Source of the DNA: a virus
Direction: 5' to 3' (one strand)
IMG/VR virus record: IMGVR_UViG_3300047449_000027
Coordinates: 1-37,353 of that record
DNA: 37,353 nt
This document shows positions 1 through 37,353 of this stretch, in pieces. Made by a program: the position numbers and the translations under genes. The notes under the pieces are model-generated. The model did not search any database, was not told the DNA's origin, and was given only the letters and a program-made list of their open reading frames with translations. The stretch's first letter is position 1. Each line of letters opens with the position of its first letter.

Positions 1-90
1 GATATTTTAACAATCGTTGTGAGCAAGAATGACGTGACCCATTCAGTAATTAACGTACCTTTGGACAAACCCCAAGACAATGAAGTATGA
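1..90 (+). CDS. 3' part of a 46-aa hypothetical protein split by the contig joint
   Basis: Base 1 starts in frame with codon 18 of the small gene whose 5' end is at 37150 near the right edge. The complete 46-aa protein can be read at 37150-37290, because the first 153 bases are repeated there. The stop codon overlaps the start of the next gene (ATG at 80), a tight overlap like those elsewhere in this operon. I do not recognise the product. It is short and hydrophilic, with no membrane segment. Confidence 0.6.
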   Translation, partial: DILTIVVSKNDVTHSVINVPLDKPQDNEV

Positions 91-370
91 AATAACAGAA
101 GCCCAGGAGCAGTCAATCAGCATCATTAAGGATGACCATGCTCTTGCTACTCCAATTGGTTTTAACGAGGTAGTGATTGACCACGGCATGAAGTGCCAGC
201 TTAACTCTCAAGGCAACCTAGAAGCAACCCCTGTTGACCACACCTTCCACTTCGAGATTCAAGAAGACGAAAGCATATTGGTAACTGTTGAAGAGGTGTT
301 TGACAAAGGATACAATATGTTTACAACCACGCATCAAATAGAAACAGACGGCACAATACATGACCTATGA
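80..370 (+). CDS. hypothetical acidic protein, 96 aa
   Basis: Unrecognised. The protein is acidic and hydrophilic, without a signal peptide or membrane segment. The start is supported by the leader AAACCCCAAGACAATG, which occurs identically before the gene at 34228. It overlaps the preceding small gene by 11 bp and the next (ATG at 367) by 4 bp, so it is probably translationally coupled. The second copy of its 5' end (37280-37353) differs at two bases: one is silent in codon 16 (ATT/ATC), and the other changes Thr24 to Asn. It belongs to the long rightward early operon. Confidence 0.75.
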   Translation: MKYEITEAQEQSISIIKDDHALATPIGFNEVVIDHGMKCQLNSQGNLEATPVDHTFHFEIQEDESILVTVEEVFDKGYNMFTTTHQIETDGTIHDL

Positions 371-531
371 GTAAATCAAACTACCCCCCAAAGGCGTGCA
401 GTAGCATTAGAGAATACTACGAGCACTGCTACGAGCTGTCAGAGCTTGACAAGAACTACGAAATGATGCATTTTTACCAACAGTTAATTACCAAGACAAA
501 TGAGCAAGGACAAACGGCAAGTGGGCGGTGA
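367..531 (+). CDS. hypothetical protein, 54 aa
   Basis: A short open frame fills the gap between the genes at 80 and 500. Its ATG overlaps the previous stop in an ATGA arrangement, and its stop lies 29 bp inside the following gene. The product (starts MSKSNYPPKACSSIREYY) is rich in Tyr and Glu, has two Cys, and has no recognised domain. Coding is inferred from the overlap pattern typical of this operon. No homology can be claimed. Confidence 0.6.
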   Translation: MSKSNYPPKACSSIREYYEHCYELSELDKNYEMMHFYQQLITKTNEQGQTASGR

Positions 532-844
532 CCACTACAAAACAATGGAGATCCAGCCACTGGAATACATTGTCAAGAACGACATAGGCTACCTAGAAGG
601 CAATGTCATAAAGTACGTCAGCCGATATCAGGCTAAGAACGGACTAGAAGACCTCAAGAAGGCAAAACATTATTTAAACATACTGATTGAACTTGAAGTA
701 GAAAAACTAACGAAAGATGCTATACAAAACCTTGAAGAACTTGCTAACGAAACGGACTCAGATCAAGTCACCAACTGGCTCTATTCTAATTGCACCGACT
801 GCCCCAAGGATTATGTCGACTGTTCATGTCCAGGAGACGACTGA
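500..844 (+). CDS. DUF3310-family protein (nucleotide-kinase-related phage protein)
   Basis: Residues 8-66 carry the DUF3310 signature: a VGGDHYK start, then IQPLEYI, then GNVIKYVSRY, then GLEDLKKAKHYL. This small domain is widespread in phages and is the family that includes T7 gp1.7, a nucleotide kinase. Whether this copy is catalytic is unknown. The C-terminal 45 residues are acidic and end in a cluster of four Cys (CTDCPKDYVDCSC), which may bind a metal. The start is preceded by CCAAGACAAATG, the operon's usual leader. Its position among nucleotide-metabolism and replication genes fits a role in dNTP supply. Confidence 0.8.
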   Translation: MSKDKRQVGGDHYKTMEIQPLEYIVKNDIGYLEGNVIKYVSRYQAKNGLEDLKKAKHYLNILIELEVEKLTKDAIQNLEELANETDSDQVTNWLYSNCTDCPKDYVDCSCPGDD

Positions 845-935
845 CTTCAACGACTGGTCGCAAACTCTGTACGCAGAACGCATGAAGTTACACAACCTAA
901 AGCCAAGAACTTATGACAGAGGATCAAGCGACTGA
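813..935 (+). CDS. possible small protein, 40 aa
   Basis: This frame covers the otherwise non-coding 845-912. The chosen ATG at 813 lies inside the end of the DUF3310 gene (32-bp overlap), and an AAGGA sits just upstream of it. The stop lies 23 bp inside the next gene. A longer version could start at 717 but would overlap the DUF3310 gene by 128 bp. The product is hydrophilic and unrecognised. It could instead be spacer sequence. Confidence 0.4.
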   Translation: MSTVHVQETTDFNDWSQTLYAERMKLHNLKPRTYDRGSSD

Positions 936-1191
936 ACTGAAGTTCTTAGCAGCAAGAAACAAGCTAAAAGTTAGGCTTGAAATGATGGCTGACTTCGTGA
1001 GCAAGTCAACCCCTGAGAGCATTGGCAAGCAGAAGTATGAGAATCTTAGAGAGGTTGCTTCGCTAGGTCTGTTGCTGATCCTAGAGAACGACTGGCAATC
1101 AAGAACCATAAAGAACCTGAGAGAGGATCTTAATGCAGAAATGAGGAACAACAATGTGTTCTTAAAGAAGATGCTCGATGGCGATACCTAA
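913..1191 (+). CDS. hypothetical helical protein, 92 aa
   Basis: Unrecognised. The sequence looks largely alpha-helical with charged and Leu-rich heptads, notably around residues 60-90, so a coiled coil is plausible. The ATG follows CCAAGAACTT, the leader motif used by many rightward genes of this phage. The 3' end overlaps the next gene by 14 bp. There are no membrane segments and no cysteines. Confidence 0.7.
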   Translation: MTEDQATELKFLAARNKLKVRLEMMADFVSKSTPESIGKQKYENLREVASLGLLLILENDWQSRTIKNLREDLNAEMRNNNVFLKKMLDGDT

Positions 1192-1363
1192 GCACTGGCC
1201 TAACCCTCCCCGTTGGAACAAAGACTATCCGTGTCCTGCTTCAGTTACGCTTTACCTGTCTGCCCTCGCTTGTAGGCGATACAACAAGTCGTTTGTCATG
1301 CCGGAAGAACCTGACTGGAAAAAAATATGGAACGACTATAGGATTTTAAACAAAAACGATTAA
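1178..1363 (+). CDS. hypothetical Trp/Pro-rich protein, 61 aa
   Basis: Unrecognised small basic protein with many Trp and Pro residues (begins MAIPKHWPNPPRWNKDY). It has two Cys and no membrane segment. It overlaps the previous gene by 14 bp and is followed after 9 bp by the gene at 1373. It may be a small DNA-metabolism accessory factor given its neighbours, but nothing in the sequence shows that. Confidence 0.65.
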   Translation: MAIPKHWPNPPRWNKDYPCPASVTLYLSALACRRYNKSFVMPEEPDWKKIWNDYRILNKND

Positions 1364-1372
1364 ATTTGCAAA

Positions 1373-1780
1373 ATGAAAGACGATGAAATAAAAAGATTCA
1401 AGGCATTAGCCGAGAAGTACGACCTTCAGGCAACCGACTTCTGGAAGTCACCCCAAGGGTTTGTAATAATCTCCAGGCGAGGTATTGAGAAGATACAGAA
1501 TGGCCTGAACGCTGTTGTTTACTTTGACACAGTGCCTGAGTTTAGCAGCCCCCAAGACAACAAGTTTGTAGTCAAGGCGATAGGCCATATAGAGCAAGAA
1601 GACAAGTCGCTAACGAAGATGACCCAAACCTTTGGAGAGTCATCACCCAAGAACACAAGAGGAGGTGCTCAAGCTTACCCAATCGCTATGGCGGAAAAAA
1701 GAGCACTCTCAAGATGTATCCTTAAAATGTCTGACCTCTACACTTTAAATGTGTTTGGAGAAGACGAGATCAATGAGTGA
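1373..1780 (+). CDS. putative recombination-associated protein, 135 aa
   Basis: The C-terminal third (about residues 97-132) has a pattern seen in phage proteins encoded beside single-strand-annealing and SSB genes: an Ala-Tyr-Pro element, then MAEKRALSRCILK, then an aromatic stretch and GEDE. A similar AxKRA helix occurs in Rad52-like annealases. The N-terminus begins with a helix and a YDL..TDFW element. It sits two genes upstream of the SSB-like gene, which fits handling of single-stranded DNA. The family assignment is inference; I would treat the function as unknown until a profile search is run. Confidence 0.7.
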   Translation: MKDDEIKRFKALAEKYDLQATDFWKSPQGFVIISRRGIEKIQNGLNAVVYFDTVPEFSSPQDNKFVVKAIGHIEQEDKSLTKMTQTFGESSPKNTRGGAQAYPIAMAEKRALSRCILKMSDLYTLNVFGEDEINE

Positions 1781-2072
1781 TGAATATGATTGGGTAGAAG
1801 ATCTACTCAACACACCGATAGAAGGTGTGCCGAACGTAACCTGGAGCACCCAAACGTGGCTGCTCGCATTATTAAGAACCTCAACAATAGACCAAGATGA
1901 AGAAAGAGTAATAGAAGACGATATTATTGAAGGCAAATTCACTCCTGAGTCGCTAGAAGAACTGATCATTCGACTCAAGATGAACCAACAACACTTCACT
2001 AATGTACCGAACCCCTCACAAAAGCAGATCAGATTATTTATCGAAAATTTATCAAAGAATGACAATCCCTAA
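1773..2072 (+). CDS. hypothetical acidic protein, 99 aa
   Basis: Unrecognised acidic protein. The ATG at 1773 (MSDEYDWVEDLL) overlaps the end of the preceding gene by 8 bp and is preferred over an upstream ATG at 1749, which would overlap more. The C-terminal part holds a QKQIRLFIENLSK helix. It lies between a possible recombination protein and the SSB-like gene, so a replication or recombination accessory role is possible but not shown. Confidence 0.7.
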   Translation: MSDEYDWVEDLLNTPIEGVPNVTWSTQTWLLALLRTSTIDQDEERVIEDDIIEGKFTPESLEELIIRLKMNQQHFTNVPNPSQKQIRLFIENLSKNDNP

Positions 2073-2391
2073 AAGCGTGTCGCTATCGATCGACCTAAAC
2101 AAAATCGATGACAAGTACATAACTCCTGGCAAAAACGGAGCAAGGTATCTAGACCTCAAGTTGGTCAACACCCCTGATAATGAGTACGGCAATGACTACT
2201 TCGTGAGTCAAGGCTTACCAAAGGCTGTTCGTGACGAGGTCAAAGCCAGTGGAGGTGAGTATCCAAGAACGCCAATCGTAGGAAACGCTAAGGCATGGCA
2301 GTGCATGGAAGGCAAGTCCAATGAAGGCAGTCAGGGTGCAAGCACCTCTGAGCCGAAAGCCGAGAGCCAATCAAACGACATGCCGTTCTGA
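2059..2391 (+). CDS. ssb: single-stranded DNA-binding protein-like, 110 aa
   Basis: From residue 5 the protein reads as a beta-rich domain (SVSLSIDLNKIDDKYI, then YLDLKLVNTPD, then YGNDYFVSQGLPK), consistent with an OB fold. A low-complexity Ser/Gln/Glu linker follows, and then an acidic tip ending in Asp-Met-Pro-Phe. An acidic tail ending in Pro-Phe is the hallmark of bacterial-type SSB and recruits partner proteins. The start at 2059 (MTIPKSV) gives a 14-bp overlap with the upstream gene; an ATG at 2002 would add 19 residues outside the domain. It is directly upstream of the helicase operon, as expected for a replication SSB. Confidence 0.75.
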   Translation: MTIPKSVSLSIDLNKIDDKYITPGKNGARYLDLKLVNTPDNEYGNDYFVSQGLPKAVRDEVKASGGEYPRTPIVGNAKAWQCMEGKSNEGSQGASTSEPKAESQSNDMPF

Positions 2392-2759
2392 TGCCGAAGC
2401 CAGAAGCTAACCTAAACGCAAGAGCTTACGCCTACTTGTTGCTAAAGGACTTCCTTGAGGTCCTTGGCAACAGGGCGGAGTCTTGTCTCGATTTAGAGAC
2501 AGATAAAGCTGACCTGCTGTGGAGTATCCTGGAAGACACGGTGTCTGACTTTGGAAACGACATCTGCGGAACCGAGTTGACCTTCTCAGAAGATGGATCA
2601 ATGGACGTGCAGTCTGATGTCCTTTCCTTTTTAGAAGCAAAAGAAGAAGTGGTTCCTGAAGAGACGTTGAACCTCACCCTGTCTGTGATTTTTGAACGCC
2701 TATCTTTACTAGAGGGCAAAATAGAATCCATGAATGGAAAAAGTAATATCAAATATTGA
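2391..2759 (+). CDS. hypothetical acidic protein, 122 aa
   Basis: The ATG overlaps the SSB stop in a TGATG junction, indicating coupled translation. The product is acidic and mostly helical, with a Leu-rich C-terminal segment (LNLTLSVIFERLSLLEGKIE) that could form a coiled coil. No family is recognised. Its position between SSB and helicase suggests a replisome accessory protein such as a loader, but that rests on position only. Confidence 0.7.
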   Translation: MPKPEANLNARAYAYLLLKDFLEVLGNRAESCLDLETDKADLLWSILEDTVSDFGNDICGTELTFSEDGSMDVQSDVLSFLEAKEEVVPEETLNLTLSVIFERLSLLEGKIESMNGKSNIKY

Positions 2760-4155
2760 AGCGATGACCGACGACACGAGGTTTCATTTAGTTGGAGAGG
2801 ACAAGAAGATTCCTCAGAAAGCTATGCCTTCGTCGTTGGCAGCCGTCATAAACTGGGCAGCAAACGAGGCAAGAACGCCCGTGCTCATGCTAGGACAGGT
2901 TGTGCATCTATTCAATGGGAGATATTATGAGGCTGGAAAGATGTACGACATAATGGAAGCGGCCCTGAACAGGCTAAACCTTCCAATATCGTTTGCTATT
3001 GACCCGGATGTTTTAAGAGCCACGGAGAAGTCTCTGAGCGCCTGTATCGATCGGTACGGAGTGGACCTAGACATGAACCCAAGAGGCTTGAACTTCCGAG
3101 ACGGGCGATTAATGATATCGCAAACGTCTCTTGAGTTTTTGGAGGGGCATGACCACAGGTCGGTATTTACATACTGCCTCCCCTTCAATTACCATGGAGA
3201 CCGAGAGCGATCTATTGTTTGGAGTAAGTTCATAGAGCAAATCATCCCTAACGAGGAGATGAGGAGGTATGTGCTTTCTTCTTTCATTAACGCCATAGCA
3301 GGAGACCCTATGCACGCACAAAGGATGTTGCTGCTTATGGGTGTCGGAGCAAGCGGTAAATCTACACTTATTGACGCAGTGGTTGCGGCAATAGGGAAAC
3401 AGAATGCGTGCCGGGTAGATGATTTAAGGAACCTAACCAAGGACGAGAGCCGATACAGGATCGACCTGGCTAACCACATCCTTTGCATCTGCGGTGACGC
3501 ATCAGGAAACCTTGGCAACAAGGACGTGTTGAAACAGATCGTTTCTAAGGAGGAAATAAGCGGGCGTCGATTGTACAAAGAGGTTGAATACTTTGTGCCG
3601 AGGGCCTCGCTGATCGTTGCTTCTAACGAGATTGGTTTTACACACGCCCTTGGAGACTCAGGGATAAGCCGACGGATTGACATCATTCAGTTTAACAACC
3701 CCGTGGAGGAGAGGAACAGAGACCCTTTTATTGGGTTGAAGTTGGCCTCGCCCAACGAACAGCGAGAGATGGTGTTAGACATGGTGGCTTGTCTGATTGA
3801 AATGCAAAACAACCATGGTCGCATGGTCAGACCAGACGCTTTGGCTCAGGCCCTGGACGATCTTCGTTACGATGGAGACACCTTCCTTTCCTTCTTGGGG
3901 AGTGCAGGTGTTGAGATCATAAAGAAGAACCAGGAGGACGAGCATTCAAAATGGATTCATCAGTCAAACCTATTCGGTGCATACAACTACTTCTGTGGGC
4001 TGAATGGAAACAAATTGGGAACGATGCGAACCCTGAAGGGTAAGTGTAAGTCCCATGGCGTTTTCCAGGAGTCTGCTGGTAAGAGACAGCATAAGTTCCT
4101 GTTTAAGGTTTCTAACGAGAGGGATTTTAAACAAACGTTTAACCTGCTAAAATGA
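2734..4155 (+). CDS. SF3-type (D5/P4-like) phage DNA helicase, 473 aa
   Basis: Residues about 195-330 form a superfamily 3 AAA+ helicase core: Walker A GVGASGKST at 203-211, a Walker B-like strand ending at Asp255 (HILCICGDAS), sensor 1 in IVASNEI with Asn298, and an Arg pair at 313-314 (SRRIDI). The upstream 160 residues resemble the D5_N-type helical region of P4/D5 primase-helicases. I see no TOPRIM or archaeo-eukaryotic primase motif, so this may be helicase only, with priming done elsewhere. The ATG at 2734 overlaps the previous gene; a second ATG at 2764, just past the previous stop, is a reasonable alternative. It probably unwinds DNA at the phage origin. Confidence 0.9.
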   Translation: MEKVISNIEAMTDDTRFHLVGEDKKIPQKAMPSSLAAVINWAANEARTPVLMLGQVVHLFNGRYYEAGKMYDIMEAALNRLNLPISFAIDPDVLRATEKSLSACIDRYGVDLDMNPRGLNFRDGRLMISQTSLEFLEGHDHRSVFTYCLPFNYHGDRERSIVWSKFIEQIIPNEEMRRYVLSSFINAIAGDPMHAQRMLLLMGVGASGKSTLIDAVVAAIGKQNACRVDDLRNLTKDESRYRIDLANHILCICGDASGNLGNKDVLKQIVSKEEISGRRLYKEVEYFVPRASLIVASNEIGFTHALGDSGISRRIDIIQFNNPVEERNRDPFIGLKLASPNEQREMVLDMVACLIEMQNNHGRMVRPDALAQALDDLRYDGDTFLSFLGSAGVEIIKKNQEDEHSKWIHQSNLFGAYNYFCGLNGNKLGTMRTLKGKCKSHGVFQESAGKRQHKFLFKVSNERDFKQTFNLLK

Positions 4156-4715
4156 ACATACTACAACAATTAAATAACACTAAGTTTTTAGACAATAATG
4201 AAATAGATTGGCTGACATCGGACATACTAGGAGAGTTCGATTGTTCGTCGGCTAGGCACTGTGGAGATCGCAGGTTGATTGCCTGGTTTTTGCGTAACGT
4301 AGCGTACTTGCCATACAAGAAAATATCAGATGCTCTGGGTTACTTTCGCGCTCCCCAAGCATATTTGGCGGACATGAAGTTTGCTAACTCTGCGGGGATG
4401 ACGTTCTCGATATCGGGTGTTGACAAACACAAGGTAGACATGATGAGGAGCATTGCCGACAGTTACTACGACTGTGGCAAAAACCTTTATCTCGATCGAG
4501 TTTCGAACGAGTACCTAGAGGAGGCTCTTCTTTACGGCGCTTGCAAGGCTTGTGAAATCTATGACAGAAAATCTAATTACAATGCTGGGTTTGATTTGAA
4601 AAAATCACCTACAGACTCACAGCTTTTTAACCTAAAGGATTTAATACACATGTATGAAAACAACGAAAGCATAAATGATTTCCTTGACATATTTGAAATA
4701 ACAAAGAATGAGTAA
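4152..4715 (+). CDS. protein with DnaA domain IV-like helix-turn-helix, 187 aa
   Basis: Residues about 35-75 resemble the DnaA C-terminal DNA-binding domain: an Arg-rich first helix (CGDRRLIAWFLRNVAYLPYK), KKISDALGY as the next helix, then a recognition-helix-like segment. The rest is unrecognised helical sequence. No AAA+ ATPase domain is present, so it would be a DNA-binding protein and not an initiator ATPase. It starts 4 bp inside the helicase gene and ends 8 bp inside the phosphoesterase gene, so it is coupled to both. A helicase loader or origin-binding role is an attractive inference. Confidence 0.7.
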   Translation: MNILQQLNNTKFLDNNEIDWLTSDILGEFDCSSARHCGDRRLIAWFLRNVAYLPYKKISDALGYFRAPQAYLADMKFANSAGMTFSISGVDKHKVDMMRSIADSYYDCGKNLYLDRVSNEYLEEALLYGACKACEIYDRKSNYNAGFDLKKSPTDSQLFNLKDLIHMYENNESINDFLDIFEITKNE

Positions 4716-5835
4716 ATATTCTGAACACTTGAACAGAATCCTTGAGCTGAGGAAAATGGGCCTTTCCAACACAGAGATTGCCATTAAGCTAAAGGACGAG
4801 GCTGAGTTGAGCCAATCGGAGGAGACCATACGCAAGCAGATAAGCCGTATGATTCCTAAAGATGAGGCTCACGAGAACATGGTTGGGTTTGCTGAGGCAA
4901 ATGGAGTGCCTGCTGACAAGGTTAGTTCCTACTGGTTTAAAGGGGATCACTTCTCTTTGCATGTAAAGAACAATAAAACCGTGGACTGGACTGAGATCCG
5001 TGACTCGCTTATTGACGACATGAAATCCTACGCCCCGAAGTACGGAGGGTTTGACTACAAACAATACTCAGACGGGCATTGTCTTGTGATCGATCCAGCC
5101 GACATTCATATCGGAAAGCTTTCTATGGCTTTCGAAACAGGGGAGGACTATGACTCTAACATGGCAGTCGCTAGAGTGTTGCGTGGCGTTGAGGGGATCG
5201 TCGATAAATCTCATGGGTTTGACATTGATCAGATCGTTTTTATTGGAGGCAACGACATCCTGCACATAGACTCTCCGCGAAGGACCACCACCTCTGGCAC
5301 CCCACAGGATACAGATGGTATGTGGTTTAGCAACTTCATGATGGCGAAGCAGCTTTACATAGATGTAATCGAGGCGCTGTTATCAATTGCCCCGGTTCAC
5401 TTTGTTTACAACCCTTCCAACCACGACTACGTCCATGGGTTCTTCCTGTGTGACATCATTGCAACATGGTTCTCAGAGGAGCCGAACATGACGTTCGACA
5501 CCAACCTGAATCATCGCAAATACTACAAGTACGGCAACAACCTCATCGGAAGCACACACGGCGATGGGGCGAAGCTAAACGACCTTCCCTTATTAATGGC
5601 TACAGAGGCACCTTTATACTGGTCTCAAACTGAACACAGGTACGTGTACACACACCACGTCCATCACAAAACCAGTAAAGATTATCCTGGAGTCACTATA
5701 GAGTCGTTAAGGTCGCCATCAGGGGCGGACAGTTGGCACCACAGAAACGGGTACCAACACGCACCGAAGGCGGTCGAGGGTTTTGTCCACCACCCTAAGC
5801 ACGGTCAGGTTGCTAGGATAACACATCTCTTTTGA
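4708..5835 (+). CDS. calcineurin-like metallophosphoesterase with N-terminal HTH, 375 aa
   Basis: Residues 1-50 look like a helix-turn-helix (LRKMGLSNTEIAIKLK). From about residue 125 the metallophosphoesterase motifs appear in order: D132-x-H134 (DIHIGK), GGND with Asp183, an SNHD block with N238-H239-D240, H284 (STHGDG), and a His-rich THHVHH at 315-320. These give the two-metal site of the calcineurin-like family, which includes SbcD/Mre11 nucleases and many phosphodiesterases. The substrate cannot be told from the sequence. Linkage to SSB, helicase and nucleotide reductase suggests a nuclease or a nucleotide-degrading enzyme. Confidence 0.85.
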   Translation: MSKYSEHLNRILELRKMGLSNTEIAIKLKDEAELSQSEETIRKQISRMIPKDEAHENMVGFAEANGVPADKVSSYWFKGDHFSLHVKNNKTVDWTEIRDSLIDDMKSYAPKYGGFDYKQYSDGHCLVIDPADIHIGKLSMAFETGEDYDSNMAVARVLRGVEGIVDKSHGFDIDQIVFIGGNDILHIDSPRRTTTSGTPQDTDGMWFSNFMMAKQLYIDVIEALLSIAPVHFVYNPSNHDYVHGFFLCDIIATWFSEEPNMTFDTNLNHRKYYKYGNNLIGSTHGDGAKLNDLPLLMATEAPLYWSQTEHRYVYTHHVHHKTSKDYPGVTIESLRSPSGADSWHHRNGYQHAPKAVEGFVHHPKHGQVARITHLF

Positions 5836-6095
5836 TGCAGGTTATTTTATTGCTGGCCGACGTAGGTCTGTTTGTTTTGGGATACATGATTTTAAATAAA
5901 CAAAAAGAAATCATGATCCTTGCCAACAGACGTGAGAGGACACGATCCAGGGTGCCTAGAAAGAAGCGTGACAAACGTTACGTGATCGTAAAAAAGACTC
6001 ATAAGCGAGAGGTGGTTAGAGTTGTGCCGACCGCCACAGAGTTTATGAGAAGTCAATACCAAAGAGTAGCAAAACAATACAATGAAAAAAAATGA
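5835..6095 (+). CDS. small membrane-anchored basic protein, 86 aa
   Basis: The ATG at 5835 overlaps the previous stop (TGATG). Residues 3-21 (ILLLADVGLFVLGYMIL) form one transmembrane segment, and the remainder is strongly basic with many Arg and Lys, so the tail is expected in the cytoplasm. The basic tail could contact nucleic acid or the membrane surface. No family is recognised. Tethering DNA metabolism to the membrane is one possible role, from position and charge only. It overlaps the ribonucleotide reductase gene by 14 bp. Confidence 0.7.
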   Translation: MQVILLLADVGLFVLGYMILNKQKEIMILANRRERTRSRVPRKKRDKRYVIVKKTHKREVVRVVPTATEFMRSQYQRVAKQYNEKK

Positions 6096-7977
6096 AACAC
6101 CATGGGGAGAAGTAGGTTACCCCGTCTTTAAAAGAACCTATGCCCGTCCATTGGAAGGTGATTCTGGACCGACCGAGGAATGGGAAGACACAGTTGACCG
6201 CGTGGTCAAAGCTTGTGACGAACAGCTTAACGTTGGCTTCACTCAGTTTGAGGAGGGAGAGCTTAAGCGTATCATGATGGAGCTTAAAGGCACCGTCGCT
6301 GGTCGATTCCTTTGGCAGCTAGGCACAAAGACCGTCGATCGACTGGGGCTTCCGTCCTTGCAGAACTGCGCCTTTGTCGTGGTCGATGATCCTGTCCGTC
6401 CATTCACCTGGGCATTCGAGATGCTTATGCTTGGGTCGGGAGTGGGCTTTAACATCCAACGAGAGAATGTGTATCAACTACCTAAAGTAAAGAACCGGGT
6501 ATCTGTCGAGCGCATAGACGCTAACGACGCAGACTTTATCGTGCCTGACAGCAGAGAAGGTTGGGTTGAGCTGCTTCGTCGTGTGCTTGAGGCTTCGTTT
6601 GTCACAGGAGAGGACTTCACCTATGCTACTCACCTCATCCGATCTAAAGGGTCTGCCATCAAAGGCTTTGGAGGCACCGCTTCTGGACCAGAGGATTTGG
6701 TTTGGGGAATGGGTGAGATCAACGCGATCCTGAATAATCGCTCAGGGCGCCGATTACGGCCTGTCGACTGTTTGGATGTGATGAACATCATCGGCAAGAT
6801 TGTAGTGGCAGGAAACGTACGCAGAAGCGCCCAGATTGCACTTGGTGACTGCGACGACATCGAATACCTACAAGCAAAGCGATGGGACCTTGGAGGCATA
6901 CCTAACTGGAGAGCAATGTCCAACAACTCCGTGATCTGTTCAGACATGGAGCTGTTGCCAGAGGAGTTTTGGGAAGGCTACAGAGGAAACGGCGAGCCTT
7001 ATGGATTAATCAACCTTGACGCCTCACGCAAGATGGGACGTACGTTTGAGGTAGAGTATCCTGATCCAGACGTGCAGGGATTCAATCCTTGTGCGGAGCA
7101 GTCCCTTGCTAACTTTGAGACATGTTGTTTGGCTGAGATCTATTTGCCTAACATCGAGCACTACGAGGAGCTCAAAAAGGTTGCTCGTTATCTTTACAGG
7201 ATTAACAAGCACAGCCTGTCGATCAAGTGTGCCATTAAAGAAACAGAGGACATCGTCCACAAAAACATGCGAATGGGAATCGGAGTGACTGGGTACCTCC
7301 AGGCCACCGAGGAACAGCGCGGTTGGTTGGACGAGTGCTACAACTACCTACGATCATATGACAAAGAATATTCTAGACTGGCGGGATTCCCAGCATCTAT
7401 TAAGCTTACAACAGTCAAGCCTTCTGGAACGCTTAGTTTACTTGCTGGCGTTACACCAGGAGCTCACCCAGGATACAGTCAACACTACATTAGACGAGTC
7501 CGAATGGCGGTTGATAGCGATCTGGCACTTACCGCCAGGCAGCACGGGTACCCTGTGGAGTTCGTGTTGAACTTTGACGGCACGGAAGACAAGTCTACCG
7601 TGGTTGTTAGCTTTCCATGTAAGTTCCCAGAGCACACTAAGTTTGCAGAGGACATGACAGCGATCGATCAGCTAGAGGTTATTAAACGACTCCAGGCCGA
7701 GTGGTCAGATAACGCGGTGTCAGTGACAATCTACTATCGCCTTGAGGAGCTAGACCAGATAAAGGAGTGGCTTTCGAAGAACTACAAAAACGTGAAGTCT
7801 GTTTCCTTCCTATTGCACAGCGACCATGGGTTTAAGCAAGCTCCGCTGGAGGAAATCGACGAAAAGACCTACCTGGAAATGTCAAGCACAGTGACTCCTA
7901 TTAAGAGCATTGAGGAGCTTACTATCGATGAGGTAGAGATTGATGATTGTGAAACCGGAGCATGCCCAGTACGATGA
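6082..7977 (+). CDS. nrdJ: adenosylcobalamin-dependent (class II) ribonucleotide reductase, 631 aa
   Basis: This is a monomeric B12-dependent ribonucleoside-triphosphate reductase of the Lactobacillus leichmannii type, making dNTPs. The catalytic motif NPCAE places the thiyl Cys at 337 and the Glu at 339. The redox pair is Cys96 (LQNCAF) with Cys348, exactly eleven residues after Cys337 as in the known enzyme. A shuttle pair ends the protein (Cys623 and Cys628 in CETGACPVR). The conserved GNVRRSAQIALGD and KPSGTLSLLAGVTPG segments are present. At 631 aa it is shorter than the roughly 739-aa L. leichmannii enzyme. It needs cobalamin from the host, so the phage can replicate without the host's class I enzyme. 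No reductant gene was seen nearby. Confidence 0.95.
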   Translation: MKKNETPWGEVGYPVFKRTYARPLEGDSGPTEEWEDTVDRVVKACDEQLNVGFTQFEEGELKRIMMELKGTVAGRFLWQLGTKTVDRLGLPSLQNCAFVVVDDPVRPFTWAFEMLMLGSGVGFNIQRENVYQLPKVKNRVSVERIDANDADFIVPDSREGWVELLRRVLEASFVTGEDFTYATHLIRSKGSAIKGFGGTASGPEDLVWGMGEINAILNNRSGRRLRPVDCLDVMNIIGKIVVAGNVRRSAQIALGDCDDIEYLQAKRWDLGGIPNWRAMSNNSVICSDMELLPEEFWEGYRGNGEPYGLINLDASRKMGRTFEVEYPDPDVQGFNPCAEQSLANFETCCLAEIYLPNIEHYEELKKVARYLYRINKHSLSIKCAIKETEDIVHKNMRMGIGVTGYLQATEEQRGWLDECYNYLRSYDKEYSRLAGFPASIKLTTVKPSGTLSLLAGVTPGAHPGYSQHYIRRVRMAVDSDLALTARQHGYPVEFVLNFDGTEDKSTVVVSFPCKFPEHTKFAEDMTAIDQLEVIKRLQAEWSDNAVSVTIYYRLEELDQIKEWLSKNYKNVKSVSFLLHSDHGFKQAPLEEIDEKTYLEMSSTVTPIKSIEELTIDEVEIDDCETGACPVR

Positions 7978-8243
7978 CTGACGCATACGCCAAAGCCATG
8001 ATTATGGAACGCCTTGCCGACGAGGAAGCCTTGCTTGCTGACGGGTTTGACCGCGCTCTAATCGGTCACACACAGGGGATGAATGTTGTCGCTGTCTATG
8101 ACTACGACGTATGCATTGACATCCTTGTGAAGAGTGACGACATGTCTATTGAGGACGCTGTAGAGCACATGTCCTTCAATGTAGTGGGTGCTTATGTAGG
8201 GGAGAAAACTCCCTTGTTTGTGTCGCTTACCGGGTGGTTATGA
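7974..8243 (+). CDS. hypothetical protein downstream of nrdJ, 89 aa
   Basis: The ATG at 7974 overlaps the nrdJ stop in an ATGA junction; an ATG at 7962 would add four residues. The sequence is compact and acidic with a central beta-rich part (MNVVAVYDYDVCIDILV) and a helix (SIEDAVEHM). It is unrecognised, but the tight coupling suggests a partner of the reductase. It is the last gene of the rightward operon and is followed by a terminator. Confidence 0.75.
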   Translation: MTDAYAKAMIMERLADEEALLADGFDRALIGHTQGMNVVAVYDYDVCIDILVKSDDMSIEDAVEHMSFNVVGAYVGEKTPLFVSLTGWL

Positions 8244-8300
8244 AGAACATAGCTAATTGCTGGGTGTGCCAGCTCTACTATATTGGTTAGGTGATGGGGC

Positions 8301-8343
8301 GAAAGGGGGGAGTTTTTCTTGATTGTCTCCCCCCCTTCTTTTT
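8301..8343 (+). terminator. rho-independent terminator at the convergence of the two operons
   Basis: GAAAGGGGGGAG (8301-8312) pairs with CTCCCCCCCTTC (8327-8338) as a 12-bp stem with one mismatch and a 14-nt loop, followed by five T. This ends the rightward operon just past 8243. On the other strand the stem is not followed by a clear T tract, so termination of the leftward operon here is less certain. Confidence 0.8.
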
Positions 8344-8357
8344 CAACCAACCACGGT

Positions 8358-8783
8358 CTATCTTCGTGTTTTTTCGATCGTTCTTCCTGCGAAGTATGCA
8401 CCAAATACGGTGAGCATAAGGATCTCCAATAAAGACACGTAGCTTTCTCTCGGTATAAACGTTTCGTCCATTCCGTCCCACACCATTACGATCATAAAGA
8501 ACAACATCAGGGCGATCATAATCGCTGGCCTGATAACCTTGGCTAACTTGACGTCGCTCGACATGTCAGCCTCCCACCTTCGGGATACGTTGTTTTGAAA
8601 CTCAACTTCTGCCTTTACAGCAGCAGCAGCCTCGGCTTGATTTAAGCCCTTCTCTTTCTCTAAAAGGTTCTTGACTATACCTAGACCTCCTTGGTCTGGT
8701 AAAAGATCTCCAACAAGGCTTAAAACGCCTGGAGCCTTTTCTTTTAACCACGCTCCTAGCTTTGTTTGTTTAATCCTTTCCAT
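8358..8783 (-). CDS. holin (GTA 3TM-type), 141 aa
   Basis: The N-terminal half is amphipathic and helical (LGAWLKEKAPGVLSLVGDLL), followed by a RRWEAD element and a VIRP turn before the first hydrophobic segment at about residues 87-102. A second membrane segment follows at about 119-135. This order matches the 'holin of 3TMs, for gene-transfer release' family. It is the last leftward gene and overlaps the amidase by 14 bp, giving a holin-endolysin cassette. It would make the membrane lesion that lets the amidase reach the cell wall. Confidence 0.8.
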   Translation of the reverse strand: MERIKQTKLGAWLKEKAPGVLSLVGDLLPDQGGLGIVKNLLEKEKGLNQAEAAAAVKAEVEFQNNVSRRWEADMSSDVKLAKVIRPAIMIALMLFFMIVMVWDGMDETFIPRESYVSLLEILMLTVFGAYFAGRTIEKTRR

Positions 8784-9195
8784 CTATCCATTCTTTTACG
8801 TTAAACGAAGGACAAGCCTTGGTGACTCCTGGGAGGTCTCTGTGACCAACGACCTGTACCTTCTCTATGTCATAGGTTAACATAAGGTTTTGAACGGTAC
8901 ACCAAAGTTCAGCTTCTTGCTCCCTGGTCATATTGTTTTCTGGGCTCATGTCTTTATCAACACCTCCAACCCAGCACACACCTATTGATGTCTTGTTATG
9001 CCCTCTGGCGTGAGCGCCTTGCATCTCCAGTGGTCTTCCAAGCTCTACCTCTCCGTCCCTTCTTACTACAAAGTGATACCCGATGTCTCTCCACTTACGA
9101 TCGTTGACATGCCACGATCTAATCTCTTTGGCTCCAATGTCCATGGTTGGCGGTGTTGCCGAACAGTGTATCACGATCTTGTCGAGCGTCCTCAT
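8770..9195 (-). CDS. endolysin: N-acetylmuramoyl-L-alanine amidase, 141 aa
   Basis: Amidase_2 (T7 lysozyme-like) fold across the whole length. Zinc ligands are His10 (VIHCSAT), His118 (VVGHRDL) and Cys128 (KACPSF), and Lys126 two residues before the Cys matches the catalytic Lys of T7 lysozyme. DIGYHFVV and GAHARGHN are the other conserved blocks. It cleaves the amide bond between muramic acid and the stem peptide. No signal peptide is present, so export depends on the neighbouring holin. Neighbours on both sides are membrane proteins of lysis type. Confidence 0.95.
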   Translation of the reverse strand: MRTLDKIVIHCSATPPTMDIGAKEIRSWHVNDRKWRDIGYHFVVRRDGEVELGRPLEMQGAHARGHNKTSIGVCWVGGVDKDMSPENNMTREQEAELWCTVQNLMLTYDIEKVQVVGHRDLPGVTKACPSFNVKEWIDGKD

Positions 9196-9410
9196 ATACC
9201 TTTTTTTGCTAGGAGTATTTTAATCTCCTGAATAGCCTCCATGAGATCGTCTAGCTTCTTGTCTGTGACTCCTTCCTTTTTTTCCAAGCTAATGATTCTT
9301 GACTTAAGTATTGTCACATCATTGTTTATTTTTATCCATGCGCTTACCCCACCGCCCAAAAGGACGATGAACTCCACTACCATTCCTATCGCTGTGCTTT
9401 CCATTTTCAC
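9192..9410 (-). CDS. small membrane/coiled-coil protein, XhlA- or holin-like, 72 aa
   Basis: One hydrophobic segment (residues about 7-25, IGMVVEFIVLLGGGVSAW) is followed by a charged heptad-like coiled coil (LKSRIISLEKK to the C-terminus). This resembles XhlA-type holin-associated proteins, though these normally place the coiled coil first. It overlaps the amidase by 4 bp and is part of the lysis cassette. It may be an accessory holin, an antiholin or a spanin component; the sequence does not decide. Translation could start at Met1 or Met3. Confidence 0.7.
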   Translation of the reverse strand: MKMESTAIGMVVEFIVLLGGGVSAWIKINNDVTILKSRIISLEKKEGVTDKKLDDLMEAIQEIKILLAKKGI

Positions 9411-9667
9411 TATAATTTGCCGTATTCTCCAACTGGAATGTCGATTATAACGTGAGTTCCATCAGGCTGCAAATATTCCATCTGTCTTGGTTCCATGACC
9501 TCCCAGGTTTGATAGGTGGCGTAGTACACGCCATCCTCAAATTCACATTCTTGAATAGACTCTTGGTCGTACATGAATGCCATGTTAGGTACGCGACTGT
9601 CTACCCAGCCTTGGAAAAAATCCGTATTCTCGTCTACGGCTACTCTGTATGTGTTTTCTCTTACCAT
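9410..9667 (-). CDS. hypothetical acidic protein, 85 aa
   Basis: Unrecognised. It is rich in Glu, Asp and aromatic residues, with no membrane segment. It shares one base with each neighbour: the RCC1-like protein upstream and the coiled-coil lysis protein downstream. A small tail-fibre accessory or chaperone encoded directly after the fibre gene is possible. That is inferred from position only. Confidence 0.75.
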   Translation of the reverse strand: MVRENTYRVAVDENTDFFQGWVDSRVPNMAFMYDQESIQECEFEDGVYYATYQTWEVMEPRQMEYLQPDGTHVIIDIPVGEYGKL

Positions 9668-10854
9668 TATCCTGCTACTAAAGCTCCGTTTCTTTGTGCC
9701 GCTGTTGTCGTGCCTGTTCGAACCTGATACCAGTTTTTGTTTACCGTTTGTCCAAATACCTCTTTAAATTCTTCACTGTCTTCACCCCCAATCCAAAACG
9801 CACCGCTTTTTATGCCTATACCTAAATGCTCGCTTGTTGAGCCACTGTAGATGGCTGAGTCGTAATGTGTCCACCCTGAGCCTGCGCTGGTCAACTGATA
9901 ACCACTGGCACTTAACTTTTTGTCCGTAGTGCTGTTGTCAGGCCGCATATACGAACTTGCCTCACCGTTAAATCTAAGATAGCCGTCAGAATCAATGTGA
10001 CAACCACCGTGATAGCTGTGAGCGCAAATCTTAGCGCAAACGTAATTTGTTGAACTGTCGACAGCTAAAAGCGGTCCGTTTCGGTCTGATGTCGTTGTGA
10101 TCTGTGGGCCTGCATAGCCGTTTGAATTATTGCCTGTAAAATAGACATCTCCACTGCTGTTTCTTAACCATGTACACCGATAGCCGCCTGTTACCTCCAC
10201 GATATTTGTCAGATTGTTTTTCTCTCTAGTAAGTGTGGCAACAGTACCAGTAGTGCCTTGCCCTGTCATGTAATCGTACCCGTAGCCCGAGGAATATGCT
10301 TCTCCGCTGCTGTTAATAGCCCATGCATTGCGATAGCCGTGATGAATCTTAACCCAATCTCCTGCGGTATTTACAGTTGTCCAATTACTCAAACTGCTAG
10401 TGCTTCCGTCACCGCGCATTCTTGACCATCCACCACCTATAAACATAATGTTGCCACCTTTGATTGCCCCAAAAGACTCTTGACCTGCGGTAATATCTGT
10501 CCAGTCAGTATCAGTTCCGTATTGCCTCCACGTGCTGTCGTTCGTAAAATAGGAAGTGCTCGTATAGTTGTTTGTGTTTGACCAATACCACAAAGTTCCA
10601 TCGCTTTTTATAGCGTGAAACTGTAAAACATTCTGACGGGCCACGACCTTTGTAAATGTGTTAGTAGACGCTGGCCCAATATTGAAAGATTTTGGGACGT
10701 TTGGATTTGCCCAAATTGAGGCACTGCCGTACATCTGCGTGCCTGTGTTGCTTACACTGTTAGGTGTAGTGCCTGATCCACCACCGCCCTGCGTAGTAAA
10801 AAACCCATCGACGTTGTCGATGTCTGCTGTAGGTACTCCTGAAATTTCTCCCAT
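9667..10854 (-). CDS. RCC1-like repeat protein, probable tail fibre/receptor-binding protein, 395 aa
   Basis: The N-terminus has the IDNVDGF-type anchor seen in virion fibre proteins of marine phages, then a Gly-rich hinge (GGGGSG, residues about 24-29). From about residue 70 to the end are repeats of the RCC1 kind, each with a 'xxAIKSDGTLWYW'-like blade (IKSDGTLWYW, INSSGEAYSSGYG, LRNSSGDVYFTG, IDSDGYLRFNG). Such repeats form a beta-propeller. Its place at the end of the tail module suggests it touches the host surface. The exact receptor is unknown. Confidence 0.75.
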   Translation of the reverse strand: MGEISGVPTADIDNVDGFFTTQGGGGSGTTPNSVSNTGTQMYGSASIWANPNVPKSFNIGPASTNTFTKVVARQNVLQFHAIKSDGTLWYWSNTNNYTSTSYFTNDSTWRQYGTDTDWTDITAGQESFGAIKGGNIMFIGGGWSRMRGDGSTSSLSNWTTVNTAGDWVKIHHGYRNAWAINSSGEAYSSGYGYDYMTGQGTTGTVATLTREKNNLTNIVEVTGGYRCTWLRNSSGDVYFTGNNSNGYAGPQITTTSDRNGPLLAVDSSTNYVCAKICAHSYHGGCHIDSDGYLRFNGEASSYMRPDNSTTDKKLSASGYQLTSAGSGWTHYDSAIYSGSTSEHLGIGIKSGAFWIGGEDSEEFKEVFGQTVNKNWYQVRTGTTTAAQRNGALVAG

Positions 10855-10856
10855 AA

Positions 10857-12917
10857 TTAATCGATTTGAATCCAGTCATTACTTGGATTGAAGTAAACTA
10901 AAAAACCTCCTGAAACAGCTCCAACATAGTGACCTACTACGCGAGCGTATGAATCTGTAGCTGTTGGTGCAGATGCTATAAATGAACCTGACGTTCCAAG
11001 CCACAGCGGTCTTCCGTTTGTCGCTCCTGTTGGTACGGATTGGCTAATCTCAGCCACTCCGTTTATAATGCATTGGTCAGAAGTGCTAGTAACAACCCCT
11101 AAAAAGTCTTTGCTGTTTGCGTCCGTGTTGTCTGCTGTTTCGTCTTGCAGGATGCTAACGATCTTGCCTGCACTTTCAGTGATTCCGTTCGTGTTCTCAA
11201 ATATCGTGTTCTTTGGCAGGTTAGTTCCTGACTCGTCATATGGGGCTATTACGTTCTGTAGGTAAGTCTTGTCTGAGGCTGACATCGAACCTGCTGCACT
11301 TGATGTAGCCGCTGATATACTAATGGCAGGTGTATTGCCTCCGCTGCTTACAATTGGCGCTGTACCTGTGACGGCTGTTAGGCTGCCCCCTCCTCCGCCA
11401 GATCCTGTTGAAGCAGCCGTTATCCTACCTTGTGCGTCAACAGTTATGTTTGTGTTTGTGTAGCTACCTGGCGTGACCGCTGTGTTAGCTAACTTGGCAG
11501 CGTCTACTGCGTCATCGGCAATTTTATCGTTGTTGACGGCTTCATCTTGGATTTTGCCTGTGCCAACCGCCAAGTCTGGCAGTACAAAAGTCTCAAATGC
11601 AAGATTTCCTGATCCATCTGTAGTCATGTACTGACCGTTTGAGCCATCGCTCGTGGGTAGAGTCAGTGTATAAGTAGCGCCTGCTGAGTGAGGAGGCGCT
11701 TGTATCGTGACTCCATGTGAGTTACTCTCGCAGTTCAGTACGATTGCAGCACTATTAGTGTCGCCCTTCACTTCTAAAACACCAGTTCCATTTGGAGCAA
11801 GTATAATATTAGCGTCTGTTGACGATGTGTTTATCTCCCTTGCCTGAACATCCAAGTTGCCACCGAGCTGTGGGCTTGTGTCATCAAGCACTGTAGCAAT
11901 CTTAGCGGTATTGGCAGCAACAGCAGAATCTGAAGCAATGTCTGACGTTAAGGCTAAAGTGCCTGAAGAAGCAGGGACATTGTAAAGCGTGTTGCCTGAG
12001 TTAGTGCTTCGGAATTGAGCTTGTGCGCTGCTACTGCCTTCTATAGACAACTTTGCACCTTGCTTAATTATGAAGTTTGCTTCGTTAGCCGTTGTTGTGC
12101 CGTCTAAATGAACAGCTGTAAAAGCAGTGTTACCCGATGCATCTGTGGCAACAACAAACTCTAAATCACCAGGGCTGGTTTCAGTAATTTTCAACTCTGT
12201 TATGCCTGACTTCAAACGCGCTGTAGTCGAGGTCAATTCAACATTTGAGTCTGTGCCAAACTTTAACTCAGCCTTTGCATCAGTTAGATCTAATCTTCCA
12301 TCGTCTGTGCTTGTCCCTGATCCATCACCTGTGATTGTCGTGCTTCCCGTTCCTGTTTTAAGCAGTTCCTTTAATTCCTGCAAGGTGTTTTCTGACGTAA
12401 ATGTTCCAGCTGCGTTGGCAACTAAGACATCGCCTGTAGAAACACTACCTGGTGTTACGTCTGACAAATCATCTAACGCGCCTCCACCTGTTTGATCGAC
12501 ATACTCTAAGGATGTAGCCCCTGAGTTAACAGCCAATACCTGACCGCTGCTACCTAAAGAAGTAGGTACATCAGCAAGCACCCCTATAGCCTGTCCGCTG
12601 ACGCTATTAGTGTCTTCGACATAACTGATAACGAAGTTTGACCCGCTTGGACGAGTTGAGGTGACCATTAGCTTGTCTGTTGCCTCTAAAGCAATAGGCG
12701 AAACCAACAAATCAGTGCTTGCGTTTGAGGCAAGTGTCTGATTTACGATTTGCATGACCGTGCTGCCTTTCTTAACACTTAAAGTTATTGTCGCTCCTTG
12801 TGCGTCATTGCAGATAATGCTCGACACAACAGTATTGCTTGCGCTTGCTGCAAACGCTTCTTGCGATGTGTTAGAGGCGGTAACCGTAAATTGCGCTATT
12901 TTGTATGCTGTAGCCAT
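10857..12917 (-). CDS. tail fibre-like structural protein, 686 aa
   Basis: The sequence is low in aromatic residues and very rich in Ser, Thr, Ala and Gly, as in fibrous virion proteins. Recognisable blocks are a DDLSDVTPG element near residue 150 followed by TGDVLVAN, a '[21 protein letters not shown]'-like region near 450-480, a Gly-rich hinge (SGGGGGS), and a C-terminal beta-rich domain (about 590-686) typical of fibre tips. It is encoded between the tail-tip protein and the RCC1-like protein and shares one base with the former. It probably forms the fibre shaft. Possible head decoration is less likely given its position. Confidence 0.75.
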
Positions 12918-15709
12918 TATTTCTTGCTAATAAAGATTGGGAATAAATCGCCAAATAAAGAACTGTCACCGCCAGCGGAAAGCGTGTCCAAGTCAACCGA
13001 TGTGGTAACATCAATAAGTCCTAGTTTAGCCGTGTGACCAGCCACTGTGGTTGTTAGTGTTTGGTTCTTCTGAAAAATGTGATTAACACCTCCCCCAGGA
13101 GTGAACCCTCCATTACCCGAACCAGGAGGTCCGTTAGGATCCCTTCCTGTGTCGGAGGCTTCGTCAACCGTTGTGATCTCAGCCTCTACAGAACACCTTA
13201 ATGCTTCGACGCGTTGAGCATGATCCTTTACCTGCAAAGTTAAGGAATGGGGAAGAAAATACTCCACATTCCCTGATAGTTTCTTAGTGCTAAACTTTTT
13301 GTACGGACGACACACGTCTTGACCTACCGTGTCTGGGTTCCATCGTATGATCGTCCCTGAAACAGACTGCCGAGTCTTGTTCCTTATAGACAGGGCCCTA
13401 GAAGTAGCGTAATACCCCATAGCAACGTACATGTCTGAGTAGGACATGCTTGATCCGTCTGGGTGAAACTTAAGATTGTCTTCTCGGTTCAGCGGGCTTG
13501 AAGTGTCGCTTGGGTGTGAAGCTCGGTACCTACCAAAGGTTCTGTTGCCTGAGTTTTCAAATGTAGCTCCAAACTTGGTGGAATCTAAAGAGACTTGCTC
13601 AGAACCGTTTGAAGGCGCAGTAATAGAGCTGACGTACCTGGCGTCGTAGTTCTCTGTTCCGTCGCCCGTATAAACTTCTATCCCCGATAGCTGAAACGAC
13701 CTAAGTATAGAGTCAGATTCTGAATAATTTGAACCAGTCAAAGAACCGCCTGGCAGGGAAGCGGTTACTAAAGGCCATGAGCTAGATGCAAAATTAGTTT
13801 CTTCTTGCGAAGAAGAGACGACGTCAACAGGGTCTCCATTGCTGTCTAACAAACCGTTCCAGTGATTGTAATGAGAAACTTCGTATAGCCTTAAGACAGG
13901 GCTTACTTGAATTTTTGATATAGAAGACGAAACACCCTCGCCTGTTGTAGGCATTTGAATTTCCTCATCAAACCTGTATATAAAATGACTTCTCGATTGG
14001 TCCGCCACCAACTCTGAATCGCCGTCCCCTTGCTTTAGTAGTGGAGGCGTGTAAAAAACATAAGAAAATTGTTGAGACTGAAGAAACTCCTCTGTAGTAC
14101 CTGCGTTGTCGTCAGTAAGGACGGTTGGATCAGCTCCAATCATTACCTCAAGGAACGCTGTGCTATAGTTTGACGCAGTGTCTTTTATCCATTGATACTG
14201 CTCGTATGTTTTAGCTCTGTAGTTTTGAGACGTAGAAGGCACATCTATGTCATAAACAGCCCCCGTAGACGTGTAGCCCAAGGTCCTCACCCTCCTTCTT
14301 AGCCTAAACCAATTGCTTCCATCGTACACCTTTATGTCTAGACGGAGGACAGCCATGTTTCCTCTGTTGTCGTTTTCATAAGAACCTCCTCCAATTCCTG
14401 ATCCAGAATTCCAGTAACTGGCGTCGCCTGAGAAATGAAGCCTAAAGGTGCCGTCATTTGATCCATTAGGAATGGATATCTCATCTATGATCCCGTTAGG
14501 AGGTAGGTTAGAATAGTAATTACTCGTTAAAATCGCATCAAGTTGAGTGTTTACGTTTATATCTTCTTTCCTGTAAAGAAAGGTCTCGAACGTAGGTCCG
14601 TCGTAGCCGATGCCAGTTCGGTACAATAAGTCGCTTCCAGCCCCCTCGTGTACTTGCGCTACAGACTCTACCGGGTAAACGCCTCTGCGCGTGGCTCCTT
14701 GAAGAAAGTCGGCCCCGATGTAGTCCAGGTCCACTCGCTGTAAGTCAGCGCCCTCAGAGGCTCCTGACGAGGTGAAAACCACCGAATGAGAGAACAGCCC
14801 ATTGCTGTCTTTTGTCCAATTAAAGAAGCCAATATCGTCGTCGTCACCCCTTATGATTCGTTCTCTGTCAAACAGGTGAAACTTTCCGTCTGAAAAACAA
14901 AAAGTAGCTCCTAGCGAAGAGCACATGTCCGCCAGGATATCGTAAGTGGAAACGAAGTTTGTTCTTCGGTCTGTTCTTTTTCTATCAAATCCTTTCTTCC
15001 TTTCTTCAGAAGGTTTTGGGTTGGTGTAGAAAGAATCTGCCTTCAAAAAGTAGTGATCCAGAACCGCGTCGTCTGACGGAAAAGTTTGGTGTGTCGCGTT
15101 CACAGGACGAACCAATCTATGCTCTACAAACATAGGCTCAGACGTACCTATATGCGCGTCTAAAACAGCCCAATGGGGAAGTTTGTTTACGATCTCTTTT
15201 AGCCAATAAATTAACGCCCGCTCACTGGATTCGCTGCCTTGATTATAGTACAGCTCTGGTTCTGAACCAGTAGTGTCCTTAAAGTCAATGTTTTTGAGTG
15301 AGGATATCCCATCACTGGCAACGAAAGTGGTCAGGATTCTTCCGTCCCCAATCTCTTCTGTCGTTTCTTCAGGGTGTATTATTCCCGACCACTCTAGGGT
15401 TTCTTGCACCCCTGTAGATCGATAAAGACGAACGGACATAGCAAACTCTTCGTCGCTATAAACGCCTAAAGTCAAGTGTGTTCTTTGATACTCTGTCAGG
15501 TAAGCAGAGAACTTCATTGAAGAAGACATGATGGGTTGCAGTATGCTGTCTATACCCCCTTTCCAGTCTATCGTGAAGCCTGGGTTAGATATTTCCACGT
15601 CTGTGATTGGAGAAAAAGTGGTTGACGTCAAGGTCATGTTCCAGATCTCCATTCGATAAGACCATCCGTCTGGCGTCTTATATGTCGTATTTACTATTCT
15701 CCTAGCCAT
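12917..15709 (-). CDS. large tail tip / baseplate hub-like protein, 930 aa
   Basis: This is the first large gene after the tape measure, overlapping it by 8 bp, the usual place for the distal tail and tail-associated hub protein of siphoviruses. The N-terminus (about 1-150) is beta-rich with a [18 protein letters not shown] segment. The middle is a long mixed region, and the C-terminus ends with a Gly/Pro-rich linker ([15 protein letters not shown], about 859-873) followed by about 50 residues. No enzymatic domain was seen. Assignment rests mainly on size, composition and gene order. Confidence 0.75.
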
Positions 15710-18314
15710 AGATTCTGTCTAATGCGGTTGCCCCTCGGCGGGATCCTAAAACTACATCAGAGCCGCTAAGAACACCCTCTACTCTTAGGTTACCTGCGCC
15801 TCCTGATTTAAGCCCACCCAGGTTCATTCCTGACGCTATAAATTGCCCCATTCCTTGACCCCCTAAAGCTTGTGTAGCAGCCGCACCTAAGCCTGACCCT
15901 GCAAACATGCCGCCACTAAGTATGTTAAGGACAATAAATGCTGCGATAAGAGCTAGAACCTTGACTAGAATTCTTTGTAACGCTTGTACAAGCCCTTGGC
16001 CTAAAGCTCTACCAAAAGTTTCTGTCCCTTCTATAGCCGACATAAGGGCGTTGTTTATTATGTTTGAAAAGGCGCTTCCAATGTTAAGAGCAAGGTCTTT
16101 TACGTTCTCCATCTTGTCTTCCCAAAGACTCATGGTGTCGTCAACGTCCTGTTGCATCATCGCAACAAAACCTTCATCGAGTTGGGTTGGAAACAGGAAC
16201 TCTCCACCCGTGCTGTCTTCCAGTGCTTTTTTCCTTCCCTCTAAGGCTGCTGTAAGGGCCTTGTTTAACTCAATGGCTCTCAAGTCCTCTTTACCAGCCT
16301 CTCCCGTCGCCTGTTTTTGTTCGAGTGTTTTTTGAACTAACTTTGCTTGAATCTTCTCAAGCTCTGCTAGTGTGGTTTCAAGCCTTTTTGACTCATCTTC
16401 TATCGAGGCAATTTCTGGGTTTAGATCATTGAATGCTTTTTCAAGATTACCTGGCCAGGGATCTTTAGCTTCTTTTTTTACTTTAGGGAAAGTTATTCCT
16501 ACTAACGCAAGCTTCGCCTCGAATTCTTTCAACTCAGCATTAGCAGCCTTTAATCCCTCTATGTCAAGCAACCCTGTGTTACTGTCTGATCTTGCTTGCT
16601 TTTTAAGTGTAGATATTTTATCTAAAGCCTCTTGCCTTTGCTGTAAAAGTATTGCTACGTTTGTGATCTCAGACGCCAAGTTTCCGTCTGCGTTTTGAGC
16701 AAAACTAGGTATGACAGGGCCAGTGAATTGACCTGATTCTTGCTCTGACTTTATATCTGCTGCAATTGTTTTTTGTAATTCTAAAAACTTCTTAAACTCA
16801 TCATTAACGGCTTTCTGTTTGTCTTTAAGATCGCCTATTTTACTTACTAATCTGTCAATCTGCCTGTCATAACTTGATCCAAGTTGATTCCTTCTTAAGC
16901 CTGCTAGTTTTCTTTCTAGCTTTTCAATCTCAAACTGTAAACTAACAACACCCTCTAAGCTACCCCTTCCGACAAGGTCGCTCTTTGCCATGTCACGAAG
17001 CTCCTCATTAGATTCATAGGCTTTTCTCCTTAATTCCCCCATGCTCATGGAGGCCGCATCGGTGTTTTTCGTCAGAAGAACAATTGCAACAGCGGCAGCA
17101 GCAACACCCACAGCAACGCCACCTGTAAGAAGGGCTCCAAGAGCAAGTCCTGAAGACATTAATGCTCCAATAGCGGAAGTCAGAGCGCCAATAATTAACA
17201 AAAGAGGCCCAGCGACTGCAAGAAAAGCTCCTAACCCAACAATGATTGATTTTATAGGCTTTGGAAGCGCAGCAAACTTACGAAGCAACCGAGCTATGTT
17301 TTGATTAACGAGTTTTATTGATTCAGAAAACTCCGTTGTAAAAGAAATTGAAACTTCCTCTGCCGCCGACTTAACTCTTTTAAAAGACGCTGTAATAGAG
17401 TTGTCTAGTATGAGTGCAAACTCGTTAAGAAACCCCCCTGAGTCAGATATTGTCGCTTTTAACTCATCAAACTCGTCTCTAAGTCCTCCAAGTGCTGCGG
17501 CTGGACCAGCGCCTCGCAGTCCGAACTGCTTTAACTCCTCCGAGAACCCTGCTGTTGGGCTTAATAGTTGCTCAATGGCCTCTCCTGCACTGTATCCGTC
17601 CTTGGCGAGCTGTGCTAAAATACGTCTTAATGCAGTACCACCACGGCTTGCGTCAAACCCGCGATCAGCAAGCAAACCAAGGATGACGGATGTGTCCTCC
17701 AGGCTGAGGCCGTAGACAGCCGCCTCTGATCCAACATAGTTTAATGCATTTGCAAGGTTTGTCGCGTCCAGTGCTGTGTTTGCAGCAACAGAAGCAAACA
17801 GGTTGCCTACATAGGCCGCTTGCTCTGTCTGATCTCCGACCTCTTTTAAACTGTCAGCATACCTGTTCATGGTCTTAACCAGAAACTCACCGGATGTGGC
17901 AAGGTCCTGATCCATTGCTTGAGCAAACTGTAAGATCGTGCCTTGAATAGCAGAAATTTCACTGTCGCTTTTTCCAAGCTTGGCCAGGCTTAACTGTAGC
18001 TGACTGACCTGTTCTGCTGTAAAGATGGTGCTCGCTCCAAGCTGTCGTGCAGACTTGGTTAGCTTGTCAATATTTCCCTTTGGGTTAAGGGCTTGTATCT
18101 TTCGTTGAGCCAAATCAAAGCTCGCAGCAGTCTTGATGGCGGCGGCAGTAACCAGTAAAAGCGGGCCAGAGACAGCCGTGGTTAGGTCCCGGCCAACCCT
18201 AGTGGCTTGCTGGCCAAAGCTCTTGACCTTTCTCCCGGCGCGAGTCATGGCTTGCTCGAAGCCAGCCGTGTCCATTACTATACTCGCCTTTACTGTATAC
18301 TGATCGCTTGCCAT
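15702..18314 (-). CDS. tail tape measure protein, TP901 family, 870 aa
   Basis: Residues about 60-250 match the PhageMin_Tail core (LTKSARQLGASTIFTAEQVSQ and AANTALDATNLANALNYVG are recognisable). A long hydrophobic stretch at about 355-415 and another near 790-815 are the membrane-active segments typical of tape measures, and the 430-720 region is charged and coiled-coil rich. By the usual 0.15 nm per residue rule the tail would be near 130 nm. It follows the tail assembly chaperones and precedes the tail tip gene, the standard order. Confidence 0.95.
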   Translation of the reverse strand: MASDQYTVKASIVMDTAGFEQAMTRAGRKVKSFGQQATRVGRDLTTAVSGPLLLVTAAAIKTAASFDLAQRKIQALNPKGNIDKLTKSARQLGASTIFTAEQVSQLQLSLAKLGKSDSEISAIQGTILQFAQAMDQDLATSGEFLVKTMNRYADSLKEVGDQTEQAAYVGNLFASVAANTALDATNLANALNYVGSEAAVYGLSLEDTSVILGLLADRGFDASRGGTALRRILAQLAKDGYSAGEAIEQLLSPTAGFSEELKQFGLRGAGPAAALGGLRDEFDELKATISDSGGFLNEFALILDNSITASFKRVKSAAEEVSISFTTEFSESIKLVNQNIARLLRKFAALPKPIKSIIVGLGAFLAVAGPLLLIIGALTSAIGALMSSGLALGALLTGGVAVGVAAAAVAIVLLTKNTDAASMSMGELRRKAYESNEELRDMAKSDLVGRGSLEGVVSLQFEIEKLERKLAGLRRNQLGSSYDRQIDRLVSKIGDLKDKQKAVNDEFKKFLELQKTIAADIKSEQESGQFTGPVIPSFAQNADGNLASEITNVAILLQQRQEALDKISTLKKQARSDSNTGLLDIEGLKAANAELKEFEAKLALVGITFPKVKKEAKDPWPGNLEKAFNDLNPEIASIEDESKRLETTLAELEKIQAKLVQKTLEQKQATGEAGKEDLRAIELNKALTAALEGRKKALEDSTGGEFLFPTQLDEGFVAMMQQDVDDTMSLWEDKMENVKDLALNIGSAFSNIINNALMSAIEGTETFGRALGQGLVQALQRILVKVLALIAAFIVLNILSGGMFAGSGLGAAATQALGGQGMGQFIASGMNLGGLKSGGAGNLRVEGVLSGSDVVLGSRRGATALDRIYG

Positions 18315-18960
18315 TAGAATGTTTTAAAGGTTTCGTAGAGTTCTTTAGCCTGTTGTTTAGTTGCCCCTTCCTTTACTTTCATCTGCTCATAAGGATTGAA
18401 GTCCTGGGGCTTATAGGACTTCCCTTTAGACGCGTTTACGTTCGCCAACAAACACATGGAGGCAGAAGTGTGATTCCATTGTAATTCGTCAGCCAAAAAC
18501 AGGCCAGATATAACGGACGAAACCTCGGCCAAGGTCATGGTCCAGAAAGACTCAGGCGGAATCCCCCTCTTCAGGCATTCGTGATAGAACTTCTTGATAG
18601 AGGGAGGGTCGCTTGGGCCCTCGTCCGCTACTTCTTTCCCGACTCGTCGGATCCCATCGCTTCTGCAATGGATTCTGACACGGTCTCCAGTTGATCCGTG
18701 TCTAGTATCTCAGCGATAAAGAGTTCTTTATCTGCCTTGAACTTTTTTCCTGCGTACAGATTGCTGTTGACTACGCTGTAGTATGCAATCATAGGTACTG
18801 ATGTTAGTGGGTCTGAAGAAACCCATTTGTCGAAGTCCTTAAGCTCAATCTTTTCGTTCTTTAAAAGAATCCTTAAGGTGTTCATTGTGAACAGGGCGTC
18901 GTGTTCCTTCTTCTTAAAGGTAACCTTAAACTCGCCTCGAAAGTTGTTTGATAAGTCCAT
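18314..18960 (-). CDS. tail assembly chaperone GT fusion made by -1 ribosomal frameshift, 215 aa
   Basis: The upstream frame (18960 to 18628) ends TCG GGA AAG AAG TAG. This contains the slippery heptamer G GGA AAG at 18640-18634, the same heptamer used by lambda G/GT. Slipping back one base at 18634 continues through GAA GTA GCG GAC with no stop until 18314, giving 109 + 106 residues. The intervening stretch includes DPPSIKKFYHECLKRGIPPESFW and then the in-frame segment starting MTLAEVSS. A separate start at 18538 exists but leaves 18539-18627 unexplained, so frameshifting is the better reading. The GT form guides tail tube assembly around the tape measure. Confidence 0.85.
18628..18960 (-). 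CDS. tail assembly chaperone G, 110 aa (zero-frame product)
   Basis: This is the short product made when the ribosome does not slip at 18634-18640. It is a helical, charged protein with a conserved-looking LRILLKNEKIELKDFDKW middle. It lies between the tail tube and tape measure genes, the invariant place of this chaperone in siphoviruses. Family-level identification is from position, size and the shift signal, since these proteins diverge fast. The gene follows an intergenic terminator, so its expression is likely reduced relative to the tail tube. Confidence 0.85.
   Translation of the reverse strand: MDLSNNFRGEFKVTFKKKEHDALFTMNTLRILLKNEKIELKDFDKWVSSDPLTSVPMIAYYSVVNSNLYAGKKFKADKELFIAEILDTDQLETVSESIAEAMGSDESGKK
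18634..18640 (-). promoter_or_regulatory. -1 programmed frameshift site GGGAAAG
   Basis: On the minus strand the heptamer is read G GGA AAG, which allows both tRNAs to re-pair after slipping back by one base. It lies two codons before the TAG of the zero-frame gene (18630-18628). This is the pattern and the exact sequence of the lambda G-T site. Confidence 0.85.
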
Positions 18961-18973
18961 GTGGTTGATTAAA

Positions 18974-19008
18974 TAAAAAAGAGGGCGACACGACTTTCAT
19001 GCCGCCCT
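18974..19008 (-). terminator. rho-independent terminator after the tail tube gene
   Basis: On the minus strand AGGGCGGCA (19008-19000) pairs with TGTCGCCCT (18990-18982) as a 9-bp stem containing one G-T pair and a 9-nt loop, followed by C and a run of six T. It lies between the tail tube gene and the chaperone genes, so it would set tube protein expression above the downstream tail genes. Confidence 0.8.
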
Positions 19009-19024
19009 ATGAAAGACCTAATTA

Positions 19025-19633
19025 TTAGGCAATCTCCTTGTACAAGTCTCCGTATCCACGGAAAGTTGCGCTGTATGTCGCGATATCGTCTACACCGCCA
19101 GTCAGTGACGCTGATTCGATAAGCGCCTGGCCTACGTAAGAAACAACACCAGCGTCGTTTCCAACTCCGTCATCTCCAATCTTTGTTGCAAAACGCACCA
19201 GTACGTACTTTGAGTCCTTTGCTAAATCCAAGATCGTAACAGGAGTGCCTGTATCTCCTGATCCGTTTGCGGTCAGATCAATAAGACCGTCTACTGAGAA
19301 GTTCCATGAGAACGCACCTGAAGCGATATAGTTGGTTGATCCACCCACACCGTTACGTGCTGCAACCTCGTTGATCGTGTTTGAAGCGTCCATTGTGGTC
19401 GTTGTCGCTGCGGCACATAAGTCTGTTGTTGCAATTGTAATTGGAGTTAGGTCTCCAGTTGCGGCGGTAGAGAACCCTAAAAACTCTTTAGAGGTCCCGT
19501 CAATGACAATTACCTTTCCATCACTAAGGCTAGTGCCTGTTTCGTTGATTGTGCCTTCGTGTATTTGTAGAGGAGAAATCGATCCCCCGTCGATGGCGTA
19601 AACGCCTAATTGATTTGATGCTACTGTAGCCAT
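19025..19633 (-). CDS. major tail tube protein, 202 aa
   Basis: The length, the beta-rich Thr/Gly/Ala-rich composition and the position (after the head-tail joining genes, before the chaperones) are those of a siphovirus tail tube protein of the TP901-1/lambda V type. A central segment (SGAFSWNFSVDGLIDL) and the C-terminal GYGDLYKEIA end on strands typical of the tube fold. It is followed by a strong terminator, as expected for an abundant structural protein. No extra Ig-like domain is present. Confidence 0.85.
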   Translation of the reverse strand: MATVASNQLGVYAIDGGSISPLQIHEGTINETGTSLSDGKVIVIDGTSKEFLGFSTAATGDLTPITIATTDLCAAATTTTMDASNTINEVAARNGVGGSTNYIASGAFSWNFSVDGLIDLTANGSGDTGTPVTILDLAKDSKYVLVRFATKIGDDGVGNDAGVVSYVGQALIESASLTGGVDDIATYSATFRGYGDLYKEIA

Positions 19634-19651
19634 GATTGATTAATTTTAGAA

Positions 19652-20116
19652 TTATGTTCTGTTGGTTTTTCTATGAATATCCTTTAGCATTTCTACAATG
19701 CCTTTGTTTGTGAGTCTAATTACTTCTTTGGTTCTGGCTGCAAACATTTTAGAGAAATGGATTCTTTTTCCTTTCTTTATCTGCCTTGCTGGACGAGCAA
19801 AAAAGTGAGCCCTCCATCCCGCTGACTTTCCCTTCACCTTGGGCGCCACCTTTCTTCCGTAAACATTTGACCTAGTGCCTTTGATCTTGCGATTCCCCAT
19901 TGGCTTGTCTAGACCACCCGTACGACGCTCTAGCTTCTGGTACATTTGGCCTTTGTTAAAAGCGTTTTGCCATGGCTTTACCGACTTCGTTAAAACCTTG
20001 TCGATCTCATGTTCTGCCGCTTTAGTCCCAAACTGCTTGCCAAACGAACGGAGAGACTTTTCTAAGTTCTTAATACCGTTATTTTGAATCACTAACCTTA
20101 CACTGCTCTTAGCCAT
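19652..20116 (-). CDS. HK97 gp10-like tail completion protein, 154 aa
   Basis: A small basic protein encoded between the head closure gene and the tail tube gene. The pattern of an N-terminal helix (IKNLEKSLRSFGKQFG), a central Arg/Lys/Gly-rich loop region (RRTGGLDKPMGNRKIKG) and a C-terminal helix fits the HK97 gp10 family at the neck. The C-terminus is dominated by Lys and Arg. It would cap the tail where it meets the head. Confidence rests on gene order as well as composition. Confidence 0.75.
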   Translation of the reverse strand: MAKSSVRLVIQNNGIKNLEKSLRSFGKQFGTKAAEHEIDKVLTKSVKPWQNAFNKGQMYQKLERRTGGLDKPMGNRKIKGTRSNVYGRKVAPKVKGKSAGWRAHFFARPARQIKKGKRIHFSKMFAARTKEVIRLTNKGIVEMLKDIHRKTNRT

Positions 20117-20118
20117 GA

Positions 20119-21522
20119 CTATATTAGTTTGTAGGTTAGATCAACACCTGTCGCAGATTCCGTGTTTTCAGAATGCGTTCCAGTGGTTGTATTTGGAGAG
20201 AAGTCTACATTAAAAGTAATTGATCCTCCTTTGTGGTCACTTAAAAGTGTTTGAGATTCTGCAAAAGAAATACCTGCTGGTCCCGACTCTGAAGCGACCT
20301 CAAAAGTGGCAGCAACGTCCTCGGTTGTTCCGTCCACCTTGGTCACAACGGCAGAGTTTATTACGCTTATCCTTAACCCACCAGTCGAATCCGTTACACG
20401 AACGTTTCCTGTTTTTGGCTTCTCCTTAGAAAAAGAAGTGAGTATGTCTTCTTGGCTGTTTGTGGAAACACGACCGCTCAACTGACCTCCCTGACGAAAC
20501 GTCCTGGATGTGATGTCAGTAGGAAAAGAAAGAGAGTGGTTAGTAACCGTTACAGGGTGTCCGTACTCTGAGTAAACAGATCCGCCCGCTGTTCTAGTCA
20601 CTGAGTTCTCACTGTCCCTAGAGTTTAAGGTGCTGAGGTAATTTGCAATAGGTCCAATCGGTGTTAACCTGTAGTAAAGAAATCCCTGAGTGTCTCCGTA
20701 AGGAGTGCTGTACTGAGCAGCATCCACATCAGACCAGTTGGCCGTGGTTGCTTTGTAGAACTTGTTCCCGTTTGTGTCCGTAGTAGCAGAAGCAGTCCCT
20801 GCACCGATCAATATGTCTGTACCTGTAAACAAGGACACTCCTCCCACCTCCACACGGGCATAGGGCGAGGCGTCGCTTGGGTACATGTTGTACCAGGCAG
20901 ACGTGTAGCTTCTTATCTTTCCGTCAGCGGGAATAGCCAAGTCTCCTGCAACAGTGTACGGGAACCTTTCTTGCACGCTCGTTATGTTTGAGGACTCTTG
21001 GGAAGCAGCCCCGTCACCAATCGTGAGTGTAGCCGCAGATCCAAATACGTAGTTACCGCCTGACTGCTTAGGAAACGGAGCGTTCTCTATGACCTTAAAA
21101 TCAGCAGACGTTCTGGTATGATCAGAGTCGTAAGCTGTTATGAATTCATAGTCCTCGTTCGGTAATCCGAAAAAAGTATCGTCGTCCCGGAGCTCGGCCC
21201 GAAGCTTCAGTACCTCGTGCCGCCCTTCATACTGTATAGAGTAGATCCGAAACTTACCTCCCTCAAAGTAGATGAGGTCCTCAAACTTAACACCCTTAAA
21301 GTACCTACAGCGAATCTCCGCTTTGATCTTACCTGTGCGCTGATCTTGGATCTGGTCCTCCGATGCTCCTGCTGATGGTGTACCTATGTACTTAAACTCA
21401 GCGCCTACGTCTTGCTTGACCAAAGACACTGTCTTGATCTTCTCCCCTCCGCTACTAACGGTCATTGATTCCCTGTAGAAGGAAATCTTATTCTTCATGC
21501 TGCCTGGAGTAAGTACCGCCAT
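20119..21522 (-). CDS. head closure / head-tail adaptor with a large C-terminal extension, 467 aa
   Basis: Residues about 8-115 resemble the phage head-tail joining family (SPP1 gp16 type): KNKISFYRESMTVSSGGEK, then VGAEFKYIG, then a FEDLIYFEGGKFRIYSIQYEG strand pair. That domain alone is the usual full length (about 110 aa). Here it is followed by some 350 residues rich in Ser, Thr and Gly with many Tyr, probably beta-structured and unrecognised. The extension could be a neck decoration or collar fibre. It shares one base with the gp6-like connector upstream. Confidence 0.75.
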   Translation of the reverse strand: MAVLTPGSMKNKISFYRESMTVSSGGEKIKTVSLVKQDVGAEFKYIGTPSAGASEDQIQDQRTGKIKAEIRCRYFKGVKFEDLIYFEGGKFRIYSIQYEGRHEVLKLRAELRDDDTFFGLPNEDYEFITAYDSDHTRTSADFKVIENAPFPKQSGGNYVFGSAATLTIGDGAASQESSNITSVQERFPYTVAGDLAIPADGKIRSYTSAWYNMYPSDASPYARVEVGGVSLFTGTDILIGAGTASATTDTNGNKFYKATTANWSDVDAAQYSTPYGDTQGFLYYRLTPIGPIANYLSTLNSRDSENSVTRTAGGSVYSEYGHPVTVTNHSLSFPTDITSRTFRQGGQLSGRVSTNSQEDILTSFSKEKPKTGNVRVTDSTGGLRISVINSAVVTKVDGTTEDVAATFEVASESGPAGISFAESQTLLSDHKGGSITFNVDFSPNTTTGTHSENTESATGVDLTYKLI

Positions 21523-22163
21523 CAGTATCGTCTTACGGAACCCAGCAGCCGCTGGACACCCTCTTTGATTTCCGTGGTGATACCTCCTACATACTCAGCC
21601 TCCCGGTGCGAATCATAGTGCGCCACTAGCATAAGTGCTGCCTGGGTAAATTGCTTGGGAAGGTCTTTTACATTCTCTCCTCCCGATAGAGTAATCTTAT
21701 ACAGGTCGTAGTCCTGGTCCTCGTTGAGATCGTCGGGAGCCTCTGCTCCTGTGAAGTCAATCTGGATTGGGTACCCTGTATTTCTAACCTTTGCCTTAGC
21801 GTCTGTGTAGGCCACGTAGTTTCCTGACGTGTCCAGGTAGTCGATATCGTCTACGGTATACGATCCTGTGACGTTACGAAGTGTTTGGAATTCGTTTGCG
21901 TCAAAGCGATCCATATATACCGTCACGGTTGACAGCTTGGCGGCGTCTCCTGACTGGAGGGCATAGGTCGAGTCCTCGTGCAAAGCGGGCGTGCTAGAAC
22001 AGAACACACGATTGGTCGTCGTGAGCATGTAGTCCATCGATGCTTCGAGGTATGAGTTGATCAAATCGTCAGCCTCCCCTTGCTCATAACGCAAGTGGCC
22101 ACGAACAATGGACAAAGGAACTAGGTCTTCTGCGTAGTAATTCTGGGTGACGATTGTTTTCAT
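21522..22163 (-). CDS. head-tail connector (gp6-like), 213 aa
   Basis: The N-terminal helices (VPLSIVRGHLRYEQGEADDL, then INSYLEASMDYMLTTTNR) match the pattern of HK97 gp6/SPP1 gp15-type connectors, in which 'L..hlr...ded..i..yl.aA......' is conserved. The C-terminal helix (LPKQFTQAALMLVAHYDSHRE) is also typical. A region of about 90 residues between them is an insertion relative to the common 100-aa family. It would dock under the portal. It follows the capsid gene's terminator. Confidence 0.85.
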   Translation of the reverse strand: MKTIVTQNYYAEDLVPLSIVRGHLRYEQGEADDLINSYLEASMDYMLTTTNRVFCSSTPALHEDSTYALQSGDAAKLSTVTVYMDRFDANEFQTLRNVTGSYTVDDIDYLDTSGNYVAYTDAKAKVRNTGYPIQIDFTGAEAPDDLNEDQDYDLYKITLSGGENVKDLPKQFTQAALMLVAHYDSHREAEYVGGITTEIKEGVQRLLGSVRRY

Positions 22164-22173
22164 TTCTTTGGTT

Positions 22174-22210
22174 TAAAAAAAGGGGACGACCGCAACAGCC
22201 GCCCCCCTTT
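22174..22210 (-). terminator. rho-independent terminator after the capsid gene
   Basis: On the minus strand a G-rich arm (AAAGGGGGGCGGC) pairs with a C-rich arm ending CCCCTTTTTTT, with a small bulge and a loop around TGTT. The terminal T tract spans about 22174-22181. It separates the protease-capsid gene from the connector genes and would favour capsid expression. Confidence 0.75.
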
Positions 22211-22228
22211 CATTCGGTTATACGTTAA

Positions 22229-24226
22229 TTAAGCTACAGCCTGCATGCCGTCGAAGCCATCAACGTTCAACGCTTTAACATCGCGATATACGTTCGCAAT
22301 GATTCGAGTCACGCCGTGATCCGCGTCGCTGTAAGGGTCAATGATGAGGTTCAATCCACCCCAGGTTCCCGTTACGAGTTGCTCGATGTCGAACATGAAG
22401 AACTCACCAGTAGTTACTTGAGAAGAGATCATTGTCTCGTATCCCATAACCGAGCGATTGTCACGCGGAGAGTTGGCGAACAACATACCAGAACCAGCGT
22501 CGTGGCTCAAAGAACGCAAGGTGCGGAAAGCTCCAGCACCAGACAAACACTTGACGTTAGCCAAGTCTACGTCACGACCCAGCAGTCGAGACTCAAGGTC
22601 GAGTGGGTTTGGAGAGGTTGCTCCGCCTCCGTCGGAATAAGAATCCAAAGTGCCAGCAGATGCAGCGTGATCGTCCGCAGCGGCTGATACAGCAGCAATG
22701 ATGTCAGCGTTGAACTTCTTAGCAATTGCATCACGGATGTCCTTTGCAAGGAAAGCACCCATGTCGTCAGCAGACTGAGCCAGCATCTGGTCGGTAACCT
22801 GCGTGTGAGCAGCGTAGCGAGTTGGAGACAAAGACACAGGAGAGAAGCTAGTCAGTGTAGACACTTTTTCAGCACCTTCCGCTGGCTTGTCAGCAGCAAG
22901 TGGGGACTGTTGTACCTGGAAAACAACATCTCCAGTCAACCCTGTCAGGTTTCGTGCTCCCATGCGAGCAGCCAAATCTACAGGCTTAAACGCTTCGATG
23001 ATTCCGTTGTCAACCGTTCCGATTGTACCGCCGAAGGTTTGAGCTGTGTAGGAGCCGGATGCCCCGATGTTGCCTGTTCCCATGACAGGAGCGTCTGCAC
23101 GCACAATAAACTGAGGGATGCAGATGCCGCCCGCTACGTTTACTTTTGCGTTTGAGAACTCATTACGAGCCTCTTGGTTCATCTCTGCTTCTAGGCCAGT
23201 CAATTTGCCCTGAGCAGCTTCCTTTACCATCTTGCCGAAGCTAAATTGCTTGGCAGTGCGGGCCTCTGAATCGCCGAGGCCCTGGACGAACGCAGGAGCG
23301 TTCTTCTTGTTTTCTTTTCCCATAGTGGAATTTTGTTTGTTTGATTTATTATTACGAGCCTCGGTTGGCTCCTTTTTTTCTGTGTTAAACGCCTGTGAAT
23401 ATGGATGCGGCAAAATTGCTGGATCTACTAATTCATCTACTCGCTCTTCTTCTTCGTCCTCTTCCTCTTCTTCTTCGCGCTCCTCGTCGTCCTCTTCCTC
23501 TTCTTCCTCCTCTTCGGATCGCATCTCCTCGTCCTCTTCCTCTTCTTCTTCCTTCTCTTCCTCGTCTTCTTCGTCCTCATCCTTTACGCCATCGTAATCG
23601 GAATCAACGCCAGGAGGTCGTGTCTCTGCTTTCTCTTCTTCCTCTTCTTCCTCGTCCATGTAGCCCTTCTCTTCCTCGTCCTCTTCTTCGAGTTTTCGAA
23701 GTTCAGCTTCTACACCTTCGTCGAGGAAAGCCTCCATCGATCGCAAAGCAACCTCTGTAGTTGGGTAAGCACCCTGAGTGGTGGGCGACACATCAAACAA
23801 TGTTTCCACTTCGTTAATTACACGAAGGTTGACACCGTCCTCTCGGCTCTCCCACGAGTCGTCAGAGATTGTGAATCCGAAGCTAGAAGTAGACACGTTG
23901 CCCATACGGATGTTCTCCGCTAGGTCCTTCGCATAACTCTGACTTCCGAGTTCAAATCGGTACTTGAGACCCTTGTCATCGACTTCCAGTTCTAATCCGC
24001 GACCCACGCGGGCCAATGGCATATTCCAGTCGTGATTGAACAGAGCGACAGTGTTAGTCATGTCAGCACCGTCAAAAGCACCTCGTGCAATTCGCTCGGC
24101 AAACCTTCCGCCAATAACGGTCTCGTCTTCAAATCGAGCGGCATATCCCTCCACGACCACGTTCCCGTCCTTTTCAGAACGGATCTCAAAGTCGGAGTTC
24201 AGTGACCTCTTTTCTAAGTTTTCCAT
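22229..24226 (-). CDS. HK97-type prohead protease fused to major capsid protein through an acidic linker, 665 aa
   Basis: Residues 1-165 are a U35 prohead protease: His65 in FNHDW and Ser115 in SSFGF are the expected catalytic residues. Residues about 175-265 are an almost uninterrupted Glu/Asp tract. Residues about 300-665 are an HK97-fold capsid protein (an N-terminal helical part, then GGICIPQFIVR and the later domains). The linker probably replaces the scaffolding delta domain. A DSDYDGVKDEDE segment (209-220) resembles a DxDxDGxxD calcium-binding loop. Met301 follows an A-rich stretch and could start a separate capsid protein of 365 aa. Confidence 0.9.
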   Translation of the reverse strand: MENLEKRSLNSDFEIRSEKDGNVVVEGYAARFEDETVIGGRFAERIARGAFDGADMTNTVALFNHDWNMPLARVGRGLELEVDDKGLKYRFELGSQSYAKDLAENIRMGNVSTSSFGFTISDDSWESREDGVNLRVINEVETLFDVSPTTQGAYPTTEVALRSMEAFLDEGVEAELRKLEEEDEEEKGYMDEEEEEEEKAETRPPGVDSDYDGVKDEDEEDEEEKEEEEEEDEEMRSEEEEEEEEDDEEREEEEEEDEEEERVDELVDPAILPHPYSQAFNTEKKEPTEARNNKSNKQNSTMGKENKKNAPAFVQGLGDSEARTAKQFSFGKMVKEAAQGKLTGLEAEMNQEARNEFSNAKVNVAGGICIPQFIVRADAPVMGTGNIGASGSYTAQTFGGTIGTVDNGIIEAFKPVDLAARMGARNLTGLTGDVVFQVQQSPLAADKPAEGAEKVSTLTSFSPVSLSPTRYAAHTQVTDQMLAQSADDMGAFLAKDIRDAIAKKFNADIIAAVSAAADDHAASAGTLDSYSDGGGATSPNPLDLESRLLGRDVDLANVKCLSGAGAFRTLRSLSHDAGSGMLFANSPRDNRSVMGYETMISSQVTTGEFFMFDIEQLVTGTWGGLNLIIDPYSDADHGVTRIIANVYRDVKALNVDGFDGMQAVA

Positions 24227-24236
24227 TATTGGTTAT

Positions 24237-24842
24237 TTATTTAGATGATAATTTATGCCCCTTTGGAAAGAGGTCTGTGTCATGCTTTCCGCCTCGGAAC
24301 TTCTCATTCTTTAAGGCGTAAAGATAGCTGTTTACTCTAGCAAAGGCCCACTGCTCAGGAGACTTGACGCTCGGCCTTACGCTGCCAGGGTTTGTCTTGT
24401 AGGCTCCGATTCCTCGGTTGTAAACTTTTTGCAAAGTAGCCTTGGTGGTTTTCTTGTAACTTGCGTCAACCCCTTCGTTGTGATCTTCTGCCTTCTTCTT
24501 GAGGGTGTCCGCTGCGGCTCGCTTTTCTTTTTCAGCCTTGTTGATCGTGCGTTCACACCAACCCTTCATGCTATCACCACCCCAGGCAGCGTACATGATT
24601 GATCCGCAAATATCCTTGCCTTTGTCGTTCGTGAACTTTCCTTGATCGTAAGTCTTAGCTCGTGACAAAAAAGAGAAGGTGCGCTTCACTGTAGACAGGG
24701 TAAGCTTTTGGCCTGAAGACAATTGCTTGGCTCTAGTCCAACCCACGCTGGTTCCACAGCTCGTGCCTTTCTCCTCCTTGTGTTTCAAGGCGGCTTTGGC
24801 GCGGTTTTTAGCGGCCTGTGGATATCCTCCGTAGGTCGCCAT
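24237..24842 (-). CDS. phage protein with CGT-VGW motif and DUF5824-like C-terminus, 201 aa
   Basis: The N-terminal half has YPQAAKNRAKAAL, then CGTSVGWTRAKQL, then SFLSRAK, then GSIMYAAWGG, a set of blocks common in phage head-gene neighbourhoods. The C-terminal half (about 130-200) resembles DUF5824 (TLQKVYNRGIGAYKTNPGSVRP, WAFARVNSYL). It is encoded between the portal and capsid genes and overlaps the upstream gene by one base. Its role is unknown; position suggests virion assembly. Four Cys are present. Confidence 0.75.
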   Translation of the reverse strand: MATYGGYPQAAKNRAKAALKHKEEKGTSCGTSVGWTRAKQLSSGQKLTLSTVKRTFSFLSRAKTYDQGKFTNDKGKDICGSIMYAAWGGDSMKGWCERTINKAEKEKRAAADTLKKKAEDHNEGVDASYKKTTKATLQKVYNRGIGAYKTNPGSVRPSVKSPEQWAFARVNSYLYALKNEKFRGGKHDTDLFPKGHKLSSK

Positions 24843-25228
24843 TATGCTAGGTCACTGATTACTGAGGCTGCGATAGCCGCCGTTAGTGCGGCAGCGTTTT
24901 GTGCGGCAGCGTATCCATAAGTGATCTGCCAGACGCCCTTTCCTACACGTTGTTGCCACGGAGAGGTATCTTCTGCCGCTGCGTCTTCTGCGGTGACTAA
25001 GTCTCCGACAACTCCAGTCAAAACCGTAATAGCAGCAGGGTCATAGAGTTTCATCGCCGTGGCCAACTCCTTCACCATAACGAGCTGTTCTGCCGCGTCT
25101 GGATCAGCAGTGCCCTGGAAATAAGCCTGATGAGTCGTGGATAATTGTATCTTAGTGCCATCGGTACCCACAGCGGCTGTGGATCCCTTCGTTCGCACGT
25201 TGTTTACTTCAAAGTAGTGTGTGGGCAT
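24842..25228 (-). CDS. hypothetical protein between portal and capsid, 128 aa
   Basis: Unrecognised. The N-terminus (HYFEVNNVRTKG) looks beta-structured and the C-terminal 35 residues are Ala-rich and helical (AAAQNAAALTAAIAASVI). No membrane segment is evident apart from that Ala-rich tail. It sits one base from the next gene and one base past the portal stop. It may be a minor head or scaffolding protein. Confidence 0.7.
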   Translation of the reverse strand: MPTHYFEVNNVRTKGSTAAVGTDGTKIQLSTTHQAYFQGTADPDAAEQLVMVKELATAMKLYDPAAITVLTGVVGDLVTAEDAAAEDTSPWQQRVGKGVWQITYGYAAAQNAAALTAAIAASVISDLA

Positions 25229-25229
25229 G

Positions 25230-26498
25230 TTATTCGTTGTTTTCGTCTTCTTCTAGGTTCATTTTCGCCTGGTTATCAACCCCGTCAGAACCCTGTTCAT
25301 CCCCTTTAGAAACCACAGCGCTAGCGTAGTCAGACATAGAAGAAAGCGGTATTTGATTAAGTTGTATATGGTGGTTGTCACCGCCTTGAACCGGAGCCAA
25401 ACCTTCCTTAGACCTGACTTCATTGATCGATAGGACTCCATCAGATAAGAGGGAGTGATAGTAGCTGGACCGGGAAGTGGAGTCTGCCCGCAGCATGGAG
25501 TCGATGTCGAACCGACAGGAAAGGCTGTTGTCTTTTCGTAGCACTTTCCGTTCGATTTCAAGTTCGATTCGGCGCACCCACGGCAGGATTGTCCCCTGGA
25601 AGAATTGTAGTGTTTGCTGTTCATAGTTGTCGTAAGATGAGTTGCCTTCCATGCCGATGATGGCTGGAGGGACTTGGAAGAACCTTGCGATCTCTTCCGC
25701 TGTGTGCTTCTTGACTTCTACAAACTGTAGTTGCTCCAAAGGCACAGAGAGCGGTTGGTAAGCAAAGCCACCCCCCAAGATAGCGACCTTGTGGGCATTC
25801 TTCTTACCCATAAACTCCTGCTTCCAACGCTCACTGGCCTCCCTCATCTGCTCAATTGTAAGCGGCTCCTTCGTTGTGAGGATACCGCCGAGCATCCCGC
25901 CGTTCTCAAAGAACGTGCTGCCGAAATTCTGGATCGACTTGGCGGTGTTGAGGTTTTGGATCTGTATGTTAGTTGGGTTCTTGCCCCTAAAAGCCTTGAC
26001 CTCCAGGATTTGTTCCTGTGGGATTGGGCTAGGCGAACCTGTGTATGTGTACCAGCGGCTGCCGTCAGGCTCTACCTTAGACTGAACCTCCGTAGCAGGA
26101 AGCCAGTAGATCTCATCGTCGAGAAGCAAGGCTGTACCAATGCCGTAGAGCAGCGCGTCGCTGACAATCATCTGCCAGAACTCATACGCACCCATCATAG
26201 GGTTTGGTTCGACGGCCATCATGCGGCTTACCGGGTGAGACGGCATCGGACGGCGAATACCGTCTTTGTCTACCTTCTCTACCGTAACGGCCATAGACGC
26301 AATCGTGTCTGAGATTTTGCTTACGCAAGCGTAGACAGCAGAGAGGGTTAGTGTGTCAGCTCCAGAGTTTAGCGTGGTGTCACTAACAATAGTGCTCAAC
26401 CACCCCGTGTGGGCCTGAGTAGGAAAGACAGGAGCGGCAGCTCGCTCTTCCTTGTTCAGTCCTAAAATACGTTGAAAGAGGTTGCGTTCCCTGGCCAT
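25230..26498 (-). CDS. HK97-family portal protein, 422 aa
   Basis: Conserved phage_portal family blocks are present: LSAVYACVSKISDTIASMAV near residues 52-71, HPVSRMMAVEPNPMM near 87-101, then ALLYGIGTALL, and a late PPAIIGMEGNSSYDNYEQ block. At 422 aa it is of usual length. It forms the dodecameric channel through which DNA enters. It lies 47 bp downstream of the large terminase, as in HK97-like phages. The C-terminus ends in acidic residues. Confidence 0.95.
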   Translation of the reverse strand: MARERNLFQRILGLNKEERAAAPVFPTQAHTGWLSTIVSDTTLNSGADTLTLSAVYACVSKISDTIASMAVTVEKVDKDGIRRPMPSHPVSRMMAVEPNPMMGAYEFWQMIVSDALLYGIGTALLLDDEIYWLPATEVQSKVEPDGSRWYTYTGSPSPIPQEQILEVKAFRGKNPTNIQIQNLNTAKSIQNFGSTFFENGGMLGGILTTKEPLTIEQMREASERWKQEFMGKKNAHKVAILGGGFAYQPLSVPLEQLQFVEVKKHTAEEIARFFQVPPAIIGMEGNSSYDNYEQQTLQFFQGTILPWVRRIELEIERKVLRKDNSLSCRFDIDSMLRADSTSRSSYYHSLLSDGVLSINEVRSKEGLAPVQGGDNHHIQLNQIPLSSMSDYASAVVSKGDEQGSDGVDNQAKMNLEEDENNE

Positions 26499-26545
26499 TG
26501 GCGCGAATATACTACAGAGGTAGTGGTACTAGAAGAATTTTTAGA

Positions 26546-28297
26546 CTACATTCCTACAACCGACATAAAGAACTCGAAGTCTGGCGCGACTTCCTCCTCC
26601 TCAAAGGTGAGCATTTCGCCAATAGCCATGATCGCTGATACAACTCCGTCGATCTTGTCTCCTGACTTTGACTTGTCTACTTTTATGTTTCCGCTAGGAT
26701 CTAGCTTTAGAAATACGTTACCCATCATCCAACGTAAAACCTCATCGCCACCGTGATGAAGCTTGCCTTCCAGTGCTAGTTTCTCGTAAAACTTTGAAGG
26801 AAATGACATAGAAGCATATCCCTGACCAAAAGGGTCGCAAGGGACACCGTCACCATCTAAGTCTCTAATCAAACTCAGGGAGTTCCATCGGTCATAAGCC
26901 ACGCCTTTTATGTTATACTTTTCTGAAAGGTTGTCTGGATCATACTGAACCTTCCCGTCCATTACATAGTGACCACTCAACATGCGTCTTATGACATTAT
27001 AGTCAGTGACATTGCCTTTTGTTACAAAAACATTATCGTAAGTCTCTATGTTGGCATATATATGAGCCTCGTCCTTCTCTAGCCTGCGTTGCACGGCTCT
27101 TTCTGGTAAGAAGTAGTAGTTGTGGATTTGTATTCCTTTATCGACGTCCCCAACCGCGACGGTGAAGGATGTGATGTCATCCGTGGCTGCCAAGTCAAGC
27201 CCCAGGTATGCGTCTACTTTTTCCGAAGACGTGTCTATAGGCATGAGTAAGTTGGACTCACACATCCACAAGTCGTCCTCAATCCATATATCCTGAGCTC
27301 CTACGAACAAATTGCAGTGTTTGACCATGAACTCCGTGATGGTCCTGCCGCCATACAGCTTGGCGTTGTTGCACTGTTTCTGTAGGTAGTCCATACTGAT
27401 AGAAGCTCCTAGTCCTGGGTTTGCTTTCTTCCAGGCTTCGGGATCGTCCCACTCGTCTCCGTCGTCTTTGTCTATCTCATAGCATAGAAAAAGCAGGTTG
27501 TCGTTTATTACGGAGCCGTCAAGTACCTTTTTACCACCTTTCACGAACTCGGTTGCCACTCCGTCCAGCACAAACCCGGCAGTCGAGATGGCCAGCATAA
27601 GGGGAGACTTACGAGATCCCATAGACGAAGCGAGTACCCGGTACAACTCTCCGTCCTTCATTGCGTGCATCTCGTCAACACACCCTATGTTTAAGCTTAA
27701 ACCGTCCAATGTGTTTGCGTCAGACGATAATGGCTTTATTATGCAGTCTTTTGGGCCATGGATCTCTTGCCTATTGGCCGTAAACCTCTTAGCAAGTGCG
27801 GGTGACTTTTTTACGCACCTCCTAATCTCATCGAACACCTCCTTGGCCTGATCTCTCTTTGTGGCCGCTGTAACAAACTGACCCGCTCCGTCGTCATCGA
27901 GAACGGACATAGCAAGTATTATAGCTGCGGCGAGCTGAGACTTGCCAGATTTACGAGCAACAAAGAAGTGTGCGGTAGTAAACCTACGTTTTCTATCGTC
28001 ATCCTTGTGAACCCAACCAAATAACTGGCCTATAAAGGCTACTTGCCAATCGGACAGTATGAAAGGTCTTCCAGACCATTCGCCGCGAGTGTGCAGACAA
28101 ACCGTCTCTATAAACGCAATATACCTAGAAGCAGTCTCCACGTCAAATACCCAGGGAAAATCATCGTCTCCAACTCTTTCTAGGTCATTTGTAAACCTTT
28201 CGTAAGCTTTTACCACGTATTTTCCCGCAACAACAGACCCGTCGAGTATTCCCTCGACGTAATCCCACATTCTATTAAGTCTTTGTGTGTTAGACAA
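26546..28297 (-). CDS. terL: terminase large subunit, 583 aa
   Basis: The ATPase half shows Walker A ARKSGKS (residues 114-120), Walker B CVDEMH with Asp208 and Glu209, and a coupling motif ISTAG near 238. The nuclease half has Asp368 in LGLDLAATDD, Asp468 in YDRW and Asp549 in KIDGV, the expected metal ligands. This is the HK97/P27-linked terminase class. It cuts and pumps the DNA into the prohead. It overlaps the small subunit by 8 bp. The class is often associated with cos-type packaging. Confidence 0.95.
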   Translation of the reverse strand: MSNTQRLNRMWDYVEGILDGSVVAGKYVVKAYERFTNDLERVGDDDFPWVFDVETASRYIAFIETVCLHTRGEWSGRPFILSDWQVAFIGQLFGWVHKDDDRKRRFTTAHFFVARKSGKSQLAAAIILAMSVLDDDGAGQFVTAATKRDQAKEVFDEIRRCVKKSPALAKRFTANRQEIHGPKDCIIKPLSSDANTLDGLSLNIGCVDEMHAMKDGELYRVLASSMGSRKSPLMLAISTAGFVLDGVATEFVKGGKKVLDGSVINDNLLFLCYEIDKDDGDEWDDPEAWKKANPGLGASISMDYLQKQCNNAKLYGGRTITEFMVKHCNLFVGAQDIWIEDDLWMCESNLLMPIDTSSEKVDAYLGLDLAATDDITSFTVAVGDVDKGIQIHNYYFLPERAVQRRLEKDEAHIYANIETYDNVFVTKGNVTDYNVIRRMLSGHYVMDGKVQYDPDNLSEKYNIKGVAYDRWNSLSLIRDLDGDGVPCDPFGQGYASMSFPSKFYEKLALEGKLHHGGDEVLRWMMGNVFLKLDPSGNIKVDKSKSGDKIDGVVSAIMAIGEMLTFEEEEVAPDFEFFMSVVGM

Positions 28298-28772
28298 GGT
28301 TATCTATTTCGTCACCTTCAGCACGCTTACTATTAGCCGAGGCTGCGTTTACAGCAGCGCCCATCATGCGAGCACGATCCATTGGCGACAACCCTAACTT
28401 TGCAGAAAGCTTTCCAACCTCTCCCTGAACTTTAGACAAGGCGGTCATTTTTCCGCTAACATTCGACGATCCGTTGTCATAAACCTGCACTATATCGTCT
28501 ATGGTCTGTATTTCTCTAGAAATCATCACGAACATAGACAGGTTCTTTGCAAGCATTGTTATTGTAACAACATCAACACTCTCTAGCAATCCAGTCTCGT
28601 CAAGGTAGTCCAACACCATGGTGAACATACGCTCTCCCTCATGGTCTAGATTCACGATCGGCTTCAGGTCCTGGTGCTTCTTGGCGTCAGACTTTAAGAT
28701 TTTCTTTACCTCATCCTTTGCGGGCGTCGTGGACTCCCTCATTTTCTGCAAAAGAGTGCTCTTGTTAGCCAT
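28290..28772 (-). CDS. terS: terminase small subunit, P27 family, 160 aa
   Basis: Helical throughout. The C-terminal KLSAKLGLSPMDRARM block is the signature of P27-type small terminases, and the body (residues about 40-110) holds the long helices of the oligomerisation part. It overlaps the large subunit by 8 bp and shares one base with the gene upstream. It binds the phage DNA at the packaging site and directs the large subunit. The C-terminal tail is acidic. Confidence 0.85.
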   Translation of the reverse strand: MANKSTLLQKMRESTTPAKDEVKKILKSDAKKHQDLKPIVNLDHEGERMFTMVLDYLDETGLLESVDVVTITMLAKNLSMFVMISREIQTIDDIVQVYDNGSSNVSGKMTALSKVQGEVGKLSAKLGLSPMDRARMMGAAVNAASANSKRAEGDEIDNLV

Positions 28773-29173
28773 TACGCTTCAATCGCTCTGATCAGAACGT
28801 TGCTTTCATAACCATCCTCGTCGTAATACTCTAGAAACAAATCCAGGTTCTTCAAATGGTAGGTGGTTGTAACACCATCCTCTACAAGGTCGTAAAGAGG
28901 GCTATTTTGTACCGCTAAAAAAATAGTGTCTGCCACATTAGCTGCTTCTGTGTAGCTGTTAGAGTAGCAGTAAACAGATATCTCAAACGTTCCGAAGTCC
29001 CTACTGTTCAGTTCGTTTGTGTCAAAGCTGTTTTGCTGAATGATAACTTCAGGATTTTGCTCTGCCTGGAACCTGGTGCCGATTGATGCCTTGATGTGCG
29101 AGGTCGCTGAACTTGCATCCAACGTGCTCCTTACCACTTCATACACCGATTTGTGAGCCTTTCTTAAACTCAT
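28772..29173 (-). CDS. tail terminator-like protein (DUF3168-like), 133 aa
   Basis: The pattern of an N-terminal helix (HKSVYEVVRSTLD), a central strand pair (RDFGTFEISVYCYSNSY), a helix (EAANVADTIFLAVQ) and a final strand fits the tail terminator fold (lambda gpU / SPP1 gp17; DUF3168). In most siphoviruses this gene lies beside the tail tube, so its position directly before the small terminase is unusual. The family call is based on pattern only. Confidence 0.55.
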   Translation of the reverse strand: MSLRKAHKSVYEVVRSTLDASSATSHIKASIGTRFQAEQNPEVIIQQNSFDTNELNSRDFGTFEISVYCYSNSYTEAANVADTIFLAVQNSPLYDLVEDGVTTTYHLKNLDLFLEYYDEDGYESNVLIRAIEA

Positions 29174-29176
29174 GCT

Positions 29177-29680
29177 TTAAAATTTTTTTATTCTAACCCG
29201 CTTCTTTTTGGCCATCTCCTCACATTGTTCTTTATACCATTCGTACATCTTCCTGAGTTCAGGCATGCCAAATTTCTTTAGTTGTTTGGCGCGGAGCATT
29301 ACTTCCGAAGATACGCCTGGCTGCTCCTTGTCCAGGGCCTGGCCAAATATCCATTGTTCGCCCTGGGAGTAGAGGTTGCAAGATATGCACTGGGTTCTAA
29401 TATTCCACTCATGATCCCATCTCGTATTCATGTACCTTCGACTAGCGAAGTGCCCTGCCTGTAGTTTAGACACGTGATCCTCCTTGCCACATGTGTAGCA
29501 ACGTGCGATACCGTCCTCGTCAGCCGAGCTCCAACGAACATACTTACTGCACCACTCGTCCACCTTCTTCTTCATCTGAGCGTGCGTGTACTTCTTCTCG
29601 GCTCTCGGCTTTCCTTTTGCTTTCTTCTTCAATAGTTTGCTGGATTTGGAGTCTGCGTGATTACTCTGCTTTCTCTTCAT
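29177..29680 (-). CDS. NinG-like recombination protein, 167 aa
   Basis: The N-terminal 45 residues are strongly basic. A zinc/HNH-like module follows: Cys61 and Cys64 (CYTCGK), AGHFASR with His77, Asn93 in WNIRTQ, then Cys98 and Cys101 (QCISCN). This order is that of lambda NinG (Rap), a branched-DNA endonuclease or recombination accessory protein. It is encoded in the packaging block and not with the replication genes. It may resolve branched DNA before packaging. Confidence 0.85.
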   Translation of the reverse strand: MKRKQSNHADSKSSKLLKKKAKGKPRAEKKYTHAQMKKKVDEWCSKYVRWSSADEDGIARCYTCGKEDHVSKLQAGHFASRRYMNTRWDHEWNIRTQCISCNLYSQGEQWIFGQALDKEQPGVSSEVMLRAKQLKKFGMPELRKMYEWYKEQCEEMAKKKRVRIKKF

Positions 29681-29883
29681 TAAACAAGACCTTCCTGTAT
29701 GATCATGTACACCACTCTCTCATCATCGGTCTCGACTGAGATGTCCATCTTTGAGTCGACACCTTCGATCACCTCGATGTGACACTCATACTCTTCAGCC
29801 ATGTCACAAAGGTAGCTCTTAAAACTATCCTTCTCAACCTCAGTCCAACCCATACTGTTTATCAGAACCTTCTTCATTTCCAT
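29680..29883 (-). CDS. hypothetical acidic protein, 67 aa
   Basis: Unrecognised. It is acidic, with a predicted helix (KDSFKSYLCDMAEEYE) and two strands (HIEVIEG, VVYMIIQEG). It overlaps the HNH gene upstream by 44 bp and shares one base with the ninG-like gene. Translation could start at Met1 or at Met3 (29877). Its place among nuclease genes suggests a partner, but no function can be assigned. Confidence 0.65.
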   Translation of the reverse strand: MEMKKVLINSMGWTEVEKDSFKSYLCDMAEEYECHIEVIEGVDSKMDISVETDDERVVYMIIQEGLV

Positions 29884-30283
29884 AAAGTTTCTTTCTCATG
29901 TATTTAACGCAACTGTCAAAGTCATCGAACCTAACACCGTTGGCTTCATAGGATGCTCTCCTGGCATTGCAACTCCTACAACTGCCCACAATGTTACTTT
30001 GGTCGTAGCCAGAAATGCCCTCTCCATCACATCTGTTCAGCGGAACAACATGATCAGCTTCGTTCGCTTCCGTCACCTTACCCAGATGTAGACACCATTG
30101 GCATATAGCGTCCCTATTGAGCACCGCTTCTCGCGTAGACCTCCATTGAGATGTCTTGTAAAACCCGTTGCTGGCCACACCCTCAAACGGACGCACAAGG
30201 TTTCCACCCTCAAGTTTCCTTCGATTCCTACCCTGCTTTTTCGCAAGCCATGGTTTGGGACGTGCCTTTCGTTTTAAGTCCAT
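29840..30283 (-). CDS. HNH endonuclease, 147 aa
   Basis: Residues 56-110 are the HNH module: Cys61 and Cys64 (CQWC), the ADHVVPL block with His78, Asn97 in SNIVGS and Cys102/Cys105 (CRSC). In HK97-like phages an HNH nuclease encoded beside the terminase is needed for DNA cutting during packaging (known for HK97 gp74). It is the first gene of the leftward block. A TACCTTTG promoter-like box lies only 4 bp upstream of its ATG. Confidence 0.9.
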   Translation of the reverse strand: MDLKRKARPKPWLAKKQGRNRRKLEGGNLVRPFEGVASNGFYKTSQWRSTREAVLNRDAICQWCLHLGKVTEANEADHVVPLNRCDGEGISGYDQSNIVGSCRSCNARRASYEANGVRFDDFDSCVKYMRKKLYGNEEGSDKQYGLD

Positions 30284-30287
30284 GAAT

Positions 30288-30324
30288 CAAAGGTAGGGTG
30301 ACGAGGGTGACTTTATTTTCAAAA
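30288..30324 (-). promoter_or_regulatory. candidate promoter of the leftward operon
   Basis: On the minus strand TACCTTTG (30295-30288) matches the Bacteroidota -7 box TAnnTTTG. A TTTTG (30324-30320) lies upstream with a 24-bp spacer, somewhat longer than the usual 19-21. The ATG of the HNH gene follows after only 4 bp, so the message would be nearly leaderless. Two TCACCC sites sit inside the spacer and could be operators. Confidence 0.35.
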
Positions 30325-30540
30325 CTTTTTCCTATTGCTAAAATCGGCTTAGATATACTTTTAATTATTTTATGTCACCTTCTCACCCTAAAGGGTTGTA
30401 ACCCCTGAGTTCATTGGCGCTACCCTGGGTGAGTTTTTGGGTGAGTTGTGTCTTTTTTGATCACCCTGAAGCCTCTATGTCACCCCCCCCGTACCTCTAA
30501 ATGGGTGACGAAATCCTGACGAAAGTGAGATTAGGGTGAC
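30296..30540. repeat. cluster of GGGTGA / TCACCC sites
   Basis: GGGTGA occurs on the plus strand at 30296, 30305, 30427, 30439, 30503 and 30534, and its complement TCACCC at 30383, 30461 and 30480; a near match (GTCACC) is at 30374. Ten sites in about 245 bp is far above chance for a 6-mer. Two of them overlap the candidate leftward promoter. This looks like a multi-site binding region for a regulator or for terminase. Confidence 0.75.
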
Positions 30541-30614
30541 TTTAACTCCCCCCTCCTCGTATTGAAACGCGTTTAAAGAAAGCCCGCCCGCCGACGGTCC
30601 CCGTTCACTGCCAT

Positions 30615-30632
30615 ATCGTGTCCAAAGTACAC
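30615..30632. repeat. 18-bp dyad, left copy
   Basis: ATCGTGTCCAAAGTACAC. The same element with TT in place of AA recurs at 30748-30765. Its GTGT and ACAC ends are complementary. It begins 24 bp before the first iteron. Confidence 0.7.
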
Positions 30633-30638
30633 CTACCC

Positions 30639-30738
30639 TTCGTCGACAATTATAGCGTGTTCGTCGATGATAATGTGTTGTTCGTCGATTCGTCGATGAT
30701 TATATGTCTTTCGTCGACGATTATAGGCTATTCATCGA
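30639..30738 (+). repeat. iteron array, TTCGTCGA with 21-bp period
   Basis: TTCGTCGA starts at 30639, 30660, 30681, 30689 and 30710, with a degenerate TTCATCGA at 30731. All spacings are 21 bp, apart from the 8-bp step at 30681-30689. Most copies continue as ATGATTATA or similar. A 21-bp period puts every core on the same face of the helix, as for origin iterons or stacked operators. The same cores recur in phase at 31401-31450 and inverted at 31326-31354. Confidence 0.85.
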
Positions 30739-30747
30739 AATCCCAAC

Positions 30748-30765
30748 ATCGTGTCCATTGTACAC
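30748..30765. repeat. 18-bp dyad, right copy
   Basis: ATCGTGTCCATTGTACAC, followed by G so that CGTGT and ACACG form a 5-bp inverted repeat. With the copy at 30615 it brackets the first iteron array. Confidence 0.7.
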
Positions 30766-30788
30766 GTTTCAATTTAGTGAATGCTGAA

Positions 30789-30805
30789 ATGTTAAAATAT
30801 GTTAA
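30789..30805 (+). repeat. 17-bp direct repeat ATGTTAAAATATGTTAA, copy 1
   Basis: Identical to 31062-31078. It is AT-rich and contains two TGTTAA halves 10 bp apart, about one helical turn. Confidence 0.7.
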
Positions 30806-31061
30806 CGCCGTCGAACGTGTTGCTTTTTTACGTATACGCGAGCACTGGTTTATATGTTGATAACTTTGTTAATAACTCTCGCAAAATAGGCTGGTTTTCG
30901 CTTGGAATTGCAAGGAATCCGACAGAGCCGTTTTTTAGCCGTTTTAAGCGACTTTGGGTGCATTGTGGGGGTGCACTACCTGTTTTGATTTTTTCGACGT
31001 TTTCGGTCTGAGCGTCGATGAACGTACAATTTTCTTCGATTAACGGATTTTTGGTGTTATA

Positions 31062-31078
31062 ATGTTAAAATATGTTAA
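31062..31078 (+). repeat. 17-bp direct repeat ATGTTAAAATATGTTAA, copy 2
   Basis: Identical to 30789-30805. It lies about 100 bp before the ATATATATATA tract near 31173. Confidence 0.7.
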
Positions 31079-31186
31079 AACGTACATATCATACGAAAAA
31101 TAGTTGCCTTTTTGTTTGGATTTGTCAACTTATTGTTTTATACGCGTGCGGGCGGGCGTCGCGCGTTCCTAGTATATATATATAGC

Positions 31187-31382
31187 TAATCCATTGATTA
31201 TCAGTGAGTTAGGCGGATATATTATATATCGCCCTCGTAACTTGCTGGTTATCAGTGCTTTAAAAAAAAGTTGAAATTTAGATTGATTCTAAATAAGGGC
31301 TAACTGCCTGTGAATCAGTGAGTTATCGACGAATCGCCTGATAATGTCGATGAACCATAACTGCCTGTGAATCAGTGAGTTA
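31187..31382. repeat. four 25-bp dyad repeats
   Basis: Copies at 31301-31325 and 31358-31382 are identical: TAACTGCCTGTGAATCAGTGAGTTA, which has the symmetry TAACT-N2-CTG-N5-CAG-N2-AGTTA. Degenerate copies lie at 31187-31211 and 31238-31262. Start-to-start distances are 51, 63 and 57 bp. The dyad form suggests binding by a dimeric protein or a hairpin if transcribed. Between the two perfect copies sit two inverted iteron cores exactly 21 bp apart (31326 and 31347). Confidence 0.8.
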
Positions 31383-31400
31383 CGTGATTTGTCTAAAATT

Positions 31401-31450
31401 TTCGTCGAAGATTATACTACATTCGTCGAGGTTTTTATGCTATTCGTCTA
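31401..31450 (+). repeat. second iteron cluster, 21-bp period
   Basis: TTCGTCGA at 31401 and 31422, and TTCGTCTA at 31443, each 21 bp apart. The first continues as AGATTATACTACA, close to the copies in the first array. It ends 16 bp before the candidate rightward promoter, so the binding protein could also act on transcription. Confidence 0.8.
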
Positions 31451-31465
31451 ATAGTTTGCATCAAA

Positions 31466-31498
31466 TTTGGAAAGAAAAGGCATTCGGTCGCATCTTTG
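31466..31498 (+). promoter_or_regulatory. candidate promoter of the rightward operon
   Basis: TTTG (31466-31469), a 21-bp spacer, then CATCTTTG (31491-31498), which matches seven of eight positions of the Bacteroidota TAnnTTTG box with the expected spacing. Transcription would start near 31503, just before the hairpin-rich leader. No better candidate was seen for this operon. Confidence 0.45.
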
Positions 31499-31518
31499 GG
31501 GTATCAATAACGACAGCG

Positions 31519-32007
31519 CCACCAGCCATGGTGGGACACCCCCTAACGAGGGGGGGAAGGCGAATTATATACTGACGACATCTCAATAGCCGATTGGCTC
31601 AATGGGAAAGGTATGCACTAGCGCGTACGGGACAGAAAAGTCTATGATGGGAATTCCGTGGAATTTCACTACTGGGCGAACTATGTCGTGTATAGGGTAA
31701 TTACTGGAACCGGAGAGACGACCACGGCGACTTTCGAACTATTGGGTGAGTTATGTCCGGTCGAGTCTCAGGAGACCACCGGATTCCTCCACAAATTTGT
31801 GAATGGCTTCCCTACAAGAGTTAGGTAGGGGATCGTGCGCCATGACATCGAGCGACAACACAACATTCACACTTAAGGTGGGCAGGGGATAAAATTAATG
31901 CATCGATGAGATGCCCTTACTATGACGGGAAACGTGAGCCATACGATGGCGCAGATACGAGCGAGACGTATCGTTTCCGCTAAAATCAACAAGGGTGAAT
32001 TACGCCC
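31519..32007 (+). ncRNA. candidate structured RNA leader of the rightward operon
   Basis: Hairpins read from the sequence: 31519-31534 (CCACCA/TGGTGG), 31539-31554 (CCCCCT/AGGGGG), 31588-31599, 31756-31783 (TCCGGT/ACCGGA enclosing GTCT/AGAC), 31790-31801, 31808-31832 (8 bp), 31900-31914 (GCATC/GATGC) and 31993-32007. A likely three-way junction spans 31928-31978: GGAAAC/GTTTCC closes GCCAT/ATGGC and GATACG/CGTATC. CCGTGG (31656) can also pair with CCACGG (31722). It does not look like tRNA, tmRNA, RNase P RNA or a riboswitch I know. It could also be structured DNA. Confidence 0.5.
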
Positions 32008-32026
32008 AAGAACCAAGAACCAAGAA
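32006..32026 (+). promoter_or_regulatory. triple CCAAGAA leader before the first rightward gene
   Basis: CCAAGAA occurs three times in tandem (32006, 32013, 32020), 15 bp before the ATG at 32042. Single copies of CCAAGAA precede the starts at 32152, 32363, 32527, 33161 and 913, and CCAAGACA precedes those at 80, 500 and 34228. It takes the place of a Shine-Dalgarno sequence. Confidence 0.65.
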
Positions 32027-32041
32027 ACAAAATCAAGAATC

Positions 32042-32152
32042 ATGCAAGACGTTTTAACATCCTTAATCCTGTTCTCAACCTTCGGCATCGTTGTCGCTCT
32101 TTGGGAATTAGTAGAATACGCAATCAAATCAATCTTCAAATCCAAGAAATAA
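32042..32152 (+). CDS. single-pass membrane peptide, 36 aa
   Basis: Begins MQDVLTSLILFSTFGIVVAL. Residues about 5-21 form one transmembrane helix, and the C-terminus ends in Lys residues (IFKSKK). The ATG at 32042 follows the CCAAGAA leader. The upstream ATG at 31922 is rejected because it would run through the hairpin region. It is the first gene of the rightward operon and is thus expressed first. Possible roles include superinfection exclusion or host takeover; neither is shown. Confidence 0.6.
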   Translation: MQDVLTSLILFSTFGIVVALWELVEYAIKSIFKSKK

Positions 32153-32349
32153 TGAAGTACAATTACAAGCCGGACGCTCAAATGCAAGAACTCAACAAGC
32201 GGCTCGCCACCTGTGGTGGATTCGAGCGAAGACTCATCGAAGCATTCTTCGAGGCAGACGGAAGCAACGCCGAACGACTCGAAAAAGCCTTCAAAGGTAC
32301 ATGGTACGACCTAACCAAAGATGACAACGGACAAGACCTCAAAGCATAA
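32152..32349 (+). CDS. hypothetical protein, 65 aa
   Basis: The ATG overlaps the previous stop (TAATG) and is preceded by CCAAGAA (32142). The product is helical and charged (ELNKRLATCGGFERRLIEAFFEAD). It is unrecognised, with no membrane segment. An upstream ATG at 32101 would overlap the membrane peptide gene and is less likely. Confidence 0.65.
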   Translation: MKYNYKPDAQMQELNKRLATCGGFERRLIEAFFEADGSNAERLEKAFKGTWYDLTKDDNGQDLKA

Positions 32350-32362
32350 CACCCAAGAACTC

Positions 32363-32521
32363 ATGAACAAATACCCAAACGGATACCTACCAAAGGTTGT
32401 ATATCATTGGAAGAAAGGAAACAACGAACGTGCAAAATCGTTCCTAGACTCTCACGTCGAAAGGTACGGACTATTGACAAAGGAAGACCTTGACTATATA
32501 AACCAAGAACTCAAAAAATAG
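32363..32521 (+). CDS. hypothetical basic protein, 52 aa
   Basis: The ATG at 32363 lies just after CCCAAGAACTC. The protein (MNKYPNGYLPKVVYHWKKG...) has basic and helical parts and ends QELKK. It is unrecognised. An upstream ATG at 32321 would overlap the preceding gene by 29 bp and add 14 residues, so it is disfavoured. Confidence 0.65.
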   Translation: MNKYPNGYLPKVVYHWKKGNNERAKSFLDSHVERYGLLTKEDLDYINQELKK

Positions 32522-32526
32522 AACTC

Positions 32527-33150
32527 ATGGCGTTATCAGACGTAACCAAGAATCCAAAAGCGTGTGCCGCCATGCGGTCATGTATGCGCTATTGGTACAA
32601 GACAGCAACTCCCGAAGAAATACGACAGGGACTAAAATGGTATCTAGAAGCAAATCAAATCTGCAAGACTATCTCAGGAATGTTCGAGCAGAGATTCACA
32701 ACGCTGACGACAGCAGGTTCAATGAGTGCTCTAAGTCCACAAAACAAGTGGGATCAAAACATAAAGGATACAATCACCTTGCTCAAGGCTGTTGATGAAG
32801 GCAGACCGATGGACTCAATCAAGGTCTGCACTTACGACGCCAACAAGCATAAGTCAGCAGAGATTGCAAGAGGCAACGAGAAGATACTAACCAAGTCACC
32901 CAAGACCTACGCCTTCGCCAAGAACGTCGGAGAACTTGACGAAAACTTCGTGACCATCGACATCTGGCACTTACGAGCCTGTCAGACACGGAGCCACAAA
33001 CGCAAAGAGTTAAGAACCTCAGTTACACCACTACAATACAAAGTCATCCAAGAAGAAACGCTCAAGGTCGCCAAAGAGTTTGGCATCAAGGGCTACGAAT
33101 TCCAAGCCATCGTTTGGGTAGCAATCCGCAACCGATGGAATAACCAATAA
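32527..33150 (+). CDS. phage protein of possible DUF7178/helix-hairpin-helix type, 207 aa
   Basis: The largest early protein. Conserved-looking blocks are an N-terminal WYKTATPEEIRQGLKWY helix, GSMSALSPQNKWDQNI in the middle, a Gly/Asn loop with EKILTKSPKTYAFAKNV, then VTIDIWHLRA, and a C-terminal EFQAIVWVAIRNRW helix. The A-LSP-x-x-x-W-x-x-N and VTID-x-W patterns recall a phage family (DUF7178) related to helix-hairpin-helix DNA glycosylases, from memory only. It may act on nucleic acid. The start follows TAGAACTC. Confidence 0.7.
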   Translation: MALSDVTKNPKACAAMRSCMRYWYKTATPEEIRQGLKWYLEANQICKTISGMFEQRFTTLTTAGSMSALSPQNKWDQNIKDTITLLKAVDEGRPMDSIKVCTYDANKHKSAEIARGNEKILTKSPKTYAFAKNVGELDENFVTIDIWHLRACQTRSHKRKELRTSVTPLQYKVIQEETLKVAKEFGIKGYEFQAIVWVAIRNRWNNQ

Positions 33151-33160
33151 ACCAAGAAAC

Positions 33161-33403
33161 ATGTCAAAGATGAAAGAACGACAAATCACAATCAAGCAAG
33201 CGGCTCAAGAGTTAACGCTTCAAGGATTCAAGCCTGTGGTATCAGGATTCGATATCACCCTTCGGGTATGGAACGAAGACCGAAGCGGTGCATACGGAAT
33301 CCAAATGTCACCACCTCACATCGAGTGGCTTGCGAGTCTATACAGCAAGCGACTAACCGATGCGAACCAAGCAATGAAAACACAATACGGAATCAACGAC
33401 TAG
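33161..33403 (+). CDS. hypothetical protein, 80 aa
   Basis: The ATG is preceded by ACCAAGAAAC. The N-terminus (ITIKQAAQELTLQGF) could be a helix-turn-helix, and the middle is beta-like. No family is recognised. It lies 10 bp after the 207-aa gene and 5 bp before the next start. Confidence 0.65.
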   Translation: MSKMKERQITIKQAAQELTLQGFKPVVSGFDITLRVWNEDRSGAYGIQMSPPHIEWLASLYSKRLTDANQAMKTQYGIND

Positions 33404-33408
33404 AAACC

Positions 33409-33696
33409 ATGAGCGACAAGAACTTCACCCTCAAGAAACCACGTAAGTTTTACATCATAAAAGTAGAGAGCACCCTCGGAAGCAGAGTGTTTTACATAAC
33501 AAAGCTCAAGCTTTACTACGGAGACTTCTACTTCCAAGTGGGGCAATTCATTCAGAAAGCACACATCAAATCAATCAAGTACATCGGAACATACTTAATC
33601 AAAGACCATTTTGGCAAAGACCGCGAAGAGATATTCGAAAACTCCAAGCGAGTCTTCCCTCAAGACCTTATCGAAGCATTCAATAACGACAAATAG
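33409..33696 (+). CDS. hypothetical basic protein, 95 aa
   Basis: The ATG at 33409 follows TAGAAACC, the common spacer in this operon, and leaves a 5-bp gap to the previous stop; an upstream ATG at 33268 would overlap the previous gene heavily. The protein is beta-rich and contains many Lys and Tyr (FYIIKVESTLGSRVFYITK, KLYYGDFYFQVGQ). It is unrecognised. The segment KAHIKSIKYIGTYLIK is also basic. Confidence 0.65.
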   Translation: MSDKNFTLKKPRKFYIIKVESTLGSRVFYITKLKLYYGDFYFQVGQFIQKAHIKSIKYIGTYLIKDHFGKDREEIFENSKRVFPQDLIEAFNNDK

Positions 33697-33701
33697 AAAT
33701 C

Positions 33702-33944
33702 ATGACAGGAACAATAAAATTCGAACTCGACTTCGAAGTAGACAACGATTGGCAAGACGCTGACGAAACAATCCAACACATCAAGAACATCGTCCGCGAT
33801 CAACTGATGCAGATGGATTACAAGAACAAGCTAGGAGCGGGAGTGTCCTTTGACGGACTATACGAAGACTGGTACGACTTGACCTTCAAGACCTCTCAAG
33901 ACCGATACGAAGACCACCTAATGAATACAAACCCAAAAGTGTAA
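33702..33944 (+). CDS. hypothetical acidic protein, 80 aa
   Basis: An acidic alpha/beta protein (TIKFELDFEVDNDWQDAD, then a helix IQHIKNIVRDQLMQ). No recognised domain. It follows the previous gene after 5 bp and its start is preceded by AGAAATC. Confidence 0.65.
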   Translation: MTGTIKFELDFEVDNDWQDADETIQHIKNIVRDQLMQMDYKNKLGAGVSFDGLYEDWYDLTFKTSQDRYEDHLMNTNPKV

Positions 33945-33948
33945 GACC

Positions 33949-34203
33949 ATGTTACAAGAAGCATTAGACTTAATAAACGTAAAGATGTTGAGGTCTTTAG
34001 ACTATGGAGAAGAGCGTAGGTTGACACCTCGTTACACTTTATATCATTACTCAAGCGATGACGTAATCGTAGTGAACATAGACACCGACGAAGATTGGGA
34101 AGAGCTTGTTCAAGTTCTATGGAATCATGATACCGACGAAGATTCGAGTATCATCTACGAAGTAGTAGAGCGTGATTTGTACAATCAAGAAATGAAAAAA
34201 TAA
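33949..34203 (+). CDS. hypothetical acidic protein, 84 aa
   Basis: Strongly acidic in the C-terminal half (DTDEDWEELVQVLWNHDTDED). The N-terminus is a helix (QEALDLINVKMLRSL). It is unrecognised. It starts 4 bp after the previous stop, behind AAGACC. The high negative charge could mimic DNA, but that is speculation. Confidence 0.65.
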   Translation: MLQEALDLINVKMLRSLDYGEERRLTPRYTLYHYSSDDVIVVNIDTDEDWEELVQVLWNHDTDEDSSIIYEVVERDLYNQEMKK

Positions 34204-34227
34204 TTAATAACTATAAACCCCAAGACA

Positions 34228-34614
34228 ATGTACAAAGTAAGATTCCACCTCGCACAAGGCGAGAACTTCATGAAGTGGCAAGTCAAGCTTGTTGACTCCA
34301 AAGAAGTGCAGTACTACGACCCCGAAGAAGTGACGCTACTGATGAGCAAGTGCAAACTCAGGAACCAAGCCTCGACAGCCAAGAAGATCAACGAAGGAGC
34401 AAACAAGACGGTCTGTGCATGGATTGACTGCGAGAACGTAAGAGTACTCGACAGGAAGATACCTCAGACCCACATCGACGACTTCGTTCGCTTCAACCCA
34501 AGAATCAAACCCTATTGGATGGGGCGCAACGAGAGCGACAACCTTGACAACCAAGAGATAGAGACCCTATGGACAGACGGACGTAACATTTTAACAACTG
34601 ATATTTGCGAGTAA
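34228..34614 (+). CDS. hypothetical protein, 128 aa
   Basis: Its start is preceded by AAACCCCAAGACAATG, the same 16-nt leader as the gene at 80. The protein looks beta-rich in its first half (YKVRFHLAQGENFMKWQVKLVD). No family is recognised. It contains three Cys. Confidence 0.7.
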   Translation: MYKVRFHLAQGENFMKWQVKLVDSKEVQYYDPEEVTLLMSKCKLRNQASTAKKINEGANKTVCAWIDCENVRVLDRKIPQTHIDDFVRFNPRIKPYWMGRNESDNLDNQEIETLWTDGRNILTTDICE

Positions 34615-34651
34615 GAACAAAGAACACTAACATTGTAAAAACAAAGAACAC

Positions 34652-34858
34652 ATGACAAAGAAAGAATTGATTGACCTGATGTCGGAATACCCCGATGATG
34701 CACTCGTAGTAATCGAGGTTCATGACACCACGCTCTACGAAGACCTCTATGACTTTACCTTCGACGGAGTATCATGGAAACGCTTTGACTTCAAAGCCAA
34801 TACAGAGCAACAAATGCACGAACTGCGCTTATGCGCCATAAACCACAGCGAGAAATGA
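34652..34858 (+). CDS. hypothetical acidic protein, 68 aa
   Basis: An N-terminal helix (TKKELIDLMSEYPDDALVVIE) is followed by acidic strands, the pattern of a short phage protein family often seen near early genes. I cannot assign a function. The start follows ACAAAGAACAC, and the stop overlaps the next start (ATGA). Confidence 0.65.
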   Translation: MTKKELIDLMSEYPDDALVVIEVHDTTLYEDLYDFTFDGVSWKRFDFKANTEQQMHELRLCAINHSEK

Positions 34859-35070
34859 CGAACGAACAAAAACATCAAGCAGAAGAAGCTATGCAAAACA
34901 GCATCTCTGTAAGCGCAATTGAGTACGAAGCATCGAACGCTTGCTTCTCCGCCTTTGAATCAGAGTTCACAGCGGCTATGGCTGACGTAGAAAGCGAAGA
35001 AGAGCGAGAGTACCTGTACTCAAGAATGAGCGACATCAGAACAGAAATCTTTAAACTACTAAACATCTGA
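34855..35070 (+). CDS. hypothetical acidic helical protein, 71 aa
   Basis: The ATG at 34855 overlaps the previous stop, so the proteins are coupled; the ATG at 34831 would overlap more. The product is Glu-rich and helical (AMADVESEEEREYLYSRMSDIRTE). It is unrecognised. Confidence 0.65.
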   Translation: MTNEQKHQAEEAMQNSISVSAIEYEASNACFSAFESEFTAAMADVESEEEREYLYSRMSDIRTEIFKLLNI

Positions 35071-35073
35071 ACC

Positions 35074-35319
35074 ATGAAGAATATACGGAGATTACTAAAA
35101 CACGTAGAGGAAGGCGAATATTGGGGCGAACTAGGAGAAGATGCGGCTCGTGACCTTGACGAAATATCAGAACGAATGTATGCGCTAGAAAGTATGTGCA
35201 ACATCCTGAACAAGTGCGGGTTTCAAATCGATGGCTCATCCCAAGACACTGAATACGTGTTATGGGCAGAAAAGCTTATCAATGAAGCAGTAGAACAATA
35301 CAATACAAACAAACGATGA
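35074..35319 (+). CDS. hypothetical acidic helical protein, 81 aa
   Basis: It starts 3 bp after the previous stop, behind ATCTGAACC. The product is mostly helical and acidic with an amphipathic pattern (RDLDEISERMYALESMCNIL), perhaps a coiled coil. It is unrecognised. It overlaps the next start by 4 bp. Confidence 0.65.
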   Translation: MKNIRRLLKHVEEGEYWGELGEDAARDLDEISERMYALESMCNILNKCGFQIDGSSQDTEYVLWAEKLINEAVEQYNTNKR

Positions 35320-35465
35320 ACGAGGAATACAACTGCGAGTTTTGCGATAAGCAAATGACTGAGGAAGACCACGACTTCTGCGATATATGTGGCGATTGCC
35401 TAGAAGAAAATGAACAAGAAGTAGAAGATGATATCGTTCTTCTCGTCAGCCACACTACCAAATGA
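35316..35465 (+). CDS. small Cys-rich, probably zinc-binding protein, 49 aa
   Basis: MNEEYNCEFCDKQ... contains CxxC at residues 7-10 (CEFC) and a second group at 22-28 (CDICGDC), enough for one zinc ribbon. The rest is very acidic. It fills a gap between the genes at 35074 and 35462 with 4-bp overlaps on both sides, which supports coding. Such zinc ribbons are often protein or nucleic-acid contacts; the partner is unknown. Confidence 0.65.
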   Translation: MNEEYNCEFCDKQMTEEDHDFCDICGDCLEENEQEVEDDIVLLVSHTTK

Positions 35466-35656
35466 ATAAAAAATACCACATGAAAAAAGAAATCATTAAC
35501 CGCCTCGAATACGTAGAGGAAACATATGCAGGTGAACTAGAGACGTGGCGCGATCCCGTAACAGGAAACTACTACCACGTACCCATCGAAATCAAACGTC
35601 GTTGGGATGATTCAGAAGTGATTGGAAACGACAAAGGAAATGGAGACAATGACTAA
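35462..35656 (+). CDS. hypothetical protein, 64 aa
   Basis: It overlaps the previous stop by 4 bp and the next gene by 8 bp. The product has a helical N-terminus and a Trp/Pro/Tyr-rich middle (ELETWRDPVTGNYYHVPIE). The C-terminus is acidic. It is unrecognised. A second Met at residue 7 could also be used. Confidence 0.6.
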   Translation: MNKKYHMKKEIINRLEYVEETYAGELETWRDPVTGNYYHVPIEIKRRWDDSEVIGNDKGNGDND

Positions 35657-35720
35657 CGAAGAACTACAAGACCTATACGGACTAGAATGGATTGATTACA
35701 TAGAATACCTAGAACAATGA
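35649..35720 (+). CDS. possible 23-aa acidic peptide
   Basis: The frame begins ATGACTAACGAAGAACTACA and encodes a short acidic helix with many Glu and Asp residues. It bridges the genes at 35462 and 35717 with 8- and 4-bp overlaps. Its very short length makes translation uncertain. Confidence 0.35.
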   Translation: MTNEELQDLYGLEWIDYIEYLEQ

Positions 35721-35935
35721 ACAACATAAACAAAGCATACCCCATATTCCTGATTTCTCAGCTAATCGAAGCGGCTACTACGCTGTTCGATGACCTCTCA
35801 TACGACGAGATATGGGATGCCTCCTTCATACACCACGCTGTATTCGAGCAATCAGAATGGTGCAAGGGAGAGCAGACAGAGTACATGGAGATTGAAGAGT
35901 ATCTCCAAAACGAATTAAAAACAGAATTACGATGA
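35717..35935 (+). CDS. hypothetical acidic protein, 72 aa
   Basis: Starts MNNINKAYPIFLISQLIEA and is rich in acidic and aromatic residues. The first 19 bases of the gene (ATGAACAACATAAACAAAG) recur exactly at 35953 in the next gene. No family is recognised. It overlaps its neighbours by 4 bp. Confidence 0.65.
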   Translation: MNNINKAYPIFLISQLIEAATTLFDDLSYDEIWDASFIHHAVFEQSEWCKGEQTEYMEIEEYLQNELKTELR

Positions 35936-36195
35936 TGACAGATAAACGAACTATGAACAACATAAACAAAGACGGCATCTACATTGGCACTGAAGTGCAG
36001 TGGGGCGTGGAGGACGTGACACGAATTCTTTTTGAGCAGGGTAAATACGCCTCAAACAGAGAAGACCTTGAGCGAATACTGAAGGCATCCTTTCAGGACA
36101 ACGAGATGGTGATGAATGCAATCCACGAAGCCATCGTAATAACAATTGACTACATGCTCGACGAGGGCGAACTTAAACTAAACGACAATGAGTGA
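35932..36195 (+). CDS. hypothetical acidic protein, 87 aa
   Basis: ATG at 35932 overlaps the previous stop; an internal ATG at 35953 begins the duplicated MNNINK segment and would give an 80-aa product. The rest is an acidic alpha-helical protein (TRILFEQGKYASNREDLERIL, then DEGELKLND). It is unrecognised. It overlaps the DnaA-IV-like gene by 8 bp. Confidence 0.65.
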   Translation: MMTDKRTMNNINKDGIYIGTEVQWGVEDVTRILFEQGKYASNREDLERILKASFQDNEMVMNAIHEAIVITIDYMLDEGELKLNDNE

Positions 36196-36472
36196 AGCAA
36201 AAATAATTGATGACTACTACGAAGCGTTAAACGTCCCTATGGAGCTGGTGTCAAGAAGGCACGAGCACCTACAACCAAGAGTCGCTCTCATGGTTGCTAT
36301 GTCAAGATACAGGACAGACACAAGGCTTGGCGACTTGTTTGGTCTTGACCGATCAAGCGTCAACCACCACAGGAACAACCACAAGAACAACACAGAAACG
36401 TGGGGAGGATACAAAAATCACTACGACCTAGCATGCAGTATCATTAATCAAAACCTAAAACGAAGAATATGA
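36188..36472 (+). CDS. DnaA domain IV-like DNA-binding protein, 94 aa
   Basis: Residues about 30-65 follow the DnaA C-terminal pattern: a helix with Arg (PRVALMVAMSRYR), then LGDLFGLDRSSVNHH, in which the DRSSVNHH motif corresponds to DnaA's GRDHSTV. This domain recognises DnaA boxes. The protein lacks an AAA+ domain, so it cannot act as a full initiator. It may bind the iteron-rich origin at 30639-31450 or compete with host DnaA. Confidence 0.75.
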   Translation: MSEAKIIDDYYEALNVPMELVSRRHEHLQPRVALMVAMSRYRTDTRLGDLFGLDRSSVNHHRNNHKNNTETWGGYKNHYDLACSIINQNLKRRI

Positions 36473-36708
36473 CTAAGCTACAAACCATTATGAAGAATGC
36501 GTACCCTTCAGAAAAAGAGAGGGACAAGGTTCTTCTGCTGACTGACGACTTGACAAACGAGCTGATGGACAGGTTGATAAGAATTCATCTAAAAGATGGA
36601 CTTGAATCAGACCAAGATGACGCTGCATACGAATTCGTGTGGGAACAAGTGTCTTGTTTTGTTTGGTCAATGCGTGACGACTTTAATTGGGAGTCTTTTG
36701 GTAAATAA
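36469..36708 (+). CDS. hypothetical protein, 79 aa
   Basis: It overlaps the DnaA-IV-like gene by 4 bp. The product is helical and acidic with Trp in the C-terminal part (FVWEQVSCFVWSMRDDFNWE). No family is recognised. Confidence 0.65.
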   Translation: MTKLQTIMKNAYPSEKERDKVLLLTDDLTNELMDRLIRIHLKDGLESDQDDAAYEFVWEQVSCFVWSMRDDFNWESFGK

Positions 36709-36725
36709 AAACTGAAACAAATAAC

Positions 36726-36869
36726 ATGAGCAGAAAGCAAAACAAAAACTCCAAGGAGACAACGGTTAGCGTAGTCTCTTCGGGCGCAAGACAGCTTGGT
36801 AGATACCTATCACCAAGAGCGTTAAGACGAAAAGAACAAAGAGAGAACAACAAAAACACAGAACAATGA
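36726..36869 (+). CDS. small basic protein, 47 aa
   Basis: Starts MSRKQNKNSKETTVSVVSSG and ends in an Arg/Lys-rich helix (SPRALRRKEQRENNK). The ATG follows AAACAAATAAC. Its basic charge suggests nucleic-acid binding, perhaps with host transcription or the origin. It is unrecognised and overlaps the next start by 4 bp. Confidence 0.6.
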   Translation: MSRKQNKNSKETTVSVVSSGARQLGRYLSPRALRRKEQRENNKNTEQ

Positions 36870-37057
36870 AACTAACAGAACGACAACTACTCCATGCCAT
36901 TGACATAGCCAAGATCCATGTCAAGCGTGGCGATGCACACCAAGACGAGGTAGATTACCTGGAGGCTATGCATGAGAAACATTATGGAAAGTTTGGATTG
37001 CAGAATATCAAGAACTACATTGCCCCAAATCATTCATTCCTAACCCATGGTAATTGA
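36866..37057 (+). CDS. hypothetical protein, 63 aa
   Basis: Helical N-terminus (LTERQLLHAIDIAKIHVKRGD) and a Tyr/His-rich C-terminus. No family is recognised. It overlaps both neighbours (4 bp upstream, 11 bp downstream). Confidence 0.65.
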   Translation: MKLTERQLLHAIDIAKIHVKRGDAHQDEVDYLEAMHEKHYGKFGLQNIKNYIAPNHSFLTHGN

Positions 37058-37193
37058 AAAAGAAGTCCTAGACAGCGTGTACTTTATGTCAAGAATGTTT
37101 GGCTTAAAAGTACCTCATCTAAAAACAGTATACAACCAATCTAAAAAGTATGAAAGCAGAAATACAGGGAGTTACAATCGAGACAAACAATGA
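37047..37193 (+). CDS. hypothetical basic protein, 48 aa
   Basis: ATG lies within the end of the preceding gene (11-bp overlap). The product starts MVIEKEVLDSVYFMSRMFG and ends with basic and polar residues. It is unrecognised. It overlaps the next gene, which starts at 37150, by 44 bp; the two are in different frames. Confidence 0.5.
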   Translation: MVIEKEVLDSVYFMSRMFGLKVPHLKTVYNQSKKYESRNTGSYNRDKQ

Positions 37194-37290
37194 TGCTGAA
37201 GATATTTTAACAATCGTTGTGAGCAAGAATGACGTGACCCATTCAGTAATTAACGTACCTTTGGACAAACCCCAAGACAATGAAGTATGA
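37150..37290 (+). CDS. hypothetical protein across the contig joint, 46 aa
   Basis: Begins MKAEIQGVTIETNNDAED and ends at a TGA inside the repeated terminal segment, so it is complete only because of that repeat. The same 3' end is at 1-90. Beta-type residues dominate (TIVVSKNDVTHSVINV). It is unrecognised. It joins the right-hand cluster to the gene at 80, which supports a single continuous operon. Confidence 0.6.
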   Translation: MKAEIQGVTIETNNDAEDILTIVVSKNDVTHSVINVPLDKPQDNEV

Positions 37291-37353
37291 AATAACAGAA
37301 GCCCAGGAGCAGTCAATCAGCATCATCAAGGATGACCATGCTCTTGCTAATCC
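37201..37353. repeat. terminal redundancy identical to bases 1-153 except two bases
   Basis: The sequence from 37201 repeats the start of the window. Differences are T/C at 127 versus 37327 and C/A at 150 versus 37350. Both lie in the last 27 bases of the overlap. This is the pattern of a closed circle cut by an assembler and not of a phage terminal repeat, since a gene runs through the joint and the copies differ. Confidence 0.9.
37280..37353 (+). CDS. second, partial copy of the 5' end of the gene at 80
   Basis: Duplicate of 80-153 caused by the overlap. It encodes the first 24 residues with Asn in place of Thr at position 24, then is cut by the end of the sequence. It should be dropped when the circle is closed. 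Confidence 0.85.
   Translation, partial: MKYEITEAQEQSISIIKDDHALAN

Follow-up and report, generated by a model that had tools for sequence, protein, structure and literature searches.

Short repeats at 21-bp spacing in a phage divergent control region as a probable operator array for a host regulator

The control region between the late and early genes of a phage with a presumed Bacteroidota host contains clusters of an 8-bp core, TTCGTCGA, repeated at intervals of 21 bp. These repeats probably constitute an operator array for a host regulator, for which a LytTR-type protein is the best candidate; we infer binding and activation from the sequence, spacing, helical phase, and conservation of the array pattern, which recurs in unrelated phages and on bacterial chromosomes.

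Repeat cores in the intergenic region

The window, i.e., the whole stretch of DNA analyzed here, is a 37,353-bp virus record that is complete or nearly so. Positions 37201-37353 repeat positions 1-153 with two mismatches, and by virtue of this 153-base overlap of the record ends, the phage genome can be closed into a circle. The late genes (terminase, portal, and structural) are oriented leftward, up to an HNH endonuclease gene, and the early genes run rightward from 32042. All repeats lie within the 1,868-bp divergent gap between the HNH gene (-) and the early genes (+), at 30284-32151; the array region is gene-free, as had been noted earlier. The main features are as follows:

29840-30283, minus strand: HNH endonuclease gene, which opens the leftward late operon (ATG at 30283)
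30288-30323, minus strand: leftward promoter predicted immediately ahead of the late genes, TTTG-N24-TACCTTTG (two in the window, 1.1 expected)
30615-30632, plus strand: imperfect palindrome ATCGTGTCCAAAGTACAC left of array A, a possible operator (more copies of the motif in relative L122)
30639-30738, plus strand: array A, six TTC(G/A)TCGA cores at 30639, 30660, 30681, 30689, 30710, and 30731
30748-30765, plus strand: the palindrome again, as ATCGTGTCCATTGTACAC, on the right side of array A
31326-31354, minus strand: inverted pair, 21 bp apart, TTCGTCGA at 31326-31333 and TTCATCGA at 31347-31354
31401-31450, plus strand: array B, cores at 31401 and 31422 (TTCGTCGA) and 31443 (TTCGTCTA), preceding the predicted early promoter
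31466-31469, plus strand: TTTG, predicted as the -33 box for the early genes (conserved in relative L125)
31491-31498, plus strand: predicted -7 box CATCTTTG, 40 bp past the final array B core and likewise conserved in L125
31503-32041, plus strand: extended untranslated leader between the predicted start and the first early ORF (at 32042)
32152-32349, plus strand: early-operon gene downstream of the leader

Exact copies of TTCGTCGA occupy 30639, 30660, 30681, 30689, 30710, 31401, and 31422 on the plus strand and 31326 on the minus strand; the whole window contains 10 such copies versus 1.3 expected. The remaining three repeats, at 30731 (TTCATCGA), 31443 (TTCGTCTA), and 31347 on the minus strand (TTCATCGA), are one-mismatch variants. 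All copies listed in an earlier note on this DNA, including the inverted pair, are thus present, and their enrichment is far above that in shuffled sequences: 11 TTC(G/A)TCGA cores fall within 30284-32151 versus 3 in the remaining 35.5 kb, and the gap contains six core pairs at 21 bp versus none in 1,000 dinucleotide shuffles. Successive cores of array A are separated by 21 bp, apart from one additional 8-bp step (30681 to 30689). The 21-bp spacing holds within each cluster, but the common register proposed for the two clusters does not, because their offset of 762 bp is not a multiple of 21. The cores lie two helical turns apart, so that a bound protein would line up on one face of the helix, and this part of the earlier proposal, a putative protein-binding array, is supported.

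The conserved part of the repeat unit is confined to 8-10 bp. Bases 0-7 of the core are conserved at 95% or more and spacer bases at 61% or less, although the search itself used the core, and its conservation is therefore partly by construction. The core is almost palindromic (TTCGwCGAA), and the spacers are AT-rich and unconserved. A literature search on the 8-bp core matched 527 papers, and none of the 30 listed seemed relevant.

The locus was scanned for the 21-bp unit in related phages, as the earlier note had suggested, and the cores proved to be kept in L122, L125, L012, L141, L128, L131, and L127. In the first three, array A is retained, with substitutions within the cores restricted to G/A at the fourth base, and the inverted pair is identical in L125 and L012; among such near relatives, the cores persist and the spacers change. 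In L141, L128, L131, and L127, cores occupy the same locus despite divergence of the rest of the region. In the more distant relatives, with primases 86-89% identical, the gap has been rebuilt and the cores are still there.

Arrays at promoters of unrelated phages and on Bacteroidota chromosomes

Exact-match scans, all counts from which refer to the matches listed, identified at least 120 stretches of viral contigs with two cores 21 bp apart. Together with the three-copy loci, these contain at least 145 pairs, of which at least 35 lie outside long open frames. The non-coding phage arrays represent about ten lineages among the matches listed, any two of which have at most one or two distant proteins in common; the spacers between their cores vary freely. 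When spacings of 17-25 bp were scanned, non-coding phage pairs numbered eight (five contigs) at 21 bp versus three over the eight other spacings. The corresponding numbers for coding pairs were 16 and 80, with peaks at 18, 21, and 24 bp, as codons predict. The arrays precede structural and small early genes, and one contig, L032, has two of them. Neither of two isolated Bacteroidota phages that were checked has an array, and the site is therefore not universal; a concatenated array query against isolated phages likewise gave no match.

The same pairs are found on bacterial chromosomes. Non-coding pairs across 114 genomes from a single Bacteroidota family number 28 at 21 bp versus 2 at 20 bp, and coding pairs 11 at 21 bp versus 28 at other spacings (Fisher 2.6e-8), with the reservation that some host sites are orthologous, so that their effective number is lower. 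A three-copy genome scan gave 74 matches among those listed, nearly all of them exact coding tandem repeats, which were set aside; the two matches with the most diverged spacers are both from Bacteroidota. Host sites precede genes for secreted proteins, one family of which is conserved (MKNLFAMTAALL...), as well as a gene for a SiaB-like kinase. They have typical chromosomal genes, among them dnaB and metK, as neighbors and accordingly are not prophage leftovers (host gene names and families, i.e., dnaB, metK, SiaB-like, and WYL, were assigned by eye from the sequences).

Promoters of Bacteroidota combine TAnnTTTG as the -7 box with TTTG as the -33 box. The -7 motif occurs within 120 bp downstream of 9 of the 21 phage arrays and upstream of one, versus a mean of 0.9 in shuffles. 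For the eleven strong phage promoters, scored blind to position and from sequence only, the -7 box lies 29, 29, 29, 30, 30, 30, 31, 39, 40, 51, and 61 bp beyond the last core. These distances recur at turn-sized steps, indicating that they are phased to the DNA helix: the offsets correspond to 8.6 bp plus a multiple of 10.5 bp (R 0.92, simulated p 5e-6 versus uniform positions), a p value that is optimistic, since some of the arrays had already been inspected when the promoter score and the 10.5-bp period were settled on. Collapsing related phages leaves the phasing intact (R 0.95). The predicted early -7 box of the window is in the same helical phase as those of the unrelated phages. Among close relatives scored with the same program (n 3-9), no phasing was detected, and several have a promoter of the 8-12-bp class. 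At strong host promoters, the -7 box lies 8-11 bp after the second core, or 29 bp, with one at 1 bp; host phasing is of borderline significance and is not significant with a loose promoter score (threshold 9.5). The 8-11-bp position, which shares the phase of the phage promoters, would suit repression no less than activation.

No clear promoter accompanies array A or the inverted pair. The predicted leftward promoter stops 5 bp short of the HNH start codon and has GTCACCC repeats in its spacer; with an early promoter predicted on the plus strand and a late one on the minus strand, the gap qualifies as a divergent promoter region. The promoter type and the shared site are also the main reasons to regard Bacteroidota as the likely host of the window phage. 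Its exonuclease is 49% identical to exonucleases of Flavobacterium phages, and the best match is to a Synechococcus phage (56%). No close DNA relative was found among the isolated phages searched.

The earlier note had interpreted the repeats as iterons of a replication origin or a centromere-like site. Indeed, the arrays resemble the iteron origins of plasmids and phages in having direct repeats two helical turns apart, with a period of 20-22 bp, in intergenic DNA rich in A+T, and the cumulative GC skew reaches a minimum nearby. However, the skew switch at the array region coincides with divergent transcription and is accounted for by gene orientation: at third codon positions of the coding strand, the two gene sets agree in the sign of the skew (-0.076 and -0.055), leaving no separate replication signal. 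A search of the intergenic region for the DnaA box TTWTNCACA found none. Unlike classic iterons, the units are conserved over only the 8-10 bp of the core, with unconserved spacers, and several arrays may be present per genome, each at a promoter, as in the unrelated phages, where they precede several genes and are phased to promoters; the pairs upstream of ordinary host genes also speak against an origin. No initiator gene tracks the array. Of the two DnaA domain IV-like proteins put forward as partners, the 36188 product has no match in L125, L127, L128, or L131, all of which bear arrays, and the 4152 product is restricted to the close family, being absent from 15 array-bearing records outside it; nor is any phage protein common to the array-bearing phages. 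On the grounds of DnaA boxes, skew, co-occurrence, and promoter phasing, we rejected the classic iteron reading, under which a phage or host initiator would bind the repeats; it is very unlikely, and the repeats give no reason to assume an origin in the gap.

Candidate regulators of the arrays

An operator array for a repressor or activator encoded by the phage itself would be consistent with the location of the arrays at phage promoters and with the operator-like palindromes flanking array A. Yet the about ten lineages have almost no proteins in common, and the same pairs occur on bacterial chromosomes. Furthermore, a search of 16 phage records for a LytTR gene found none, and a phage-encoded LytTR protein was discarded as the partner. 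We regard a phage-encoded regulator as highly improbable. Since phage LytTR genes were not found and the 4152 and 36188 products do not track the array, a host factor is the simplest reading, and the regulator is very likely a host protein of some kind.

Published LytTR sites, such as those of AgrA, AlgR, ComE, VirR, and HdrR/BrsR, are short direct repeats about two helical turns apart that precede the promoter at a constant helical phase; typically, 9-bp repeats are separated by 12 bp and strongly favor a position 10 bp before the -35 element (PMC6193735). For comparison, we took LytTR sites to be direct repeats of 8-13 bp with about 12 bp (11-13) between them, the promoter-proximal one preceding -35 by about 4-11 bp (mostly 10). 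The arrays agree with this pattern in spacing, non-coding pairs in both phages and hosts occurring at 21 bp and rarely otherwise, as well as in distance to the promoter: TTCGTC is separated from TTG by 8-10 bp in 7 of the 11 phage promoters, in helical phase, by 18-19 bp in two, and by 40 bp in one, whereas L025 lacks a TTG. In the window, the separation is 18 bp, i.e., one turn more. The core also shares GTTCGTC with the AlgR box, CCGTTCGTC (PMC4064291), but this match is only partial because a purine mostly precedes the core (A in 47%, G in 35%) and the core ends with GA. Besides this new GA-ending core, the phage arrays differ from described LytTR sites in having three to six cores and Bacteroidota-type phage promoters, and their regulator is only putative.

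The 21-bp period, the distance of about 10 bp or one turn more before the -35/-33 element, and the AlgR-like core make LytTR the most plausible type, and we give this candidate about an even chance. LytTR genes are present in 15 of the 16 host genomes with sites (some of the genomes used are incomplete, perhaps including the exception, G337), which is weak support because such genes are common across the phylum; one REC-LytTR ortholog is found in at least 12 site-bearing host genomes. Autoregulation is common, though not universal, in LytTR systems. A strict or relaxed search of 30 LytTR loci found no core pairs upstream; LytTR autoregulation is therefore not seen here, and we abandoned it as proof of the partner.

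The same operator array might instead be bound by a host regulator of another family, namely a WYL-domain HTH, XRE, or AraC-type protein. In L513, L514, and L515, a WYL-domain HTH gene (family assigned by eye) lies upstream of a site and its SiaB-like gene, possibly forming a regulatory module in Bacteroidota, and in L330 an XRE gene is located 117 bp downstream of a site; the near-palindromic core also counts in favor of another family. However, this adjacency is not general, the neighbors being different in L516 and most other loci. AraC half-sites (araI1/araI2) are likewise 21-bp direct repeats adjoining the -35 element, but each 21 bp contains two conserved blocks, whereas the arrays have one block plus an AT-rich spacer and comprise more than two units. 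A regulator from one of these other families appears unlikely.

In the favored model, with a LytTR-type host protein as the best candidate, the regulator would occupy each 8-10-bp core. Bound to array B, upstream of the early -33 box, it would contact RNA polymerase and turn on the early operon; array A and the inverted pair might act at weaker promoters nearby or provide additional sites for cooperative binding. More tentatively, it is possible that many unrelated Bacteroidota phages have independently placed lytic promoters, through phased multi-copy arrays, under one LytTR-type host regulator that also controls host genes for surface and secreted proteins, in which case phage transcription would depend on the sensory state of the host. 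Little is known so far about how Bacteroidota phages start transcription from the unusual promoter of this phylum. The occurrence of the site in about ten phage lineages and on host chromosomes, with a strict rule for the distance to the -7 box, amounts to a directly testable regulatory code, by which phage promoters can be recognized in metagenomes and hosts predicted, and which points to a host regulator possibly exploited by phages.

Other elements of the intergenic region

An Rfam search of the region and leader returned no match. The leader is similar in sequence in the window and L125 (folding z -1.26 for 31503-31990). A different conserved leader of about 500 nt is found in L127 (520-1000) and L131 (715-1255), with a folding z of -2.05 for the latter. 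Many contigs of the relatives (L125, L128, L131, L177-L189) end at or near this intergenic region, and both L128 and L131 start with GTCCCA; the breaks may be caused by repeats or by a physical end.

Between arrays A and B there is an imperfect 25-bp palindrome, TAACTNNNTGANNATCAGTNAGTTA, in four related copies (31187-31211, 31238-31262, 31301-31325, and 31358-31382). A literature search on it found no paper. Its pattern occurs in 89 viral contigs and in none of 101 genomes of one Bacteroidota family, often paired around G+C-rich DNA and not at TAnnTTTG promoters. Closer to the late genes, GGGTGA is present in nine copies, in both orientations, within 250 bp (30296-30539), and two of these copies fall within the predicted leftward promoter, in its spacer; this cluster is a possible operator for the late genes. 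Finally, AATGTTAAAATATGTTAA forms an exact repeat at 30788-30805 and 31061-31078, 273 bp apart.
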